From the NCBI GenBank assembly GCA_019448385.1, contig JAGTXO010000009.1, positions 1,054,001-1,118,000 of the forward strand: 64,000 bases of DNA. The letters are read 5' to 3'. A program made the position numbers and the translations under genes. Origin of the DNA: Diacronema lutheri (lineage: Eukaryota > Haptophyta > Pavlovophyceae > Pavlovales > Pavlovaceae). This document shows, one piece after another, positions 1 through 64,000 of the stretch. Position 1 is the stretch's first letter; each line of letters starts with the position of its first letter. The notes under the pieces were generated by a model, which was given only the letters and a program-made list of their open reading frames with translations, was not told where the DNA came from and did not search any database.

Positions 1-1033
1 GAACGTCTTGCCCGTGCCACCCGGCGCGTCGCAAAGATGCAGCCAGTCGCCCACGCCGCGCAGCGCCGAGTCGACGACCGCGCCGTGGAGCGCGCGCTGC
101 TGGCCGCCCTCGGCCATCGCCGCGCGCGCCGCCGCCGCGCTCGCAGCCCGCTCGGCGCGATCGTAGCCCTGCGCGCGCGCGAGCTCGCGCCCGCCCGGCC
201 CGGCCGGCGCGCGCGCCGTGCGCAGACCGGCCACCGCCGCGAGCGCCGCCGCGCGCTCGCGCTCGTCGGGCACGTACAGCCCCGTGGAGTCGAACGTGTC
301 GGCCCAGGCGGGCACGCCGCACGAGGCGAAGGCGTCCGAGCCGGGCTGCGGCCGCTGCTCGGCGCGCTTCAGGAGCATGACCCCGCACACGTTCCACTAG
401 GTGCCAAACATCGAGCCCGTGAGCCCCGTGTAGACGCAGTCGAGCTGCGTGGCGATGGCGCAGACGTCCTCGTGCCGGATCTCGTCGACCGGTTTGCGCC
501 GCGCGTCGACGAGCGGCACGACGCGCTCGGAGCCCGCCCACGTGAACGTGCGCGTGGACATGTTCAGCCGCGTGTACGCGAGCGTGCCGTCCTTGATATT
601 TGGGCTTGACGGTGGGCGAGACCTTGCCGCGCACCTCCTCCTTCGAGAGGCCGCGCGTGTTGAGCAGCTCCTTCTGGCGCGCGTGCATCGTCTCGACGCG
701 CTGATCGTCGATGGCGCGCAGGGCGCCAAAGTAGGCGTCCATCTGCGCGAGCGGCGCGCCTTCAATCGGCAGCTCCTTGTCGGTCACGCCGGCCGTGTAC
801 GCCGCCTTGTCGACGTCCGTCGGCCCGTCCGTGGTGCCAAAGTTGCCGTCGCCCGTGAGCTCGGGCCAGTCGACGACGCAGGGCGGCGTGACGAAGGCGA
901 GCGCGCGGCGCGGCGGCCCGTAGCTCAGCTTGACGACCGTGCGCGCCTTCTCGTTCGGCTTGACCGGCCGCGTGCTCACGATTTCGCAGTTGACGAGCGC
1001 CGCGTCGAAGGCGCGCAGGTCGATGGCGGCCAT
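1..1033 (-). pseudogene. Broken helicase-encoding virus-like or mobile element fragment
   Basis: On the minus strand a protein starts near 1033 and runs off the left edge. Its left-most residues are a Walker A motif of the PIF1/Helitron helicase type (DAPGGTGKTF, bases 1-30). The upstream part resembles, from memory, a DNA-binding-like protein family of large DNA viruses, so a virus-derived origin is possible; a Helitron-type rolling-circle transposon is the alternative. The copy is broken, with about two interruptions, and its 3' part lies outside the window. Family assignment is tentative. Confidence 0.45.
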
Positions 1034-1244
1034 GGTCGTTTTGCGCGGGAGATCACGCTGCAGGCGGCTCCACAGTGGGTTCGAGAGAAAAAAAAGCTGG
1101 GCCAACGGTCAGTCGAGCGCCACAAGCAACCCTCGGGAGCCGGTGGCCCAACCCAACCCAACGATCTTCGTCGCCACCCTTCGCGCGTTTTCCGTTCGCG
1201 CCCAAGCAGACAAGGAGACCACAGTGTCGGTGCTGCTCGGCGCG

Positions 1245-1508
1245 ATGATGGGCCTCAGCGGCTCGGTGGCGATCGTGCTCTACGTGCGCGCGCGACGTCG
1301 CGAGGTGCAGCACGGGCGCGTGGCGACGCCGCGCATCATCCAGCGCCAGCTCGAGCTGCAGCTGCCGTGGGGCCGGCCGGACGAGGCATCCGTCGCCTCG
1401 CGTGCCGAAACGCCGGGCGTCGAGGCCGCGTCGCGCTCGGTGCGCGACGCGGCGCCCGAGCCGGACCCGGACGAGGGCCACGTGCGCGTGGCGAGCGCGG
1501 CGTTCTGA
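1245..1508 (+). CDS. Small single-span membrane protein, unknown
   Basis: An open frame of 87 codons begins at tandem ATGs (1245 and 1248). It encodes one short hydrophobic segment near the N-terminus (GLSGSVAIVLYV) followed by an arginine cluster (RARRR), as in a small type III or tail-less membrane protein with a cytosolic C-terminus. The remainder is charged and probably disordered, ending in VASAAF. The frame stays open upstream of 1245, and an acceptor-like CAG at 1221-1223 could mark an upstream exon, so the start is uncertain. I do not recognise the family. Confidence 0.4.
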   Translation: MMGLSGSVAIVLYVRARRREVQHGRVATPRIIQRQLELQLPWGRPDEASVASRAETPGVEAASRSVRDAAPEPDPDEGHVRVASAAF

Positions 1509-1608
1509 GGCGCGCACGACGTCGCCCAGCCAGAGCAGCCCGGGGCGGGGCGAGTCCGGCTGCGCGGAGGTCCGGCTCGAGCGGGCGGGCGCCATGCTCT
1601 GAGGCGCC

Positions 1609-1959
1609 GCCGCTTTCTAAAAGGGTGTAGGGTGTAGGGTGTAGGATGCAAAACAAGCCCTCCCTACATTTGGGCCCGACGTCATTCCTTCTTCGAAGCC
1701 GTGACGTTACTCACATACGAGTGCTTTTACTTAGTGTAGGGTGTATCTATTCTCTAAGTATTTACATACTAACGACGCTTACAGGCGGGTCAGCTAAGTA
1801 TTTACATGGTGTAGGGTGTAGGATAAGTACGGTTATGAAAGTCCCATGGGGGAGAAGGAATGACGCTGTGACGAAAGAAGGAATGACGTCGGGCCCAAAT
1901 GTAGGGAGGGCCTGTTTTGCATCCTACACCCTACACCCTACACCCTTTTAGAAAGCGGC
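1609..1959. mobile_element. Foldback MITE with telomere-like GGGTGTA repeats
   Basis: Arms of about 85 bp at 1609-1695 and 1875-1959 are inverted copies of each other, starting GCCGCTTTCTAAAA and containing three tandem GGGTGTA heptamers, with only a couple of differences seen by eye. The 180-bp centre is AT-rich compared with the surroundings and holds further GTGTAGGG copies and a repeated CTAAGTATTTACAT. No coding capacity is seen. This is the structure of a non-autonomous DNA element (MITE/foldback). No clear target-site duplication was found, because the flanking GCGCCGC is itself partly shared. Confidence 0.75.
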
Positions 1960-2330
1960 GCCGAAGGTGGGAGGAAGCCACCCGTATGCGCGCGTTTGAA
2001 CGTGCGCGGACGGCCGTTGGCTTCGCGCCCTTTCGCCCACGGTTTGCGCGCCAACGGACCAGTCCTCCGCAGGCGCCGCGCATCGTCTCAAGAGGCGGTC
2101 GGTGTGGTACGCCGCGCGCATCGTCAGCGCCGCGGCGTCGAGCTCGGCGGGCGAGGGCGCGTACGTGACGCCGCTCAGCACCTCGTCCGCGCCCGCCCTC
2201 GTCGCGCTCGCCGCCTCCGCAGTGCGCGCAGGCGGCTTCGTGACGGCACGCGAGGCCACGCCGCGCGCTGCAGGTGCCTTCGCGCGCTGCATCGTCTGTC
2301 TGCCGGTCCGACGCGCTCTGCTCAGAACGA

Positions 2331-3377
2331 ATGGACGGCACGCCCGACGAGATCTCGTCGCGTGCACGCTCGCACAACATGTACCCTCAGAACTTCTCCG
2401 TGCTGCTGCCCGACGAGATCTTCGGCGACGAGCTGCTCGTCGACCGGCACTACCGCGTGCGCATCCTGCGGCGCGTCGCCCGCCGCCGCGATGCGGCCGA
2501 GGCCAACTTTTGGCTCGACGGCGGGCCCGCCGACTCGGTCGTCGGCGCGTGCATGTGCGGCCGAATCTACGCGCTCAAGTGCATGGGCCGGCTCGTCCGC
2601 GGCGCCCGGATCCTCGCGCTGCTGCGCGAGAATGTCGCGCTCGCCACGTGCCGCGCGCACCTCATGGGCCACATGCTCCAGCGCATCGTCGGCGACAGCG
2701 GCGTCGCGCGGCTGCTGCAGCTGGTTGCAGCTCGTTCGCATGGATCACGACACGCTCAACGCCGAGCACCAGGCCTTGGAAGCACAGCATGACACCGGCC
2801 AAATCATGCGACGGCATGTGCGCGCGCGCCGACGCGCTCCTCAAGGACCTCGCACGGGCGCACGAGCACGCTCACAAGCTCGATGGCTATCTGGTGTGGT
2901 GCAGCGAGCGCCTCTGTGGGAGTGACTCTTTCAACGGAGCGCTCGAGAACCTGAACACGCGGTGCAGCATGAGATGTGCTGGCTCCACGCCGAGATGTCG
3001 TCGCTCGTTGCGAGTTCGCCCGAGGCTGACGCGAACGACAGCGAGGCCACCGACTTCAAGGACCACGGCGTGTGCGTCGAGTTCGATGTCTTCAACCGCG
3101 ACGGGGTCGAGGGCGCGCCCGTGCCCGCGACCGCGCCCACGAAGGCAGAGCCGGGCATCGAGTCCGAGTGCATCGCGCCCGCACAGGCAGAGCCGGGCAG
3201 CGAGTCCGAAGCGTCGCGCCCGCGCACGCGCACGCGCCCGCGCCGGCAGAGCCGCGCACCGAGCCCAAGTGAGCCAACATGCTGTCGAGGCGCTGGTTCC
3301 GGCCACCGGCGCATCGAGGCGCTGGCTGCGCAGCACGGCCGTGCGCGACACCCGCAGCTCGGCCAACGGCAAGTAGC
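2331..3377 (+). pseudogene. Degraded or mis-assembled gene, unknown product
   Basis: From an ATG at 2331, about 130 codons read like real protein (for example LLPDEIFGDELLVDRHYRVR). Natural-looking sequence then continues in the other two frames: one stretch beginning MDHDTLNAEHQALEAQHD, then one containing LLKDLARAHEHAHKLDGYLV, and finally an acidic/basic low-complexity tail. The switches have no convincing splice signals, which suggests frame damage rather than introns. The middle part has coiled-coil character. No family was recognised. It lies between a MITE and an unusual intergenic region, in the accessory-looking left end of the window. Confidence 0.35.
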
Positions 3378-3814
3378 GCCCCGGCGCAGCGCACGGTATG
3401 CCGCGGCTAGCTCCGTAGCGAAGGGTGTCCGACTGGCCGCGCCCTCCACGGGGTGCACGCGCACTCGGCGCGGATCGGTCAGTCAGAGCGCCTCAGCTTG
3501 CGCGATGCCAGTTGCGATCCCCCCCGGAATCCGCCATTCTATTCTACTGGGCGTCAATCACCCAAGCCCTTCCGGTCGCCCGCATTCCGGGGTCGGACCC
3601 TCCGTCGGCCCGGCTCGGGCCCTCCGTCCGCCGCGCCCGCTCGACCCCGAATTCTACTCAAAATCGGCCGCTCGGAGGGGGGTCTCGGCCCTAGGCTCGT
3701 CCTAAGCCTCGCTCCGACCCCTCGAGCGCTCATTGGCTGGCTTTTAACCCTTGATAAAACGACCCGGGTCGTACTCTCAGCCTTACACTGGTCGGACCAG
3801 CCCGGACCGCGCCG
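3378..3814. other. Gene-free stretch upstream of the CHAT gene
   Basis: About 435 bp with no convincing coding frame. It is less GC-extreme than the genes, with related short segments such as CATTCTATTCTACTGGG and GAATTCTACTCAAAATCGG. An ATTGG (inverted CCAAT) lies at about 3732. It probably contains the promoter of the following gene. Confidence 0.4.
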
Positions 3815-3820
3815 TATATA
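3815..3820 (+). promoter_or_regulatory. Possible TATA box of the CHAT gene
   Basis: TATATA stands alone in a GC-rich setting, 63 bp before the in-frame ATG at 3883. Position and isolation fit a TATA element. It argues for translation from 3883 rather than from the in-frame ATG at 3751, which would lie upstream of the transcript start. Confidence 0.4.
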
Positions 3821-3882
3821 GGGACGTGCTGCAAGTGTCGCTCCCTACGCCGGTGCAAGAGGTGCCGGAACGGGCGTGGGTG

Positions 3883-4782
3883 ATGTTTGCGCAACCGAGC
3901 ATACCTGATCCGCATCCGGGTTACGCACTAGAGCTGGGCGCTCACAATGCGCAAGGTGTCGGCGCACCCGGCGGCAACGTCGATCAGCCGCCCGCGTACG
4001 ACACCAACGCCAACGTGCAGCTCCTTCTCGCATGCAGCCTGACAGAGAGGCCACTGCACGACGTCCCCTACGAGGTCCATGACATTGCCAATCACGTGCC
4101 GAACGCGGTGATTCTCGACCAATCCAAGGGGCAGGCCACGCCAACATCCGTGTGGAACCGCCTAAGCACCCGCCCACCGGCGACGGATCTGCTCCACATC
4201 TCGGCGCACTGCAGCGCTGTTGTCCTCGGTGACATGTTTGATCACCTGGGCGAGCTGGTGATCCTCTTCGTCAACCGCAATGGTGCAGAGCTGCCGGTTG
4301 CGCCGCACGAGCTCCGGACTCAGGTCATCGCGCACGGAGATCACCTCAGGCTCATCTTCCTCAACGCCTGCAACTCGTCCTACGTCGGCGGGCACGTGAT
4401 GGGACCGGGACGGCCGCCCAGTTTGCGATGCGTGATTGGCTGGGACACGCAGGTGAATACGAGGGCGGCGCGCGCATTCAGCAACGAGTTCTACAAGCAC
4501 CTGCTTCACCCAGTACCCGCAGGGCCCAAACTGAATGGCATCCCCACCGATGCGAACGCATTTGAGGTCGCTTTCAACCGGGCTGTTCACAGCTTCCAAA
4601 GCTGGGAGGTTCCTCCCGAGTTTCTGCCTCACCAGCGCGCTCGCTGGCTTGTCGGCGACCCAACGAGCTCTGCGTCTAATTATCCACGGGATGTGCGGTT
4701 GGCGGGCGTGCCGGTATGCATTATCCCCGGCCACTCTCCCGATCTGCCGCCGAGGGCTTTCCACGGTTTTCCGCTCATGTGA
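3883..4782 (+). CDS. CHAT-domain (caspase-like) cysteine protease, stand-alone
   Basis: This 299-residue protein ends in a CHAT-like fold. The His motif LLHISAHC (His ~109) follows a hydrophobic strand, and a second hydrophobic strand LRLIFLNACNS carries the putative catalytic Cys (~163). The spacing and the form H-x-S-x-H and L-N-A-C are those of CHAT proteases, relatives of caspases and separase. After the Cys comes a segment with GWDTQVNTRAARAFSNEFY, like the post-catalytic helix of the family. No TPR repeats, which usually accompany CHAT, are encoded in the same gene. The ATG at 3883 is preferred because a TATA-like box lies just upstream; an in-frame ATG at 3751 would add 44 residues. 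There are no introns, and base composition is less GC-rich than its neighbours, so recent acquisition is possible. Substrate unknown. Confidence 0.65.
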   Translation: MFAQPSIPDPHPGYALELGAHNAQGVGAPGGNVDQPPAYDTNANVQLLLACSLTERPLHDVPYEVHDIANHVPNAVILDQSKGQATPTSVWNRLSTRPPATDLLHISAHCSAVVLGDMFDHLGELVILFVNRNGAELPVAPHELRTQVIAHGDHLRLIFLNACNSSYVGGHVMGPGRPPSLRCVIGWDTQVNTRAARAFSNEFYKHLLHPVPAGPKLNGIPTDANAFEVAFNRAVHSFQSWEVPPEFLPHQRARWLVGDPTSSASNYPRDVRLAGVPVCIIPGHSPDLPPRAFHGFPLM

Positions 4783-4794
4783 CGTGGGGGGGAT

Positions 4795-5629
4795 CTAGGC
4801 CTTGTAGTCGTTCTGGAAGGTGACCTGCCACTGGAGCACGTACTCAAAAATGACGACGGGCAGGAGGAGAAGGTTGAATGGGAAGGGGAGTGCGAAGCCC
4901 TGCATGAGCTGAAATGTGATCCCGCACGCGGCGATGAGCAGGCCGGCGCTCTCGTCGATCAGCGACGTCTCCTCGTCGATCTTCGAGTAGCCCATCTCGT
5001 TGGTGAAGCGGATCGCCGTCTGCGACGCCATGAAGCCGCCGCGCAACCCCGAGACGATCGCCGAGACGACGCGTTGCACTAGCATGGCGACGACGAGGGC
5101 AATCACGTGCGTGATCGTGTCCAGGAAGACCGGCACCCTGCGTGCACGCCACAGCCAAGCGCACGGCACGTGTCGCGCGCGGCCGCAGGCGCGCCGCACG
5201 GCTGAGAGCCAGCTCGCGCAGGCGCGCATGTTGCGGGCGGCAGCGCCCGGCGTAGCCGGCAGACGCGGGGCAGCCGCGCGGGCGGCGTGGGCGGAAAGAA
5301 GGCGCCGTGCGTTGGCATGGGGCGCGCGCTTGCCAGTGGTCCATGTCCTTGGGCAGCGCCCACGCGAGCGGCGGGCCGAAGAGCTTGAGCACGAAGAACT
5401 GCATCGACGAGGCGATCGCGATTGCAAAGGCCGTCGTCTTTGCAAACTCAAACTTGAGCGTGGCGAGCACGGCGAGGTAGCTGGAATTGGACGTCGTCAC
5501 GCGTGGCGGCCGAGGGGTGGGGATGGTGGGTGGGACGCGGCCGAAGGCGCGTGTGCTCGGGCGCTTCTCCCACGCGTGCGCGTGCGGCCGAGGGCGCTTG
5601 GGCGCTAAGGCGCATGGGAGAAGGTTTTT

Positions 5630-5681
<52 letters not shown>

Positions 5682-7330
5682 GGGGGGGGTTAGGGGGAAG
5701 TGGGCATGTGCGCTGCACGTACGCGGCCCAGACGTTGGCGAACGCGACTTGCAGCTCCTCGGGCTTCTTGACAGTGGCGAAGGCGAGGAGCGTCTTGCGC
5801 TGCACAAGCTCGGACGAGCTGATCTGATCGACGTCGGCAACACCGTCGCGGTTGGCGTCCTCGTAGTCGTCAAGCTCGAGGGCGTAGCTGCAGTGAGGAA
5901 AGGAAAGGCAGCGAGGTCAGGGCAGCGCTCAGGAGAGATTGGCAGGGCCGGCGGAAGGAAGGGCGGGAGGGGGAACGGCGGTGCGGCGCGAGCGTGCGCG
6001 GCATGCGACGCGCAATGAGCTGCGGGCGATGGCCGGGCGGCGTAGTGCGCGCACCTGACATGACGGCTCTCATCGTAAACGTACAGCGTCGAGTAGTAGG
6101 CCCTGCGCCAGCCCGCGGCGTAAAAAGCTTCGAGGCCAGCGATGGCCATTGGGAAAACTCCGCCAAAGAAGCAGAGCGACGTGCCGTAGATGATCGTCAG
6201 CGCCGCCTTTGGCAGCTGTGCATTTGACGGTGGGTTTTTAAAAAATGGGGTGGGTGTGGGTGGTGAGCCGCAAGTGTGCGCCAATGTGCGTGCGCGTGCG
6301 ATGGCCTGACTGACTGTGGTCCTGTGGCCCTGACTGTGGTGCTTGGACACACTGCGCGTGTCTGGCGTGTGGGTACAGGCGCTCGTAACGTGTGAGTAAC
6401 ACGCATGGCTCCCGCGCGCCGGTGCCCTCGCCCGCCCGGTTGGACGCGAGCATCCCCGCATTCTTCACACGCCACGCGCAGCGCGCGCGCGAGGTGGCGG
6501 GCAAGGCCCCTCGCGCCGCCCGAAGGGCGGGCGGTGCCCGGCGAAGGTCCGGGGGGCGGGCGGGGGGCGGGCGGGGGGCGGGGGCGGGTGGGAGCTGCGA
6601 GAAGGCTTGGGCGGCCGAAGAGGGGCAGCAGCACGTGCGGCGCGCGGGGCGCGTGCGGCCAGCGCCGGCGCAGGATGCCGCCATGGGATGCTCGCGTTGG
6701 GCGCGGCACGAGAGGGGCAGGGTGGCCGCGTGGCGACCCGCCCGCGGCGGGCGACTCGAGCCGCGGGCGCGTGCGCGCGACGACGGCGGCTGCCGCGCGG
6801 CGTGCGGCGCGCGCGCGCGCGAGCGGACGAACAATCTCGTAAAGCTGCCACGCGTAATCGAAGACAATGAGCAGGTACTTGGTGCCGTAGTAGAGGCCGT
6901 GGAGGATGAATGCGAACACGGGTGTGAGCGGCTTGAGCTTTTGCGCGGTCTGCTCGCCACCCTGCACGCGGCTGCCGAGCCCCATCATGTACTTTTCGAG
7001 GCGCTTTTCGGTCGGGTCGCGCCGAACGGAGGCGCGCTTGTTCTTGATTTTCTCGCGGTGCTCGATGCTCTCCGACTTGCGGTTCTCCCACGCGCGCGCC
7101 GAGTCGTGGTCGCGGAACGCGATCGTCGGATCATCGCGGTCGCGAGCCTCAGACGCCGCCGCGCGCGCGTTTTGCGCCTCCGTCTTGGCGCGGCCGACCT
7201 CGATGGCCTCGGAAAGGTTGCTGAACGGCACGATCGCCACGGCCTTGCTGGCCAGGTCGCGCGCGGTGCTTGCGACGCCCGAGCCCGACGCGCCCGACGC
7301 GCCCTCCTCCTTCTTCTGCGAGCCCAGCAT
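4795..7330 (-). CDS. Polytopic membrane protein with an EF-hand-like loop, five exons
   Basis: Exons on the minus strand are 7330-6833, 6215-6055, 5887-5723, 5480-5334 and 5137-4795, giving 437 residues. Every junction rejoins a sensible protein in phase; the fourth intron has a GC donor (GGCAAGC). The first ~120 residues are charged and cytosolic. Hydrophobic helices follow ([31 protein letters not shown]..., [20 protein letters not shown], and two near the C-terminus around [20 protein letters not shown]). Between them sits [12 protein letters not shown], which resembles a Ca2+-binding EF-hand loop. I believe related uncharacterised proteins exist in other protists, but I cannot name the family. 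Intron 3 contains a 49-base poly(G) run (5632-5680), which is poly(C) in the sense strand. An in-frame ATG at 7387 is possible. It is divergent from the Aurora gene, with about 100 bp between starts. Confidence 0.8.
5632..5680. repeat. Poly(G) 49-mer inside an intron
   Basis: Uninterrupted run of 49 G on the plus strand, which is C in the sense of the host gene. It lies in intron 3 of the membrane-protein gene, about 150 bp before the acceptor at 5481. Confidence 0.95.
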
Positions 7331-7428
7331 GCCGGCGCGGCAACAAAACAACTTCGCAGAAGTTACGCTTTTTGGGCACCCGGACAACCAGGACTCACGT
7401 GTTCAAAAGTCGAAACGGGCCAAAAGCG

Positions 7429-9014
7429 ATGTCGCAGCCGAGCTCGCTCCGCGCGCACAGGCCGCGTGGCGGCGAGGACGGCGCGCCGAGCGTGCTGCGC
7501 GAGACGCAGCCGCGCGTGCCCAGCACCATTGCACCCGCTTTGCCCGACGCGCTCAAGCCTGACGCTGCGCCGCCGCTCGCCGCGCGGCCGCCGGCACCCG
7601 CGTCCGAGCCCGCGCCGGCCGCGCCCGCCAGCGGTGCAGCGACGAGGCCGGCGAGCTCGCAGCCAGCCAAGCTGTCGCTGCAGGACTTTGATATCGGGCG
7701 CGCCCTTGGCAAGGGCAAGTTTGGCAACGTCTACCTCGCGCGCGAGAAGCAGACGAAGCTGATCGTCGCGCTCAAGGTGCTCTTCAAGAAGCAGCTCGAC
7801 AAGCACAACGTTGCGCAGCAGCTCAAGAACGAGATTGAAATCCAGTACCACTCGCGCCACGACAATATCCTGAAATGTGCGCGCGCCAAGCGCAATGCGC
7901 TGCCCGCCCTGCGCGGCGCGGCGTGGCGCGCCGTGCCGCGCCGTGCCGCGCCGCGCGCAGATGCGCGACGTGGCGCTTTTGGGCGGCTGCGCGCCTGCGC
8001 GCGCGCCTTCGGACGCAACGCGCCGGCGACCGCGGCGCATGCCGGCCGTGTGGCGAGCGCGTCCGCGCACGACAGGCGCGCGTGACGAATGCGCGCGCCG
8101 CGCTAAGCGCCGAGCTGCGCGCCGCGCTGAGCGCCGAGCTGCGCGCCTTCCCGCCTTCCTGCCTTCGCCCGCCGGTGCCGCAGGCTATGGCTTCTTCTAC
8201 GACGAGAAGCGCGTCTACCTGATCCTCGAGTACGCGCCGGGCGGCGAGATGTACAAGGCGATGCAAAAGGAGGGCACCTTCTCCGAGGAGAAGACCGCCA
8301 AGTACGTCGTTCAGCTCGCGCGTGCGCTCAAGTATTGCCACGACCGGAAGGTAATGCCGCCACTGCCCGTTGCATCCGCGCGCGCAGCCTCCAGCTGAGG
8401 GGAAGTGCCGGCGTGGCCCGAAGGGCGCGTCGCCACAGCCGCGCCGCTGAGCGCAGGCGCGCGCGCTCACGCGAGCGCCCGTGCGCCCGCGCACCCGTAT
8501 GTGCCCGGTGGCCGCGCAGGTGATCCACCGCGACATCAAGCCGGAGAACCTGCTGCTCGACGGCGCGGGCAACCTTAAGATCGCCGACTTTGGCTGGTCG
8601 TGCCTCACGACCAAGCCGCGCCAGACCTTTTGCGGCACGCTCGACTATTTGGCACCTGAGATGGTGGTTGGAACCGCTTACGACCACTCGGTCGATGTCT
8701 GGTCCCTCGGCGTGCTCATGTACGAGTGCCTGGTGGGCAAGGCGCCGTTCGAGGGCGCGACGCACGACGCGACGTTTGCGCGCATCACGCGCGACGCGAT
8801 CGAGTTCCCGCGGCACGTGCACATGGCGGAGGACGCGCAGGAGCTTCTGCGGAACATTCTCGTGAAGGATCCGGCGAAACGGCTTTCGCTCGACGCGATT
8901 CTTGCATCGGCGTGGGTGGCGCGCTGCGCGCCTGGCGCAGCGACCGGCGCGCTCGTGCGGCCAGCGCCGCCGGCCGGCGTGGCGGAACCGGCGCGCGCGG
9001 GCGCGGCGCAATGA
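7429..9014 (+). CDS. AURK: Aurora-type serine/threonine protein kinase
   Basis: Exons 7429-7876, 8184-8350 and 8520-9014 give 369 residues. A proline/alanine-rich N-terminus of ~85 residues precedes the kinase domain. Visible motifs are the glycine loop [12 protein letters not shown] (~93-104), the ATP lysine in [21 protein letters not shown], the catalytic [16 protein letters not shown], and the activation segment [15 protein letters not shown], which carries the Thr that Aurora kinases autophosphorylate. DFGWS and CGTLDYL are diagnostic of Aurora. The family controls mitotic spindle and chromosome segregation. The expected TPX2/INCENP-binding lobe cannot be judged by eye. Both introns are GT-AG (GTGCGC, GTAATG), and the junction residue after NILK is Cys where Leu is usual. 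One gene of this type would make it the single ancestral Aurora; copy number is unknown. Confidence 0.92.
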
Positions 9015-9510
9015 GCTTTCCTCGGCGGCTGCGGCGCGGTGTGCGCGCGTCGCCGCCGCCGCCGGCGCGCCGGACGTCTGCGCGTGAGCTGCGGGGCTGG
9101 TTGCGGTGGCGGCGGATGGCTGCGACGGTCAGCGCGGGCGCGGGTTGAGCGCGCGGCGCCGCCGGCGCAGGGGCACGCGGCAGGCCAGAGGGGCGAGGGC
9201 GAAGGAGGACGCTCCGTGGTTGGGGGAGGGGTGGAAGGCTCGGGAGCCAGGCTGCCGTTGCGCGCCGGCGCCCATGCTGACTGCTCGAGGGTGCTTTGGC
9301 CGCGTTCATTGGTTAAAGTGTCGAGCGAGCGGCGAGGAACGCGCGCTGCGCCCGCCGCGGCGGCGGGTGCCGGCCACTGCCGGGTGGGTGGAGCTCCTAC
9401 AGGCTCGTCGGAAAATCCCGGAATCCGTGTCGGAATGGAAGGCGCCAAACTTGAAAAGGGCTTCTTCCCCCTTTTCGGGGGCCTGAGGGGGGTTCGACGC
9501 CCGGGCGACG
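9015..9510. other. Intergenic region between Aurora and DYRK genes
   Basis: About 496 bp, GC-rich, with no convincing coding frame. The last 100 bp contain runs such as CTTGAAAAGGGCTTCTTCCC and probably hold the promoter and 5' leader of the DYRK gene. An ATTGG box lies at about 9308. Confidence 0.4.
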
Positions 9511-12500
9511 ATGGCCGAGGGCGGCGACCGGACGGCGGCGCTGATCTCAATCGTGGGCGACTTTCTGCGCCAGGTCGGGTTCGACTCTACCTACCGCGCG
9601 CTCACCGCCGAGCTTGGCGCGTGGGAGCGCGCGCGCGCTCTCTCGGCGGCCGCGACGCACAGCGCGACGCTCGCCGAGCGCGATGCGGTCGCTCAGCTCG
9701 AGACGCTCTTTGCGCGGCTTTCGGCGGTGGGCCCGCCCAACGGCGCGTGTGCGGATGAGTCGAATTTTCCTCTCGCTGCTTTGGAGCAGCCGCCGCTCGC
9801 GGCGCACGCGCACGCCCCGCCTCGCGCTCGCGCATACACGCCGCCGCACGCGTCGCCCATGCGGCCGCTGGAGGATGAGAGCTGTGGCGACGTGGGCGGC
9901 GCGCTCGACGGCGGAGGTTCTGCCGCGTGTGAGGGCAAATGGCCGCACTCTGCTTCGCTCGACGCACTCGGCGCAAGCGGCGCTGGCGCGCCGCGCGCCG
10001 CACATGCGCCGTTCGTCGCAGGCGCGCTCGCCGAGGCCGCGGCCGCGGCCGCCGGCGCGCGCGGTGCGGCAGCATGCGCGCCGCTGCTCGGCCTCGTGCC
10101 CGGGGTAGGCAAGTGCGAGTCCAAATCAGACCGCTCGGACAGGTCCGACGTCGAGATGCGCCAGCCGCCCGGCGCGTTGTCCGACGACTCGCCCGCGTCC
10201 GCGCGCGCGGGCAGCGCGCTCGCGCCCGCGCCGACGGCGCCCGCCTGGGCTCCGCAGCCGCCGCTGCCGGCACCGTGCGAGCTGGCGGCATGCGCGCATT
10301 CGCCCGCGCATCCCGCTCACCTTTCGGCGATCGGCGCCGGCGCTGCCGGCGGCAGTATGGCGGCGCCGGAGTCGCCCGCACGACCAGAGGCGGGCGCTGC
10401 GGCCAGCGGCGCGGCGGCGGCCGGCGGCGCGGCCGACTCGCGGCAGCCGTCGGTCGAGCTGCCGCTGTACGTGGAGGTGGCGATGAATGACGACGACATT
10501 GACATCGTCGAGCAGGTGCGCGGCGGCCGGGCAGCTGTGCCCTCGCTGACTGGGCTGTGTGCCCTCGCTGGCTGGGCTGTGTGCCCTCGCTGACTGGGCT
10601 GTGTGCCATGCCCTCGCTGACTGGGCTGTGTGCCCTCGCTGACTGGGCTGTGTGCCATGCCTTCGCTGACTGGGCTGTGTGCCCTCGCTGACTGGGCTGT
10701 GTGCCCTCGCTGGCTGGGCTGTGTGCCCTCGCTGGTTGGGCTGTGTGCCCTCGCTGGCTGGGATGTTGTGCCCTCGCTGGCTGGGCTGTGTGCCATGCCC
10801 TCGTGGGCTGGGCTGTGTGCCCTCGCTGGCAGGGGTATGGGGTCCGAAGGTCGGGGCGAGATGAGGGCTCGAGGGAGGTTAGGGTAAGGATTAGAGCGAG
10901 TTTGCCCCGCCGCCTTCTACCTTCGACCCCCCCCCCCCCCCCCCTCTCGCTCCCCATCTCCCGCCCTGCCCGTGTGCCCGCCATGGCCTTTGCTAGTGCC
11001 GACGCTTTGGTCGCCTCATCTCCCGCCCTGCCCGTGTGCGCCCCCGACCGCCATGCTGACAGCTCGATTTTGAACAGAACGTTGTCTTCTTCACTGGCGA
11101 GGAGTGCGGGGCGCCTGCGCTGCCGTCGCCGTCCGCGGCGCCCGGCACGCCCGGCACGGCCCTCGCCGTCTTCCATCTGCCGATCGTGTACGACCCGGGT
11201 CGCAACTCGCTCGAGGAGAACGTCAACTTCCCGCTCGAGGCGGGCACGATCATCGCGGACAGGTACCGCATCGTCGAGCATCTCGGCTCCGGCGTCTTCT
11301 CGCGCGCAGTGCAGTGTGAGGAGATGGCGTCGGGCAAGCAGGTGGGCGCGCGCCCGCGCCATGGCCGTGCGCAGCTCGTCCGTCCCCGCCGGGCGCGTTG
11401 TGTGTGTGTGACGCTGCTCGCAACAGGGACAGGCGCGTTGTGTGTGTGTGACGCTGCTCGCAACAGGGACAGGCGCGTTGTGTGTGTGTGACGCTGCTCG
11501 CAACAGGGACAGGCGCGTTGTGTGTGTGCACGGGGCATCCGCGCCGTTCCAACCGCGCCGTGCCGCACGCGCGTGCGCCCAATCCAGCGAAGCCCCCACT
11601 CGCCAACTGCCGCCGCACGCGCTGGCTGCCTCCTGCCCCGCGCCTCCGCGCAGGTTTGCATCAAAGTGATTCGGAACAATAAGGACTTTCTCGACCAATC
11701 ACTCGGCGAGATTAAGCTGCTGCAGCACCTCAACGTGCACGACCCGCGCGACGAGCGCCACGTGCTGCGCATGCTCGACTACTTTTACTTCCGCGAGCAC
11801 CTCTTCATCGTCTGCGAGCTCATGCGCGACAACCTCTACGAGGCAAGCACGCTGCCATCCCCCCCCTCTTCCCCCTCCCCCTGTGAGCTCATGCGCGACA
11901 ACCTCTACGAGGCAAGCACGCTGCCCTCCCCCCCCCCTTCCCTCTCCCCCTGTGAGCTCATGCGCGACAACCTCTACGAGGCAAGCACGCTGCCATCCCC
12001 CCCCTCTTCCCCCTCCCCCTGTGAGCTCATGCGCGACAACCTCTACGAGGCAAGCACGCTGCCATCCCCCCCCTCTTCCCCCTCCCCCTGCGAGCTCATG
12101 CGCGACAACCTCTACGAGGCAAGCACGCTGCCCTCCCCCCCCCTCTTCCCCCTCCCCCTGCGAGCTCATGCGCGACAACCTCTACGAGGCAAGCACGCTG
12201 CCATCCCCCCCCTCTTCCCCCTCCCCCTGTGAGCTCATGCGCGACAACCTCTACGAGGCAAGCACGCTGCCCTCCCCCCCCTCTTCCCCCTCCCCCTGTG
12301 AGCTCATGCGCGACAACCTCTACGAGGCAAGCACGCTGCCATCCCCCCCCTCCTCCCTCCCCCTGTGAGCTCATGCGCGACAACCTCTACGAGGCAAGCA
12401 CGCTGCCCTCCCCCCCCTCTTCCCTCTCTTCCCTCTCCCCCTGTGAGCTCATGCGCGACAACCTCTACGAGGCAAGCACGCTGCCCTCCCCCCCCTCTTC

Positions 12501-15500
12501 CCCCTCCCCCTGTGAGCTCATGCGCGACAACCTCTACGAGGCAAGCACGCTGCCCTCCCCCCCCTCTTCCCTCTCCCCCTGTGAGCTCATGCGCGACAAC
12601 CTCTACGAGGCAAGCACGCTGCCATCCCCCCCCCCCTCCCTCTCCCCCTGTGAGCTCATGCGCGACAACCTCTACGAGGCAAGCACGCTGCCCTCCCCCC
12701 CCCCTCTTCCCTCTTCCCCCTCCCCCTGTGAGCTCATGCGCGACAACCTCTACGAGGCAAGCACGCTGCCATCCCCCCCCTCCTCCCTCCCCCTGTGAGC
12801 TCATGCGCGACAACCTCTACGAGGCAAGCACGCTGCCCTCCCCCCCCTCTTCCCCCTCCCCCTGTGAGCTCATGCGCGACAACCTCTACGAGGCAAGCAC
12901 GCTGCCCTCCCCCCCCCTCTTCCCCCTCCCCCTGTGAGCTCATGCGCGACAACCTCTACGAGGCAAGCACGCTGCCATCCCCCCCCTCTTCCCCCTCCCC
13001 CTGTGAGCTCATGCGCGACAACCTCTACGAGGCAAGCACGCTGCCCTCCCCCCCCTCTTCCCCCTCCCCCTGTGAGCTCATGCGCGACAACCTCTACGAG
13101 GCAAGCACGCTGCCATCCCCCCCCTCTTCCCCCTCCCCCTGTGAGCTCATGCGCGACAACCTCTACGAGGCAAGCACGCTGCCCTCCCCCCCCTCTTCCC
13201 TCTCCCCCTGTGAGCTCATGCGCGACAACCTCTACGAGGCAAGCACGCTGCCATCCCCCCCCCCCTCCCTCTCCCCCTGTGAGCTCATGCGCGACAACCT
13301 CTACGAGGCAAGCACGCTGCCCTCCCCCCCCCCTCTTCCCTCTTCCCCCTCCCCCTGTGAGCTCATGCGCGACAACCTCTACGAGGCAAGCACGCTGCCA
13401 TCCCCCCCCTCCTCCCTCCCCCTGTGAGCTCATGCGCGACAACCTCTACGAGGCAAGCACGCTGCCCTCCCCCCCCTCTTCCCCCTCCCCCTGTGAGCTC
13501 ATGCGCGACAACCTCTACGAGGCAAGCACGCTGCCCTCCCCCCCCCTCTTCCCCCTCCCCCTGTGAGCTCATGCGCGACAACCTCTACGAGGCAAGCACG
13601 CTGCCCCTCCCCCCCCCCCCCCCCCCTCTTCCCTCTCCCCCTGTGAGCTCATGCGCGACAACCTCTACGAGGCAAGCACGCTGCCCTCCCCCCCCTCTTC
13701 CCCCTCCCCCTGCGAGCTCATGCGCGACAACCTCTACGAGGCAAGCACGCTGCCATCCCCCCCCTCTTCCCCCTCCCCCTGTGAGCTCATGCGCGACAAC
13801 CTCTACGAGGCAAGCACGCTGCCCTCCCCCCCCTCTTCCCTCTCCCCCTGTGAGCTCATGCGCGACAACCTCTACGAAGCGAGCGTGCTACCCTCCCCCC
13901 CCTCTTCCCCCTCCCCCTGTGAGCTCATGCGCGACAACCTCTACGAGGCAAGCACGCTGCCCTCCCCCCCCTCTTCCCTCTCCCCCTGCGAGCTCATGCG
14001 CGACAACCTCTACGAGGCAAGCACGCTGCCCCTCCCCCCCCCCCCCCCCCCTCTTCCCTCTCCCCCTGTGAGCTCATGCGCGACAACCTCTACGAGGCAA
14101 GCACGCTGCCCTCCCCCCCCTCTTCCCCCTCCCCCTGCGAGCTCATGCGCGACAACCTCTACGAGGCAAGCACGCTGCCCCTCCCCCCCCCCCCCCCCCC
14201 CTCTTCCCCCTCCCCCTGTGAGCTCATGCGCGACAACCTCTACGAGGCAAGCACGCTGCCCTCCCCCCCCTCCTCCCTCTCCCCCTGTGAGCTCATGCGC
14301 GACAACCTCTACGAGGCAAGCACGCTGCCATCCCCCCCCCTCTTCCCCCTCCCCCTGCGAGCTCATGCGCGACAACCTCTACGAGGCAAGCACGCTGCCC
14401 TCCCCCCCCCCCCCCCCTCCCCCTGCGAGCTCATGCGCGACAACCTCTACGAGGCAAGCACGCTGCCATCCCCCCCCTCTTCCCCCCTCCTCCCCCTCCC
14501 CCTGCGAGCTCATGCGCGACAACCTCTACGAGGCAAGCACGCTGCCATCCCCCCCTCCTCCCTCCCCCTGTGAGCTCATGCGCGACAACCTCTACGAGGC
14601 AAGCACGCTGCCCCTCCCCCCCCCCTTCCCCCTCCCCCTGTGAGCTCATGCGCGACAACCTCTACGAGGCAAGCACGCTGCCCTCCCCCCCCTCTTCCCT
14701 CTCCCCCTGTGAGCTCATGCGCGACAACCTCTACGAGGCAAGCACGCTGCCCTCCCCCCCCTCTTCCCCCTCCCCCTGTGAGCTCATGCGCGACAACCTC
14801 TACGAGGCAAGCACGCTGCCCTCCCCCCCCTCTTCCCCCTCCCCCTGTGAGCTCATGCGCGACAACCTCTACGAGGCAAGCACGCTGCCCCTCCCCCCCC
14901 CCCTCCCCCTCTCCCCCTGTGAGCTCATGCGCGACAACCTCTACGAGGCAAGCACGCTGCCCTCCCCCCCCTCTTCCCTCTCCCCCTGTGAGCTCATGCG
15001 CGACAACCTCTACGAAGCGAGCACGCTGCCATCCCCCCCCTCTTCCCCCTCCCCCTGCGAGCTCATGCGCGACAACCTCTACGAGGCAAGCACGCTGCCC
15101 TCCCCCCCCTCTTCCCCCTCCCCCTGTGAGCTCATGCGCGACAACCTCTACGAGGCAAGCACGCTGCCATCCCCCCCCCCCCTCCCTCTTCCCTCTCCCC
15201 CTGTGAGCTCATGCGCGACAACCTCTACGAGGCAAGCACGCTGCCCTCCCCCCCCCCCTCTTCCCTCTTCCCCCTCCCCCTGCGAGCTCATGCGCGACAA
15301 CCTCTACGAGGCAAGCACGCTGCCCTCCCCCCCCTCTTCCCTCTCCCCCTGTGAGCTCATGCGCGACAACCTCTACGAAGCGAGCACGCTGCCATCCCCC
15401 CCCCTCTTCCCCCTCTTCCCTCTCCCCCTGCGAGCTCATGCGCGACAACCTCTACGAGGCAAGCACGCTGCCCTCCCCCCCCCCCTTCCCTCTCCCCCTG

Positions 15501-18500
15501 CGAGCTCATGCGCGACAACCTCTACGAGGCAAGCACGCTGCCCTCCCCCCCCCCCCCCCCCCCCTCTTCCCCCTCCCCCTGTGAGCTCATGCGCGACAAC
15601 CTCTACGAGGCAAGCACGCTGCCCCTCCCCCCCCCCTTCCCCCTCCCCCTGTGAGCTCATGCGCGACAACCTCTACGAGGCAAGCACGCTGCCCTCCCCC
15701 CCCTCTTCCCCCTCCCCCTGCGAGCTCATGCGCGACAACCTCTACGAAGCGAGCGTGCTACCCTCCTCACCTCCTTCCCGCCCGCCCCGCTCACCTGCCC
15801 CGCCCGCCCCGCTCCCGCTCCCGCCGCGTGCCGGCATGGCGCTCCGCCGCGCGTGCCCGTGCAGATCTACAAGTTTGCGGCCAATTCGAACTGGGCGCCG
15901 TATTTTAACTTGCCGAGGACGCTCGCCGTCGCGCGGCAGTGCCTCGAGGCGCTCGCGTTCATGCACTCGCTCGAGCTGATCCACTGCGACCTCAAGCCCG
16001 AGAACATTCTCATCAAGAGCCTATCCCGCTGCGTGGTCAAAGTGATCGATTTTGGATCCTCCTGCTTCTTGCGCGACCCCCATTCTTCCTATGTGCAGTC
16101 GCGCTCGTACCGCGCACCGGAGGTTGTGCTCGGCCTGCCCTACTCGGCCAAGATTGACGTGTGGTCACTGGGCTGCATCCTGGCCGAGCTTCTGATCGGC
16201 GAGGTGCTCTTCCGCAACTCGAGCGCGCAAACGCTCATCGCAGCGTGGCTTGCGCTTCTCGGGCCCGTGCCCACCGCCATGCTGCGCAAGGGGCGGCACA
16301 CGCATCTCTACTTTCTGCGCGGCCGGCTCTTCTCGCGCCCGCCCGCGGATGGCGACGCGCGCGCCTTTGCCTACCTCGTGCCTCGTCAATCTTCGCTGCG
16401 CGAGCGGCTCTCGCCGTTCGCTACGGCATGCGCGGCCGGTGGCGGCGGTGGCGGCGCGGCCGGCGGAGGCGGCGGTGGCGGCGGTGGCGGCGGCGGCGGC
16501 GCGGGCGGCGGTGGCGGCGCGGGCGGGTCGTACGCGGGCGCGGTCGAGCTTGAGTTTTACGACTTCATGGCGTCGCTGCTGCAGATCGACCCGAACAGAC
16601 GGCCGACAGCAGCCCAAGCCCTTCAGCATCCGTGCATGTTACGCGCAGCGCGAACCCCGCCCGATATGTACCGGCCAGTGGGCGTCGGTGGCTGCGTCGG
16701 CTGCGCGTCGGCGGACGCAGCGTCGACGGGGCGGCGGAGCGACACGCTCGACGGTACCAGCGTGCGGCGGACGCCGCCGTCGCTCGCCTCCGACCCTCCG
16801 GCCGCGCCGGCGGTCGCCGCCGGCGCAACCGGCGCGCAGCGCGTCGTCGCGCACGTGCCCTTCGCGCTCGCGATGAGCGAGCTGCGAGCCGCGCAATTGG
16901 CCGCGTGCGCGGCGGCGGCCGGCGGCGTCTCCGGGCGCGCGAGCGGCCGAACATCGACGGCACATTCGCGGCCAACTTCGGCGGCGGGAACTCCTGTGCG
17001 CAACAAGCGAGGCAGCGCGACGGCGGGGATGGGCGGCGCGTGCGGCGGCGGGCGCGCCGCGCCGGCGAGCTGGGCGGAGCGCGCGTCCGCCGCTTCGGAA
17101 CGATTGGCAGGCGGCGGCCTGGGCGTGGGTGGCGGAGGGGGCGGAGCTGCGTCGGGAACGACTTCGTCGGGGAACCGATCGAACGCCTCATCCGAACCGT
17201 CCACGTCGCCCAGCGGGCGCGCGGCAGGCGGCGCGGCCGTCGCGCCGCTTGAGCGCCAGCGGAGCGGGCCGGACACGCACGATCACCTGGCGCCATTAAT
17301 TTGCGGTGCTGGCGGGGGCCTCGGCAGCAGCTGCTTCGCCGGCGGCGCTGGTGGCGGTTACTGCGGCGGCGGGTACTGCTCTGCGGGCGCGGGCTGCTCG
17401 CTCGGCACCACGCAGCCGCCGCGTGCGCCGCGCGCGTCGTTGCGCCGCTCGGGCGACATATCGCCCGCTTCGCCGCGCCGGTCGATGCCCGCGGCCTTTG
17501 CGCCGAGCGCCGCCGGCGGCGGCGGCCCGGCGGGCGCGGGCGCGCGGCTGGGCGGCTGCGGCGGCGGCTGCGGCGGCGGCGGCTGCGGCGGCGGCGGCGG
17601 CTGCGGCGGCGGCTGCGGCGCGTCCGCCGTGCCGCCGGCGCAGCCGCTCGTCGCGTGGGCATGCGCACCGGACAGCGCACCGGACAGCGCGCCGGACAGC
17701 GCGCCGGACAGCGCACCGGACAGCGCGGGCGCGCGCGCGGGCTGCACCGCTGCGGCGCACGGGCCGCCGCGCGGCTCGGCGCCGGCGGGTGCCGGCGGCT
17801 CGCCGTGCCGCGCGGCGCCATGCGCCGCGGCCGGGGCCGTTACGGGCGCGTGCGCTGATGGGTGTAACGTCGCCCCATCCGTGCTGACCCAGGCCGGTCC
17901 GCTGCACGCGCGCCGGCCGTCGGCGCCGCGCGTGCGTGGCCTGCAGGTGGTCGTGTCGGGCGTGGATGCGCCGAATTTTGAAGCGCAGGAGGCGGACGCG
18001 ACGGCTCGCGCGTGCGCTGTGGCGGCCGCCTGCGCGGGCGGCGCGGGCGGCGCGCACGCGGCGGGCGCGGACGCGGACGGCGCGCTGGTCGACGAGGGCG
18101 GCGGCGAGGGCGAGGGCGAGGGCGGCGGCGAGGGCGAGGGCGAGGGCGGCGGCGAGGGCGAGGGCGAGGGCGGCGGCGAGGGCGAGGGCGAGGGCGGCGG
18201 CGAGGGCGACGAGCCCGATCGTGATCCATCGCCGACGCTTGGCACGTCGGCTGCCTTCCGCGAGCAGCTCGGCCGCACCCGCCTCCACCAGGGCTGGGCA
18301 TCAGAATGGCTGCCGGAGGCCACGTCGCCCATTCACGGGCCGTCCGCGGACGTTGGCAGTGCGCGGCTGTGGAAGAAGCGCGGGCGCGTCGGCGCGCCCG
18401 CCATGCCGACGTCGCCGTCGCGCGTCTCGCCGCGCCCGCACCCCGCGCCGGCGGGCGGCGGCGCCGGCGGCTACGCGGGCGGCGGCGAGCGCGAGCCGCG

Positions 18501-18894
18501 CAGCGCGGGTGGCGCGCGCGGCGCGGACGGCACGGGAGGGGCGGGACCGAGCGGCTGCGGCGGCTTGTGCGGGCTCGGCGGCGGGATGAACGCGCTGATG
18601 CTCAGCGCGCCGCCGCGCTTGCGCGAGGCGATGGCCGCCGACGGCGGGCACGAGCACGAACTGGTCTGCGGGCCGGCCGAGGCGGGCGGTGCGGGCGGCG
18701 CGGGTGCGATGGCCGCACGGCGAGTGGCGCACGGCTCGCGCCCGTGCTCGATGCCAGCGTCGGCAGCGCCATCCAGTGTGCCGTCGCCGACGAGCCGCGG
18801 TGGTGCGGTAATTGGCGGCGGCTTGGGCGCGCACAGCGTGGCGCCTGAGGAGCCGGAGGAGCCGCCGCATTCCAAACGGCGCGAACTGCTGTGA
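9511..18894 (+). CDS. LisH-containing DYRK-family dual-specificity kinase
   Basis: Exons 9511-10515, 11078-11341, 11654-11842 and 15865-18894 give 1,495 residues, all in phase 0. Residues ~8-40 (ALISIVGDFLRQVGFDSTYR) form a LisH dimerisation motif, followed by ~280 low-complexity residues. The kinase domain begins at YDPGRNSLEENVNF, the DYRK-homology box, then RYRIVEHLGSGVFSRAVQC, the ATP lysine in VCIKVIRNNKDF, HCDLKPENILI, DFGSSCF and the activation loop SYVQSRSYRAPEV, whose second Tyr is the autophosphorylated site. The form matches the plant-type DYRK subgroup (from memory). A Gly-rich insert (~16440-16530) lies in the C-lobe, and ~750 residues of Gly/Ala-rich tail follow. Intron 3 (4,022 bp, GC donor GGCAAGC) contains a huge array of duplicated exon ends (separate entry); reading on into it stays open for 390 nt. 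Confidence 0.9.
10540..10830 (+). repeat. Minisatellite in DYRK intron 1 (~22-27 bp units)
   Basis: About 13 units around CTCGCTGACTGGGCTGTGTG, some with an extra CCATG. All lie within the intron 10516-11077. The core unit contains no AG on the sense strand. A C-run of 18 follows at about 10926. Confidence 0.9.
11397..11530 (+). repeat. 40-bp tandem repeat in DYRK intron 2
   Basis: Four near-identical 40-bp units starting at about 11397, 11437, 11477 and 11517, with core TTGTGTGTGTGTGACGCTGC and ending in AACAGGGACAG. Unlike most arrays here, the unit does contain AG in sense orientation, in an acceptor-like context. Confidence 0.9.
11819..15764 (+). repeat. ~56-copy array of the DYRK exon-3 end plus its splice donor
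   Basis: By hand count the 23-base core CTCATGCGCGACAACC(TCTACGA) occurs 56 times, the first being the real exon end (LMRDNLYE codons, exon ending 11842). Units are mostly 68-70 bp, often exactly 69. Each unit carries a C/T-rich tract, then TGTGAG or TGCGAG, then the 24-nt exon piece, then GGCAAGC, the GC splice donor used by the gene. Each unit therefore resembles a miniature exon with its own polypyrimidine tract, acceptor AG and donor. A few units (about 13870, 15010, 15370, 15750) read GAAGCGAGC instead of GAGGCAAGC at the donor. The array ends about 100 bp before the true acceptor at 15864. Confidence 0.97.
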
Positions 18895-19080
18895 GGATCG
18901 GGGCGCCCGCACGTGTGTAAGGCAGAAAGACGTGATCACTCTGACTTCACCCCGTCAAGCCAGCCTTTCCATGTCTAGGCGTGCTCGGCGGGACGACGCG
19001 GGCTTCCACGGCCGAAGGGCCGATCCACAGCCACATCCGAGGGGTCTGAGCTGCGCGCCGCGCGTGCGCGTGTGCGCGGC
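18895..19080. other. Convergent intergenic gap, DYRK and GAPDH
   Basis: 186 bp between the 3' ends of two convergent genes. No gene is seen; it presumably holds the 3' ends of both transcripts. Confidence 0.4.
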
Positions 19081-20112
19081 TCAGGCGCCTATGCGCGCGA
19101 CCATGCGCGCGATCTCGGCGAGGCGGCACGAGTAGCCCCACTCGTTGTCGTACCACGCCAGGACCTTGACTTGCGTGCCACCCATCACGATCGTCGACGC
19201 CTCGTCGACGATCGTCGAGCGCGGGTCGTCGGTATAGTCGGCGGCGGTGAGCATCTTGCGCTCGATGCCGAGGATGCCCTTCATCGGACCGTCCGTGGCC
19301 GCCTCGTGGAAAAGCTTGTTGACCTCTGCGGCCGTCACCTCGCGCGCCATCTCGAGCGTGATGTCGGTGAGCGACGACGTTGCGAGCGGCACGCGCACCG
19401 CATGGCCGTTCAGCTTGCCCTTGAGCTCAGGGATCACCTCGGTGACGGCCTTGGCCGAGCCGGTGGTGGTCGGGTAGAAGTTGTTGACCGAGCCGCGTGC
19501 GCGCCGCGGCTCCTTCTCCGCGCACCACGGCGCGTCGAGGACGGACTGCGTGTTGGTGAGGCAGTGGATCGTCGTGATGCTGCCGTGCTTCACGCCGACC
19601 TTGTCGTGCAGCAGCTTGATGACGGGCGCGATGCAGTTGGTCGTGCACGACGCGGCCGTGACGATGCGATGCGCCCGGGGGTCGTACGTCTGCTCGTTCA
19701 CGCCGAGGACGATGTTGGGCACGCCCGCCGCCTTGACCGGCGCGGACACGACGACGCGCTTCGCGCCATTGTCGAGGAAGGGCTGGAGCTTGGCCACGTC
19801 GTTGTGCTTGCCGGTGCACTCGATGACGATGGTGATGCCGAGATCGGCGATTGGCACGTCCACCGGCGCCTTGATCTGCAGGAACTTGACCTTGCGCCCG
19901 TCAAAGTCGATCGTGTCGCCCGCGTGCGAGATCTTGCCGTGCAGAAACTTGCCGTGGTGCGTGTCGTACTCGGAGATGTACGCGGCGGTGGCGATGTCGC
20001 CGGCGGTCTCGTTAATTGCGACGACCTCGACCTCCTCCTTGTCCAGCAGCGCGCGCAGGCACAGGCGGCCGATGCGGCCGAAGCCGTTGATCAAGACGCG
20101 CTCGGGGGACAT
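19081..20112 (-). CDS. Glyceraldehyde-3-phosphate dehydrogenase, intronless
   Basis: A 343-residue protein, normal length for the family. The Rossmann motif is INGFGRIGR (residues 8-16) and the catalytic Cys is at ~156 in ASCTTNC; C-terminal ...WYDNEWGYSCR is standard. The enzyme converts glyceraldehyde-3-phosphate, NAD(P)+ and phosphate to 1,3-bisphosphoglycerate. Segments such as ISEYDTHHGKF, VPNIVLGVNEQTYD and TTIHCLTNTQSVLDAP recall the bacterial GAPDH group that accompanies the arsenical exporter ArsJ (from memory) more than ordinary cytosolic GapC. That subtype call is tentative. The ATG at 20112 is chosen because the protein starts directly before the Rossmann strand. The frame stays open upstream, but that part is low-complexity and lacks a convincing transit peptide. 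Confidence 0.93.
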   Translation of the reverse strand: MSPERVLINGFGRIGRLCLRALLDKEEVEVVAINETAGDIATAAYISEYDTHHGKFLHGKISHAGDTIDFDGRKVKFLQIKAPVDVPIADLGITIVIECTGKHNDVAKLQPFLDNGAKRVVVSAPVKAAGVPNIVLGVNEQTYDPRAHRIVTAASCTTNCIAPVIKLLHDKVGVKHGSITTIHCLTNTQSVLDAPWCAEKEPRRARGSVNNFYPTTTGSAKAVTEVIPELKGKLNGHAVRVPLATSSLTDITLEMAREVTAAEVNKLFHEAATDGPMKGILGIERKMLTAADYTDDPRSTIVDEASTIVMGGTQVKVLAWYDNEWGYSCRLAEIARMVARIGA

Positions 20113-20500
20113 CGACGGCGGACTCTTCACAGCACCTTCGGGCTCGGCTTCTGACCGGGCTTCGGCCTCGTTTTCTGGCCGGACCGGAAGCTTCGGAAGG
20201 CCGACGGCAGAAGGCAGCGATGGAACCTGAAGACGTGTCGACTGACTCGACTCTCGACTCTGACCGCTGCACGCTGCTGGCGCTGGCGCGGGCGCGACCG
20301 GCGGTGTCGACGCCGTGGACGCTGCGCGTGTTGGTGGAAGCGGGGGCGGTAGCGATCTGGACCGAGCAGCACCGCAGCAATGATTCGCTCCGCCGTCGTC
20401 GTCGTCGCTCTGCTCGGTTGGCGAGCTCGAGCGCGCCACGCCCCCGGCCGCCGCGTGTAAGATTTTTTTTTCGAAATCGGTTCGCAACCAGGGGCACAGC
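20113..20500. promoter_or_regulatory. Divergent promoter region of GAPDH and eEF2 kinase
   Basis: 388 bp between divergent start codons. It contains a GATTTTTTTTTCGAAATCGG stretch about 40 bp before the eEF2K ATG, the only AT-rich piece, and GTC-triplet runs at about 20396-20410. No gene was found in it. Confidence 0.4.
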
Positions 20501-21524
20501 ATGGGGGGCGAGGAATTGCGGCTCTGCGACGAGCTCCGTGCACTCTTGGGCGTGGAGCGGATTGCCGAGTCGAAGCTCGTGCGCGCGCTCGAGGAGGCGG
20601 GTGCATTTACGCGGCCTGGCGGCGCCGGCACGCTCGTCGCGTCTGCGCACGCCGGCCCTCCGTGCCCGTCGCCGTCGTCGCACGGCGCTCGGTTTGCGCG
20701 CCCGGCCGCAGCACTGTGGGCCTTGGCCAAGGCCGCGTCGGCGGAGCCGCCGCCCGACCCGTGGGAGGCGCACCGCTTGTGGGAGCTCCCGACCGAGCTG
20801 TGCATCCGCCACGACTACGACGCGCGCCGCCGCGCGTGGAGCCGGTCCGACACACTCGCCAAGATGGCGGACGCGCCGTTTGGCAAGGGCGCGATGCGCG
20901 AGTGCTTCCGGCTCAAGAAGATGTCGCAGTTCAACCCGGCATTCTTCTACAACATGGACTGGCGTCACTGCTCCAACTACGTGGCCAAGCGGTATCTCGC
21001 GCCCAACGTTGGCCGCGAGGTGCGCGCGGCCCCAGCAGCGCGCCGCCTCCGGAGCCGGCGGCCGCGCGACGTGCACCCACGGTGCACGCGCGCTGCGCGC
21101 GACGCGCGGCCCGCGCGCGTGCAGGTGTATCTGGCCGACGTGCAGATGCAGGCCGAGGCCAAGCTGTGGGCCGGCCGCTACAATCGGCTCCGTCCGCCAA
21201 AGGCCGTCGACTTTCTGACGGCGTTTGCCCTCGAGTTCCCCCATCGTGGCGCGCAGCTCTTTGGCGTCGAGAGGCTGATCGACGGGCCGTACACAAAGTA
21301 CAACGGCAACTCGGGCTACGTGTCCGCGGACCACCGCGCGACGCCGCACGCCTTCTCGCTCTTCACGTTCACCGCGTCGCGCGCCGCGCTGATGGTTGTG
21401 GACATCCAGGCGAGCGCACAGCGCACCGCCCGGACGGATCCGGGGGGGGGGGGGGTAGGAGTGGGGGTAGGTTGGGCGGACGGCTACGGGCTGCGAAGCT
21501 GCTAAGCAAAGGCGCCCTCTGCGT

Positions 21525-21570
<46 letters not shown>

Positions 21571-24500
21571 CTGCTGGGGGTAGGAGTGGGGGTAGGTTGG
21601 GCGGACGGCTGCGGGCTGCGGAGCTGCTAAGCAAAGGCGCCCTCTGCGGGGGGGGGGGGGGGGGGGGGGGGGGGGGTAGGAGTGGGGGTAGGTTGGGCGG
21701 ACGGCTGCGGGCTGCGGAGCTGCTAAGCAAAGGCGCCCTCTGCGCACCGCACCGCCACGCTCCACCCGTGTGCCACGCAGCGCCCGACGAACGCGCCGAC
21801 CACACCGCCCCCCCCCCCCCCCCCCCCCCCCCCCTTCCTTCCCTTGCCCCTTTCCCTCCCCCCTTTCTTTCCCCCTTTCTTTCCCCCTTCCCTTCCTCCT
21901 TTCCCTTCCCTTTGCCTGCACGCGATTGCGCCTCTGCATGGGGCCGCGCCCCATCGCGCGCAGGGCGTAGGCGACATGTTCACAGACCCGCAAGTCCACT
22001 CGGCCGACGGGCTGGGGTACGGCGACGGCAACCTGGGCGTGCACGGCATGGCGCTCTTCCTCGCCACCTTTGAGTACAACCAGCTCTGCGCGGACCTTGG
22101 CCTGCCGCCCTTCCCCATCGCGCCTTCCGAACAGCGGCGCGCGCGCGTGACGCACGTGCTTGGAGCGTCAGCCGTCGCGCACGCGGCGGCCGACCTCTCG
22201 GCGACGGCGGGCGAGCGCCTCTTGCACCAGGCGCTCGTGGCGGCCGACTCGTCGCTCGAGTCTTCGATCGGCGGCTCGGGCGGCGCGGGCACGCAGGCGC
22301 TCCACCACCACCGCGCCGCGTCCGCCGCGCCGAGCGGCGCAGGCGCGGGCGCGCGGCACGATGGCGTCGTTGACGCGGGCACGAGCGGTTGTGGTGCGGA
22401 CGTAGGCTCGGAGGGCGGCACGCTCTCTGCGCGAATGGAGGTGCTCCTCGACAAGCTCGTCTGCGCGCAGGCCGCTGGCCTCACGCGCAGCCGCGCGGGC
22501 GCGTCCACGCCCGGGAGTGCGTGCGAGGGGGCGAGCGCGCAGCCATCGTGCGAGAAGGCGAGCGCGCAGCCATCGTGCGAGGAGGCGAGCGCGCCGCCAT
22601 CGTGGGTGCGCAAAAGCAGCGGGGCCCCATCGGCCGCGGAGGAGGGCAGCGCGCAAAGCACGGCGGCTGAGAGCGCCGAGAATGGCGCCTCGTCCACCGT
22701 CCTCGAGCAGGCGCAGATTGACGCCTTGCCATGGCCCGCGCTCGCAGCCGCAATATCGCGCTGCGCGCGCAGCTGCGCGCACACCGCGGCGGACGGCGCG
22801 GGTAGGCGCGCCGGCGCGTCGGACGCGGCCGGCGACGCGATCGGGCTCTCGCCCGCGCTCGGCGCGGACGGCGCGCACCCATCGCCGTGCGGCTCGCCGA
22901 GCGCGGCCATGGCAGCCGCCGAGCGGCGCATGCGTCCGGCGATGAGTCCGGCGATGCGTCTGGCGGTGAGTCCGGCGATGAGTCCGGCGATGAGTCCGGC
23001 GATGCGTCCGGCGATGGACGCGCACGCGCGCGACGTTGCCGCGTTGCACCTGCCGCCGCAGGCGGTCGCGCAGGCGGCCTCGGGCGCCGCGCGCGCGGAC
23101 GCCGGCGCGAGCGGCGCAGCTGCGCGCGCGAGCGGCGGCGAGGGCGGCGTTGGCGACGGCAGCGGCGGTGGTCGCGGCACCGACGAGCGCGCGCCAGTTG
23201 CGCCGGGCGGCGCGCCCGACGAGCGGCGCGACGAGGCGCCGCGCGCATCGCCCGCCCCCGCCGCCGACGACGCCGCGAGAGCGCCGACGCGCGCAGACGG
23301 CGCGAGCGCGAGCGCGTGCACGAGCACGAGCGCGCCCGGGGTCGGCGGCGCGCTGCTCGGGCCTGACGGCGAGGTCGGAGGCGAAGAGGAGCGCGCGCGC
23401 ATCGAGCAAGCGGTGCACGCGAAGGTTTGCGCGCAGCGCGGACGCGCGCTGCGCACGCACTTTCGCGCACGCGAGCAGCTGCGCGCGGCCGCTGCGCGCA
23501 TGTGTGACGCGCCGAATCGCAGTCGGCGCGCCTGCGCAAACTGTGCCCACGCACTCGCCTCCCCCTTCCCGAGCCCGTTTCTGGTGCGAGCGCTCGCGTC
23601 ACTGACCTCGCCACTGCCGACTGTGCTGCCCTGTCGCACTGCACTGACCTGCTCACACGTACTCGCCACTGCCGACTGTGCTGCCCTGTCGCACGGCACT
23701 GACCTGCTCACACCTACTCGCCACTGCCGACTGTGCTGCCCTGTCGCACGGCACTGACCTGCTCACACCTACTCGCCACTGCCGACTGTGCTGCCCTGTC
23801 GCGCTGCACTGACCTGCTCACATGTACTCGCCGCTGCCGACTGTGCTGCCCTGTCGCACTGCACTGACCTGCTCACACCTACTCGCCACTGCCGACTGTG
23901 CTGCCCTGTCGCACGGCACTGACCTGCTCACACGTACTCGCCACTGCCGACTGTGCTGCCCTGTCGCACGGCACTGACCTGCTCACACCTACTCGCCACT
24001 GCCGACTGTGCTGCCCTGTCGCACTGCACTGACCTGCTCACACGTACTCGCCACTGCCGACTGTGCTGCCCTGTCGCACGGCACTGACCTGCTCACACCT
24101 ACTCGCCACTGCCGACTGTGCTGCCCTGTCGCGCGGCACTGACCTGCTCACACGTACTCGCCACTGCCGACTGTGCTGCCCTGTCGCGCGGCACTGACCT
24201 GCTCACACGTACTCGCCACTGCCGACTGTGCTGCCCTGTCGCACTGCACTGACCTGCTCACACGTACTCGCCACTGCCGACTGTGCTGCCCTGTCGCACG
24301 GCACTGACCTGCTCACACCTACTCGCCACTGCCGACTGTGCTGCCCTGTCGCACTGCACTGACCTGCTCACACGTACTCGCCACTGCCGACTGTGCTGCC
24401 CTGTCGCACTGCACTGACCTGCTCACACGTACTCGCCACTGCCGACTGTGCTGCCCTGTCGCACTGCACTGACCTGCTCACACGTACTCGCCACTGCCGA

Positions 24501-26398
24501 CTGTGCTGCCCTGTCGCACGGCACTGACCTGCTCACACCTACTCGCCACTGCCGACTGTGCTGCCCTGTCGCACTGCACTGACCTGCTCACACGTACTCG
24601 CCACTGCCGACTGTGCTGCCCTGTCGCACGGCACTGACCTGCTCACACGTACTCGCCACTGCCGACTGTGCTGCCCTGTCGCGCGGCACTGACCTGCTCA
24701 CGCGTACTCGCCACTGCCGACTGTGCTGCCCTGTCGCGCGGCACTGACCTGCTCACACGTACTCGCCACTGCCGACTGTGCTGTCCTGTCGCACTGCACT
24801 GACCTGCTCACACGTACTCGCCACTGCCGACTGTGCTGCCCTGTCGCACTGCACTGACCTGCTCACACGTACTCGCCACTGCCGACTGTGCTGCCCTGTC
24901 GCACTGCACTGACCTGCTCACACGTACTCGCCACTGCCGACTGTGCTGCCCTGTCGCGCGGCACTGACCTGCTCACACGTACTCGCCACTGCCGACTGTG
25001 CTGCCCTGTCGCACTGCACTGACCTGCTCACATGTACTCGCCGCTGCCGACTGTGCTGTCCTGTCGCACGGCACTGACCTGCTCACACCTACTCGCCACT
25101 GCCGACTGTGCTGTCCTGTCGCACGGCACTGACCTGCTCACACCTACTCGCCACTGCCGACTGTGCTGCCCTGTCGCACGGCACTGACCTGCTCACACCT
25201 ACTCGCCACTGCCGACTGTGCTGCCCTGTCGCGCGGCACTGACCTGCTCACGCGTACTCGCCACTGCCGACTGTGCTGTCCTGTCGCGCTGCACTGACCT
25301 GCTCACACGTACTCGCCACTGCCGACTGTGCTGCCCTGTCGCACGGCACTGACCTGCTCACACGTACTCGCCGCTGCCGACTGTGCTGTCCTGTCGCACT
25401 GCACTGACCTGCTCACACCTACTCGCCACTGCCGACTGTGCTGCCCTGTCGCACTGCACTGACCTGCTCACATGTACTCGCCACATACCTCCGCTCACAC
25501 GCGCGCGCGCGCATCCGCGCATCCGCGCCGCGCGCCGCGCGCCGCTCCGCAGATCCACATGACACTCGCCAAACTGAACTATACGGGCACGCTGCCCGGC
25601 CAGAGGCCCGACCAGCCCGACATGCCCGCAGCCACGTTCCACCTCTGCCACGCTGCGGCGGCCGGCTCGACTGACGCGACGCGCGAGATGCTCGCGCTGT
25701 GCCGCGGCATGCCGTCCATGTTACTGCCCGAGCTCGCGTTCGCCGCCGAGCAGCCGTTGCGCGCGCGCGCGCTGCTCGAGCTCGCCGCGTGGCAGGGCGA
25801 TCGCTTCGCGTGCGCAGAGCTCGCCGATGCGGGCATTGCGCGCGCGCGAACGGCGCCTCCCGCGCGCGTGGGCGGCGATGGCGTGCGCGGCGGTGGCGAT
25901 GCGAACGGGGACGACGGCGGGGGCGACGGCAGGGGCGCTGACGGCAGGGGCGCTGACAGCGGCGCGCGCGGAGGCGAGCGCGGCGGCGGTGGCGGCGACG
26001 GCGGCGAGGAACGGCGCGGCGGGCGCACGGGCGACGCACTCGTTGAGCGCTACGGCGCCGACGCGGCGGCGGACGCCGCGCGTTGGCTCGAGCACGCGCT
26101 CGCGTGCGCCGAGCGCTCGGGCGGCTGGAGCGACGCGCAGGACATCGAGGCCGAACAGAGCAGCGCCGCCGACTTTCAACTGTGCGCAAAGCTGGGCGAG
26201 GCACTCGAGATGTGCGCGCGATGGGCGCAGGCGGCGGACGCGTACGAGCGCGCGGCGGAGTGCGCGATGGCGCGCTCCAAGGGCAAGCTGAGCTTTCAGT
26301 TGAGCGAACGAGCGGAGGCCGCGAGGGCCAACGCGGAGGAGGACGCTGACGAGGCCGTCGACGGCGACGCCGACGGGACAGCGGTCTCGGCCGTCTGA
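20501..26398 (+). CDS. EEF2K: Eukaryotic elongation factor 2 kinase (alpha-kinase)
   Basis: Exons 20501-21019, 21125-21409, 21964-23424 and 25553-26398 give 1,036 residues. Order: a Trp-containing calmodulin-binding-like stretch (ALWALAKAAS...DPW, ~70-87), an alpha-kinase domain (~105-340) with FGKGAMRECFRLKK, YVAKRYL, VQMQAEAKLWAGRYN, GPYTKYNGNSGYVS, VVDIQGVGDMFTDPQ and GYGDGNLG, a ~370-residue low-complexity linker, and a C-terminal helical region matching human eEF2K (FHLCHAAAAGS, AADAYERAAECAMARSKGKL). The family phosphorylates eEF2 and slows elongation. The first intron is 105 nt, in frame and without stops. Intron 2 has a GC donor (GGCGAGC). Aligning from memory with human eEF2K, three of four structural zinc ligands appear replaced (SLFTF for SHFTF; FEYNQLC for HACNRIC). 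Intron 3 carries a 55-bp minisatellite. Confidence 0.93.
21430..21834. repeat. Repeats and poly(G)/poly(C) runs in eEF2K intron 2
   Basis: Three copies of a segment containing GGGTAGGAGTGGGGGTAGG and GCTGCTAAGCAAAGGCGCCC, with poly(G) runs at 21525-21570 (46) and 21648-21676 (29) beside them. A 27-base poly(C) run follows at 21808-21834, then a C/T-rich tract to about 21920. Everything lies in the intron 21410-21963. Confidence 0.9.
23594..25490 (+). repeat. 55-bp minisatellite, ~34 units, in eEF2K intron 3
   Basis: The word GACCTGCTCA recurs every 55 bp from 23646 to 25461, which is 34 occurrences, with a partial unit before it. Units are nearly identical, with alternating variants at a few sites (ACGTACTCG, ACCTACTCG, ATGTACTCG; GCACTGCACT, GCACGGCACT, GCGCGGCACT). 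No unit I read contains AG on the sense strand, and this continues to the acceptor at 25552. Confidence 0.97.
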
Positions 26399-26492
26399 CG
26401 CCGGAGTGGCCGGAGACGAGCGGATGCACGCATCACTGACACAGACTTCGACTGACACTCGATCCGTGGGTGAGTGAACGGTTCTTGGAGAG

Positions 26493-26969
26493 ATGGAGGG
26501 CTGCAGGGACGGCGGATTCGCGAGCTCGACTCTGATGAAGGGGGCGGCGGCGGGCGACGTGGCGCTCATCGCGCAGTCGCTCGAATCGAGCGCGACAAAC
26601 CTCGACGCGATCGACGCGCACGGCCGCACGGCGCTCGTGCTTGCCGCGCGGCACGGGCACGCTGCCGCGGTGCGCGCGCTCCTCGACGCGGGCGCGAATC
26701 TCGAGCAGCAGGACTGTGATGGATTGGACGCGCAGGCGGCGGCGCGTGCAGGTGGGCACGAGGCAGCGGTGGAGATGATTGCTCGCGAGCTCGCCAAGCG
26801 CGAGGCATTGTGGGGCCTCGTCGTCGGCAAGGCGCACGGAGGCGCTGCGGCTTCGTCGGCGGCCGGCGTGACCGGCGACGCGCTCGCGCGGAGCGCGCAG
26901 CGGGAGGCGATGATGCGACGATTGGCGGCCGATTCGTCGGCGGGCGCGTCGCGCGAAAGCCCTTTTTGA
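26493..26969 (+). CDS. Small ankyrin-repeat protein
   Basis: A 158-residue single-exon frame, 95 bp downstream of and co-oriented with the eEF2 kinase gene. Residues ~16-100 form about two to three ankyrin repeats: MKGAAAGDVALIAQSL, then DAHGRTALVLAARHGHAAAV with ALLDAGANLEQQ, then DCDGLDAQAAARAGGHEAAV. The C-terminal 55 residues are Ala-rich. Ankyrin repeats mediate protein binding; no partner can be inferred. The ATG at 26493 is the first in frame; Met17 (26541) is an alternative start directly before the first repeat. Confidence 0.8.
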   Translation: MEGCRDGGFASSTLMKGAAAGDVALIAQSLESSATNLDAIDAHGRTALVLAARHGHAAAVRALLDAGANLEQQDCDGLDAQAAARAGGHEAAVEMIARELAKREALWGLVVGKAHGGAAASSAAGVTGDALARSAQREAMMRRLAADSSAGASRESPF

Positions 26970-27070
26970 GAACCAGCGAGCTTTGGACCCATCAGACAAG
27001 TCGGGCCATCTAGCGCCTGGCGGCGGCACCCTACTGGCCCTACCGCGCTGCCTCCCACGGGCACCGCTCC

Positions 27071-28228
27071 TCAATCGGCTTTCGCTGGCATCCACGCGGT
27101 CTCGTCGGGGAAGCCGCACAGGATGTTTGCGGGCAGCGACGCGTCGAGCTTCTTCGGGTAGGGCAGGTTGAGCTCCGCCATGATCTTGACGAACTCGGCC
27201 TCGGTGATGCCGTCGCGCAGCCGCGGGTTGGTCATGCGCTCGCCCAGAACCGTCGAGCACGGCCGGCCGTTGTAATCGTGCGCCGGGTAGACGACGCAAT
27301 CAGGCGGCAGCGTGAAGAGGCGCGAGCGCACCGACTCGAACAGCTTCGCCGCCGAGCCCTGCTGGAAGTCGGTCCGGCCGCACGCGCCGATGAGCAGAGC
27401 GTCGCCGGTGAAGACCATCGACCGGTCGTCGAGGACGAAGGAGATGCAGCCGTCGGTGTGGCCCGGCGTCGCAACGACCTCCACCCACCGCTTGCCAAAG
27501 TGCACCTTGTCGCCCGGCTTGAGCAGCACGTCCGCCTTGGCGCCGGCGCTCTCAGAGATCATCGACCGGACGGTCGGCAGCCGCTTCTTGAGCTCGGCGG
27601 TGCCCGTGATGTGGTCGGCGTGGCAGTGCGTGTTGAGGCCCGCGCGCAGCTTGAAGCCCTGCTTGCCGTCCGCCGTCACGATCCCGTCGATCACCTTGAG
27701 GTCGCGTTCGGCCGTCAGGTCGACCGGGTCGATCAGCACGGCGTCGCGCGTCGCGCCGTCGGCGAGGAGGTACGTGTACGTGTTCGACTCGCATTCGAAG
27801 AGCTGGCGGAAGACGAGCGGGTTTGTCGCGCCCACCGTGTGCGCCGCGATCACGCCGCGCACCCAGTGCTCCTTCTCGGCGTCGAGGTCGTTGGTCGAGC
27901 GAAGGTAGGCGCACGCCGCGTCCGCGTCGCCGCCTTGCCGGACGCACGCCCATGCGGCGATGACGACGCGCGCACGGCGGCCGCTCTTGCACACGACGAG
28001 CCCTGGCGTCGCCATCGCGTCGAGCGCCGCGAAGATCGGCGCGGCCATTGCGACGGTGTTCTTCTTGAAGTCGGAGTCGATCGGCAGCTTGGGGCCGGTC
28101 AGCGCTCCCGCCTTGGGCTCGACGTCGGGCGCGAGGACGAGGAGCGACTTGTGCGCGGCGGCGAGGCCCTCCATATCCGCGCCACCGATGCTCGTGAGCC
28201 CGTAAGAGGGCGAGTCGTACGCGACCAT
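27071..28228 (-). CDS. Persulfide dioxygenase (ETHE1-like) with N-terminal DUF442 domain
   Basis: 385 residues, one exon. Residues ~10-110 look like a DUF442/dual-specificity-phosphatase-like domain with the CRSGTRS-type signature as CKSGRRA (Cys80). Residues ~130-380 are a metallo-beta-lactamase fold of the persulfide dioxygenase type: HCHADH (201-206), a distal His in ATPGHTDG, FTGDALLIGACGRTDFQ and YPAHDYNGR. The enzyme oxidises glutathione persulfide to sulfite in H2S detoxification. The same two-domain order occurs in bacterial Blh proteins of bigR-type operons (family knowledge). It is divergent from a YeeE/YedE transporter gene with 140 bp between starts, which suggests a sulfur module. 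No clear mitochondrial presequence is visible; an upstream exon cannot be excluded. Confidence 0.9.
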   Translation of the reverse strand: MVAYDSPSYGLTSIGGADMEGLAAAHKSLLVLAPDVEPKAGALTGPKLPIDSDFKKNTVAMAAPIFAALDAMATPGLVVCKSGRRARVVIAAWACVRQGGDADAACAYLRSTNDLDAEKEHWVRGVIAAHTVGATNPLVFRQLFECESNTYTYLLADGATRDAVLIDPVDLTAERDLKVIDGIVTADGKQGFKLRAGLNTHCHADHITGTAELKKRLPTVRSMISESAGAKADVLLKPGDKVHFGKRWVEVVATPGHTDGCISFVLDDRSMVFTGDALLIGACGRTDFQQGSAAKLFESVRSRLFTLPPDCVVYPAHDYNGRPCSTVLGERMTNPRLRDGITEAEFVKIMAELNLPYPKKLDASLPANILCGFPDETAWMPAKAD

Positions 28229-28368
28229 CGCGTTGGGCGTGCAGTCGGTCGTAAACGGTGCCGGCGATCTTCAAGTGGCCAAGCTTCGTAGTTTCGCAGA
28301 CCCCTCCCGGCTCGCCCGCTTTTCCTCCCCTCCTTCCACTCACACGCGCAGCCGGGGCCGAGCGCGCC
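28229..28368. promoter_or_regulatory. Shared divergent promoter of the sulfur gene pair
   Basis: Only 140 bp separate the start codons of the persulfide dioxygenase and the YeeE/YedE transporter, so their promoters must be shared or overlapping, which would allow co-regulation. No TATA box was recognised. Confidence 0.45.
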
Positions 28369-29364
28369 ATGCTCGAGATCTACGGCTTCACGCCGCTGCA
28401 CGCGGCGATTGGGGGCGCATTGCTGGGCACGGCCACGCTGATGCGCATGTGGTTGACTGGCCGCATCCTCGGCGTCTCAGGCATCGCCGGCGGGCTCGTG
28501 CGCGGCAAGGCTTCGGACGCGTCCCGCTGGCTCTTCACCGCCGGGCTCGTCGCCGGCGGGCTCGGACTGCAGGTGGTGTACCCGCAGGCCTTCGCGCCCG
28601 TCGCGCTCGCGCCGTGGCGCGAGGCACTCGCCGGCCTCGCCGTCGGCCTCGGCGCCGGCCTCGGCAACGGCTGCACGTCGGGGCACGGAATCTCGGGCAA
28701 CGCGCGCCTCTCCAAGCGCTCGATCGCGTACACGCTCACGTTCATGGGCGCGGGCTTCGCGGTCGCATCCCTACTGAGCTCGGCGAGCAACGTGCAGGTG
28801 CAGCACGCGCCGCTCCCGCCCGTCGACGTCGTCCTCCGCACTGCCGTCCGCCTGTTCGCGGCGCACGCGTGCGCGTACGCCGCCGTCGCGGCGCTCGTCG
28901 CGCTCGACACGCTGCCGCAGTCGGTGGCGCTCAACCTGACGAGCCTGGTCGACGGCACGCTCTTTGCGTTCGGCCTTGGCCTCTCGGGCATGACTTCGCC
29001 CGCGCGCGTCGCCCAGTTCCTCGATGTGTCCGCGGGCACGTGGAACCCGACACTCATGTTTGTGATGGCGGGCGGCCTTGGACTGATGGCGCCCTTCATG
29101 ACGCTGCTCGTGCTGCCCAAGCGGCTGGGCAAGCCGGTGCTCGGCAAGAGCTTTGAGCTGCCGACCAACTCGACCATCGACGCGAAGCTCCTCGCCGGCG
29201 GCGTCCTCTTCGGCTCGGGCTGGGCGATCGGCGGCATGTGCCCCGGCCCGGCGCTCGTGAACCTCGCCTCACCGCACGGCGCGCCGCTCATCTTCGTCGG
29301 CACCATGTTTGCTGGGCTCGCCCTCTCCGACAGCAAGCAGGTCTGTGGCTGCCTCGGCGGCTGA
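28369..29364 (+). CDS. YeeE/YedE-family (TsuA-like) sulfur-compound transporter
   Basis: 331 residues, largely hydrophobic, one exon. It has two pseudo-repeats each with a Cys-containing signature: GLGNGCTSGHGISG (first half) and GWAIGGMCPGPALVN (second half), as in YeeE/YedE proteins, where such cysteines handle thiosulfate. About eight to nine hydrophobic helices are visible, for example YTLTFMGAGFAVASLL and LFAFGLGLSGM. The protein ends with a Cys pair (QVCGCLGG). The bacterial family imports thiosulfate or related sulfur species across the inner membrane; here it could sit in the plasma or an organelle membrane. The divergent persulfide dioxygenase supports a role in sulfide or thiosulfate handling. 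The ATG at 28369 begins directly before the first helix. Confidence 0.88.
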   Translation: MLEIYGFTPLHAAIGGALLGTATLMRMWLTGRILGVSGIAGGLVRGKASDASRWLFTAGLVAGGLGLQVVYPQAFAPVALAPWREALAGLAVGLGAGLGNGCTSGHGISGNARLSKRSIAYTLTFMGAGFAVASLLSSASNVQVQHAPLPPVDVVLRTAVRLFAAHACAYAAVAALVALDTLPQSVALNLTSLVDGTLFAFGLGLSGMTSPARVAQFLDVSAGTWNPTLMFVMAGGLGLMAPFMTLLVLPKRLGKPVLGKSFELPTNSTIDAKLLAGGVLFGSGWAIGGMCPGPALVNLASPHGAPLIFVGTMFAGLALSDSKQVCGCLGG

Positions 29365-29718
29365 GCTGGCGGGCTCCGCACGCGCGCGTGCGCCGACGAG
29401 CAACGCACGCAGCGACCGGGCGGACGCGTGCGTGGACCGTGCGCGGCGCTCATGGTGGGCGGGACTTCCGCTGGGTGTGTTCAGTCTGTCCGGGTCTGGT
29501 CTGCGCTTCCAGCATCGCACAGTGCTGACATTTTCTGTCGGCCACGAGCCGTGGCCACCGACGGCCAGGTGCCCGTGCCAAGATGCCCGCAGGCAGCCGC
29601 CGTCAGAATGGGTTGCCGATGGCAGAGCTCAATCACAAGATGCTCGCAAACAGACGCGCCGCAAGAGAGCGCGCGCGCTGGAGCGCCGGCGGCCCCCTCC
29701 GAGAGGTTGGCGCTCAGC
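29365..29718. other. Convergent intergenic gap of 354 bp
   Basis: Lies between the 3' ends of the transporter and the small organellar-type gene. Nothing conserved or repeated was recognised; it probably consists of 3' untranslated regions. Confidence 0.4.
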
Positions 29719-30042
29719 TCACTCCTCTTTCGCGCCGCCGGGCAGGAGGCCCTTGACGGCCTCGCGCGCGTCCGTGAACGCCTCGCTGAGCTGCTCGGCC
29801 GTTGCTTGCGGCTGCGCGAGCGCCCAGCCGAGCCCGCCCGCGAGCGTGAACACGACGCCAGTACCGAGTATCGCGCCGAGCGGCGACCTGGCGGCCGCGG
29901 CCTTGGTCTCGCCGCGGAGGTGCTTGAGGCCGTGGGCGAGCGAGCCGGTCGACGACGGCGGCGGTGGCGGTGGCTGCGGCGCGCCGGAGAGCGACCGGCG
30001 CGACGGCGCGCTTGCGAGGCGGCGCGCCAGGGCTCCGAGCAT
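29719..30042 (-). CDS. Small protein with mitochondrial-type presequence and one membrane span
   Basis: 107 residues. The N-terminus MLGALARRLASAPSRRSLSG has regularly spaced arginines and no acids, as in a mitochondrial presequence. A proline run (PPPPPP) and a linker follow, then a hydrophobic segment (LGAILGTGVVFTLAGGLGWA) and a short charged tail ending GGAKEE. Likely an inner-membrane small protein of mitochondria (inference). Family not recognised. It is divergent from the DeSI gene with 107 bp between starts. Confidence 0.6.
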   Translation of the reverse strand: MLGALARRLASAPSRRSLSGAPQPPPPPPSSTGSLAHGLKHLRGETKAAAARSPLGAILGTGVVFTLAGGLGWALAQPQATAEQLSEAFTDAREAVKGLLPGGAKEE

Positions 30043-30149
30043 GTCGCGCGGCGGCCCGCCTGGGCCCGCGCGGTCGTGCGCGTAATGAGGGCAAAAACTA
30101 AACTAAAAAGGCGAAAGTACTTTTGACTGTGGACTTTTGGCCAACGGCC
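30043..30149. promoter_or_regulatory. Compact divergent promoter with AT-rich core
   Basis: 107 bp between divergent ATGs. It holds an A-rich piece (CAAAAACTAAACTAAAAAGG) and the 10-bp palindrome AAAGTACTTT at 30114-30123, which stands out in this GC-rich DNA. Probably bidirectional. Confidence 0.45.
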
Positions 30150-31090
30150 ATGGGCGAGGTCGTCACGCTGCATCTGTACGACGTGGGCAGCATGTCGACA
30201 GTACGCACGGCAAACGATATGGGCAGCATCGTCGGCATTGGCGCGTTGCATGCCGGTGTCGAAGTGCGCGCCGCGCTGAGCGTAGCGCGGCGCGTTCGTT
30301 GCGGCGCGCACAAGCGCCGACGCGCCGTACGCCGTGCCCGCGCGCGCGCTTGCGCGCCAGGTGTACGGGCTCGAGGTGTCATTTGCGTACCACGAGTTTG
30401 GCGGCTCAGGCATCATCTCGTTTTCGCCTAAGGCGGCGCTTGGGCACACGTTCCGCGAGTCAGTTGTGATGGGCGCCACCGCGCTCTCGCGCGCGCAGCT
30501 CGCGCAGCTGCTCCGCGAGCTGCAGCCGCAATGGCCGGCAGCCGAGTACGACCTGCTGCGCAGAAATTGCTGCACGTGCGCGCGTGCTCGCGAACGCCAG
30601 GCGTGGCGCTACCCGCGCGCTGCGCCTCGCGTCGGCTGAGCGCGTCCGGTCCGCGCGCGCCGCGCTCGGCCGCGCTCCGCGTGCCAGATTCGCGGACGCG
30701 CTGTGCGTGGCGATCGGTGTCGGGCACATTCCCGAGCGCGTGAATCGCCTCGCATGCGCGGGCGCCACGCTCATGGACGGCGTCGGCGTCGCGCGCACAC
30801 ACGCGCTCGTCGCGTTCACGGCGTCGCGCGCGCTCGCAAACTCAGCGGCGGAGTCGCTCAACCTGGAGAATTCGGCGCGGCGAAGCCTCTTAACCGGGCT
30901 GCACTTTGCGGCCGTCGGCGCGAGCGCGCTCGGCGGCGTTCTTAACGCCGTCGCCGACGCTCTGAGCGAGCGCGGCGGACCAGCCAGGCCCCTGGCGGAT
31001 GGCGCGGAGACGGCGCGAGCGGGCGGGCGCGAGGGCCACGCCCGCGCGCACGATGCGGGCGGCCGCGCGCACACGAGGTGGACAACGTGA
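30150..31090 (+). CDS. PPPDE/DeSI-type desumoylating isopeptidase
   Basis: Exons 30150-30263, 30361-30575 and 30688-31090 give 243 residues. The PPPDE domain covers ~residues 3-150: VTLHLYDVG, the catalytic His in GIGALHAGVE, VYGLEVSFAYHEFGGSGI, FRESVVMGATALSRAQ, YDLLRRNC with the catalytic Cys, then FADALC and IPERVNRLA. Splicing restores HAGVE|VYG and RRNC-C-T|FADAL exactly as in the family. Members remove SUMO or ubiquitin from proteins, or are papain-like thiol peptidases. The C-terminal ~100 residues are Ala-rich with a possible hydrophobic helix (LLTGLHFAAVGASALGGVL). The ATG at 30150 lies just before the first beta strand. Both introns use GTGCGC donors. Confidence 0.88.
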
Positions 31091-31162
31091 TCGACTGATC
31101 GTCCACCGGCCGCGATGCGCGAGTGTAGAAAGAGTGACGGACGTGATCGACTGATCGTCCAC
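31085..31162. repeat. Direct repeat pair across the DeSI stop codon
   Basis: CGTGATCGACTGATCGTCCA followed by CCG occurs at about 31085-31107 and again at about 31142-31164, 57 bp apart. The first copy contains the stop codon of the DeSI gene. It looks like a small tandem duplication. Confidence 0.8.
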
Positions 31163-31173
31163 CGCCCGTGATG

Positions 31174-31210
31174 CGCCATGCAAGTCAGTCAGTCACAGAC
31201 TTGCATGGCG
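31174..31210 (+). promoter_or_regulatory. Hairpin enclosing the MAP kinase kinase start codon
   Basis: CGCCATGCAAGTC (31174-31186) pairs perfectly with GACTTGCATGGCG (31198-31210), giving a 13-bp stem and an 11-base loop. The ATG at 31205 is in the 3' arm. If transcribed, it could limit initiation. Confidence 0.5.
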
Positions 31211-34007
31211 ACGGACGAGACGAGAGGTGCGGAGGAGCCGCGCCGCCCTCGCCGCCCCCATGCGGTCCTTGGGCCGCTCGAGGTGGCGAAGAGCCCGGTC
31301 AATGCGGGGTTCTCGCTCTCCGAGACCGGCACCTTCTCGAAGGGTGGCTTTGCCATCACGCGCGCCGGCATCAAGGCGTCACCGCTCGGCCCGCGCGAGG
31401 TCTCACACATGCGCTACGCTGACCTGACGGTGCTCCGGACGCTGGGTGCGGGCGCCAGCGCGGTAGTCAAGGTTGCGAGGCACGGGCCGACGGGCAAGCT
31501 TGTTGCGCTTAAGGTGAGATCGCGCGCGCGCGCGCGCGGTGGCGCAAAGGGCGGCCGGCGCGCGCGCGCGCCAACCGCGCGCGCTGGGCGGCGCGCGCGC
31601 GCGCCGCGCGGCCGGCCTGGCGCTCGCTCACCCGCCTCGCCGCATGCGTCGGGATCGGGCTACGCGGCGCAGATACTCAACATGATGGCCGACGCCGCCA
31701 CACGCGAGCAGGCCGTCAATGAGCTGCGCGTGCTGCACGCGTGCTCGTCGCCGCATCTCGTCTCCTTTTTTGACGCCTTCTACGCCGACGGCTCACTCAT
31801 GATCGCGCTCGCGCTCGCGCGCTGCTCGCTCGCGGATGTGTTCAGCGGTGCGGCGCGCGCGAGCGCGCGCATGAGGCGGCGGCGGCGGCAGGCTGCGCGG
31901 AGCAAGGCCCAGCGTGCGCCCCCTTCCCCGCCCCGCCCCGCCCCCCTTTTCCTTCTCCTTCCGCCTCATGCGACACCCGACTGGCGCGCGCGGCGCTTCG
32001 CCCGCCGCGCGTGGCTGGCGCGTGGCCGTACGCTCGCTCGCTCGCGCAGCCATGCGCGCCAAGCTCGTAGGCGCGTCGGCCGACGCGGCGAGGCACATGC
32101 AGTCCGGGCGGAACGCATCGCCCGTGGGAGAGTCCGTGGTCGGAGCGGGTCCGGGAGCGGGCCCGGGAGCGAGTCCGGGCGGTACGGCCGGCGTCGCGGC
32201 TGAGCGCACTTCGCCGCTCGGCCCGCGGCTCTGCGGCGCGGCCGGCGCGAGCGCCGAACTCGCGCCGCTTGACGAGACGAGACGGGTGCGTGCTTCGGAG
32301 GCCGCCGCCGCCCAGACCGGGGCCCCGATCGGGGCGGCGGCCGGGGCCTCGACCTGGGCTCGTGCGGCCGCGCTCCCGGAACGCGTCCTCGCCGCTGTGC
32401 TCGTGCAGGCCCTGCGTGGGCTGGCCTACCTCCACTCCGTGCGCCACCAGGTGCATCGCGACCTCAAGCCGGCAAATATGCTCATTTCGGAGCACGGTGC
32501 GCGCACGATGGGGTTCCCCCCCCCCCCCCCCCCCCCCCCCCCCACCCACCCACCCACCCCCCCACCCACCCACCACCACCACCACCAGCACTTCCTTCCC
32601 ACCCACCCCGCGCGCGAATGCCCGGCCGTGCGCGCGTGAGTCGAGCGATTCGCCTGCCCTCAGCCGTGAATTGAAAGGCGCGTGGCGCCCCGGACTCTCC
32701 ACCCCGCCCCGGACTCACCACCCCACGCCTGCCCTTGGCAGGCGTGCTGACGCTGTCCGACTTTGGCATCGCGAAGGCGCTCGACAACACGCGCGGCATG
32801 GCCTCGTCATTCGTCGGCACCACGCTCTACATGGCGGTGCGGCGCGCGACGAGCGAAGCGGACGCGGGGAGCGCGTGGCTGCAGTGGGCGACTCTGACAC
32901 GGCGCACGCGCCGCGCGCGATCGGCGGCGTTGCGGTCTCCCGCCGCGACGAGCGCCGGCGCAGTGCCTGCGGTGCCATCGTCCGCGCGCGCTGTCCGGAT
33001 GCCATCCGGACTCGGCACGCGCGCCAAGTTCGCATCGCTCGCCGCTCACTTTGCCCCCTCGCCTGCGGCCGCACCACGCTCCGTGGTGCCGCACCGCCCC
33101 GCCACGCCCGCCACGCCCGCCACGCCCCGCCCTGCCACGCCCCGCCCGCCCCCGCCCCGCCTCGCCCCGCCCCGCCCGGCCCGCCGCCCCTCCCGCTCCC
33201 CCCGCCTCAGCCCGAGCGAATTGCCGGCGACGAGTACGCGTACGGTTCCGACATCTGGTCTCTCGGGATTGTCGGGCTCGAGGGCGCGCGCGGCGTGCAC
33301 CCGTTCTCGCACCTGCGCTGTTACTACGACATCGTCGAGGAGCTCGGAGGAGCGCAGTCCGCCGCACTCGATCTGCGAGCCGACGAGCCTCTGCCCGCGC
33401 GTGCCGCCAACTTCCTTGGCCGGTGGTGCGCGCCACGCGCTCGCGCGCGCGCGCCGCACGCGTCTTGCGAGGCGCGCGGCTGCCGCGCCCGCCTGCGCGC
33501 TCGTACGAGCGCCCTCTCGCCGCCAGCCCGCGCTTCGACCGTCGGTGAGCCCGCAGCGGCCTCAGCGTGTAACTGTGCGCGCGACACCGCACTGCCACGC
33601 CGCGCAGCCTGTGCAAGCGCGCGGCGGACCGGCCGACGGCGGTCGAGTTGCTGGGGCACGAGTTCTTCGATGCGGTGGCGCAAAGGGAGGCCGCCGGCGC
33701 GCAGCCGGCCGCGCGCGACGCGCAGGGCGTGGCTGAGGCGGAGCCTGGCGCGGAGGCAGAGGCGGAAGCGGTGCGCCTGGGTGCGATTGTCCGGGACTGG
33801 ATCGAGGCTTCGCAACTGCCGCTCGCGCCCGTCGTCACGGAGGCCGAGTTTGCGGCGGAGGGCGAGGGCGAGGGCGAGCCGCTCGCGCTCGTTCGCGAGA
33901 GCGACGCGCCGCCCGCGTCGCCGGGAGTGGAGAAGAAAGGCGGCAGAGGCGGCCGCAAAATCTCGGAAAAGATGAGCGAGCTTGAGCGGCAGCTCGCAGA
34001 GCTGTGA
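31205..34007 (+). CDS. MAP kinase kinase (MEK/STE7-like)
   Basis: Exons 31205-31513, 31673-31847, 32050-32496, 32742-32836, 33211-33425 and 33608-34007 give 546 residues; all five junctions are in phase. Motifs: glycine loop LGAGASAVVKV, ATP lysine in VALK at the end of exon 1, MEK-like NELRVLHACSSPHLVSFFDA, HRDLKPANMLI, SDFGIAK, FVGTTLYM-A-PERI and SDIWSLGIVGLE, then CLCKRAADRPTAVELLGHEFF. NELRVLH..SSP and YMxPERI are typical of MKKs, which phosphorylate MAP kinases. Exon 3 contains a ~95-residue Gly/Ala-rich insert in the N-lobe/hinge region. The usual EYMDxGSL is altered to ALALARCSLADVF. The C-terminal ~120 residues are acidic then basic. Intron 3 has a 28-base poly(C) run (32516-32543). 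Confidence 0.85.
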
Positions 34008-34058
34008 CGAGTACGTAGTGTAGCTCGCTCACTTGCGCGCCGGCCCGCCACCTCAAGC

Positions 34059-35467
34059 TCATGGGGCCGCCGCGCCCGCGCGGATCGCCGCATTCGTGCG
34101 CGCCACGACGTCGATGAGAAGGCTCTTGGACGGGTCGGCACGATAGGCGCGACCCTCGGTCGCGAACGCGGAAGCGACCGCGTGCGCGAAGCGCTCGTAT
34201 TCGCGCAGCGAGACGTTTGTCGGCGGGGCGCGCGACGTCGCATGGCTGGCGGCGGCTTTTGCGGCGGTCGCGTTGTTGAGCGCAAACAGCATGTCGCGCG
34301 CGCTTTGGCGCTCGTGGCGCTGGACGCACATGCCACGCGCGCGGACGATCGGCGGCGCTACGGTGAGGAGCGCCTTGAGTCGCCTCGTGAGGAATTCCCT
34401 GCTGGCATGCGCCTCGCCAAAGGTGGCAGCCAGCTTGCGGGGGAGGAGGACGGCGTCAACAAACGCGAGGACCGCCTTCGTACCGACGACGCTCAGCACG
34501 CTCTGCAACAGTAGCTCGGATGGCATCGTCGGCGCCTGCAGGATGAGCGCGGCCAGGTCGCCTGGCTCGCTCAGCAGGCCCTTGCCTTCAAACTTGGTGC
34601 CGAGCGCCTTGAGGAGCATGTCCGTGAGCGAGCGCGTGTGCACGTGCACGAGCGCGCTGTCCGCGTAGCTTGGCTCGCGCGCGCCCCTCGCAATCACGTT
34701 GACCTCGCCGCACGCTGCACCTGCCCGCATGGTCGACATGAAGCCGTCGTGATACACGCGCACGCGCGACTTGCGGTCTGCCGTGTCGATGCAGTGCGGC
34801 CTGACGGCCGTGGCGAGCGACGTGCGCACAATGTGCCTGCGGCGGGTGCACGCACGAGCGGCGGCGCGCAATGGGATCCCGCGCGAAGCTCCGGCCGAGC
34901 AAGCGCCCCGACCGCCACGCGCGCGCAGCACCTATGCAGGAAGTGCGGCGTCGTCGCGCTGCCGAGCACCATACGAGCGAATGGTTGCTCCTCCGCGCAG
35001 AAGGGCGCCATGTGGTCGACCATCAGCCAGCGGAAGTAGAACATGTCAACGCGGCCGTGTGCCGCCTCGACGCGGTCGACGAACGCGCCGATCGATGGCG
35101 CGTCGAGAACGAGGAACTCGTCCGCGTCGACCGTGAAGAACCATTCGGCACGTGCGGCGAGGGCGAGGTGCAGGTACTCTGCGAGCAGCCCATCGGCATG
35201 ATTTGGCACGTGGTGCAACTCAAGCTTTTCCGGGCGGGCGACATTGAGGAGCGAGTGGTTGCCAGTGTCGAGCAGCAGGATGCGGTCAAAGCCGAGGGCG
35301 TCGTAGTAGTCGACGAAGAACTCGACGAACGGCGCGTCGTGGTGCGCGCGCGTGAATAGGAGGAAGCGCGGTGTGGCTGCCGTCGATGCGCGCACGCCCG
35401 TGGTCGGCACGCCCGTCCTGCCTAGCGCGAGCACGAGGACGAGGACGGCGAACGTGGCGCTCTGCAT
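34059..35467 (-). CDS. Secretory-pathway glycosyltransferase (GT2/GT92-like)
   Basis: Exons 35467-34932 and 34836-34059 give 437 residues. The N-terminus MQSATFAVLVLVLALGRTG is a signal peptide or anchor. The GT-A domain follows: ...FVEFFVDYYDALGFDRILLLD, HHVPNHADG, EWFFTVDADEFL with the DAD metal-binding motif, and MFYFRWLMVDHMAPF. Splicing joins PHFLHR|HIVRTSLATAVRP. The layout resembles DUF23/GT92 and the GT2 family 4 clan, which transfer sugars to glycans in the Golgi; donor and acceptor are unknown. The C-terminal third is helical and unlike anything I recognise. The ATG at 35467 is preferred because it begins the signal peptide; an in-frame ATG at 35518 would place a perfect hairpin (35475-35504) in the coding region. 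The 3' end is only 51 bp from the convergent kinase gene. Confidence 0.75.
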
Positions 35468-35474
35468 GGGCGCG

Positions 35475-35504
35475 CCCTCGGAAGGGGTCGCACCCTTCCG
35501 AGGG
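35475..35504 (-). promoter_or_regulatory. Perfect 12-bp hairpin in the glycosyltransferase 5' leader
   Basis: CCCTCGGAAGGG (35475-35486) and CCCTTCCGAGGG (35493-35504) form a stem with a 6-base loop, 8 bases before the preferred ATG. It could damp translation, or be the scar of a foldback insertion. Confidence 0.5.
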
Positions 35505-35766
35505 TGCGTCCTCCTCAAAATAGCGTCGGTACTAGTCGCGGTCAGCCATGACGGCTGAAAAAAAAAAGGGGGGACAAAAAGGGCAAAAAGGAGAACCGGG
35601 AGAACTCAGATCTCGCTTTGCAGGCAGCTTCACGCTCGGCAGGCTGCGAAGTGAGATCCGCGGCCTTTGCGGCCGTGAGGGCGGAGGGGCCGACAAGCGC
35701 GGCGCCGCGCGCGGCGCGCCACAATTCGCGCACGAGGCGAGCGCGCTCCGCCCCGCCGTTCACGAG

Positions 35767-37566
35767 TCACGACACGACGCAGCCCGCCACGCCGCGCGGC
35801 AGACGCGCGCACCCACGCGACGCGCGCGCGGGCGGCGCGATGTGGATGCCGGCGAGGAGCGCCGAATTGGCCGCGCCGGAGGCGCGCATCTGCTCAAACT
35901 CGACGAGCGCCTGCGCGGCCTCGGGCCGGTCGTCGGGGTCGTCCGCCCACATGCGCGCGAGCAGCACTCGAAGGTCGCGCGGCCAGCCGGCGGGCAGGGC
36001 GGGCCGCAAGCCGTGCGTCGCGACGGTCGCCGCGATCCGCGTGCCGGAGACGCGCAGCTCGCTGTACGCGCGGCGCGCCGCGAGCACCTCCCACGCGACG
36101 ATGGCGAGCGAAAACACGTCCACCTTCGTCGAGTAGGCGGTGCGTCTCGAACCGGCGCGACGGCCGGCGCCGTCGCCGTCGTCGTCGCCGCCGCCGCCAC
36201 CGCCGCCGCCACCACCGCCGCCGCCACCGCCACCGCCGCCGCCACCGCCGCCGCGCCCGCCGCCCGTTGATGGCAGCGCAAGAAAGTTCTCGGGCGCCAT
36301 ATACAAATGTGAGCCCGTGCGTCGCGATGGTCTGCCGCCGCCCGCAGAGCGCGAGAGCGAGCTGCCGCGCGCGCTGCGCCCGCCTGCACCCCTGCCCGCG
36401 CGCCCAGTCGCCGCCTCGTTGCTGTCCTTGGCGGGCGCGTCGCGGCCGGGCAGCGGGCTGGACACGCGCCGCTCGGGTTCGTCAAAAGGGAAGCGACTGG
36501 ATGCCATCACCCGGCACAGTCCAAAATCGCAGAGCTTCGCCGCGCCAGTGTCCGTCGAGAGCAGCACGTTCTCCGGCTTCACGTCGCGGTGCGCGACAGG
36601 CGGCCCGCCCGCACCGCCGCCCGCGTGCAGGAAGGCGACGGCGCGGCACACGTCGCTGAGCCATCCGAGCGCCTCGAGTGGCGTGTAGTCGGCGGCGGCG
36701 ATGCGGTCAGACAACGTGCCGCCGCGCACGTACTCGACGACGAGCGCGAGCTCGCCCGCGCCCGCGCTCTCGCTCGGGCTCGCGCGCGCGCGCGCGGCGA
36801 TGGCGGCGGTGGCGGTTACGCTGGCGGGCTCGATTGCGGCGACCGCGGCGGCAGGCGGCACGCGTGCGGGCGTGCGCACGGCCGCGTCGGTGGGCAGCGG
36901 CGGGAGCGACGCGACGCCGACGAGCCGCACAATGTTCGGATGCGGCAGGCTCGAGAGGAGCACCGCCTCGCACAGCAAGTCGGCAGCTGCTGAGACGTTA
37001 CGAGCGCGCGCCTGTGCGGACGCGTCGCGCGGCGGCCGGAGCCGCTTGACCGCGACGAGGACGAACGCGGCGGCGGCCGAGTCGGAGCGACTGCTGGTGC
37101 GCGCCGATTCGGACGGCTCCGAGCCCGCGCCACATCCCGCACCCGCCGACGGCTTGGCCGCCGCGTAGTTGAGCACAAACTCGCCGCGGTGCGCGGGCGA
37201 CGGGCGCGACAGCGCGGACGTGGTCGACGTCGCGAGCGAGGAGGAGGAAGAGGAGTGCGTAAACGCGTCGAGGCGGGCGGGCGGCTCGTTTGGCATGAGC
37301 GGCCGCAGCTCGCACAAGTCCACCCGCGCGTACCCGCCTTCGCCCAGCCGAGCCACCGTTCGCAGCTGCGACGCGTCGACGACTCCCGCGCCGAGCGCGA
37401 GCGCGCGCAGCTGCTGCGTCGCCGAGGCGGCGCCGCTGACCGCGGCGGCGGTGACGAGCCCGCCCGACCGCCGCTGGTCGCCCGCGCGCAGCGCCTTTGA
37501 GATACGGTGCAGCCTGCGCAATTGGCTGGCGGAGTCGGGCGCGCCGGCCCTTGGAGCTCCGAGCAT
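35767..37566 (-). CDS. Tyrosine-kinase-like (TKL) family protein kinase, intronless
   Basis: 599 residues in one exon. The kinase domain begins ~residue 65: glycine loop LGEGGYARVDLCEL, then two long Ser/Ala-rich inserts before and after FVLVAVKRLRPP (ATP lysine), PHPNIVRLVGVASLP, VVEYVRGGTLSDRI, AHRDVKPENVLL, CDFGLCR, a ~65-residue activation-segment insert, GSHLYMAPENF, then a poly-Gly insert (minus strand of ~36180-36260), VDVFSLAIVAWEVLAARRAY and MWADDPDDRPEAAQAL. The VxRLxGV and MWxDDPxxRP motifs are TKL-like. All catalytic residues are present. Function unknown. The start codon lies 38 bp from the edge of the large inverted-repeat element, which therefore occupies its promoter. Confidence 0.82.
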   Translation of the reverse strand: MLGAPRAGAPDSASQLRRLHRISKALRAGDQRRSGGLVTAAAVSGAASATQQLRALALGAGVVDASQLRTVARLGEGGYARVDLCELRPLMPNEPPARLDAFTHSSSSSSLATSTTSALSRPSPAHRGEFVLNYAAAKPSAGAGCGAGSEPSESARTSSRSDSAAAAFVLVAVKRLRPPRDASAQARARNVSAAADLLCEAVLLSSLPHPNIVRLVGVASLPPLPTDAAVRTPARVPPAAAVAAIEPASVTATAAIAARARASPSESAGAGELALVVEYVRGGTLSDRIAAADYTPLEALGWLSDVCRAVAFLHAGGGAGGPPVAHRDVKPENVLLSTDTGAAKLCDFGLCRVMASSRFPFDEPERRVSSPLPGRDAPAKDSNEAATGRAGRGAGGRSARGSSLSRSAGGGRPSRRTGSHLYMAPENFLALPSTGGGRGGGGGGGGGGGGGGGGGGGGGGDDDGDGAGRRAGSRRTAYSTKVDVFSLAIVAWEVLAARRAYSELRVSGTRIAATVATHGLRPALPAGWPRDLRVLLARMWADDPDDRPEAAQALVEFEQMRASGAANSALLAGIHIAPPARASRGCARLPRGVAGCVVS

Positions 37567-37604
37567 CCTGAACGATTTCTCGGATTAATACTATTCCCAA
37601 TTCC

Positions 37605-40367
37605 CATACTGCCGTTGGGTCTGAGTTCGCGGACGAAGGAATAGGAGAGACCCGCGCGCGAAAAAGCGAAAATGGCCGCGAGAGGTGCGCGCGCGCGTCG
37701 CGTCGGCCCCGCGGGAGGTGGCGCGGTGCGTGTCGCGCTATGCGTGTCGCCGCTGCGCGTGGGGGTTCCTGACATACCCGGGAACCCCGCTCTTATAACC
37801 GCGACACGTGCAGGCGGCGCGGCCGCAGCGCCGCGAGCGGCGTCATCATCGGCGTCGGTCGCGGGCACCGGCTCTCGGTCGAGGTCATGAAGATCATCCT
37901 GCGGCGGCTATTTTCTCGGCAGGAGCGCGGTGAGGATTGCGGATGACCTCCACACATCCACCGACACGCTCACGGAGTTGATCGTCCGCGCCACCATCGA
38001 GCGGTACGAGGCCACCGGCATCGTCGATTCCCAGCCGAACAAGCCACACGCTCGGTGAGCCGGCAGCGGACGGCGGCGTCGCGGACGGTGTCGCCGTGCC
38101 GGCCCCGGGTTCCCAAAATGGCCAGGACCCCGCCGCCGCAGCTGCGACATCCGCCGCGCCCGGCCCGCCGGCCGGCGCAGGCGCGCTCGCGGCCCTCCGC
38201 TTGGACGCGGACGCCGGCGCGCGCGCCGGCGTTGGTCGCGTCAAGGTCGCGCGCGCCGGTCCGTTGGACAAGGCGATAGCCGACAAGATGACGCGAGCGA
38301 AGCGCAAGGCCGACCAAGACGAGGCCGATCGCGCGCGCGAGACCTCGGCGCCGGCTGGCGCGCGACCCCGCGTGCCGAGGGTTACCACGTATTCGCCTAC
38401 AACAATTGGCGCGCTGCCGCAGCGCTCGTCTCGCAAGCCCAGCGCTGGCGCAACGAAGCCGCCCGAGAAAGCGGCTCCAGTGCGCGCCCTCGCCGGCGGC
38501 GGGGCCGGCGCGAAGGCCGGTAGCTCGAGCGCGCTGCCGGCGGCCGAGCCGGACGAGCACGAGCCGGACGAGCACGAGCCGGCGCGTGGGCTTAGGGCGG
38601 TGCCCGCGCAGGATTCGGTCAAGTCGTGGCGGACGACTCCGAGGAGGAGGGGAAGGCTTTGGAGACGCTGCGCGTGTACCTCGTGTCCTTTGACGCGTAC
38701 GTTGATGCCCTCTACGTTGATGCCCTCAAGCCGGGCGAGCCATTGTGCGTCAAGCTGGGCGCCAACTCGGGGGACAACGATGCGATCACTCGCGTGCAAG
38801 CTTTAAAAAGGGCCAAGCTCCTCTTCAGTATAGCGCGGAGGCCGCGGAGCTCGCCAAGTCGGAAGCCGCGCGCACGCAGAGGAGAACAAGGTGCACTTTG
38901 CGCCTGCGCTCGGGGAGAAGGCGCAAGCGCAGGCCCGGTCGGCGGAGACGCGCGCCAACATGGACGAGGCGGCCGCAAAGGCGGCGGAGATCAAAGCCGC
39001 GCAGCTTGAGGAGCGCACGGCGGAGACGAGCGATGTGTCGGCGCGCCGGCCCGGCGCGCGAGACGCGTCGCGCCGCTAATCGCGCTCGACCGGCGAAGAC
39101 GGTGAGGATGACGAAGCAACCGCTTCCGCGCCGCTACGCGCTCTCGTTGGTCTACAAGCAGCCGACGGCTTTTACGCGCTGGTCGAGAGCCGCGACGTGC
39201 TCACCACGCTCCTACGCTCGACGCACGACTCGGCTCACGGCAACCTGCCGCAGCCGCCTCACTCCCTTCGGCTCTACCGGATCGGCATCAGCGAGAGGTC
39301 GGCGCGCCCGCAGTGTTCGTCCGCCTGACGCTGATCACCGACGATGCCGACGTGGCGCGCAGGTTTTACGCGCCGAGCGGCGCGCAGCAGGACTTGGACA
39401 TCTGCATTCTTTACCTTGTCGTCGAGGTGACGCCCCCGCCCAAGCACCCTGGCAAGGTCGGTGGCGGCGGCCTCGTGGCGTCGGGCGGCTGGGCCGGCGC
39501 GTTCGGTGCCTGCTCCGCGCCTGTGCCGGCGCCGCAGTCCATTGCTCCCACTATGCCGGCCGCTCAGAGCGTGGCGCTCGCGCAGCAGGTCGCGCAGGCG
39601 CTCGAGTTGTGCAAAGTTGGCTGGGATGCGACCGCGCAGGCGTGAATCAAGGCTGCTGAGCACATCAACAGCAGCGTCGAGCGCGCGCAGCTGTTCCTCA
39701 GCATGCCCGAGGTGTTCTTCTTCGTCGCGGGCCGCTTGGACGCGCTGCATCTTCTTGAGCGAGAGGCCGGCGGCGCAGAAGTTGTAGTGAATGTACTCGC
39801 GCGTGAACGCCTTGAGCGTGACGGCCTGCAGCTCGGCCGCAATCTCGATTAAGTAAAGTCACGGTTGCTCCGCCATGATCGCGAGCATCAGCTCCTGGTC
39901 GAGCTCGCTCATGAGCTTCGCGCACGTCAAGTTCGGCTGGGAATCGACGATGCCGGTGGCCTCGTACCGCTCGATGGTGGCGCGGACGATCGACTCCGTG
40001 AGCGTGTCGGTGGATGTGTGGAGGTCATCCGCAATCCTCACCGCGCTCCTGCCGAGAAAATAGCCGCCACAGGATGATCTGTATGACCTCGACCGAGGGC
40101 CGGTGCCCGCGACCGACGCCGATGATGACGCCGCTCGCGGCGCTGCGGCCGCGCCGCCTGCACGTGTCGCGGTTATGAGAGCGGGGTTCCCGGGTATGTC
40201 AGGAACCCCCACGCGCAGCGGCGACACGCATAGCGCGACACGCACCGCGCCACCTCCCGCGGGGCCGACGCGACGCGCGCGCGCACCTCTCGCGGCCATT
40301 TTCGCTTTTTCGCGCGCGGGTCTCTCCTATTCCTTCGTCCGCGAACTCAGACCCAACGGGCAGTATG
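37605..40367. mobile_element. 2.76-kb element with ~437-bp terminal inverted repeats
   Basis: The left arm 37605-38040 and right arm 39931-40367 are inverted copies beginning CATACTGC(C)CGTTGGGTC; they differ at only a few places by eye. Each arm encodes the start of the same protein ([17 protein letters not shown]...). In the right arm the frame runs on through a region with SAVRIADDLHTSTDTLTESI and RATIERYEATGIV, which resembles a helix-turn-helix of transposase N-termini. The 1.9-kb interior holds several protein-like fragments of unknown family. It is best read as a DNA-transposon-like element, apparently no longer coding for a complete transposase. No target-site duplication was recognised. 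It sits between the TKL kinase promoter and the 3' side of the reductase gene. Confidence 0.75.
38045..39645 (+). other. Interior coding remnants of the inverted-repeat element
   Basis: Protein-like pieces in several plus-strand frames: a charged segment with DKAIADKMTRAKRKADQDEA (~38260-38320), LRVYLVSFDAYVDALYVDAL (~38670-38730), an Ala-rich coiled coil (ENKVHF... to ARDASRR, ~38880-39080), and FVRLTLITDDADVARRFYAP (~39313-39380). None matches a family I know. They look like parts of one or two decayed or interrupted genes. Confidence 0.35.
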
Positions 40368-40823
40368 GACGCATCCAGCCACGGGGAAGGGCATCGCATG
40401 GTCGGATCAGGGCCAGGGGTTGGAGGCGTGGACGCAGGGGCATTGCGTAAGGGTCGGGATTTCGGAGAAGATGGTTGGCCTCGTCGCGTGTGCGCTCACG
40501 CGCGCCTCATGCGGCCGGCGCTCCTCGTCCCGCGCCACGACGCATAATGCTGCCTCTGCGCGCCCCCCGCCCTCCCCCCCCCCCCCCCCCCCCCCCCCCC
40601 CTTCTCCCTCTTCCTCGCAGCACACGCGCGCCCCAGAGAGGCTGAGAGCGCTCGCGCCCGCTCTGCAGTTCGCACCCACCCCCGGATTCCAAAGCTTTGC
40701 GCCCGGACTCGGCCCCGGGCATCCGCCAATGCGCCCCTCATGCGCCGATCCACAAATGACGCGCTGCGCCGCGTCGCCGCGCTGGCGCCGCGCCTGCGCC
40801 GCGCCGCGCCGCGCGCAGCGCGT
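40368..40823. other. Gene-free 456 bp downstream of cytochrome b5 reductase
   Basis: Lies between the inverted-repeat element and the 3' end of the reductase. It includes a 28-base poly(C) run (40574-40601). No supported gene; likely 3' untranslated and spacer sequence. Confidence 0.4.
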
Positions 40824-42815
40824 TCAGAAGGCAACTTGCGCGTCCTTTGCGTGGCCGAGCTTGTCAAGGTTCGCCTGGCACGCGAATTTGACCATCGGTG
40901 GCGGGCCGCACATGAGGACAAGCGTGGATGGCCCAGGCGGCGGCAAGTGCGCCTGGATCATCTCAGCAGTGATGAAGCCCTCAGAGTACTTCCAGTCAGC
41001 GGGCGGACGGTCGAGCGTGTACCTGTCGTGCAGACAATGGGGAGGGGTGTGTGTGCGCGCAAGCACGAGTGAGGCGAGCGGTGGGAAGTCAGGGGCAAAG
41101 TCAGGTCAGTGGGGCGCGCGGTGGCGGGAAAGGGGTTGTCAGGGGCAAAGTCAGGTCAGTGGGGCGCGCGGTGGCGGGAAAGGGGCGGTCAGGGGCAAAG
41201 TCAGGTCAAAGGGGCGCGCGTGGTGGCGGGAAAGGGGCAGCGCAGGGGCAAAGTCCGGTCAAAGGGGCGCGCGTGGTGGCGGGAAAGGGGCAGCGCAGGG
41301 CGGGCGGAGGCGGGTGCATCCCACCAAAGGTTGACGAAACGGTCCGAGTGCTTGGCCTGCAGCTCCTCGAGCATGTCACGCACAAGGATGTCCGCCTCCG
41401 ACTGGTTGGCGTAGAGCAGCGACACCTTGGTCTTGTCAGCAGGGTCTCGCAGGATCGCGGCGATCACCTACACGGTGGACGGGGCGGGAGGGGTCGAAGG
41501 GTGCATGGCGATCGCAGGTGAATGGCGGATGAGAAGGAAGGAGGGAGGACGGGAAGAGGGGAGAAGGGGAGGAAGGGGGCTGCATGCACACATGTGCTGA
41601 AGGAGGACGGGAGCTGGCAGACCCGATGGGTGGACAGCACCAGCGGTTGCAGCGAAGGGGGCTGCATGCACACATGTGCTGAAGGAGGACGGGAGCTGGC
41701 AGACCCGATGGGTGGACAGCACCAGCGGTTGCAGCACCAGCCGCACCTGCAGCATGGGTGTAATGCCGGTGCCACCTGCCATCATCGCAACGTGCTCCAC
41801 CTGCTTCTCCTTGGAGCCGATCTTGAACAGACCGCGCCCCTGTTTTAAAAGAGGGGCACAGCGGGAGGAGGGAAGGCGCGAAGGTGTGAGCGCGTAACGT
41901 TGAAGTGCGCGGCCCCGGACTCGTTCGCGTTGCAGCGCGGCGGGCGCGACACGCCCTCAAAAGCCCAAGCCCCTCCCTCGTGAGCACAGTGCACGCTCGC
42001 CGCCGTCCACCATGTCAGCGGGCGGCGTTGCACCGCCCGCCATTGCACACCCGCACGCGCAGACCGGACCCGGACCGTCACGGGACCCGGACCGTCCCGG
42101 GACCCGGACCGTCCCGGGACCCGGACCGTCCCGGGACCCGGACCGTCCCGGGACCCGGACCGTTTCGGCGCGCGGCCGTCGCGCGGGCGGCGTGGCGCTC
42201 GTGCGGCTCGCGCGGTCCGCGAGGAAAGCCGAGGCCTTCGCCTTTGCCTTCGCCTCGCCGCGTGATGCTGCGCGCGTGCGTGGCGCCTTCAAAAGCGCGC
42301 ACGGCGCGCCATGCATGTACGGCGCCGCGCGTTCCACCGTTGCGCGAGGCGCCTGCGCCCCGCAGCCGCGCCATGCACGCACGCAGTGTCACGCCGCGCC
42401 CACCAGCACCATCATCATCATGCAACACAGGCGGGCGCTGGACGGGGCTGCGACGGCACGCCGCGTCGGCACGCCCGCGCGCGCCGAGCGGCGCGCGCGC
42501 AGGCGCGCCGCTTTTCAAACGGCGGGATGCGTGCCCGAGCGCGGGGCCAAGCGGCAGCTCTTGGCCCGCCGATGTGCGATCCGCGCGTCCGGCGCGCGCG
42601 GCGCGGCGCCTTTCAAAAGCGGCGGCGCCTTTCAAAAGCGGCGGCGTCACCTTATACTCGTTCATGCCCCACGGCCCGGAGATGGTCACCTTGTCGCCCA
42701 GCTTCAGCGAGGCGAGGTACTGCGACATCTTGCCACCGTCCGGGAAACGATCGATCTTGCCACCCTCGTACACCTGCGGCAGGCGGAAGGGTGGGGGTGG
42801 GGGGTGAGCGCGGAA

Positions 42816-42859
<44 letters not shown>

Positions 42860-43470
42860 CGTAGGGGACGATGGGGACGGGGGGGGGAGGGGACGATAGG
42901 ACGGGGGGGGAGGGAAGGGAGGTGGACGTCGGGGGGGGGGGGGGGGGGGGGGGCTGATTTTGCAGCGCAGCGGTGCCGCACAGCGGGTTGGCGGCGCGGG
43001 CGCGCAAGGCGGCGCGCTAGCCGCAACGAATGTCGCAAACGGCTCCGCGCTTCACGCACGCCCGGACGAGCGGTGCTCAACTCCCGGGCTGCGCTCCGCA
43101 CCTTGATGACGAGATCGGCGTAGCCGAGGTCGTTGTCGGAGGAGGTGGGCGTGTACTTGCGCTCGATCTCGCTCGCGTCCGCCTCGGGGTCGTCGCGCCC
43201 GTTCCACTGCCCCGGCACCTTGCCCTTTGGGTTTGGCGCGAAGAGCTTGAAGTGCTTTGCGACCGGCAGGCCGAGCACCGAGTCCTTCGTCGGCAGCGCG
43301 AAGCGGAAGCGGATGGTGTCGTGCGAGAGCATGGTGCGCTCGGCGAGAACGACCTGCTGCCGCTCCTTGTTGAGGAAGATCGGGCCCTTCTTGCCGCCGC
43401 CCAGAAGCTTGGACGCAAACGTGAAGATCACGCCGAGCCCCAAGAGCCCGAGGAGCATCGGCGCAGTCAT
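40824..43470 (-). CDS. CYB5R: NADH-cytochrome b5 reductase
   Basis: Exons 43470-43102, 42773-42651, 41839-41747, 41467-41325 and 41022-40824 give 308 residues, the usual family length. Residues ~3-20 ([20 protein letters not shown]) are an N-terminal membrane anchor. The FAD domain has RKYTPTS (FAD-binding RxYT), [15 protein letters not shown] and [11 protein letters not shown]; the NADH domain has [40 protein letters not shown] and MCGPPPM. The protein ends [14 protein letters not shown]. It transfers electrons from NADH via FAD to cytochrome b5 for lipid desaturation and related reactions, at the ER or mitochondrial outer membrane. Every intron junction recreates a family motif, for example L-W|YTLDRPP. 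All four introns contain tandem repeats or poly(C)-sense runs (separate entries). Confidence 0.93.
41090..41300. repeat. ~50-bp tandem repeat in reductase intron 4
   Basis: About four units containing GGCGGGAAAGGGG and CAGGGGCAAAGTCAGGTCA within the intron 41324-41023. The unit lacks CT on the plus strand, so it has no AG in the sense direction. Confidence 0.9.
41575..41745. repeat. 82-bp duplication in reductase intron 3
   Basis: Two copies of a segment with TGCATGCACACATGTGCTGA and CCGATGGGTGGACAGCACCA, 82 bp apart, ending against the exon 3 donor at 41746. This unit does contain AG in sense. Confidence 0.9.
42064..42168. repeat. 17-bp tandem repeat in reductase intron 2
   Basis: About six units of CGGGACCCGGACCGTCC in the intron 42650-41840. 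The unit has no AG in the sense orientation. Confidence 0.9.
42816..42953. repeat. Poly(G) runs in reductase intron 1
   Basis: G runs at 42816-42859 (44) and 42931-42953 (23) with G-rich sequence between, in the intron 43101-42774. In the sense strand these are C-rich tracts ending about 42 bases before the acceptor. Confidence 0.95.
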
Positions 43471-43733
43471 CGGACCCCACTCCTGGTGGAGGCGGTGGGC
43501 GAGGGCGAGCGAGCCGACGCGCGGCGCGCAGCGTAAACGCGCGCGCGCGGCTGCGCGACGAATGCGAGGGCTGAGACTCAGCGAAGCGCGCGGTCGCGGC
43601 GTCGGCTCTGGCCCTCACCATTTCTGCACGATCTGCGCGAATCCGCTGGCTGGGACGCTTTCGCTCGGGACCCTCGGAACCGTTCGTTCGCGGCTGTCTC
43701 GGACTTCGCCCGCTCCCAGACGCACGTGGCACG
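43471..43733. promoter_or_regulatory. Divergent promoter of reductase and RAMP4 genes
   Basis: 263 bp between divergent start codons, both genes being ER-membrane proteins. No TATA box was seen. Confidence 0.4.
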
Positions 43734-44348
43734 ATGGCGGTGAGTTCGAGGGCGGCTGATTACACTCGCGTCGTCCTCGAACTCACACCCCCGGCGCGCG
43801 CGCGCGCGCTTGCGGTGGCCGCAGGGCACCTCGAACAAAATGCGCAAGCTGCGCGCCAAGAGCTCCAAGTACAATGGCAACATCACCAAGCGCGGCCTCG
43901 CTAGTCCGGAGAAGGTGCGGCGGCGCGACCGTCGCGGCAGCGCGCTTCGACGGCCTGCGCTGAGGCGCGGCGCTCGGTCGCTCGCGCCGCGCGTGCGCAC
44001 AGCCGGACAAGGACGAGAAGCGTGGTTACGTCAAGTACCTCATCTACTTCATCACGTTTGTGCTCATCTCGTCCTGTGCGCGCGCCACTCGGTCTGCTGA
44101 CCTCCGGCGTGCAGCGGAGGGCCGCGCGCGCGGGACTGCGCGCCGCTGCCACGCTGCCGGCGCTGCTCACGCGAGCGAATCCATGGCGACTGGCGCGGGC
44201 ATCGGCGCCCCGCGCGTTGGACTCCTGAGCGTGTGGCCGCAAATAAAAAACCGCGCTCACGCGCCGGCGAGTCGCCCCCTACGCTCGTGCGCCTCGTTGC
44301 GCAGCCATTGTGCAGCTGGTCAACTCCATCTCGCGCAGTCCATTCTGA
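43734..44348 (+). CDS. SERP: RAMP4/SERP-type small translocon-associated protein
   Basis: Exons 43734-43739, 43825-43914, 44003-44075 and 44305-44348 encode 70 residues. The first coding exon is only ATGGCG before a strong GTGAGT donor. The protein has the RAMP4 plan: a basic N-terminus with NKMRKLRAKSSKYNGNITKR (NITKRG matches the family NITxRG), a short charged linker (SPEKPDKDEKRG), one C-terminal span (YLIYFITFVLIS) and a short tail IVQLVNSISRSPF comparable to the family IFQIIQSIR end. RAMP4 binds the Sec61 translocon and ribosome and stabilises nascent membrane proteins. All phases agree and the length fits (animal RAMP4 is 66 residues). It is easily missed because no exon exceeds 90 nt. 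Confidence 0.85.
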
Positions 44349-44727
44349 GGCGCTGCGCGTACGCCGGGACCCTGATCCCCGCGGGTTTGCCGGCGGCCAG
44401 CCTCCACGCGTTGCGAGTTGGCGTGGAAAGACTCCTTGGGTTGGCGTTCTGAAGAACGGGCATGGCTGCGGGGGGCGGGCAATTTCGACTCAGTTTGGCT
44501 GGCAGTGCGCCGCCGGCTTCCGTGCGAATGTGCCGACGGCGAGCAGCAGCTGATGGTGCGCCCATCATGCCAGCGCGGAGAGAAGAAGTCACAATGACGT
44601 TACGTATAAAAGCACCCTCCCCCCCCCCCCCCCCCCGCCTCGCCCCGGCGCGCTCTCGGCACCGCCTCGTCGCCAGCTGCGCGCGCGCCCAACTCGACGG
44701 CCGCGCGCTTCACGCCACGCCCGCCCC
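44349..44727. other. Convergent intergenic gap of 379 bp
   Basis: Contains TGACGTTACGTATAAAAG at about 44592-44609 followed by a poly(C) run. This looks promoter-like on the plus strand, but no gene follows in that direction. It may be an old element remnant or chance. Confidence 0.35.
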
Positions 44728-45270
44728 TCAGCGCTTGCCCATCTTGCCCGACTTGTTGCCCCAGAAGGAGTACCCGCCCGCGCCGGCTTCTTGTTGCGCG
44801 CCAGACTTGTTGCGCGTGCGCCTGCGCTGTCGACTGCTGCTCTTTGTCGTGCCGTCGTAGTTCATCCGATCGTCCTCAAAGGGCGCCGGCAGCTTGGCAT
44901 CCGCAAGCTCCTCCGCGTCGCCGGCCGCGTCCGCACCAAAGGAGAGCACGGCCTCGCCACCGGCGGCGGACGCGAGGTGGATGGGGTGGGTCTCGCGCCG
45001 GTTCCCGCTGGTGGCGTACCGCGCGTCCACCACCTTTTCCGACCGAAAGTCGGTGCACGGCGTGAACGTGTGCTGCGGGAAGACCGCGTCCGCCGCGTCG
45101 GAGCGGAAGGCATTGCGTGGCCGGATCTCAGCGTCGATCGCTCCCTCGGTCGCGCGTGCGAGCTTCTTGAGGATGGGCTTGCTCCGGTCGTCCGTGACCG
45201 TGCGCTTCACAACCCCACGCTTCGCCGTGCGAAACCGGCGCTTCACCTTGCTGCGGATTGACTTGGCCAT
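44728..45270 (-). CDS. DUF2423 / LLPH-like basic nuclear protein
   Basis: 180 residues. The N-terminus MAKSIRSKVKRRFRTAKRGV is the DUF2423 signature (MAKSxRSKxKRxxR) of the LLPH/YBL028C family, small basic nucleolar proteins linked to large ribosomal subunit assembly. The central part is acidic/neutral, and the C-terminus is basic (SSSRQRRRTRNK) ending KSGKMGKR. Single exon. The ATG at 45270 is fixed by the signature, although the frame is open 19 codons further upstream. The gene is longer than the family minimum (~130). Confidence 0.8.
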   Translation of the reverse strand: MAKSIRSKVKRRFRTAKRGVVKRTVTDDRSKPILKKLARATEGAIDAEIRPRNAFRSDAADAVFPQHTFTPCTDFRSEKVVDARYATSGNRRETHPIHLASAAGGEAVLSFGADAAGDAEELADAKLPAPFEDDRMNYDGTTKSSSRQRRRTRNKSGAQQEAGAGGYSFWGNKSGKMGKR

Positions 45271-45456
45271 CGCGCCGGCAGGGCAGGCCTCGTGGGCTGT
45301 GGGCACGGGTAGCCCTCCACCGCCCAACGATGGCGGCGGTCAGGTCAGGAAAGACGAAAGACACTCACTGAGTCCGAACTCACAAGGGGACCCGGCCAGA
45401 CCCAATGGACACGTGCCGCGCCTCGGCTGCCCAGGGTCGGACTTTTCTCGCTCGCA

Positions 45457-46248
45457 TCATCCGGTCAGCTCGGACGCACTGCCCGCCAACGCCATTTCGG
45501 CCGCCACGGGCGCGCCGCAGTCGACGGTGAAGAGCGCACGCACGCGCGGCGAGATCTCAGCCTCAGCGGGCAGTTCGGGCGATCGGTGGATGGCCGCGCG
45601 TGTGCCACCTCCCCATCGCCGACCTTTGAGGAACAGTGCGTCGCCCTGCGCCACGCGCCGCGCGTCACCCTCGAGCGGCAGGCAGACGAGCGCGTTGGCC
45701 ACGCGCGGCCCCAGCCACGGCGCCGAGCTCGCAAGCGCCAGGCCTACGCGCCGGCCGGGTCGCTCGGGCAGCCAGCTGGTGCCCTCGCCCGAGAGCGCGG
45801 TAACCATCCGCAGCACGACGTGGTCCTCGTGGAAGCGCGAGCAGCGGGGCGCGCCATCGCACCACTCGCTCACCTGCAGCCGAAGGCCGAGCGCCTCCTC
45901 GGGAGACGCGCCGCGCGCCTCGACGACGAGATGCGCAAAGAGCCCGACGAGCTCGCACATGGCGTCGAGCGATGAGTCGCACGGCTGCGCAAAGCGCGCG
46001 CGCATCGCCCCGCGCAACCCCTCGCCTCCGCCCAGCGCCGTGCCCACGGGCAGCGTCGCGCGCGCGTCGAACGGCGCGCCCGCCGCGCCGCACCACGACG
46101 CCGCCTCCGCCGGTGGTGGAGCCCGCGCGAACACAAGCACGTTGACGTGCGCGGGCGCAAGCGCGCGGGCGAGCGCCTGCGGCTCACGCACGTGCGCGAA
46201 CGACGCGCCGCCCGTGCCGCCAACGGCCAGCAGCACGGCTGCGAGCAT
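45457..46248 (-). CDS. DUF1826-family protein
   Basis: 263 residues, single exon. The core CSRFHEDHVVLRMVTALSGE followed by GTSWLP, then GDALFLKGRRWGGGTRAAIHRSP and RALFTVDCG follow the DUF1826 pattern: FHxD..xLR..xTYxGxGT.W, GD..xLKG..w, vHRSP. The H-x-D and a distal H recall iron/2-oxoglutarate-type metal ligands, but the activity of the family is unknown to me. The N-terminus MLAAVLLAVGGTGGASFA could be a signal peptide or anchor. DUF1826 is known mainly from bacteria. A start at 46308 would add 20 residues. Confidence 0.7.
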   Translation of the reverse strand: MLAAVLLAVGGTGGASFAHVREPQALARALAPAHVNVLVFARAPPPAEAASWCGAAGAPFDARATLPVGTALGGGEGLRGAMRARFAQPCDSSLDAMCELVGLFAHLVVEARGASPEEALGLRLQVSEWCDGAPRCSRFHEDHVVLRMVTALSGEGTSWLPERPGRRVGLALASSAPWLGPRVANALVCLPLEGDARRVAQGDALFLKGRRWGGGTRAAIHRSPELPAEAEISPRVRALFTVDCGAPVAAEMALAGSASELTG

Positions 46249-46320
46249 AATACTCAAAGTACTCACAAAATGGGCTGAGAATCCAAACGTTACTAATGAC
46301 GCTTTCAAGGCGGGTCAGCA

Positions 46321-46363
<43 letters not shown>

Positions 46364-46547
46364 CGTGCAAGGGGCCGAGGCTGGACGAGGCGTGACGAAG
46401 GGAGCGAGCGAAAGAGTGCACGCAGCGTCCGTCCGGAGTCAGGGCGACGACCCTGTGGGCGCCGGCAGCGGGGACAACCGGGACGGCAAGGATGCGGAAC
46501 CCACACACGCCTAGCCACCCCTCGCCGGCGGGGGAGCCCGTCGACCG

Positions 46548-46643
<96 letters not shown>

Positions 46644-46702
46644 CCGCCGTCACCGCTGTTTTTAGAACATGCAGCGCGCAGTCTGCGCTCGCCGCTCATC
46701 AT
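46249..46702. other. 454-bp spacer with opposed poly(G) and poly(C) runs
   Basis: No gene. It contains a 43-base G run (46321-46363) and a 95-base C run (46548-46642), which are complementary. Just before the G run is TTACTAATGACGCTTTCAAG then GCGGGTCAGC, nearly matching the interior of the MITE at about 1768-1795. Confidence 0.85.
46321..46642. repeat. Complementary homopolymer pair: G43 and C95
   Basis: The longest homopolymers in the window. They lie 184 bp apart in the 3' flank of the giant gene and could fold into one hairpin or into G-quadruplex and i-motif structures. Confidence 0.9.
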
Positions 46703-49700
46703 TCAATCCGTCTCGCCGAGCCGCTCGAGCATCGACTCGACCGCCTTGGTCGCCTTCTCCAGCTTGTCCTTTGGATCGACCTTGGATTGGCCGCCGGCGA
46801 GGGCGCCGGCCGAGAGCGGCATGAGCGCGTTGACGACGCCTTCGAACGGCGAGCCGCCCGAGAACGCGGCGACGCCGAAGAAGATGAAGACAAAGACGAG
46901 CGCGACGAAGCCGAGCAGCCCGCCGAGCGCGCCCACGATCGCCGCGCTCGACAGCCCCAGGTCGCGCAGCGTCTGATATGTGAGCTCGCGCTGCAGATAC
47001 TCGTACGCCTTCTCGAACTCATCCATGTTGATCGAGCCGTCAGAGTCCGCGTCGGCCTTTGCAAAGAACTGCATCGCGCGCTGGCGCGAGATGTTGATGC
47101 CCATGTTCTTGATCACCTCCTCGAACTCGAAGAGCTCCTGCTCCGTCGCCACCGCCGCCGCGCGCGCCACGGTGAGCGCGTGCGTGAGCGCGCGGCGCAC
47201 GCGCGGCGCGCGACGCGCGGCGTGCGCGGCGTGCGCGACGCACCATGATGCCCGAGCGGTCGGCGTCAAAGTAGACGAAGATCTCCTGCGGTGTGTTCAG
47301 CTTGGCCACGTCCTCCATGCCCGTCGCGGCCGCGCGCAACGCCGAGCCGCCGAGCGCGAGCGCGCGCGAGCGCGCCGTCTCGACAGCGGCGAGGAGCGCG
47401 CGGATGCGCGCGGCGTCGAACTCGCACACGCGGCTGGCGAGGTCCTCGATGCCGTCCAGGTCGCCCACCGCGAGCGCGGCGAAGCCGAGCACGAGCTCGG
47501 GCTGCACGCGGAAGGACTCGGCGAGCGTGCCGAGCGCAGCGCGCGCGTCGGCGGGCAGCTGAGCGTCGGATGCGGTTGGTCGATCAATTGTCTTAAGACA
47601 CGAGAGGAGTTGCAGGAGCGCGCAGAGGAGCGTGCCCGCCTGCTCGAGCTCCTCGGGCGGCAGCTTGGCGAGCGCTTGCGCCTCCTGCGCGCGCGCGGCG
47701 AGCTGCAGTACCGTTGGTACGCTCAAGCTGGGTAAGGGAGGGGGTTTGAAGCGGGGAGTGTGGGTGGGAACGGAAGGATTGGCGAGGCGGAGGGGCGCGC
47801 GCGCGGTGTCAGTCAAATGAGCCGGCAGCGGCGCGCGGGGCGGCGCCCTCGGCTTCCCAACCCCAGCCGCGTCCCCTCACGCGCTCGGCTTCCCAACCCC
47901 AGCCGCGTCCCCTCACGCGCTCGGCTTCCCAACCCCAGCCGCGTCCCCTCACGCGCTTAGCTTCCCAACCCCAGCCCCGTCCCACTCACGCGCTCGGCTT
48001 CCCAACCCCAGCCGCGTCCCCTCACGCGCTTAGCTTCCCAACCCCAGCCCCGTCCCACTCACGCGCTCGGCTTCCCAACCCCAGCCGCGTCCCCTCACGC
48101 GCTCGGCTTCCCAACCCCAGCCCCGTCCCCTCACGCGCTCGGCTTCCCAACCCCAGCCGCGTCCCCTCACGCGCTCGGCTTCCCAACCCCAGCCGCGTCC
48201 CCTCACGCGCTCGGCTTCCCAACCCCAGCCGCGTCCCTTCACGCGCTCGGCTTCCCAACCCCAGCCGCGTCCCCTCACGCGCTCGGCTTCCCAACCCCAG
48301 CCGCGTCCCCTCACGCGCTCGGCTTCCCAACCCCAGCCGCGTCCCCTCACGCGCTCGGCTTCCCAACCCCAGCCGCGTCCCCTCACGCGCTCGGCTTCCC
48401 AACCCCAGCCGCGTCCCCTCACGCGCTTAGCTTCCCAACCCCAGCCGCGTCCGCTCACGCGCTCGGCTTCCCAACCCCAGCCGCGTCCCCTCACGCCCTC
48501 GGCTTCCCAACCCCAGCCGCGTCCCCTCACGCGCTTAGCTTCCCAACCCCAGCCGCGTCCCCTCACGCCCTCGGCTTGCCAACCCCAGCCCCGTCCCCTC
48601 ACGTGCGCGCACAGGAGCGGCTCGAGGAAGGCCGGGTCGGTGCCGGCGAGGTAGAGCGCGCGCAGGAGGGCATGCTGCTCATCCGGGATTTCAATCGCGT
48701 CGAGCAACACGCCCATCGTCTCGATGCCGCCGCCACCGTCGACGCCGCGCTGGATGGGCAAACGCAGCTGCGCGATCGCGCGCACGAGCCGCATCTGGTC
48801 GACGACGCTGTGTGCGAGCGCGGGCACGACCTGCGCGGCCGCGCCGCCGATCGCGCCCGCGGCGGCGGTCGCGCCGCGCGCGCCGCGCGCGTCGGCGTGG
48901 CGCGCGGCCTCGTCAGCCAACGCGTGCGCGTCGGCGCGCGCGCGCTCGTGCGCGTCGGCGGCTGCGCTCGCCGCCGCGTCGTGCGCGTCGCGCGCCGCCT
49001 GGCCGAGCGCGCGCTCGACAAGGGCGAGCAGCTCGGGAGGGCCGTCGGGGTACGTGGCGCTCAGGTCCCGGCTCGCGTCGGTGAGCGCGACGATCTCGTC
49101 GACAAGGCCGGCGGGCATGCCGGTCATGCGCGCGAGCGCGGGCGCAAATTCGGCCGCATCGAAGCACACGAGCCCGAGCAGCGCGCGGCACGCCTCGGCG
49201 GTCGGCTGCTCGGCGCGCGGTCCGAAACGGCGAACGAGCTCGGCGAAGGCGCGCGCGTGCCGCTCCCACGCGCGCGGCTCGAGCGCGCCGCGGCGCATCA
49301 CGGACACGAGAAGCGCGGCGGCGCCGTCAATGTATCGCCGCGCGCCCTCGACGCTGCCCTCGCCCTCGTCCGCCGCCGCGTCGGCGAGCGCGCCCGCCGC
49401 GGCGAGCGTCTCGATGCCCTCGGCGGCGAGCACAAAGTAGCCGTTACTCGCGCCAAAGATGAGGCGCGCCGCGCCCGAGGGGAGGACGCGCGCGCGCGCG
49501 ATCGCCGCGTCGATGGCGGGCAGCGCGCGGCCGAGGCCGAGAGCGCGGCGGAAGAGGGACAGGAGCGCGTGCAGCAGTACGCGCGCGTCGACGTCGGCGC
49601 CGGCGCCGTCGGCGGGCAGTAGGAGCGCGCGGCGCATCACGTAGTCACGCACGGACGCGTCGCCGCGGTTGGCGGCGAGGTTGAGCACGCACGCGACGAG

Positions 49701-52700
49701 CCCTTCGAACTCGACAAGGTCCGCGGGCAGCGCCACCGCGCCGGGCAGCGCCGCCGCCGCCGCCTCGAGGCCGCGTTGCGCGGGCAGGGCGCGCGCGGGC
49801 GGGACGAGGCCGAGGGCACCCGCAAGGAGTTCGACGTCGGCGAGCGCGAGGCGCGAGTTGCCCGCGGCGAAGTCGGCGAGCTTCGTGAGGAGCGCCGCGG
49901 CGCGGCGCGCGTCGTGCGCGCCGAGTGCTTCGTCGCCCTCTCGCAGTTTGATCGCCGCGTGGCCGAGGCGAACCCAGCCGAGCTCGCGAAAGCGCATCGC
50001 GCGGAAGCACGCGAGGCCGATCGACTCGTCCACGTCCGTCTGCACGAAGAGCGCGCGCAGCATCGACGCCTGCTGGTCGCGCTCCTTGGACGCGCCCGCG
50101 GCGAAGACCATCGCGTGCGACGGTTGCACGCCCATCGTGTGTGCGAGCTGCGAGACCGCGAGCTCGAGCACGCCCTCGCACGGCACGCAGATGGCAAGCA
50201 CGTTGCGCAGTGCGAGCGGCGCCATCCGCGTGTGCTCGGCAAGGCCACCCTCGCCGACGACGAGCTCAGCGAGCCGCGTGCCGTCCGCGTGGGCGAGGGC
50301 CGTCAGCGCGTGCAGCAATCGGCCCGAGCGGTGCAGCCGGCGCGAGAGCGGCTCGGCGGCCGACGGTTCGTCGAGCAGGTCCCACGCGCTCCCGTCCGCC
50401 GCGGCGAGGGCGAGCGCGAATCGAATGGACAGTGGCACGCACGTGCCGCCGTTGGCCACGTACGCGTCGAGTTCAGCCGGCGTGCGCAGCTGGGCGATGT
50501 GCGCATCGACGCCCGCACCCAGCCGGCCGAGCAGCGAGCGGCCGAGCTCGACGCGCATCGCGCCGCGCGCGTCCGCGTTGCTCTCGGCACGCGCCGCACG
50601 CTCGAGCTGCCATCGCTCGCGCTCGAGCACCTCGAGCGCACCCGCGTTGCGCGCGGCGAGCGCGACGAGCGCGCGCAGAACACCCGCGCCAAGCTGCGAG
50701 CCGCCGCCCGCGCCCGGCGCGCCCACGCCGTCGCGCAGCGCGAGCGCGAGCTCGGTCGCATACTCGGCATTTGGGCAGCCCCACGGCAGCGTGAGCAGCG
50801 CGCCGAGCACGCCGATGGGCAGCGCAGCCGCCGCCGACGCGCCCGGCGCGGTGTTGGTGGTGGCGGTGGCGGTGGCGGGCGCGAACTCGCGCTGCAGCGC
50901 CGCGGAGAGCGCAAGGAGGAGCTGCACGTCGGAGAAGCGCGACGACTTGCGCGCCGCGGCCGCGCGCTCGTCGTCGTCGGTCGAGCACCCGTCGTCGCTG
51001 CTGCTCCCCTCCGTGTCGGCTACAGCGGTCGCGCCGCCAAGCGCAAGAAGGGTGGCGGCGGTGAGCTCATCGCCGTCGGACGCGCTCTCCGTCGCGTCGC
51101 CGCGCGCGCTGCCGTCACCATCGTCGTCCGGCTCGACGCCCGCGAGCTCCTGCAGCTCGCGCCACACGTCGCGCCGGCCAACGTTCAGCATGCGCGCCAG
51201 GCGCTCGAGCGATGGCGTATCCTTGCGAGACGCGCCGACGAGGAGGCGGACGGCGGACGGCGAGACGCCGAGCGCGCAGGCGAGCACGTCCGCCGCGACG
51301 AGCGCGTTCCGCCGCTCGAGCCATTCGCCGTCGTCCGAGCGCGGCGGGTCGAGCGCGACGGGCGTCGGGTTGGCGAGCAGCGCGAGCGCCGCGGCGATGG
51401 CCGCGTCGTCCGCGGACCAGCCCATCGCGCGCTGCACGCCGTCGATGGCGGCGCGCACGTTGCCCTGCGCGAGGCAGAGCATCAGCGACCAGCGCATCGG
51501 CGCGCCGACGCCGTACACCTTGACCAGCTCCGCGCACTCCACCATCAGCAGCGCGGGCGCGTCGTGGCGGAAGGTGCGCGCGCACAGCGCCACCGCGCAG
51601 ATCGCGCGCGCGTACGGCGCGTGCAGCCGGAGGCCGAGCGCGCTGATGCACTCGTCGGCGGAGGCGTAGTCGCCGAGGGCGAACGCGAGCAGCGCCGCGA
51701 GCTTGATTGGCGGTAGCGCCGCGCGGCCGCACAGCCGTTGGAGCGACTTTGCGCCGGCGAGCGACGCGAACGTTTGGCCTCCGCGCAGCTCGGCGACGGA
51801 GTGCGATGCCGACTTGCCCGGCGCGAAGAAGCCGGCGCAGACGGAGAGCGCCTCGGCGAGGTCGGCGTCGAAGCCGAGCGTCTCGGCGAGCAGCTCGACC
51901 TGTTCCATCTCACCAATCGACAGTGAGATGAGCCCCTCGAGCACGCCCGTGTGCACGGAGAGGGCGGGCGCGAGCTCCGCCAGGGCAGAGCGGCAGCCCG
52001 TGAGGTCGCGGCGCAGCGCCGCGAGCAGCCCGACGAGCACGGCGGGCGGCACGTGGCAGAGCGCGGCAAGGACCTCCGTCGGCCGCTGCCCGCCCGCGCT
52101 CGCCAGCGGCGCGTCGAAGCCCGCGGCGAAGGCACCGAGGGCGCACAGCGCCGTGCGCGCGCGCTCGCCCGACGGGAGCAACGTGCCGTACGGCGCGGAC
52201 GCGACGACGCGCTGCACGACGATGGGCAGCTTCTCGACGAGCTCGGCGACGTTGCGCGCGCGCCCGAGCAGCGCGAAGAGCATCTCGCACTCACCCGCTG
52301 GCACGCCCACCACCTCGTCAAGCATGCCCACGCCGCGGGTCGAGCCGGCGATGAGACTCTCGAACGCGCGCGCGATCGCGCCCGTCGCCGTGCTCAGCTC
52401 GTCGTGCGCCGACGCGCGCACGCCGCGCGAAAGGGCGCGCGCCACTCCGCTGGGCTGGGCGGGCGAGCCGGCGCGCGCGAGCGCCGGCGAGCCGACGAGC
52501 GCTGCCTTGGACAGCTGCGCCGCTGGGCGCGGCGGCGGTTGCGGCGGCGGCGGGGCGTGCGAGGCGCTGTCACCGGCCGCGCGCACGCCCGAGCCGTGCT
52601 CGCGCCGCGCCGATGGCGCGACGAGCGGCAGCCGGCTGCCAAACGAGCGGCGCGGCCCGCCGTCACCGTCGCCGGCGCCCGGCGGCGCGGGCGGCGGCGA

Positions 52701-64000: not shown

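Follow-up and report, generated by a model that had tools for sequence, protein, structure and literature searches.

A kinase intron of Diacronema lutheri filled with copies of its own exon end is probably a tolerated minisatellite

In a 64,000-nucleotide stretch of the Diacronema lutheri genome (contig JAGTXO010000009.1, positions 1,054,001 to 1,118,000, forward strand; hereafter the window), the third intron of a protein kinase gene carries tandem copies of the end of the preceding exon, each with a splice donor. What these copies do raises a question: they might be cassette exons, translated repeats, competing splice sites that set kinase output, an assembly error, or a repeat that the gene tolerates.

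The kinase matches Pfam PF00069 (E 3.7e-51), and the solved chains closest to its kinase domain are those of DYRK1B, DYRK2, DYRK3 and DYRK1A (E about 1e-52 to 1e-50), followed by CLK/PRP4 chains, which places it in the DYRK family. A LisH domain suspected at the N-terminus was dropped, as Pfam gave no match to it at E up to 0.1. The gene model (Table 1) joins position 11842 to 15865, and the end of exon 3 lies in what we take to be the kinase hinge/alpha-D region. We infer the splicing of this intron. No record named D. lutheri occurred among the best 120 of 6253 and the best 120 of 4707 protein matches; the query with 6253 matches excluded, by its length, proteins above about 1330 residues, and many of the listed records were nameless.

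Table 1. Features of the kinase gene and its intron array (positions in the window).
Feature	Position	Strand	Description
Kinase exon 1 (model)	9511..10515	+	open frame, CAG/GTGCGC donor
Kinase exon 2 (model)	11078..11341	+	frame-consistent; its protein aligns with P0001 and P0121
Kinase exon 3	11654..11842	+	ends CELMRDNLYE; last 31 nt are array copy 1; aligned to DYRK1B chain 8c2z_A
Exon-3-specific sequence upstream of the repeat			...TTCATCGTCTGCGAG...
Exon piece repeated in each unit	11812..11842	+	31 nt, CTGYGAG + 24 nt
Tandem array	11812..15766	+	56 copies of a ~69-bp unit, 55 inside intron 3
Intron 3	11843..15864	+	4022 nt, GC-AG, phase 0; GAG/GCAAGC ... GTGCAG/ATC
Last copy	15722..15790	+	intron part diverged (GAAGCGAGCGTGCTACCC...)
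Kinase exon 4 (model), through the stop codon	15865..18894	+	

Tandem Repeats Finder reported a period of 69 with 55.7 copies (score 6205) at 11812-15766, in agreement with an earlier reading of the letters alone (the sequence-only reading), which had counted about 56 copies of a unit of about 69 bp. The copy starts span 11816-15722 and comprise exon 3's own copy and 55 extra ones. Each unit consists of the exon end, a GC donor and then a C-run. The exon end is indeed duplicated in every unit, as had been proposed, but the repeated piece is 31 nt rather than 24 nt; likewise, the donor given for every unit is present as GAG/GCAAGC in 52/56 copies, with GAA/GCGAGC in the other four, including the last copy. 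As anatomy, the description of a splice-site decoy array holds, in that the same or nearly the same donor recurs in every copy. The units (66-81 nt; 69 nt in 31 of the 55 complete ones, a multiple of 3 in 38/55) are minisatellite-sized, lie head-to-tail and span the exon end and the intron start, as in an exon-intron-boundary minisatellite. A 6-unit block recurs 9 units away, a recurrence reached in 0/500 shuffles.

On contig C34, an old paralog of this DYRK gene has 64 copies of the unit at the corresponding edge of its exon. The 23-mer CTCATGCGCGACAACCTCTACGA, allowing up to 2 mismatches, matched the genome 120 times (56 forward and 64 reverse), whereas its reversed control gave 0 matches; the 100 places listed among the 120 were all on C36 and C34. 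Perfect copies number exactly 56 in the window array and 64 in the C34 array, so that the two paralogs, differing in copy number as boundary minisatellites do, account for all 120. A C-run of at least 7 is present in 55/55 complete window units and in 61/63 complete C34 units; the run lengths, and hence the frame of each unit, depend on the long-read consensus within the repeat. The six commonest unit types are common to both arrays, and shared runs of unit types did not exceed chance (observed 2; reached in 487/500 shuffles). Between the paralogs, the final 63 nt of exon 3, contiguous with the arrays, are identical, whereas the coding sequence downstream has diverged, with differences at 27% of aligned bases in C34 exon 4 and 25% in C34 exon 5, a signature of ectopic exchange. 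Among the 120 copies, 2/31 columns vary in the exon piece, both at synonymous third positions, against 4/14 in the intron part. The near-perfect identity of the exon piece could alternatively reflect selection, although the difference was not significant (Fisher p = 0.065; p = 0.13 when pooled with the C97 array described below).

We also considered whether the array is an artefact or a product of collapsed haplotypes, since repeats are hard to assemble and an array in another gene, on C48, extends to its contig's end. The two kinase loci differ in flanks, copy number and unit order, and the D. lutheri assembly was built from PacBio reads at about 315-fold with a read N50 of 23 kb and polished with Illumina reads (PMC8379373, which also describes three RNA-seq libraries; BioProject PRJNA725470), making such an error hardly credible. 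The array is confirmed as real.

The kinase array is not unique, as similar arrays occur in other D. lutheri genes. Among 29 other donor-containing arrays whose flanks were read, 6 appear to start inside a coding exon end, and two (C19:133 kb and C36:861 kb) are ambiguous in strand and exon. The C48 array, in a GDP-mannose 4,6-dehydratase exon, is the sole one of the 6 confirmed by homology. Another, on C97, comprises 41 copies and is followed by an exon in consistent phase, and four more are supported by codon score. Of 30 kinase loci, 10 with stop codons were left out and the remaining 20 served to train the score, and the first donor was set by hand for C97 and two C63 loci. The stretches read contain at least 4 to 41 copies per gene, and the counts cover arrays on the donor side. 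Donor-like words in tandem arrays were not clearly enriched over a reversed control (113 versus 274 places, then 104 versus 73).

According to the sequence-only reading, each unit could be spliced in as an in-frame 24-nt cassette exon, producing LMRDNLYE repeats or even an exon-repetition engine. In line with this, an AG precedes CTC at phase 0 in all copies, and in those within the intron it is preceded by a long pyrimidine tract and followed by a donor. However, this AG does not sit at the border of the repeated exon piece, as had been supposed, but inside its 31 nt; it belongs to the exon's own Glu codon within the duplicated TGY GAG, with G at -3, and thus appears to be a by-product of the duplication. 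The units offer only GAG as an acceptor candidate, whereas the acceptors in two kinase models, placed from frame and homology, are CAG (6/7) or AAG (1/7). We also surveyed splice sites in split kinase loci (19 of 20 fetched, with 23 gaps between exon matches), which yielded 12 confident introns, 3 of them with GC donors; the acceptors were all CAG, but the scoring favoured CAG and they were excluded from the evidence. Furthermore, only ~45 nt separate a donor from the next in-unit AG, and the intron part beyond +8 contains no adenosine in 36/55 window units and one in 19/55, which leaves scant space for a branch point. Finally, two related proteins run through the junction without an insert, P0121 (Pavlovales sp. 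CCMP2436, partial gene model) as NLYE/IYKF and P0001 as NLYE/MYKY, a comparison weakened in that the underlying genes may lack intron 3. Inclusion of the units as exons is therefore very improbable.

If splicing instead started from the last donor, the repeats would be translated as part of the exon. The distance from that donor to 15864, about 117 nt, resembles the intron lengths inferred in other kinase genes, and the complete window units sum to 0 mod 3. Reading through from exon 3, however, the first stop comes after 387 nt in the window (about 390 nt had been estimated) and after 672 nt in C34, every frame of both array-bearing introns contains 9-18 stops, and for the C34 units the sum is 2 mod 3. 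We regard translation of the array as extremely improbable.

A share of the transcripts might also arise from downstream donors, acting as a rheostat: the first few copies would add 23-residue insertions each in the alpha-D region, the rest would lead to frameshifts or stops and nonsense-mediated decay, and array length would set kinase output. The 56 and 64 near-identical donors, of which only the first 5 and the first 7, respectively, keep the frame open, and the retention of the array in both paralogs agree with such a scheme, as does the kinase's kinship, the DYRK and CLK/PRP4 chains closest to it being relatives of kinases known to act on splicing factors. Against it, the dehydratase and C97 genes, which do not encode kinases, carry such arrays, with all 41 C97 donors in frame; in addition, the frame counts depend on the C-run lengths. 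We consider this regulation rather unlikely.

Taken together, a tolerated repeat is the likely explanation, and the kinase intron array is probably just that, one of a genomic class. A segment comprising the final 31 nt of exon 3, the 5' splice site and the C-rich start of intron 3 would have been duplicated in tandem, and could be tolerated because the first copy preserves exon and splice site alike. The copies may then have expanded into a minisatellite, aided by slippage and unequal exchange at the C-runs, and been homogenised by exchange, including with the C34 paralog; that the two paralogs account for every CTCATGCGCGACAACCTCTACGA copy counts in favour of this explanation. Splicing would pair the first donor (11843) with the last acceptor (15864) and excise the array in a single 4.0-kb GC-AG intron, leaving the protein unchanged. 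We infer the order of events, the exclusive use of the first donor and the lack of function. A more far-reaching version, in which a genome-wide class of exon-edge minisatellites gives introns 5' splice sites that are equivalent and number in the tens, use of the first being enforced or regulated, while array length tunes the proportion of kinase mRNA that is productive and the exon end undergoes concerted evolution with its copies in the intron, seems to us distinctly doubtful. Overall, the sequence-only reading is partly supported.

The array constitutes a natural test of splice-site choice among many equal sites. Studies of how the spliceosome selects a 5' splice site among competitors usually involve only a few; here, 56 and 64 near-identical donors share one exon context across a pair of paralogs. 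If the first donor always wins, a simple choice of the donor nearest to the acceptor would be ruled out in D. lutheri; if it does not, array length would be a dial on gene output. Such arrays also suggest a route for harmless intron growth, and that a coding exon end can evolve in concert with noncoding copies.

The claim that no equivalent had been described fails on the further arrays in this genome and on the human literature. De Grassi and Ciccarelli (2009; PMC2812944) reported human genes whose introns are created or lengthened by tandem repeats situated at an exon-intron boundary, with 27 intron modifications in segmental-duplication genes. As in D. lutheri, these are minisatellites that lie where exon meets intron in duplicated paralogs and vary in copy number between them. 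The human units average 30 bp x 4 and have RNA support, whereas the D. lutheri arrays, known from genome sequence, reach 56 and 64 copies with a complete 5' splice site in each and recur within one alga. Among the openly licensed papers listed in our searches, none was on an array at an exon edge in which tens of copies each bear a splice site. The potato RdRp case (PMC4974935) is likewise reported to have copied splice signals next to an exon by tandem duplication, but there an intron was gained, whereas here an existing intron grew and no new one is shown. Introners (PMC9860276) are also repeated sequences in introns but are copies inserted into many genes, whereas every copy of the kinase unit found lies in one or other array of a single gene pair. 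An introner assignment was rejected: the 120/120 counted copies lie in these two arrays rather than dispersed over many introns.

Tandem cassette and mutually exclusive exon clusters consist of repeated exon-like pieces with a donor each. The kinase array is alike in this respect but lacks acceptors like those of the gene models, and its coding pieces diverge between copies only synonymously. Further intron arrays in the window contain no exon copy at all. In addition, a GC-donor-like unit was observed in the array at C4:698790-699812, among the 100 of 224 places listed.

The genome searched comprised 43,492,796 bases in 103 contigs (G000:C36:1054001-1118000 being the window), and the available part of the published account of the Diacronema lutheri NIVA-4/92 assembly gives 43.50 Mb in 103 contigs, with a longest contig of 3.042 Mb and an N50 of 852.26 kb (PMC8379373). 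In the kinase gene of the window, the four modeled exons together gave a 1495-residue open frame, with a kinase domain that matched Pfam PF00069 and had DYRK chains as its best matches among solved-structure chains. Introns 1 and 2 begin with GT donors and intron 3 with a GC donor; from 23 gaps examined in other kinase genes, 12 introns were inferred fairly confidently, and three of these also have GC donors.

The array in intron 3 has 56 copies, the first of which is the end of exon 3 itself. Every copy carries a 31-nt exon piece (CTGYGAG plus a 24-nt core) and the donor, and the intron copies add a short near-constant piece and a C-rich tract. In a second DYRK gene, on contig C34, the edge of the corresponding exon bears 64 copies. 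Across the 120 copies of both arrays, the core varies solely at its last base (A for G in four copies, all in the window array), and the Cys codon ahead of it is TGT or TGC; the changes at both sites are synonymous.

The sequence-only reading had taken the AG of each unit for an acceptor at the exon border. This AG instead ends the duplicated Glu codon, and the acceptors of the two gene models, placed from frame and homology, were CAG in six of the seven checked and AAG in one. Each unit had also been proposed as an in-frame cassette: the frame would indeed always be kept, but only because the duplicated piece consists of whole codons. When each donor was joined to the final acceptor, the open frame was kept for the first five of the 56 window donors and the first seven of the 64 C34 donors, counts that rest on the C-run lengths in the repeat. 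From the related proteins and the tolerance argument, we infer exclusive use of the first donor in the kinase intron.

As judged from the proteins of relatives, the duplication of the DYRK gene is old, since P0121, a partial protein from Pavlovales sp. CCMP2436, reads like the window gene (NLYEIYKF) and a second related protein, P0001, like the C34 gene (NLYEMYKY). Nevertheless, the final 63 nt of exon 3, adjoining the arrays, are identical in the two genes, whereas the coding sequences beyond the arrays are 73% (C34 exon 4) and 75% (C34 exon 5) identical, and both D. lutheri genes encode YFYF where both relatives have YFYY. These features point to the two paralogs having exchanged sequence. 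The arrays have their six commonest unit types in common but not the order of these. In addition, 45 nt of window exon 4 (16123-16167) are identical between the paralogs within diverged surroundings, perhaps a second conversion tract.

We searched genome-wide for a donor-like word (AGGTGMG) occurring three times with gaps that correspond to repeat periods. Periods of 27-57 gave 113 places, against 274 for the reversed control, and periods of 58-88 gave 104, against 73, so the words as such showed no clear enrichment at these periods. Among 100 of the 113 and 100 of the 104 places, manual grouping of the matches listed yielded at least 35 arrays. The upstream flank was read for 29 of them, and in six the first copy seems to form the 3' end of a coding exon, on the same strand as the donor.

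Modeled kinase exons (window positions) and the apparent exon-edge arrays elsewhere in the genome
Feature	Location	Exon piece	Remarks
Kinase exon 1	9511-10515
Kinase exon 2	11078-11341
Kinase exon 3	11654-11842
Kinase exon 4	15865-18894
C97 array (stretch L082)	G000:C97:205900-207760	17 nt	41 copies, spacing exactly 42 bp; next exon in phase
C31 array		39 nt
C63 array	near 16.5 kb	18 nt in nearest copy, 9 nt in four further copies
C63 array	near 22.6 kb	9 nt
C59 array			begins 3 nt ahead of donor
C48 array (stretches L094 and L096)	G000:C48:1-1950	14 nt

The C48 exon encodes GDP-mannose 4,6-dehydratase (E 6.3e-15 in Pfam and 1.5e-17 against the solved chain 1db3_A). The array there holds 14 copies of GCAAG|GTGCGC and extends to the end of the contig; such arrays may break assemblies. 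The evidence for the C97, C59 and both C63 exon pieces is an open frame and a codon score of 16-25, with no Pfam match. C31 is the weakest of the six, since its score of 13 compares with a control maximum of 12 inside the window array (the control within the C97 array was negative); its exon resembles a ShK-like domain below the Pfam cut-off (E 0.019). The exon end and donor are paired with a long G- or C-run in the units of both kinase arrays, C31, both C63 arrays and C48. The C97 units are open in the frame of the exon, and their VGYDRRCAAREGRG repeats could even be translated.

A duplication across the 5' splice site would leave the exon and donor of the first copy intact and merely lengthen the intron. 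Since only the intron would grow, array length would be free to drift, driven by G/C-runs and unequal exchange. Such duplication with length drift most likely accounts for the copying of exon sequence, the paralog, the differences in unit length and the occurrence of similar arrays elsewhere. The arrangement had been thought to have no described equivalent, a claim that does not hold: for human duplicated genes, cases have been published in which tandem repeats at an exon-intron boundary create an intron or make it longer (PMC2812944). Compared with the available part of that account, the D. lutheri case is larger, with tens of copies and a complete donor in each, and the arrays recur within one algal genome.

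Other arrays were noticed. On the minus strand of the window, a 36 bp x 21 array (47844-48603) begins where a long open exon meets its 5' splice site (CAC|GTGAGG); its units repeat the donor without an exon piece. Two large intron minisatellites of the window without an exon copy, at 56001-57072 (38 bp x 28) and 23607-25484 (55 bp x 34), begin about 20-45 nt past an apparent donor. An array of about 62-66 bp at G000:C4:698790-699812 contains the GC-donor-like word AGGCAAG within its units. Finally, a 19-bp array on contig C28 (L079, G000:C28:306030-306780) adjoins, on the other strand, an acceptor-like CAG ahead of the frame DEPTNHLDASSV..., which we take to be like an ABC-F ATPase.
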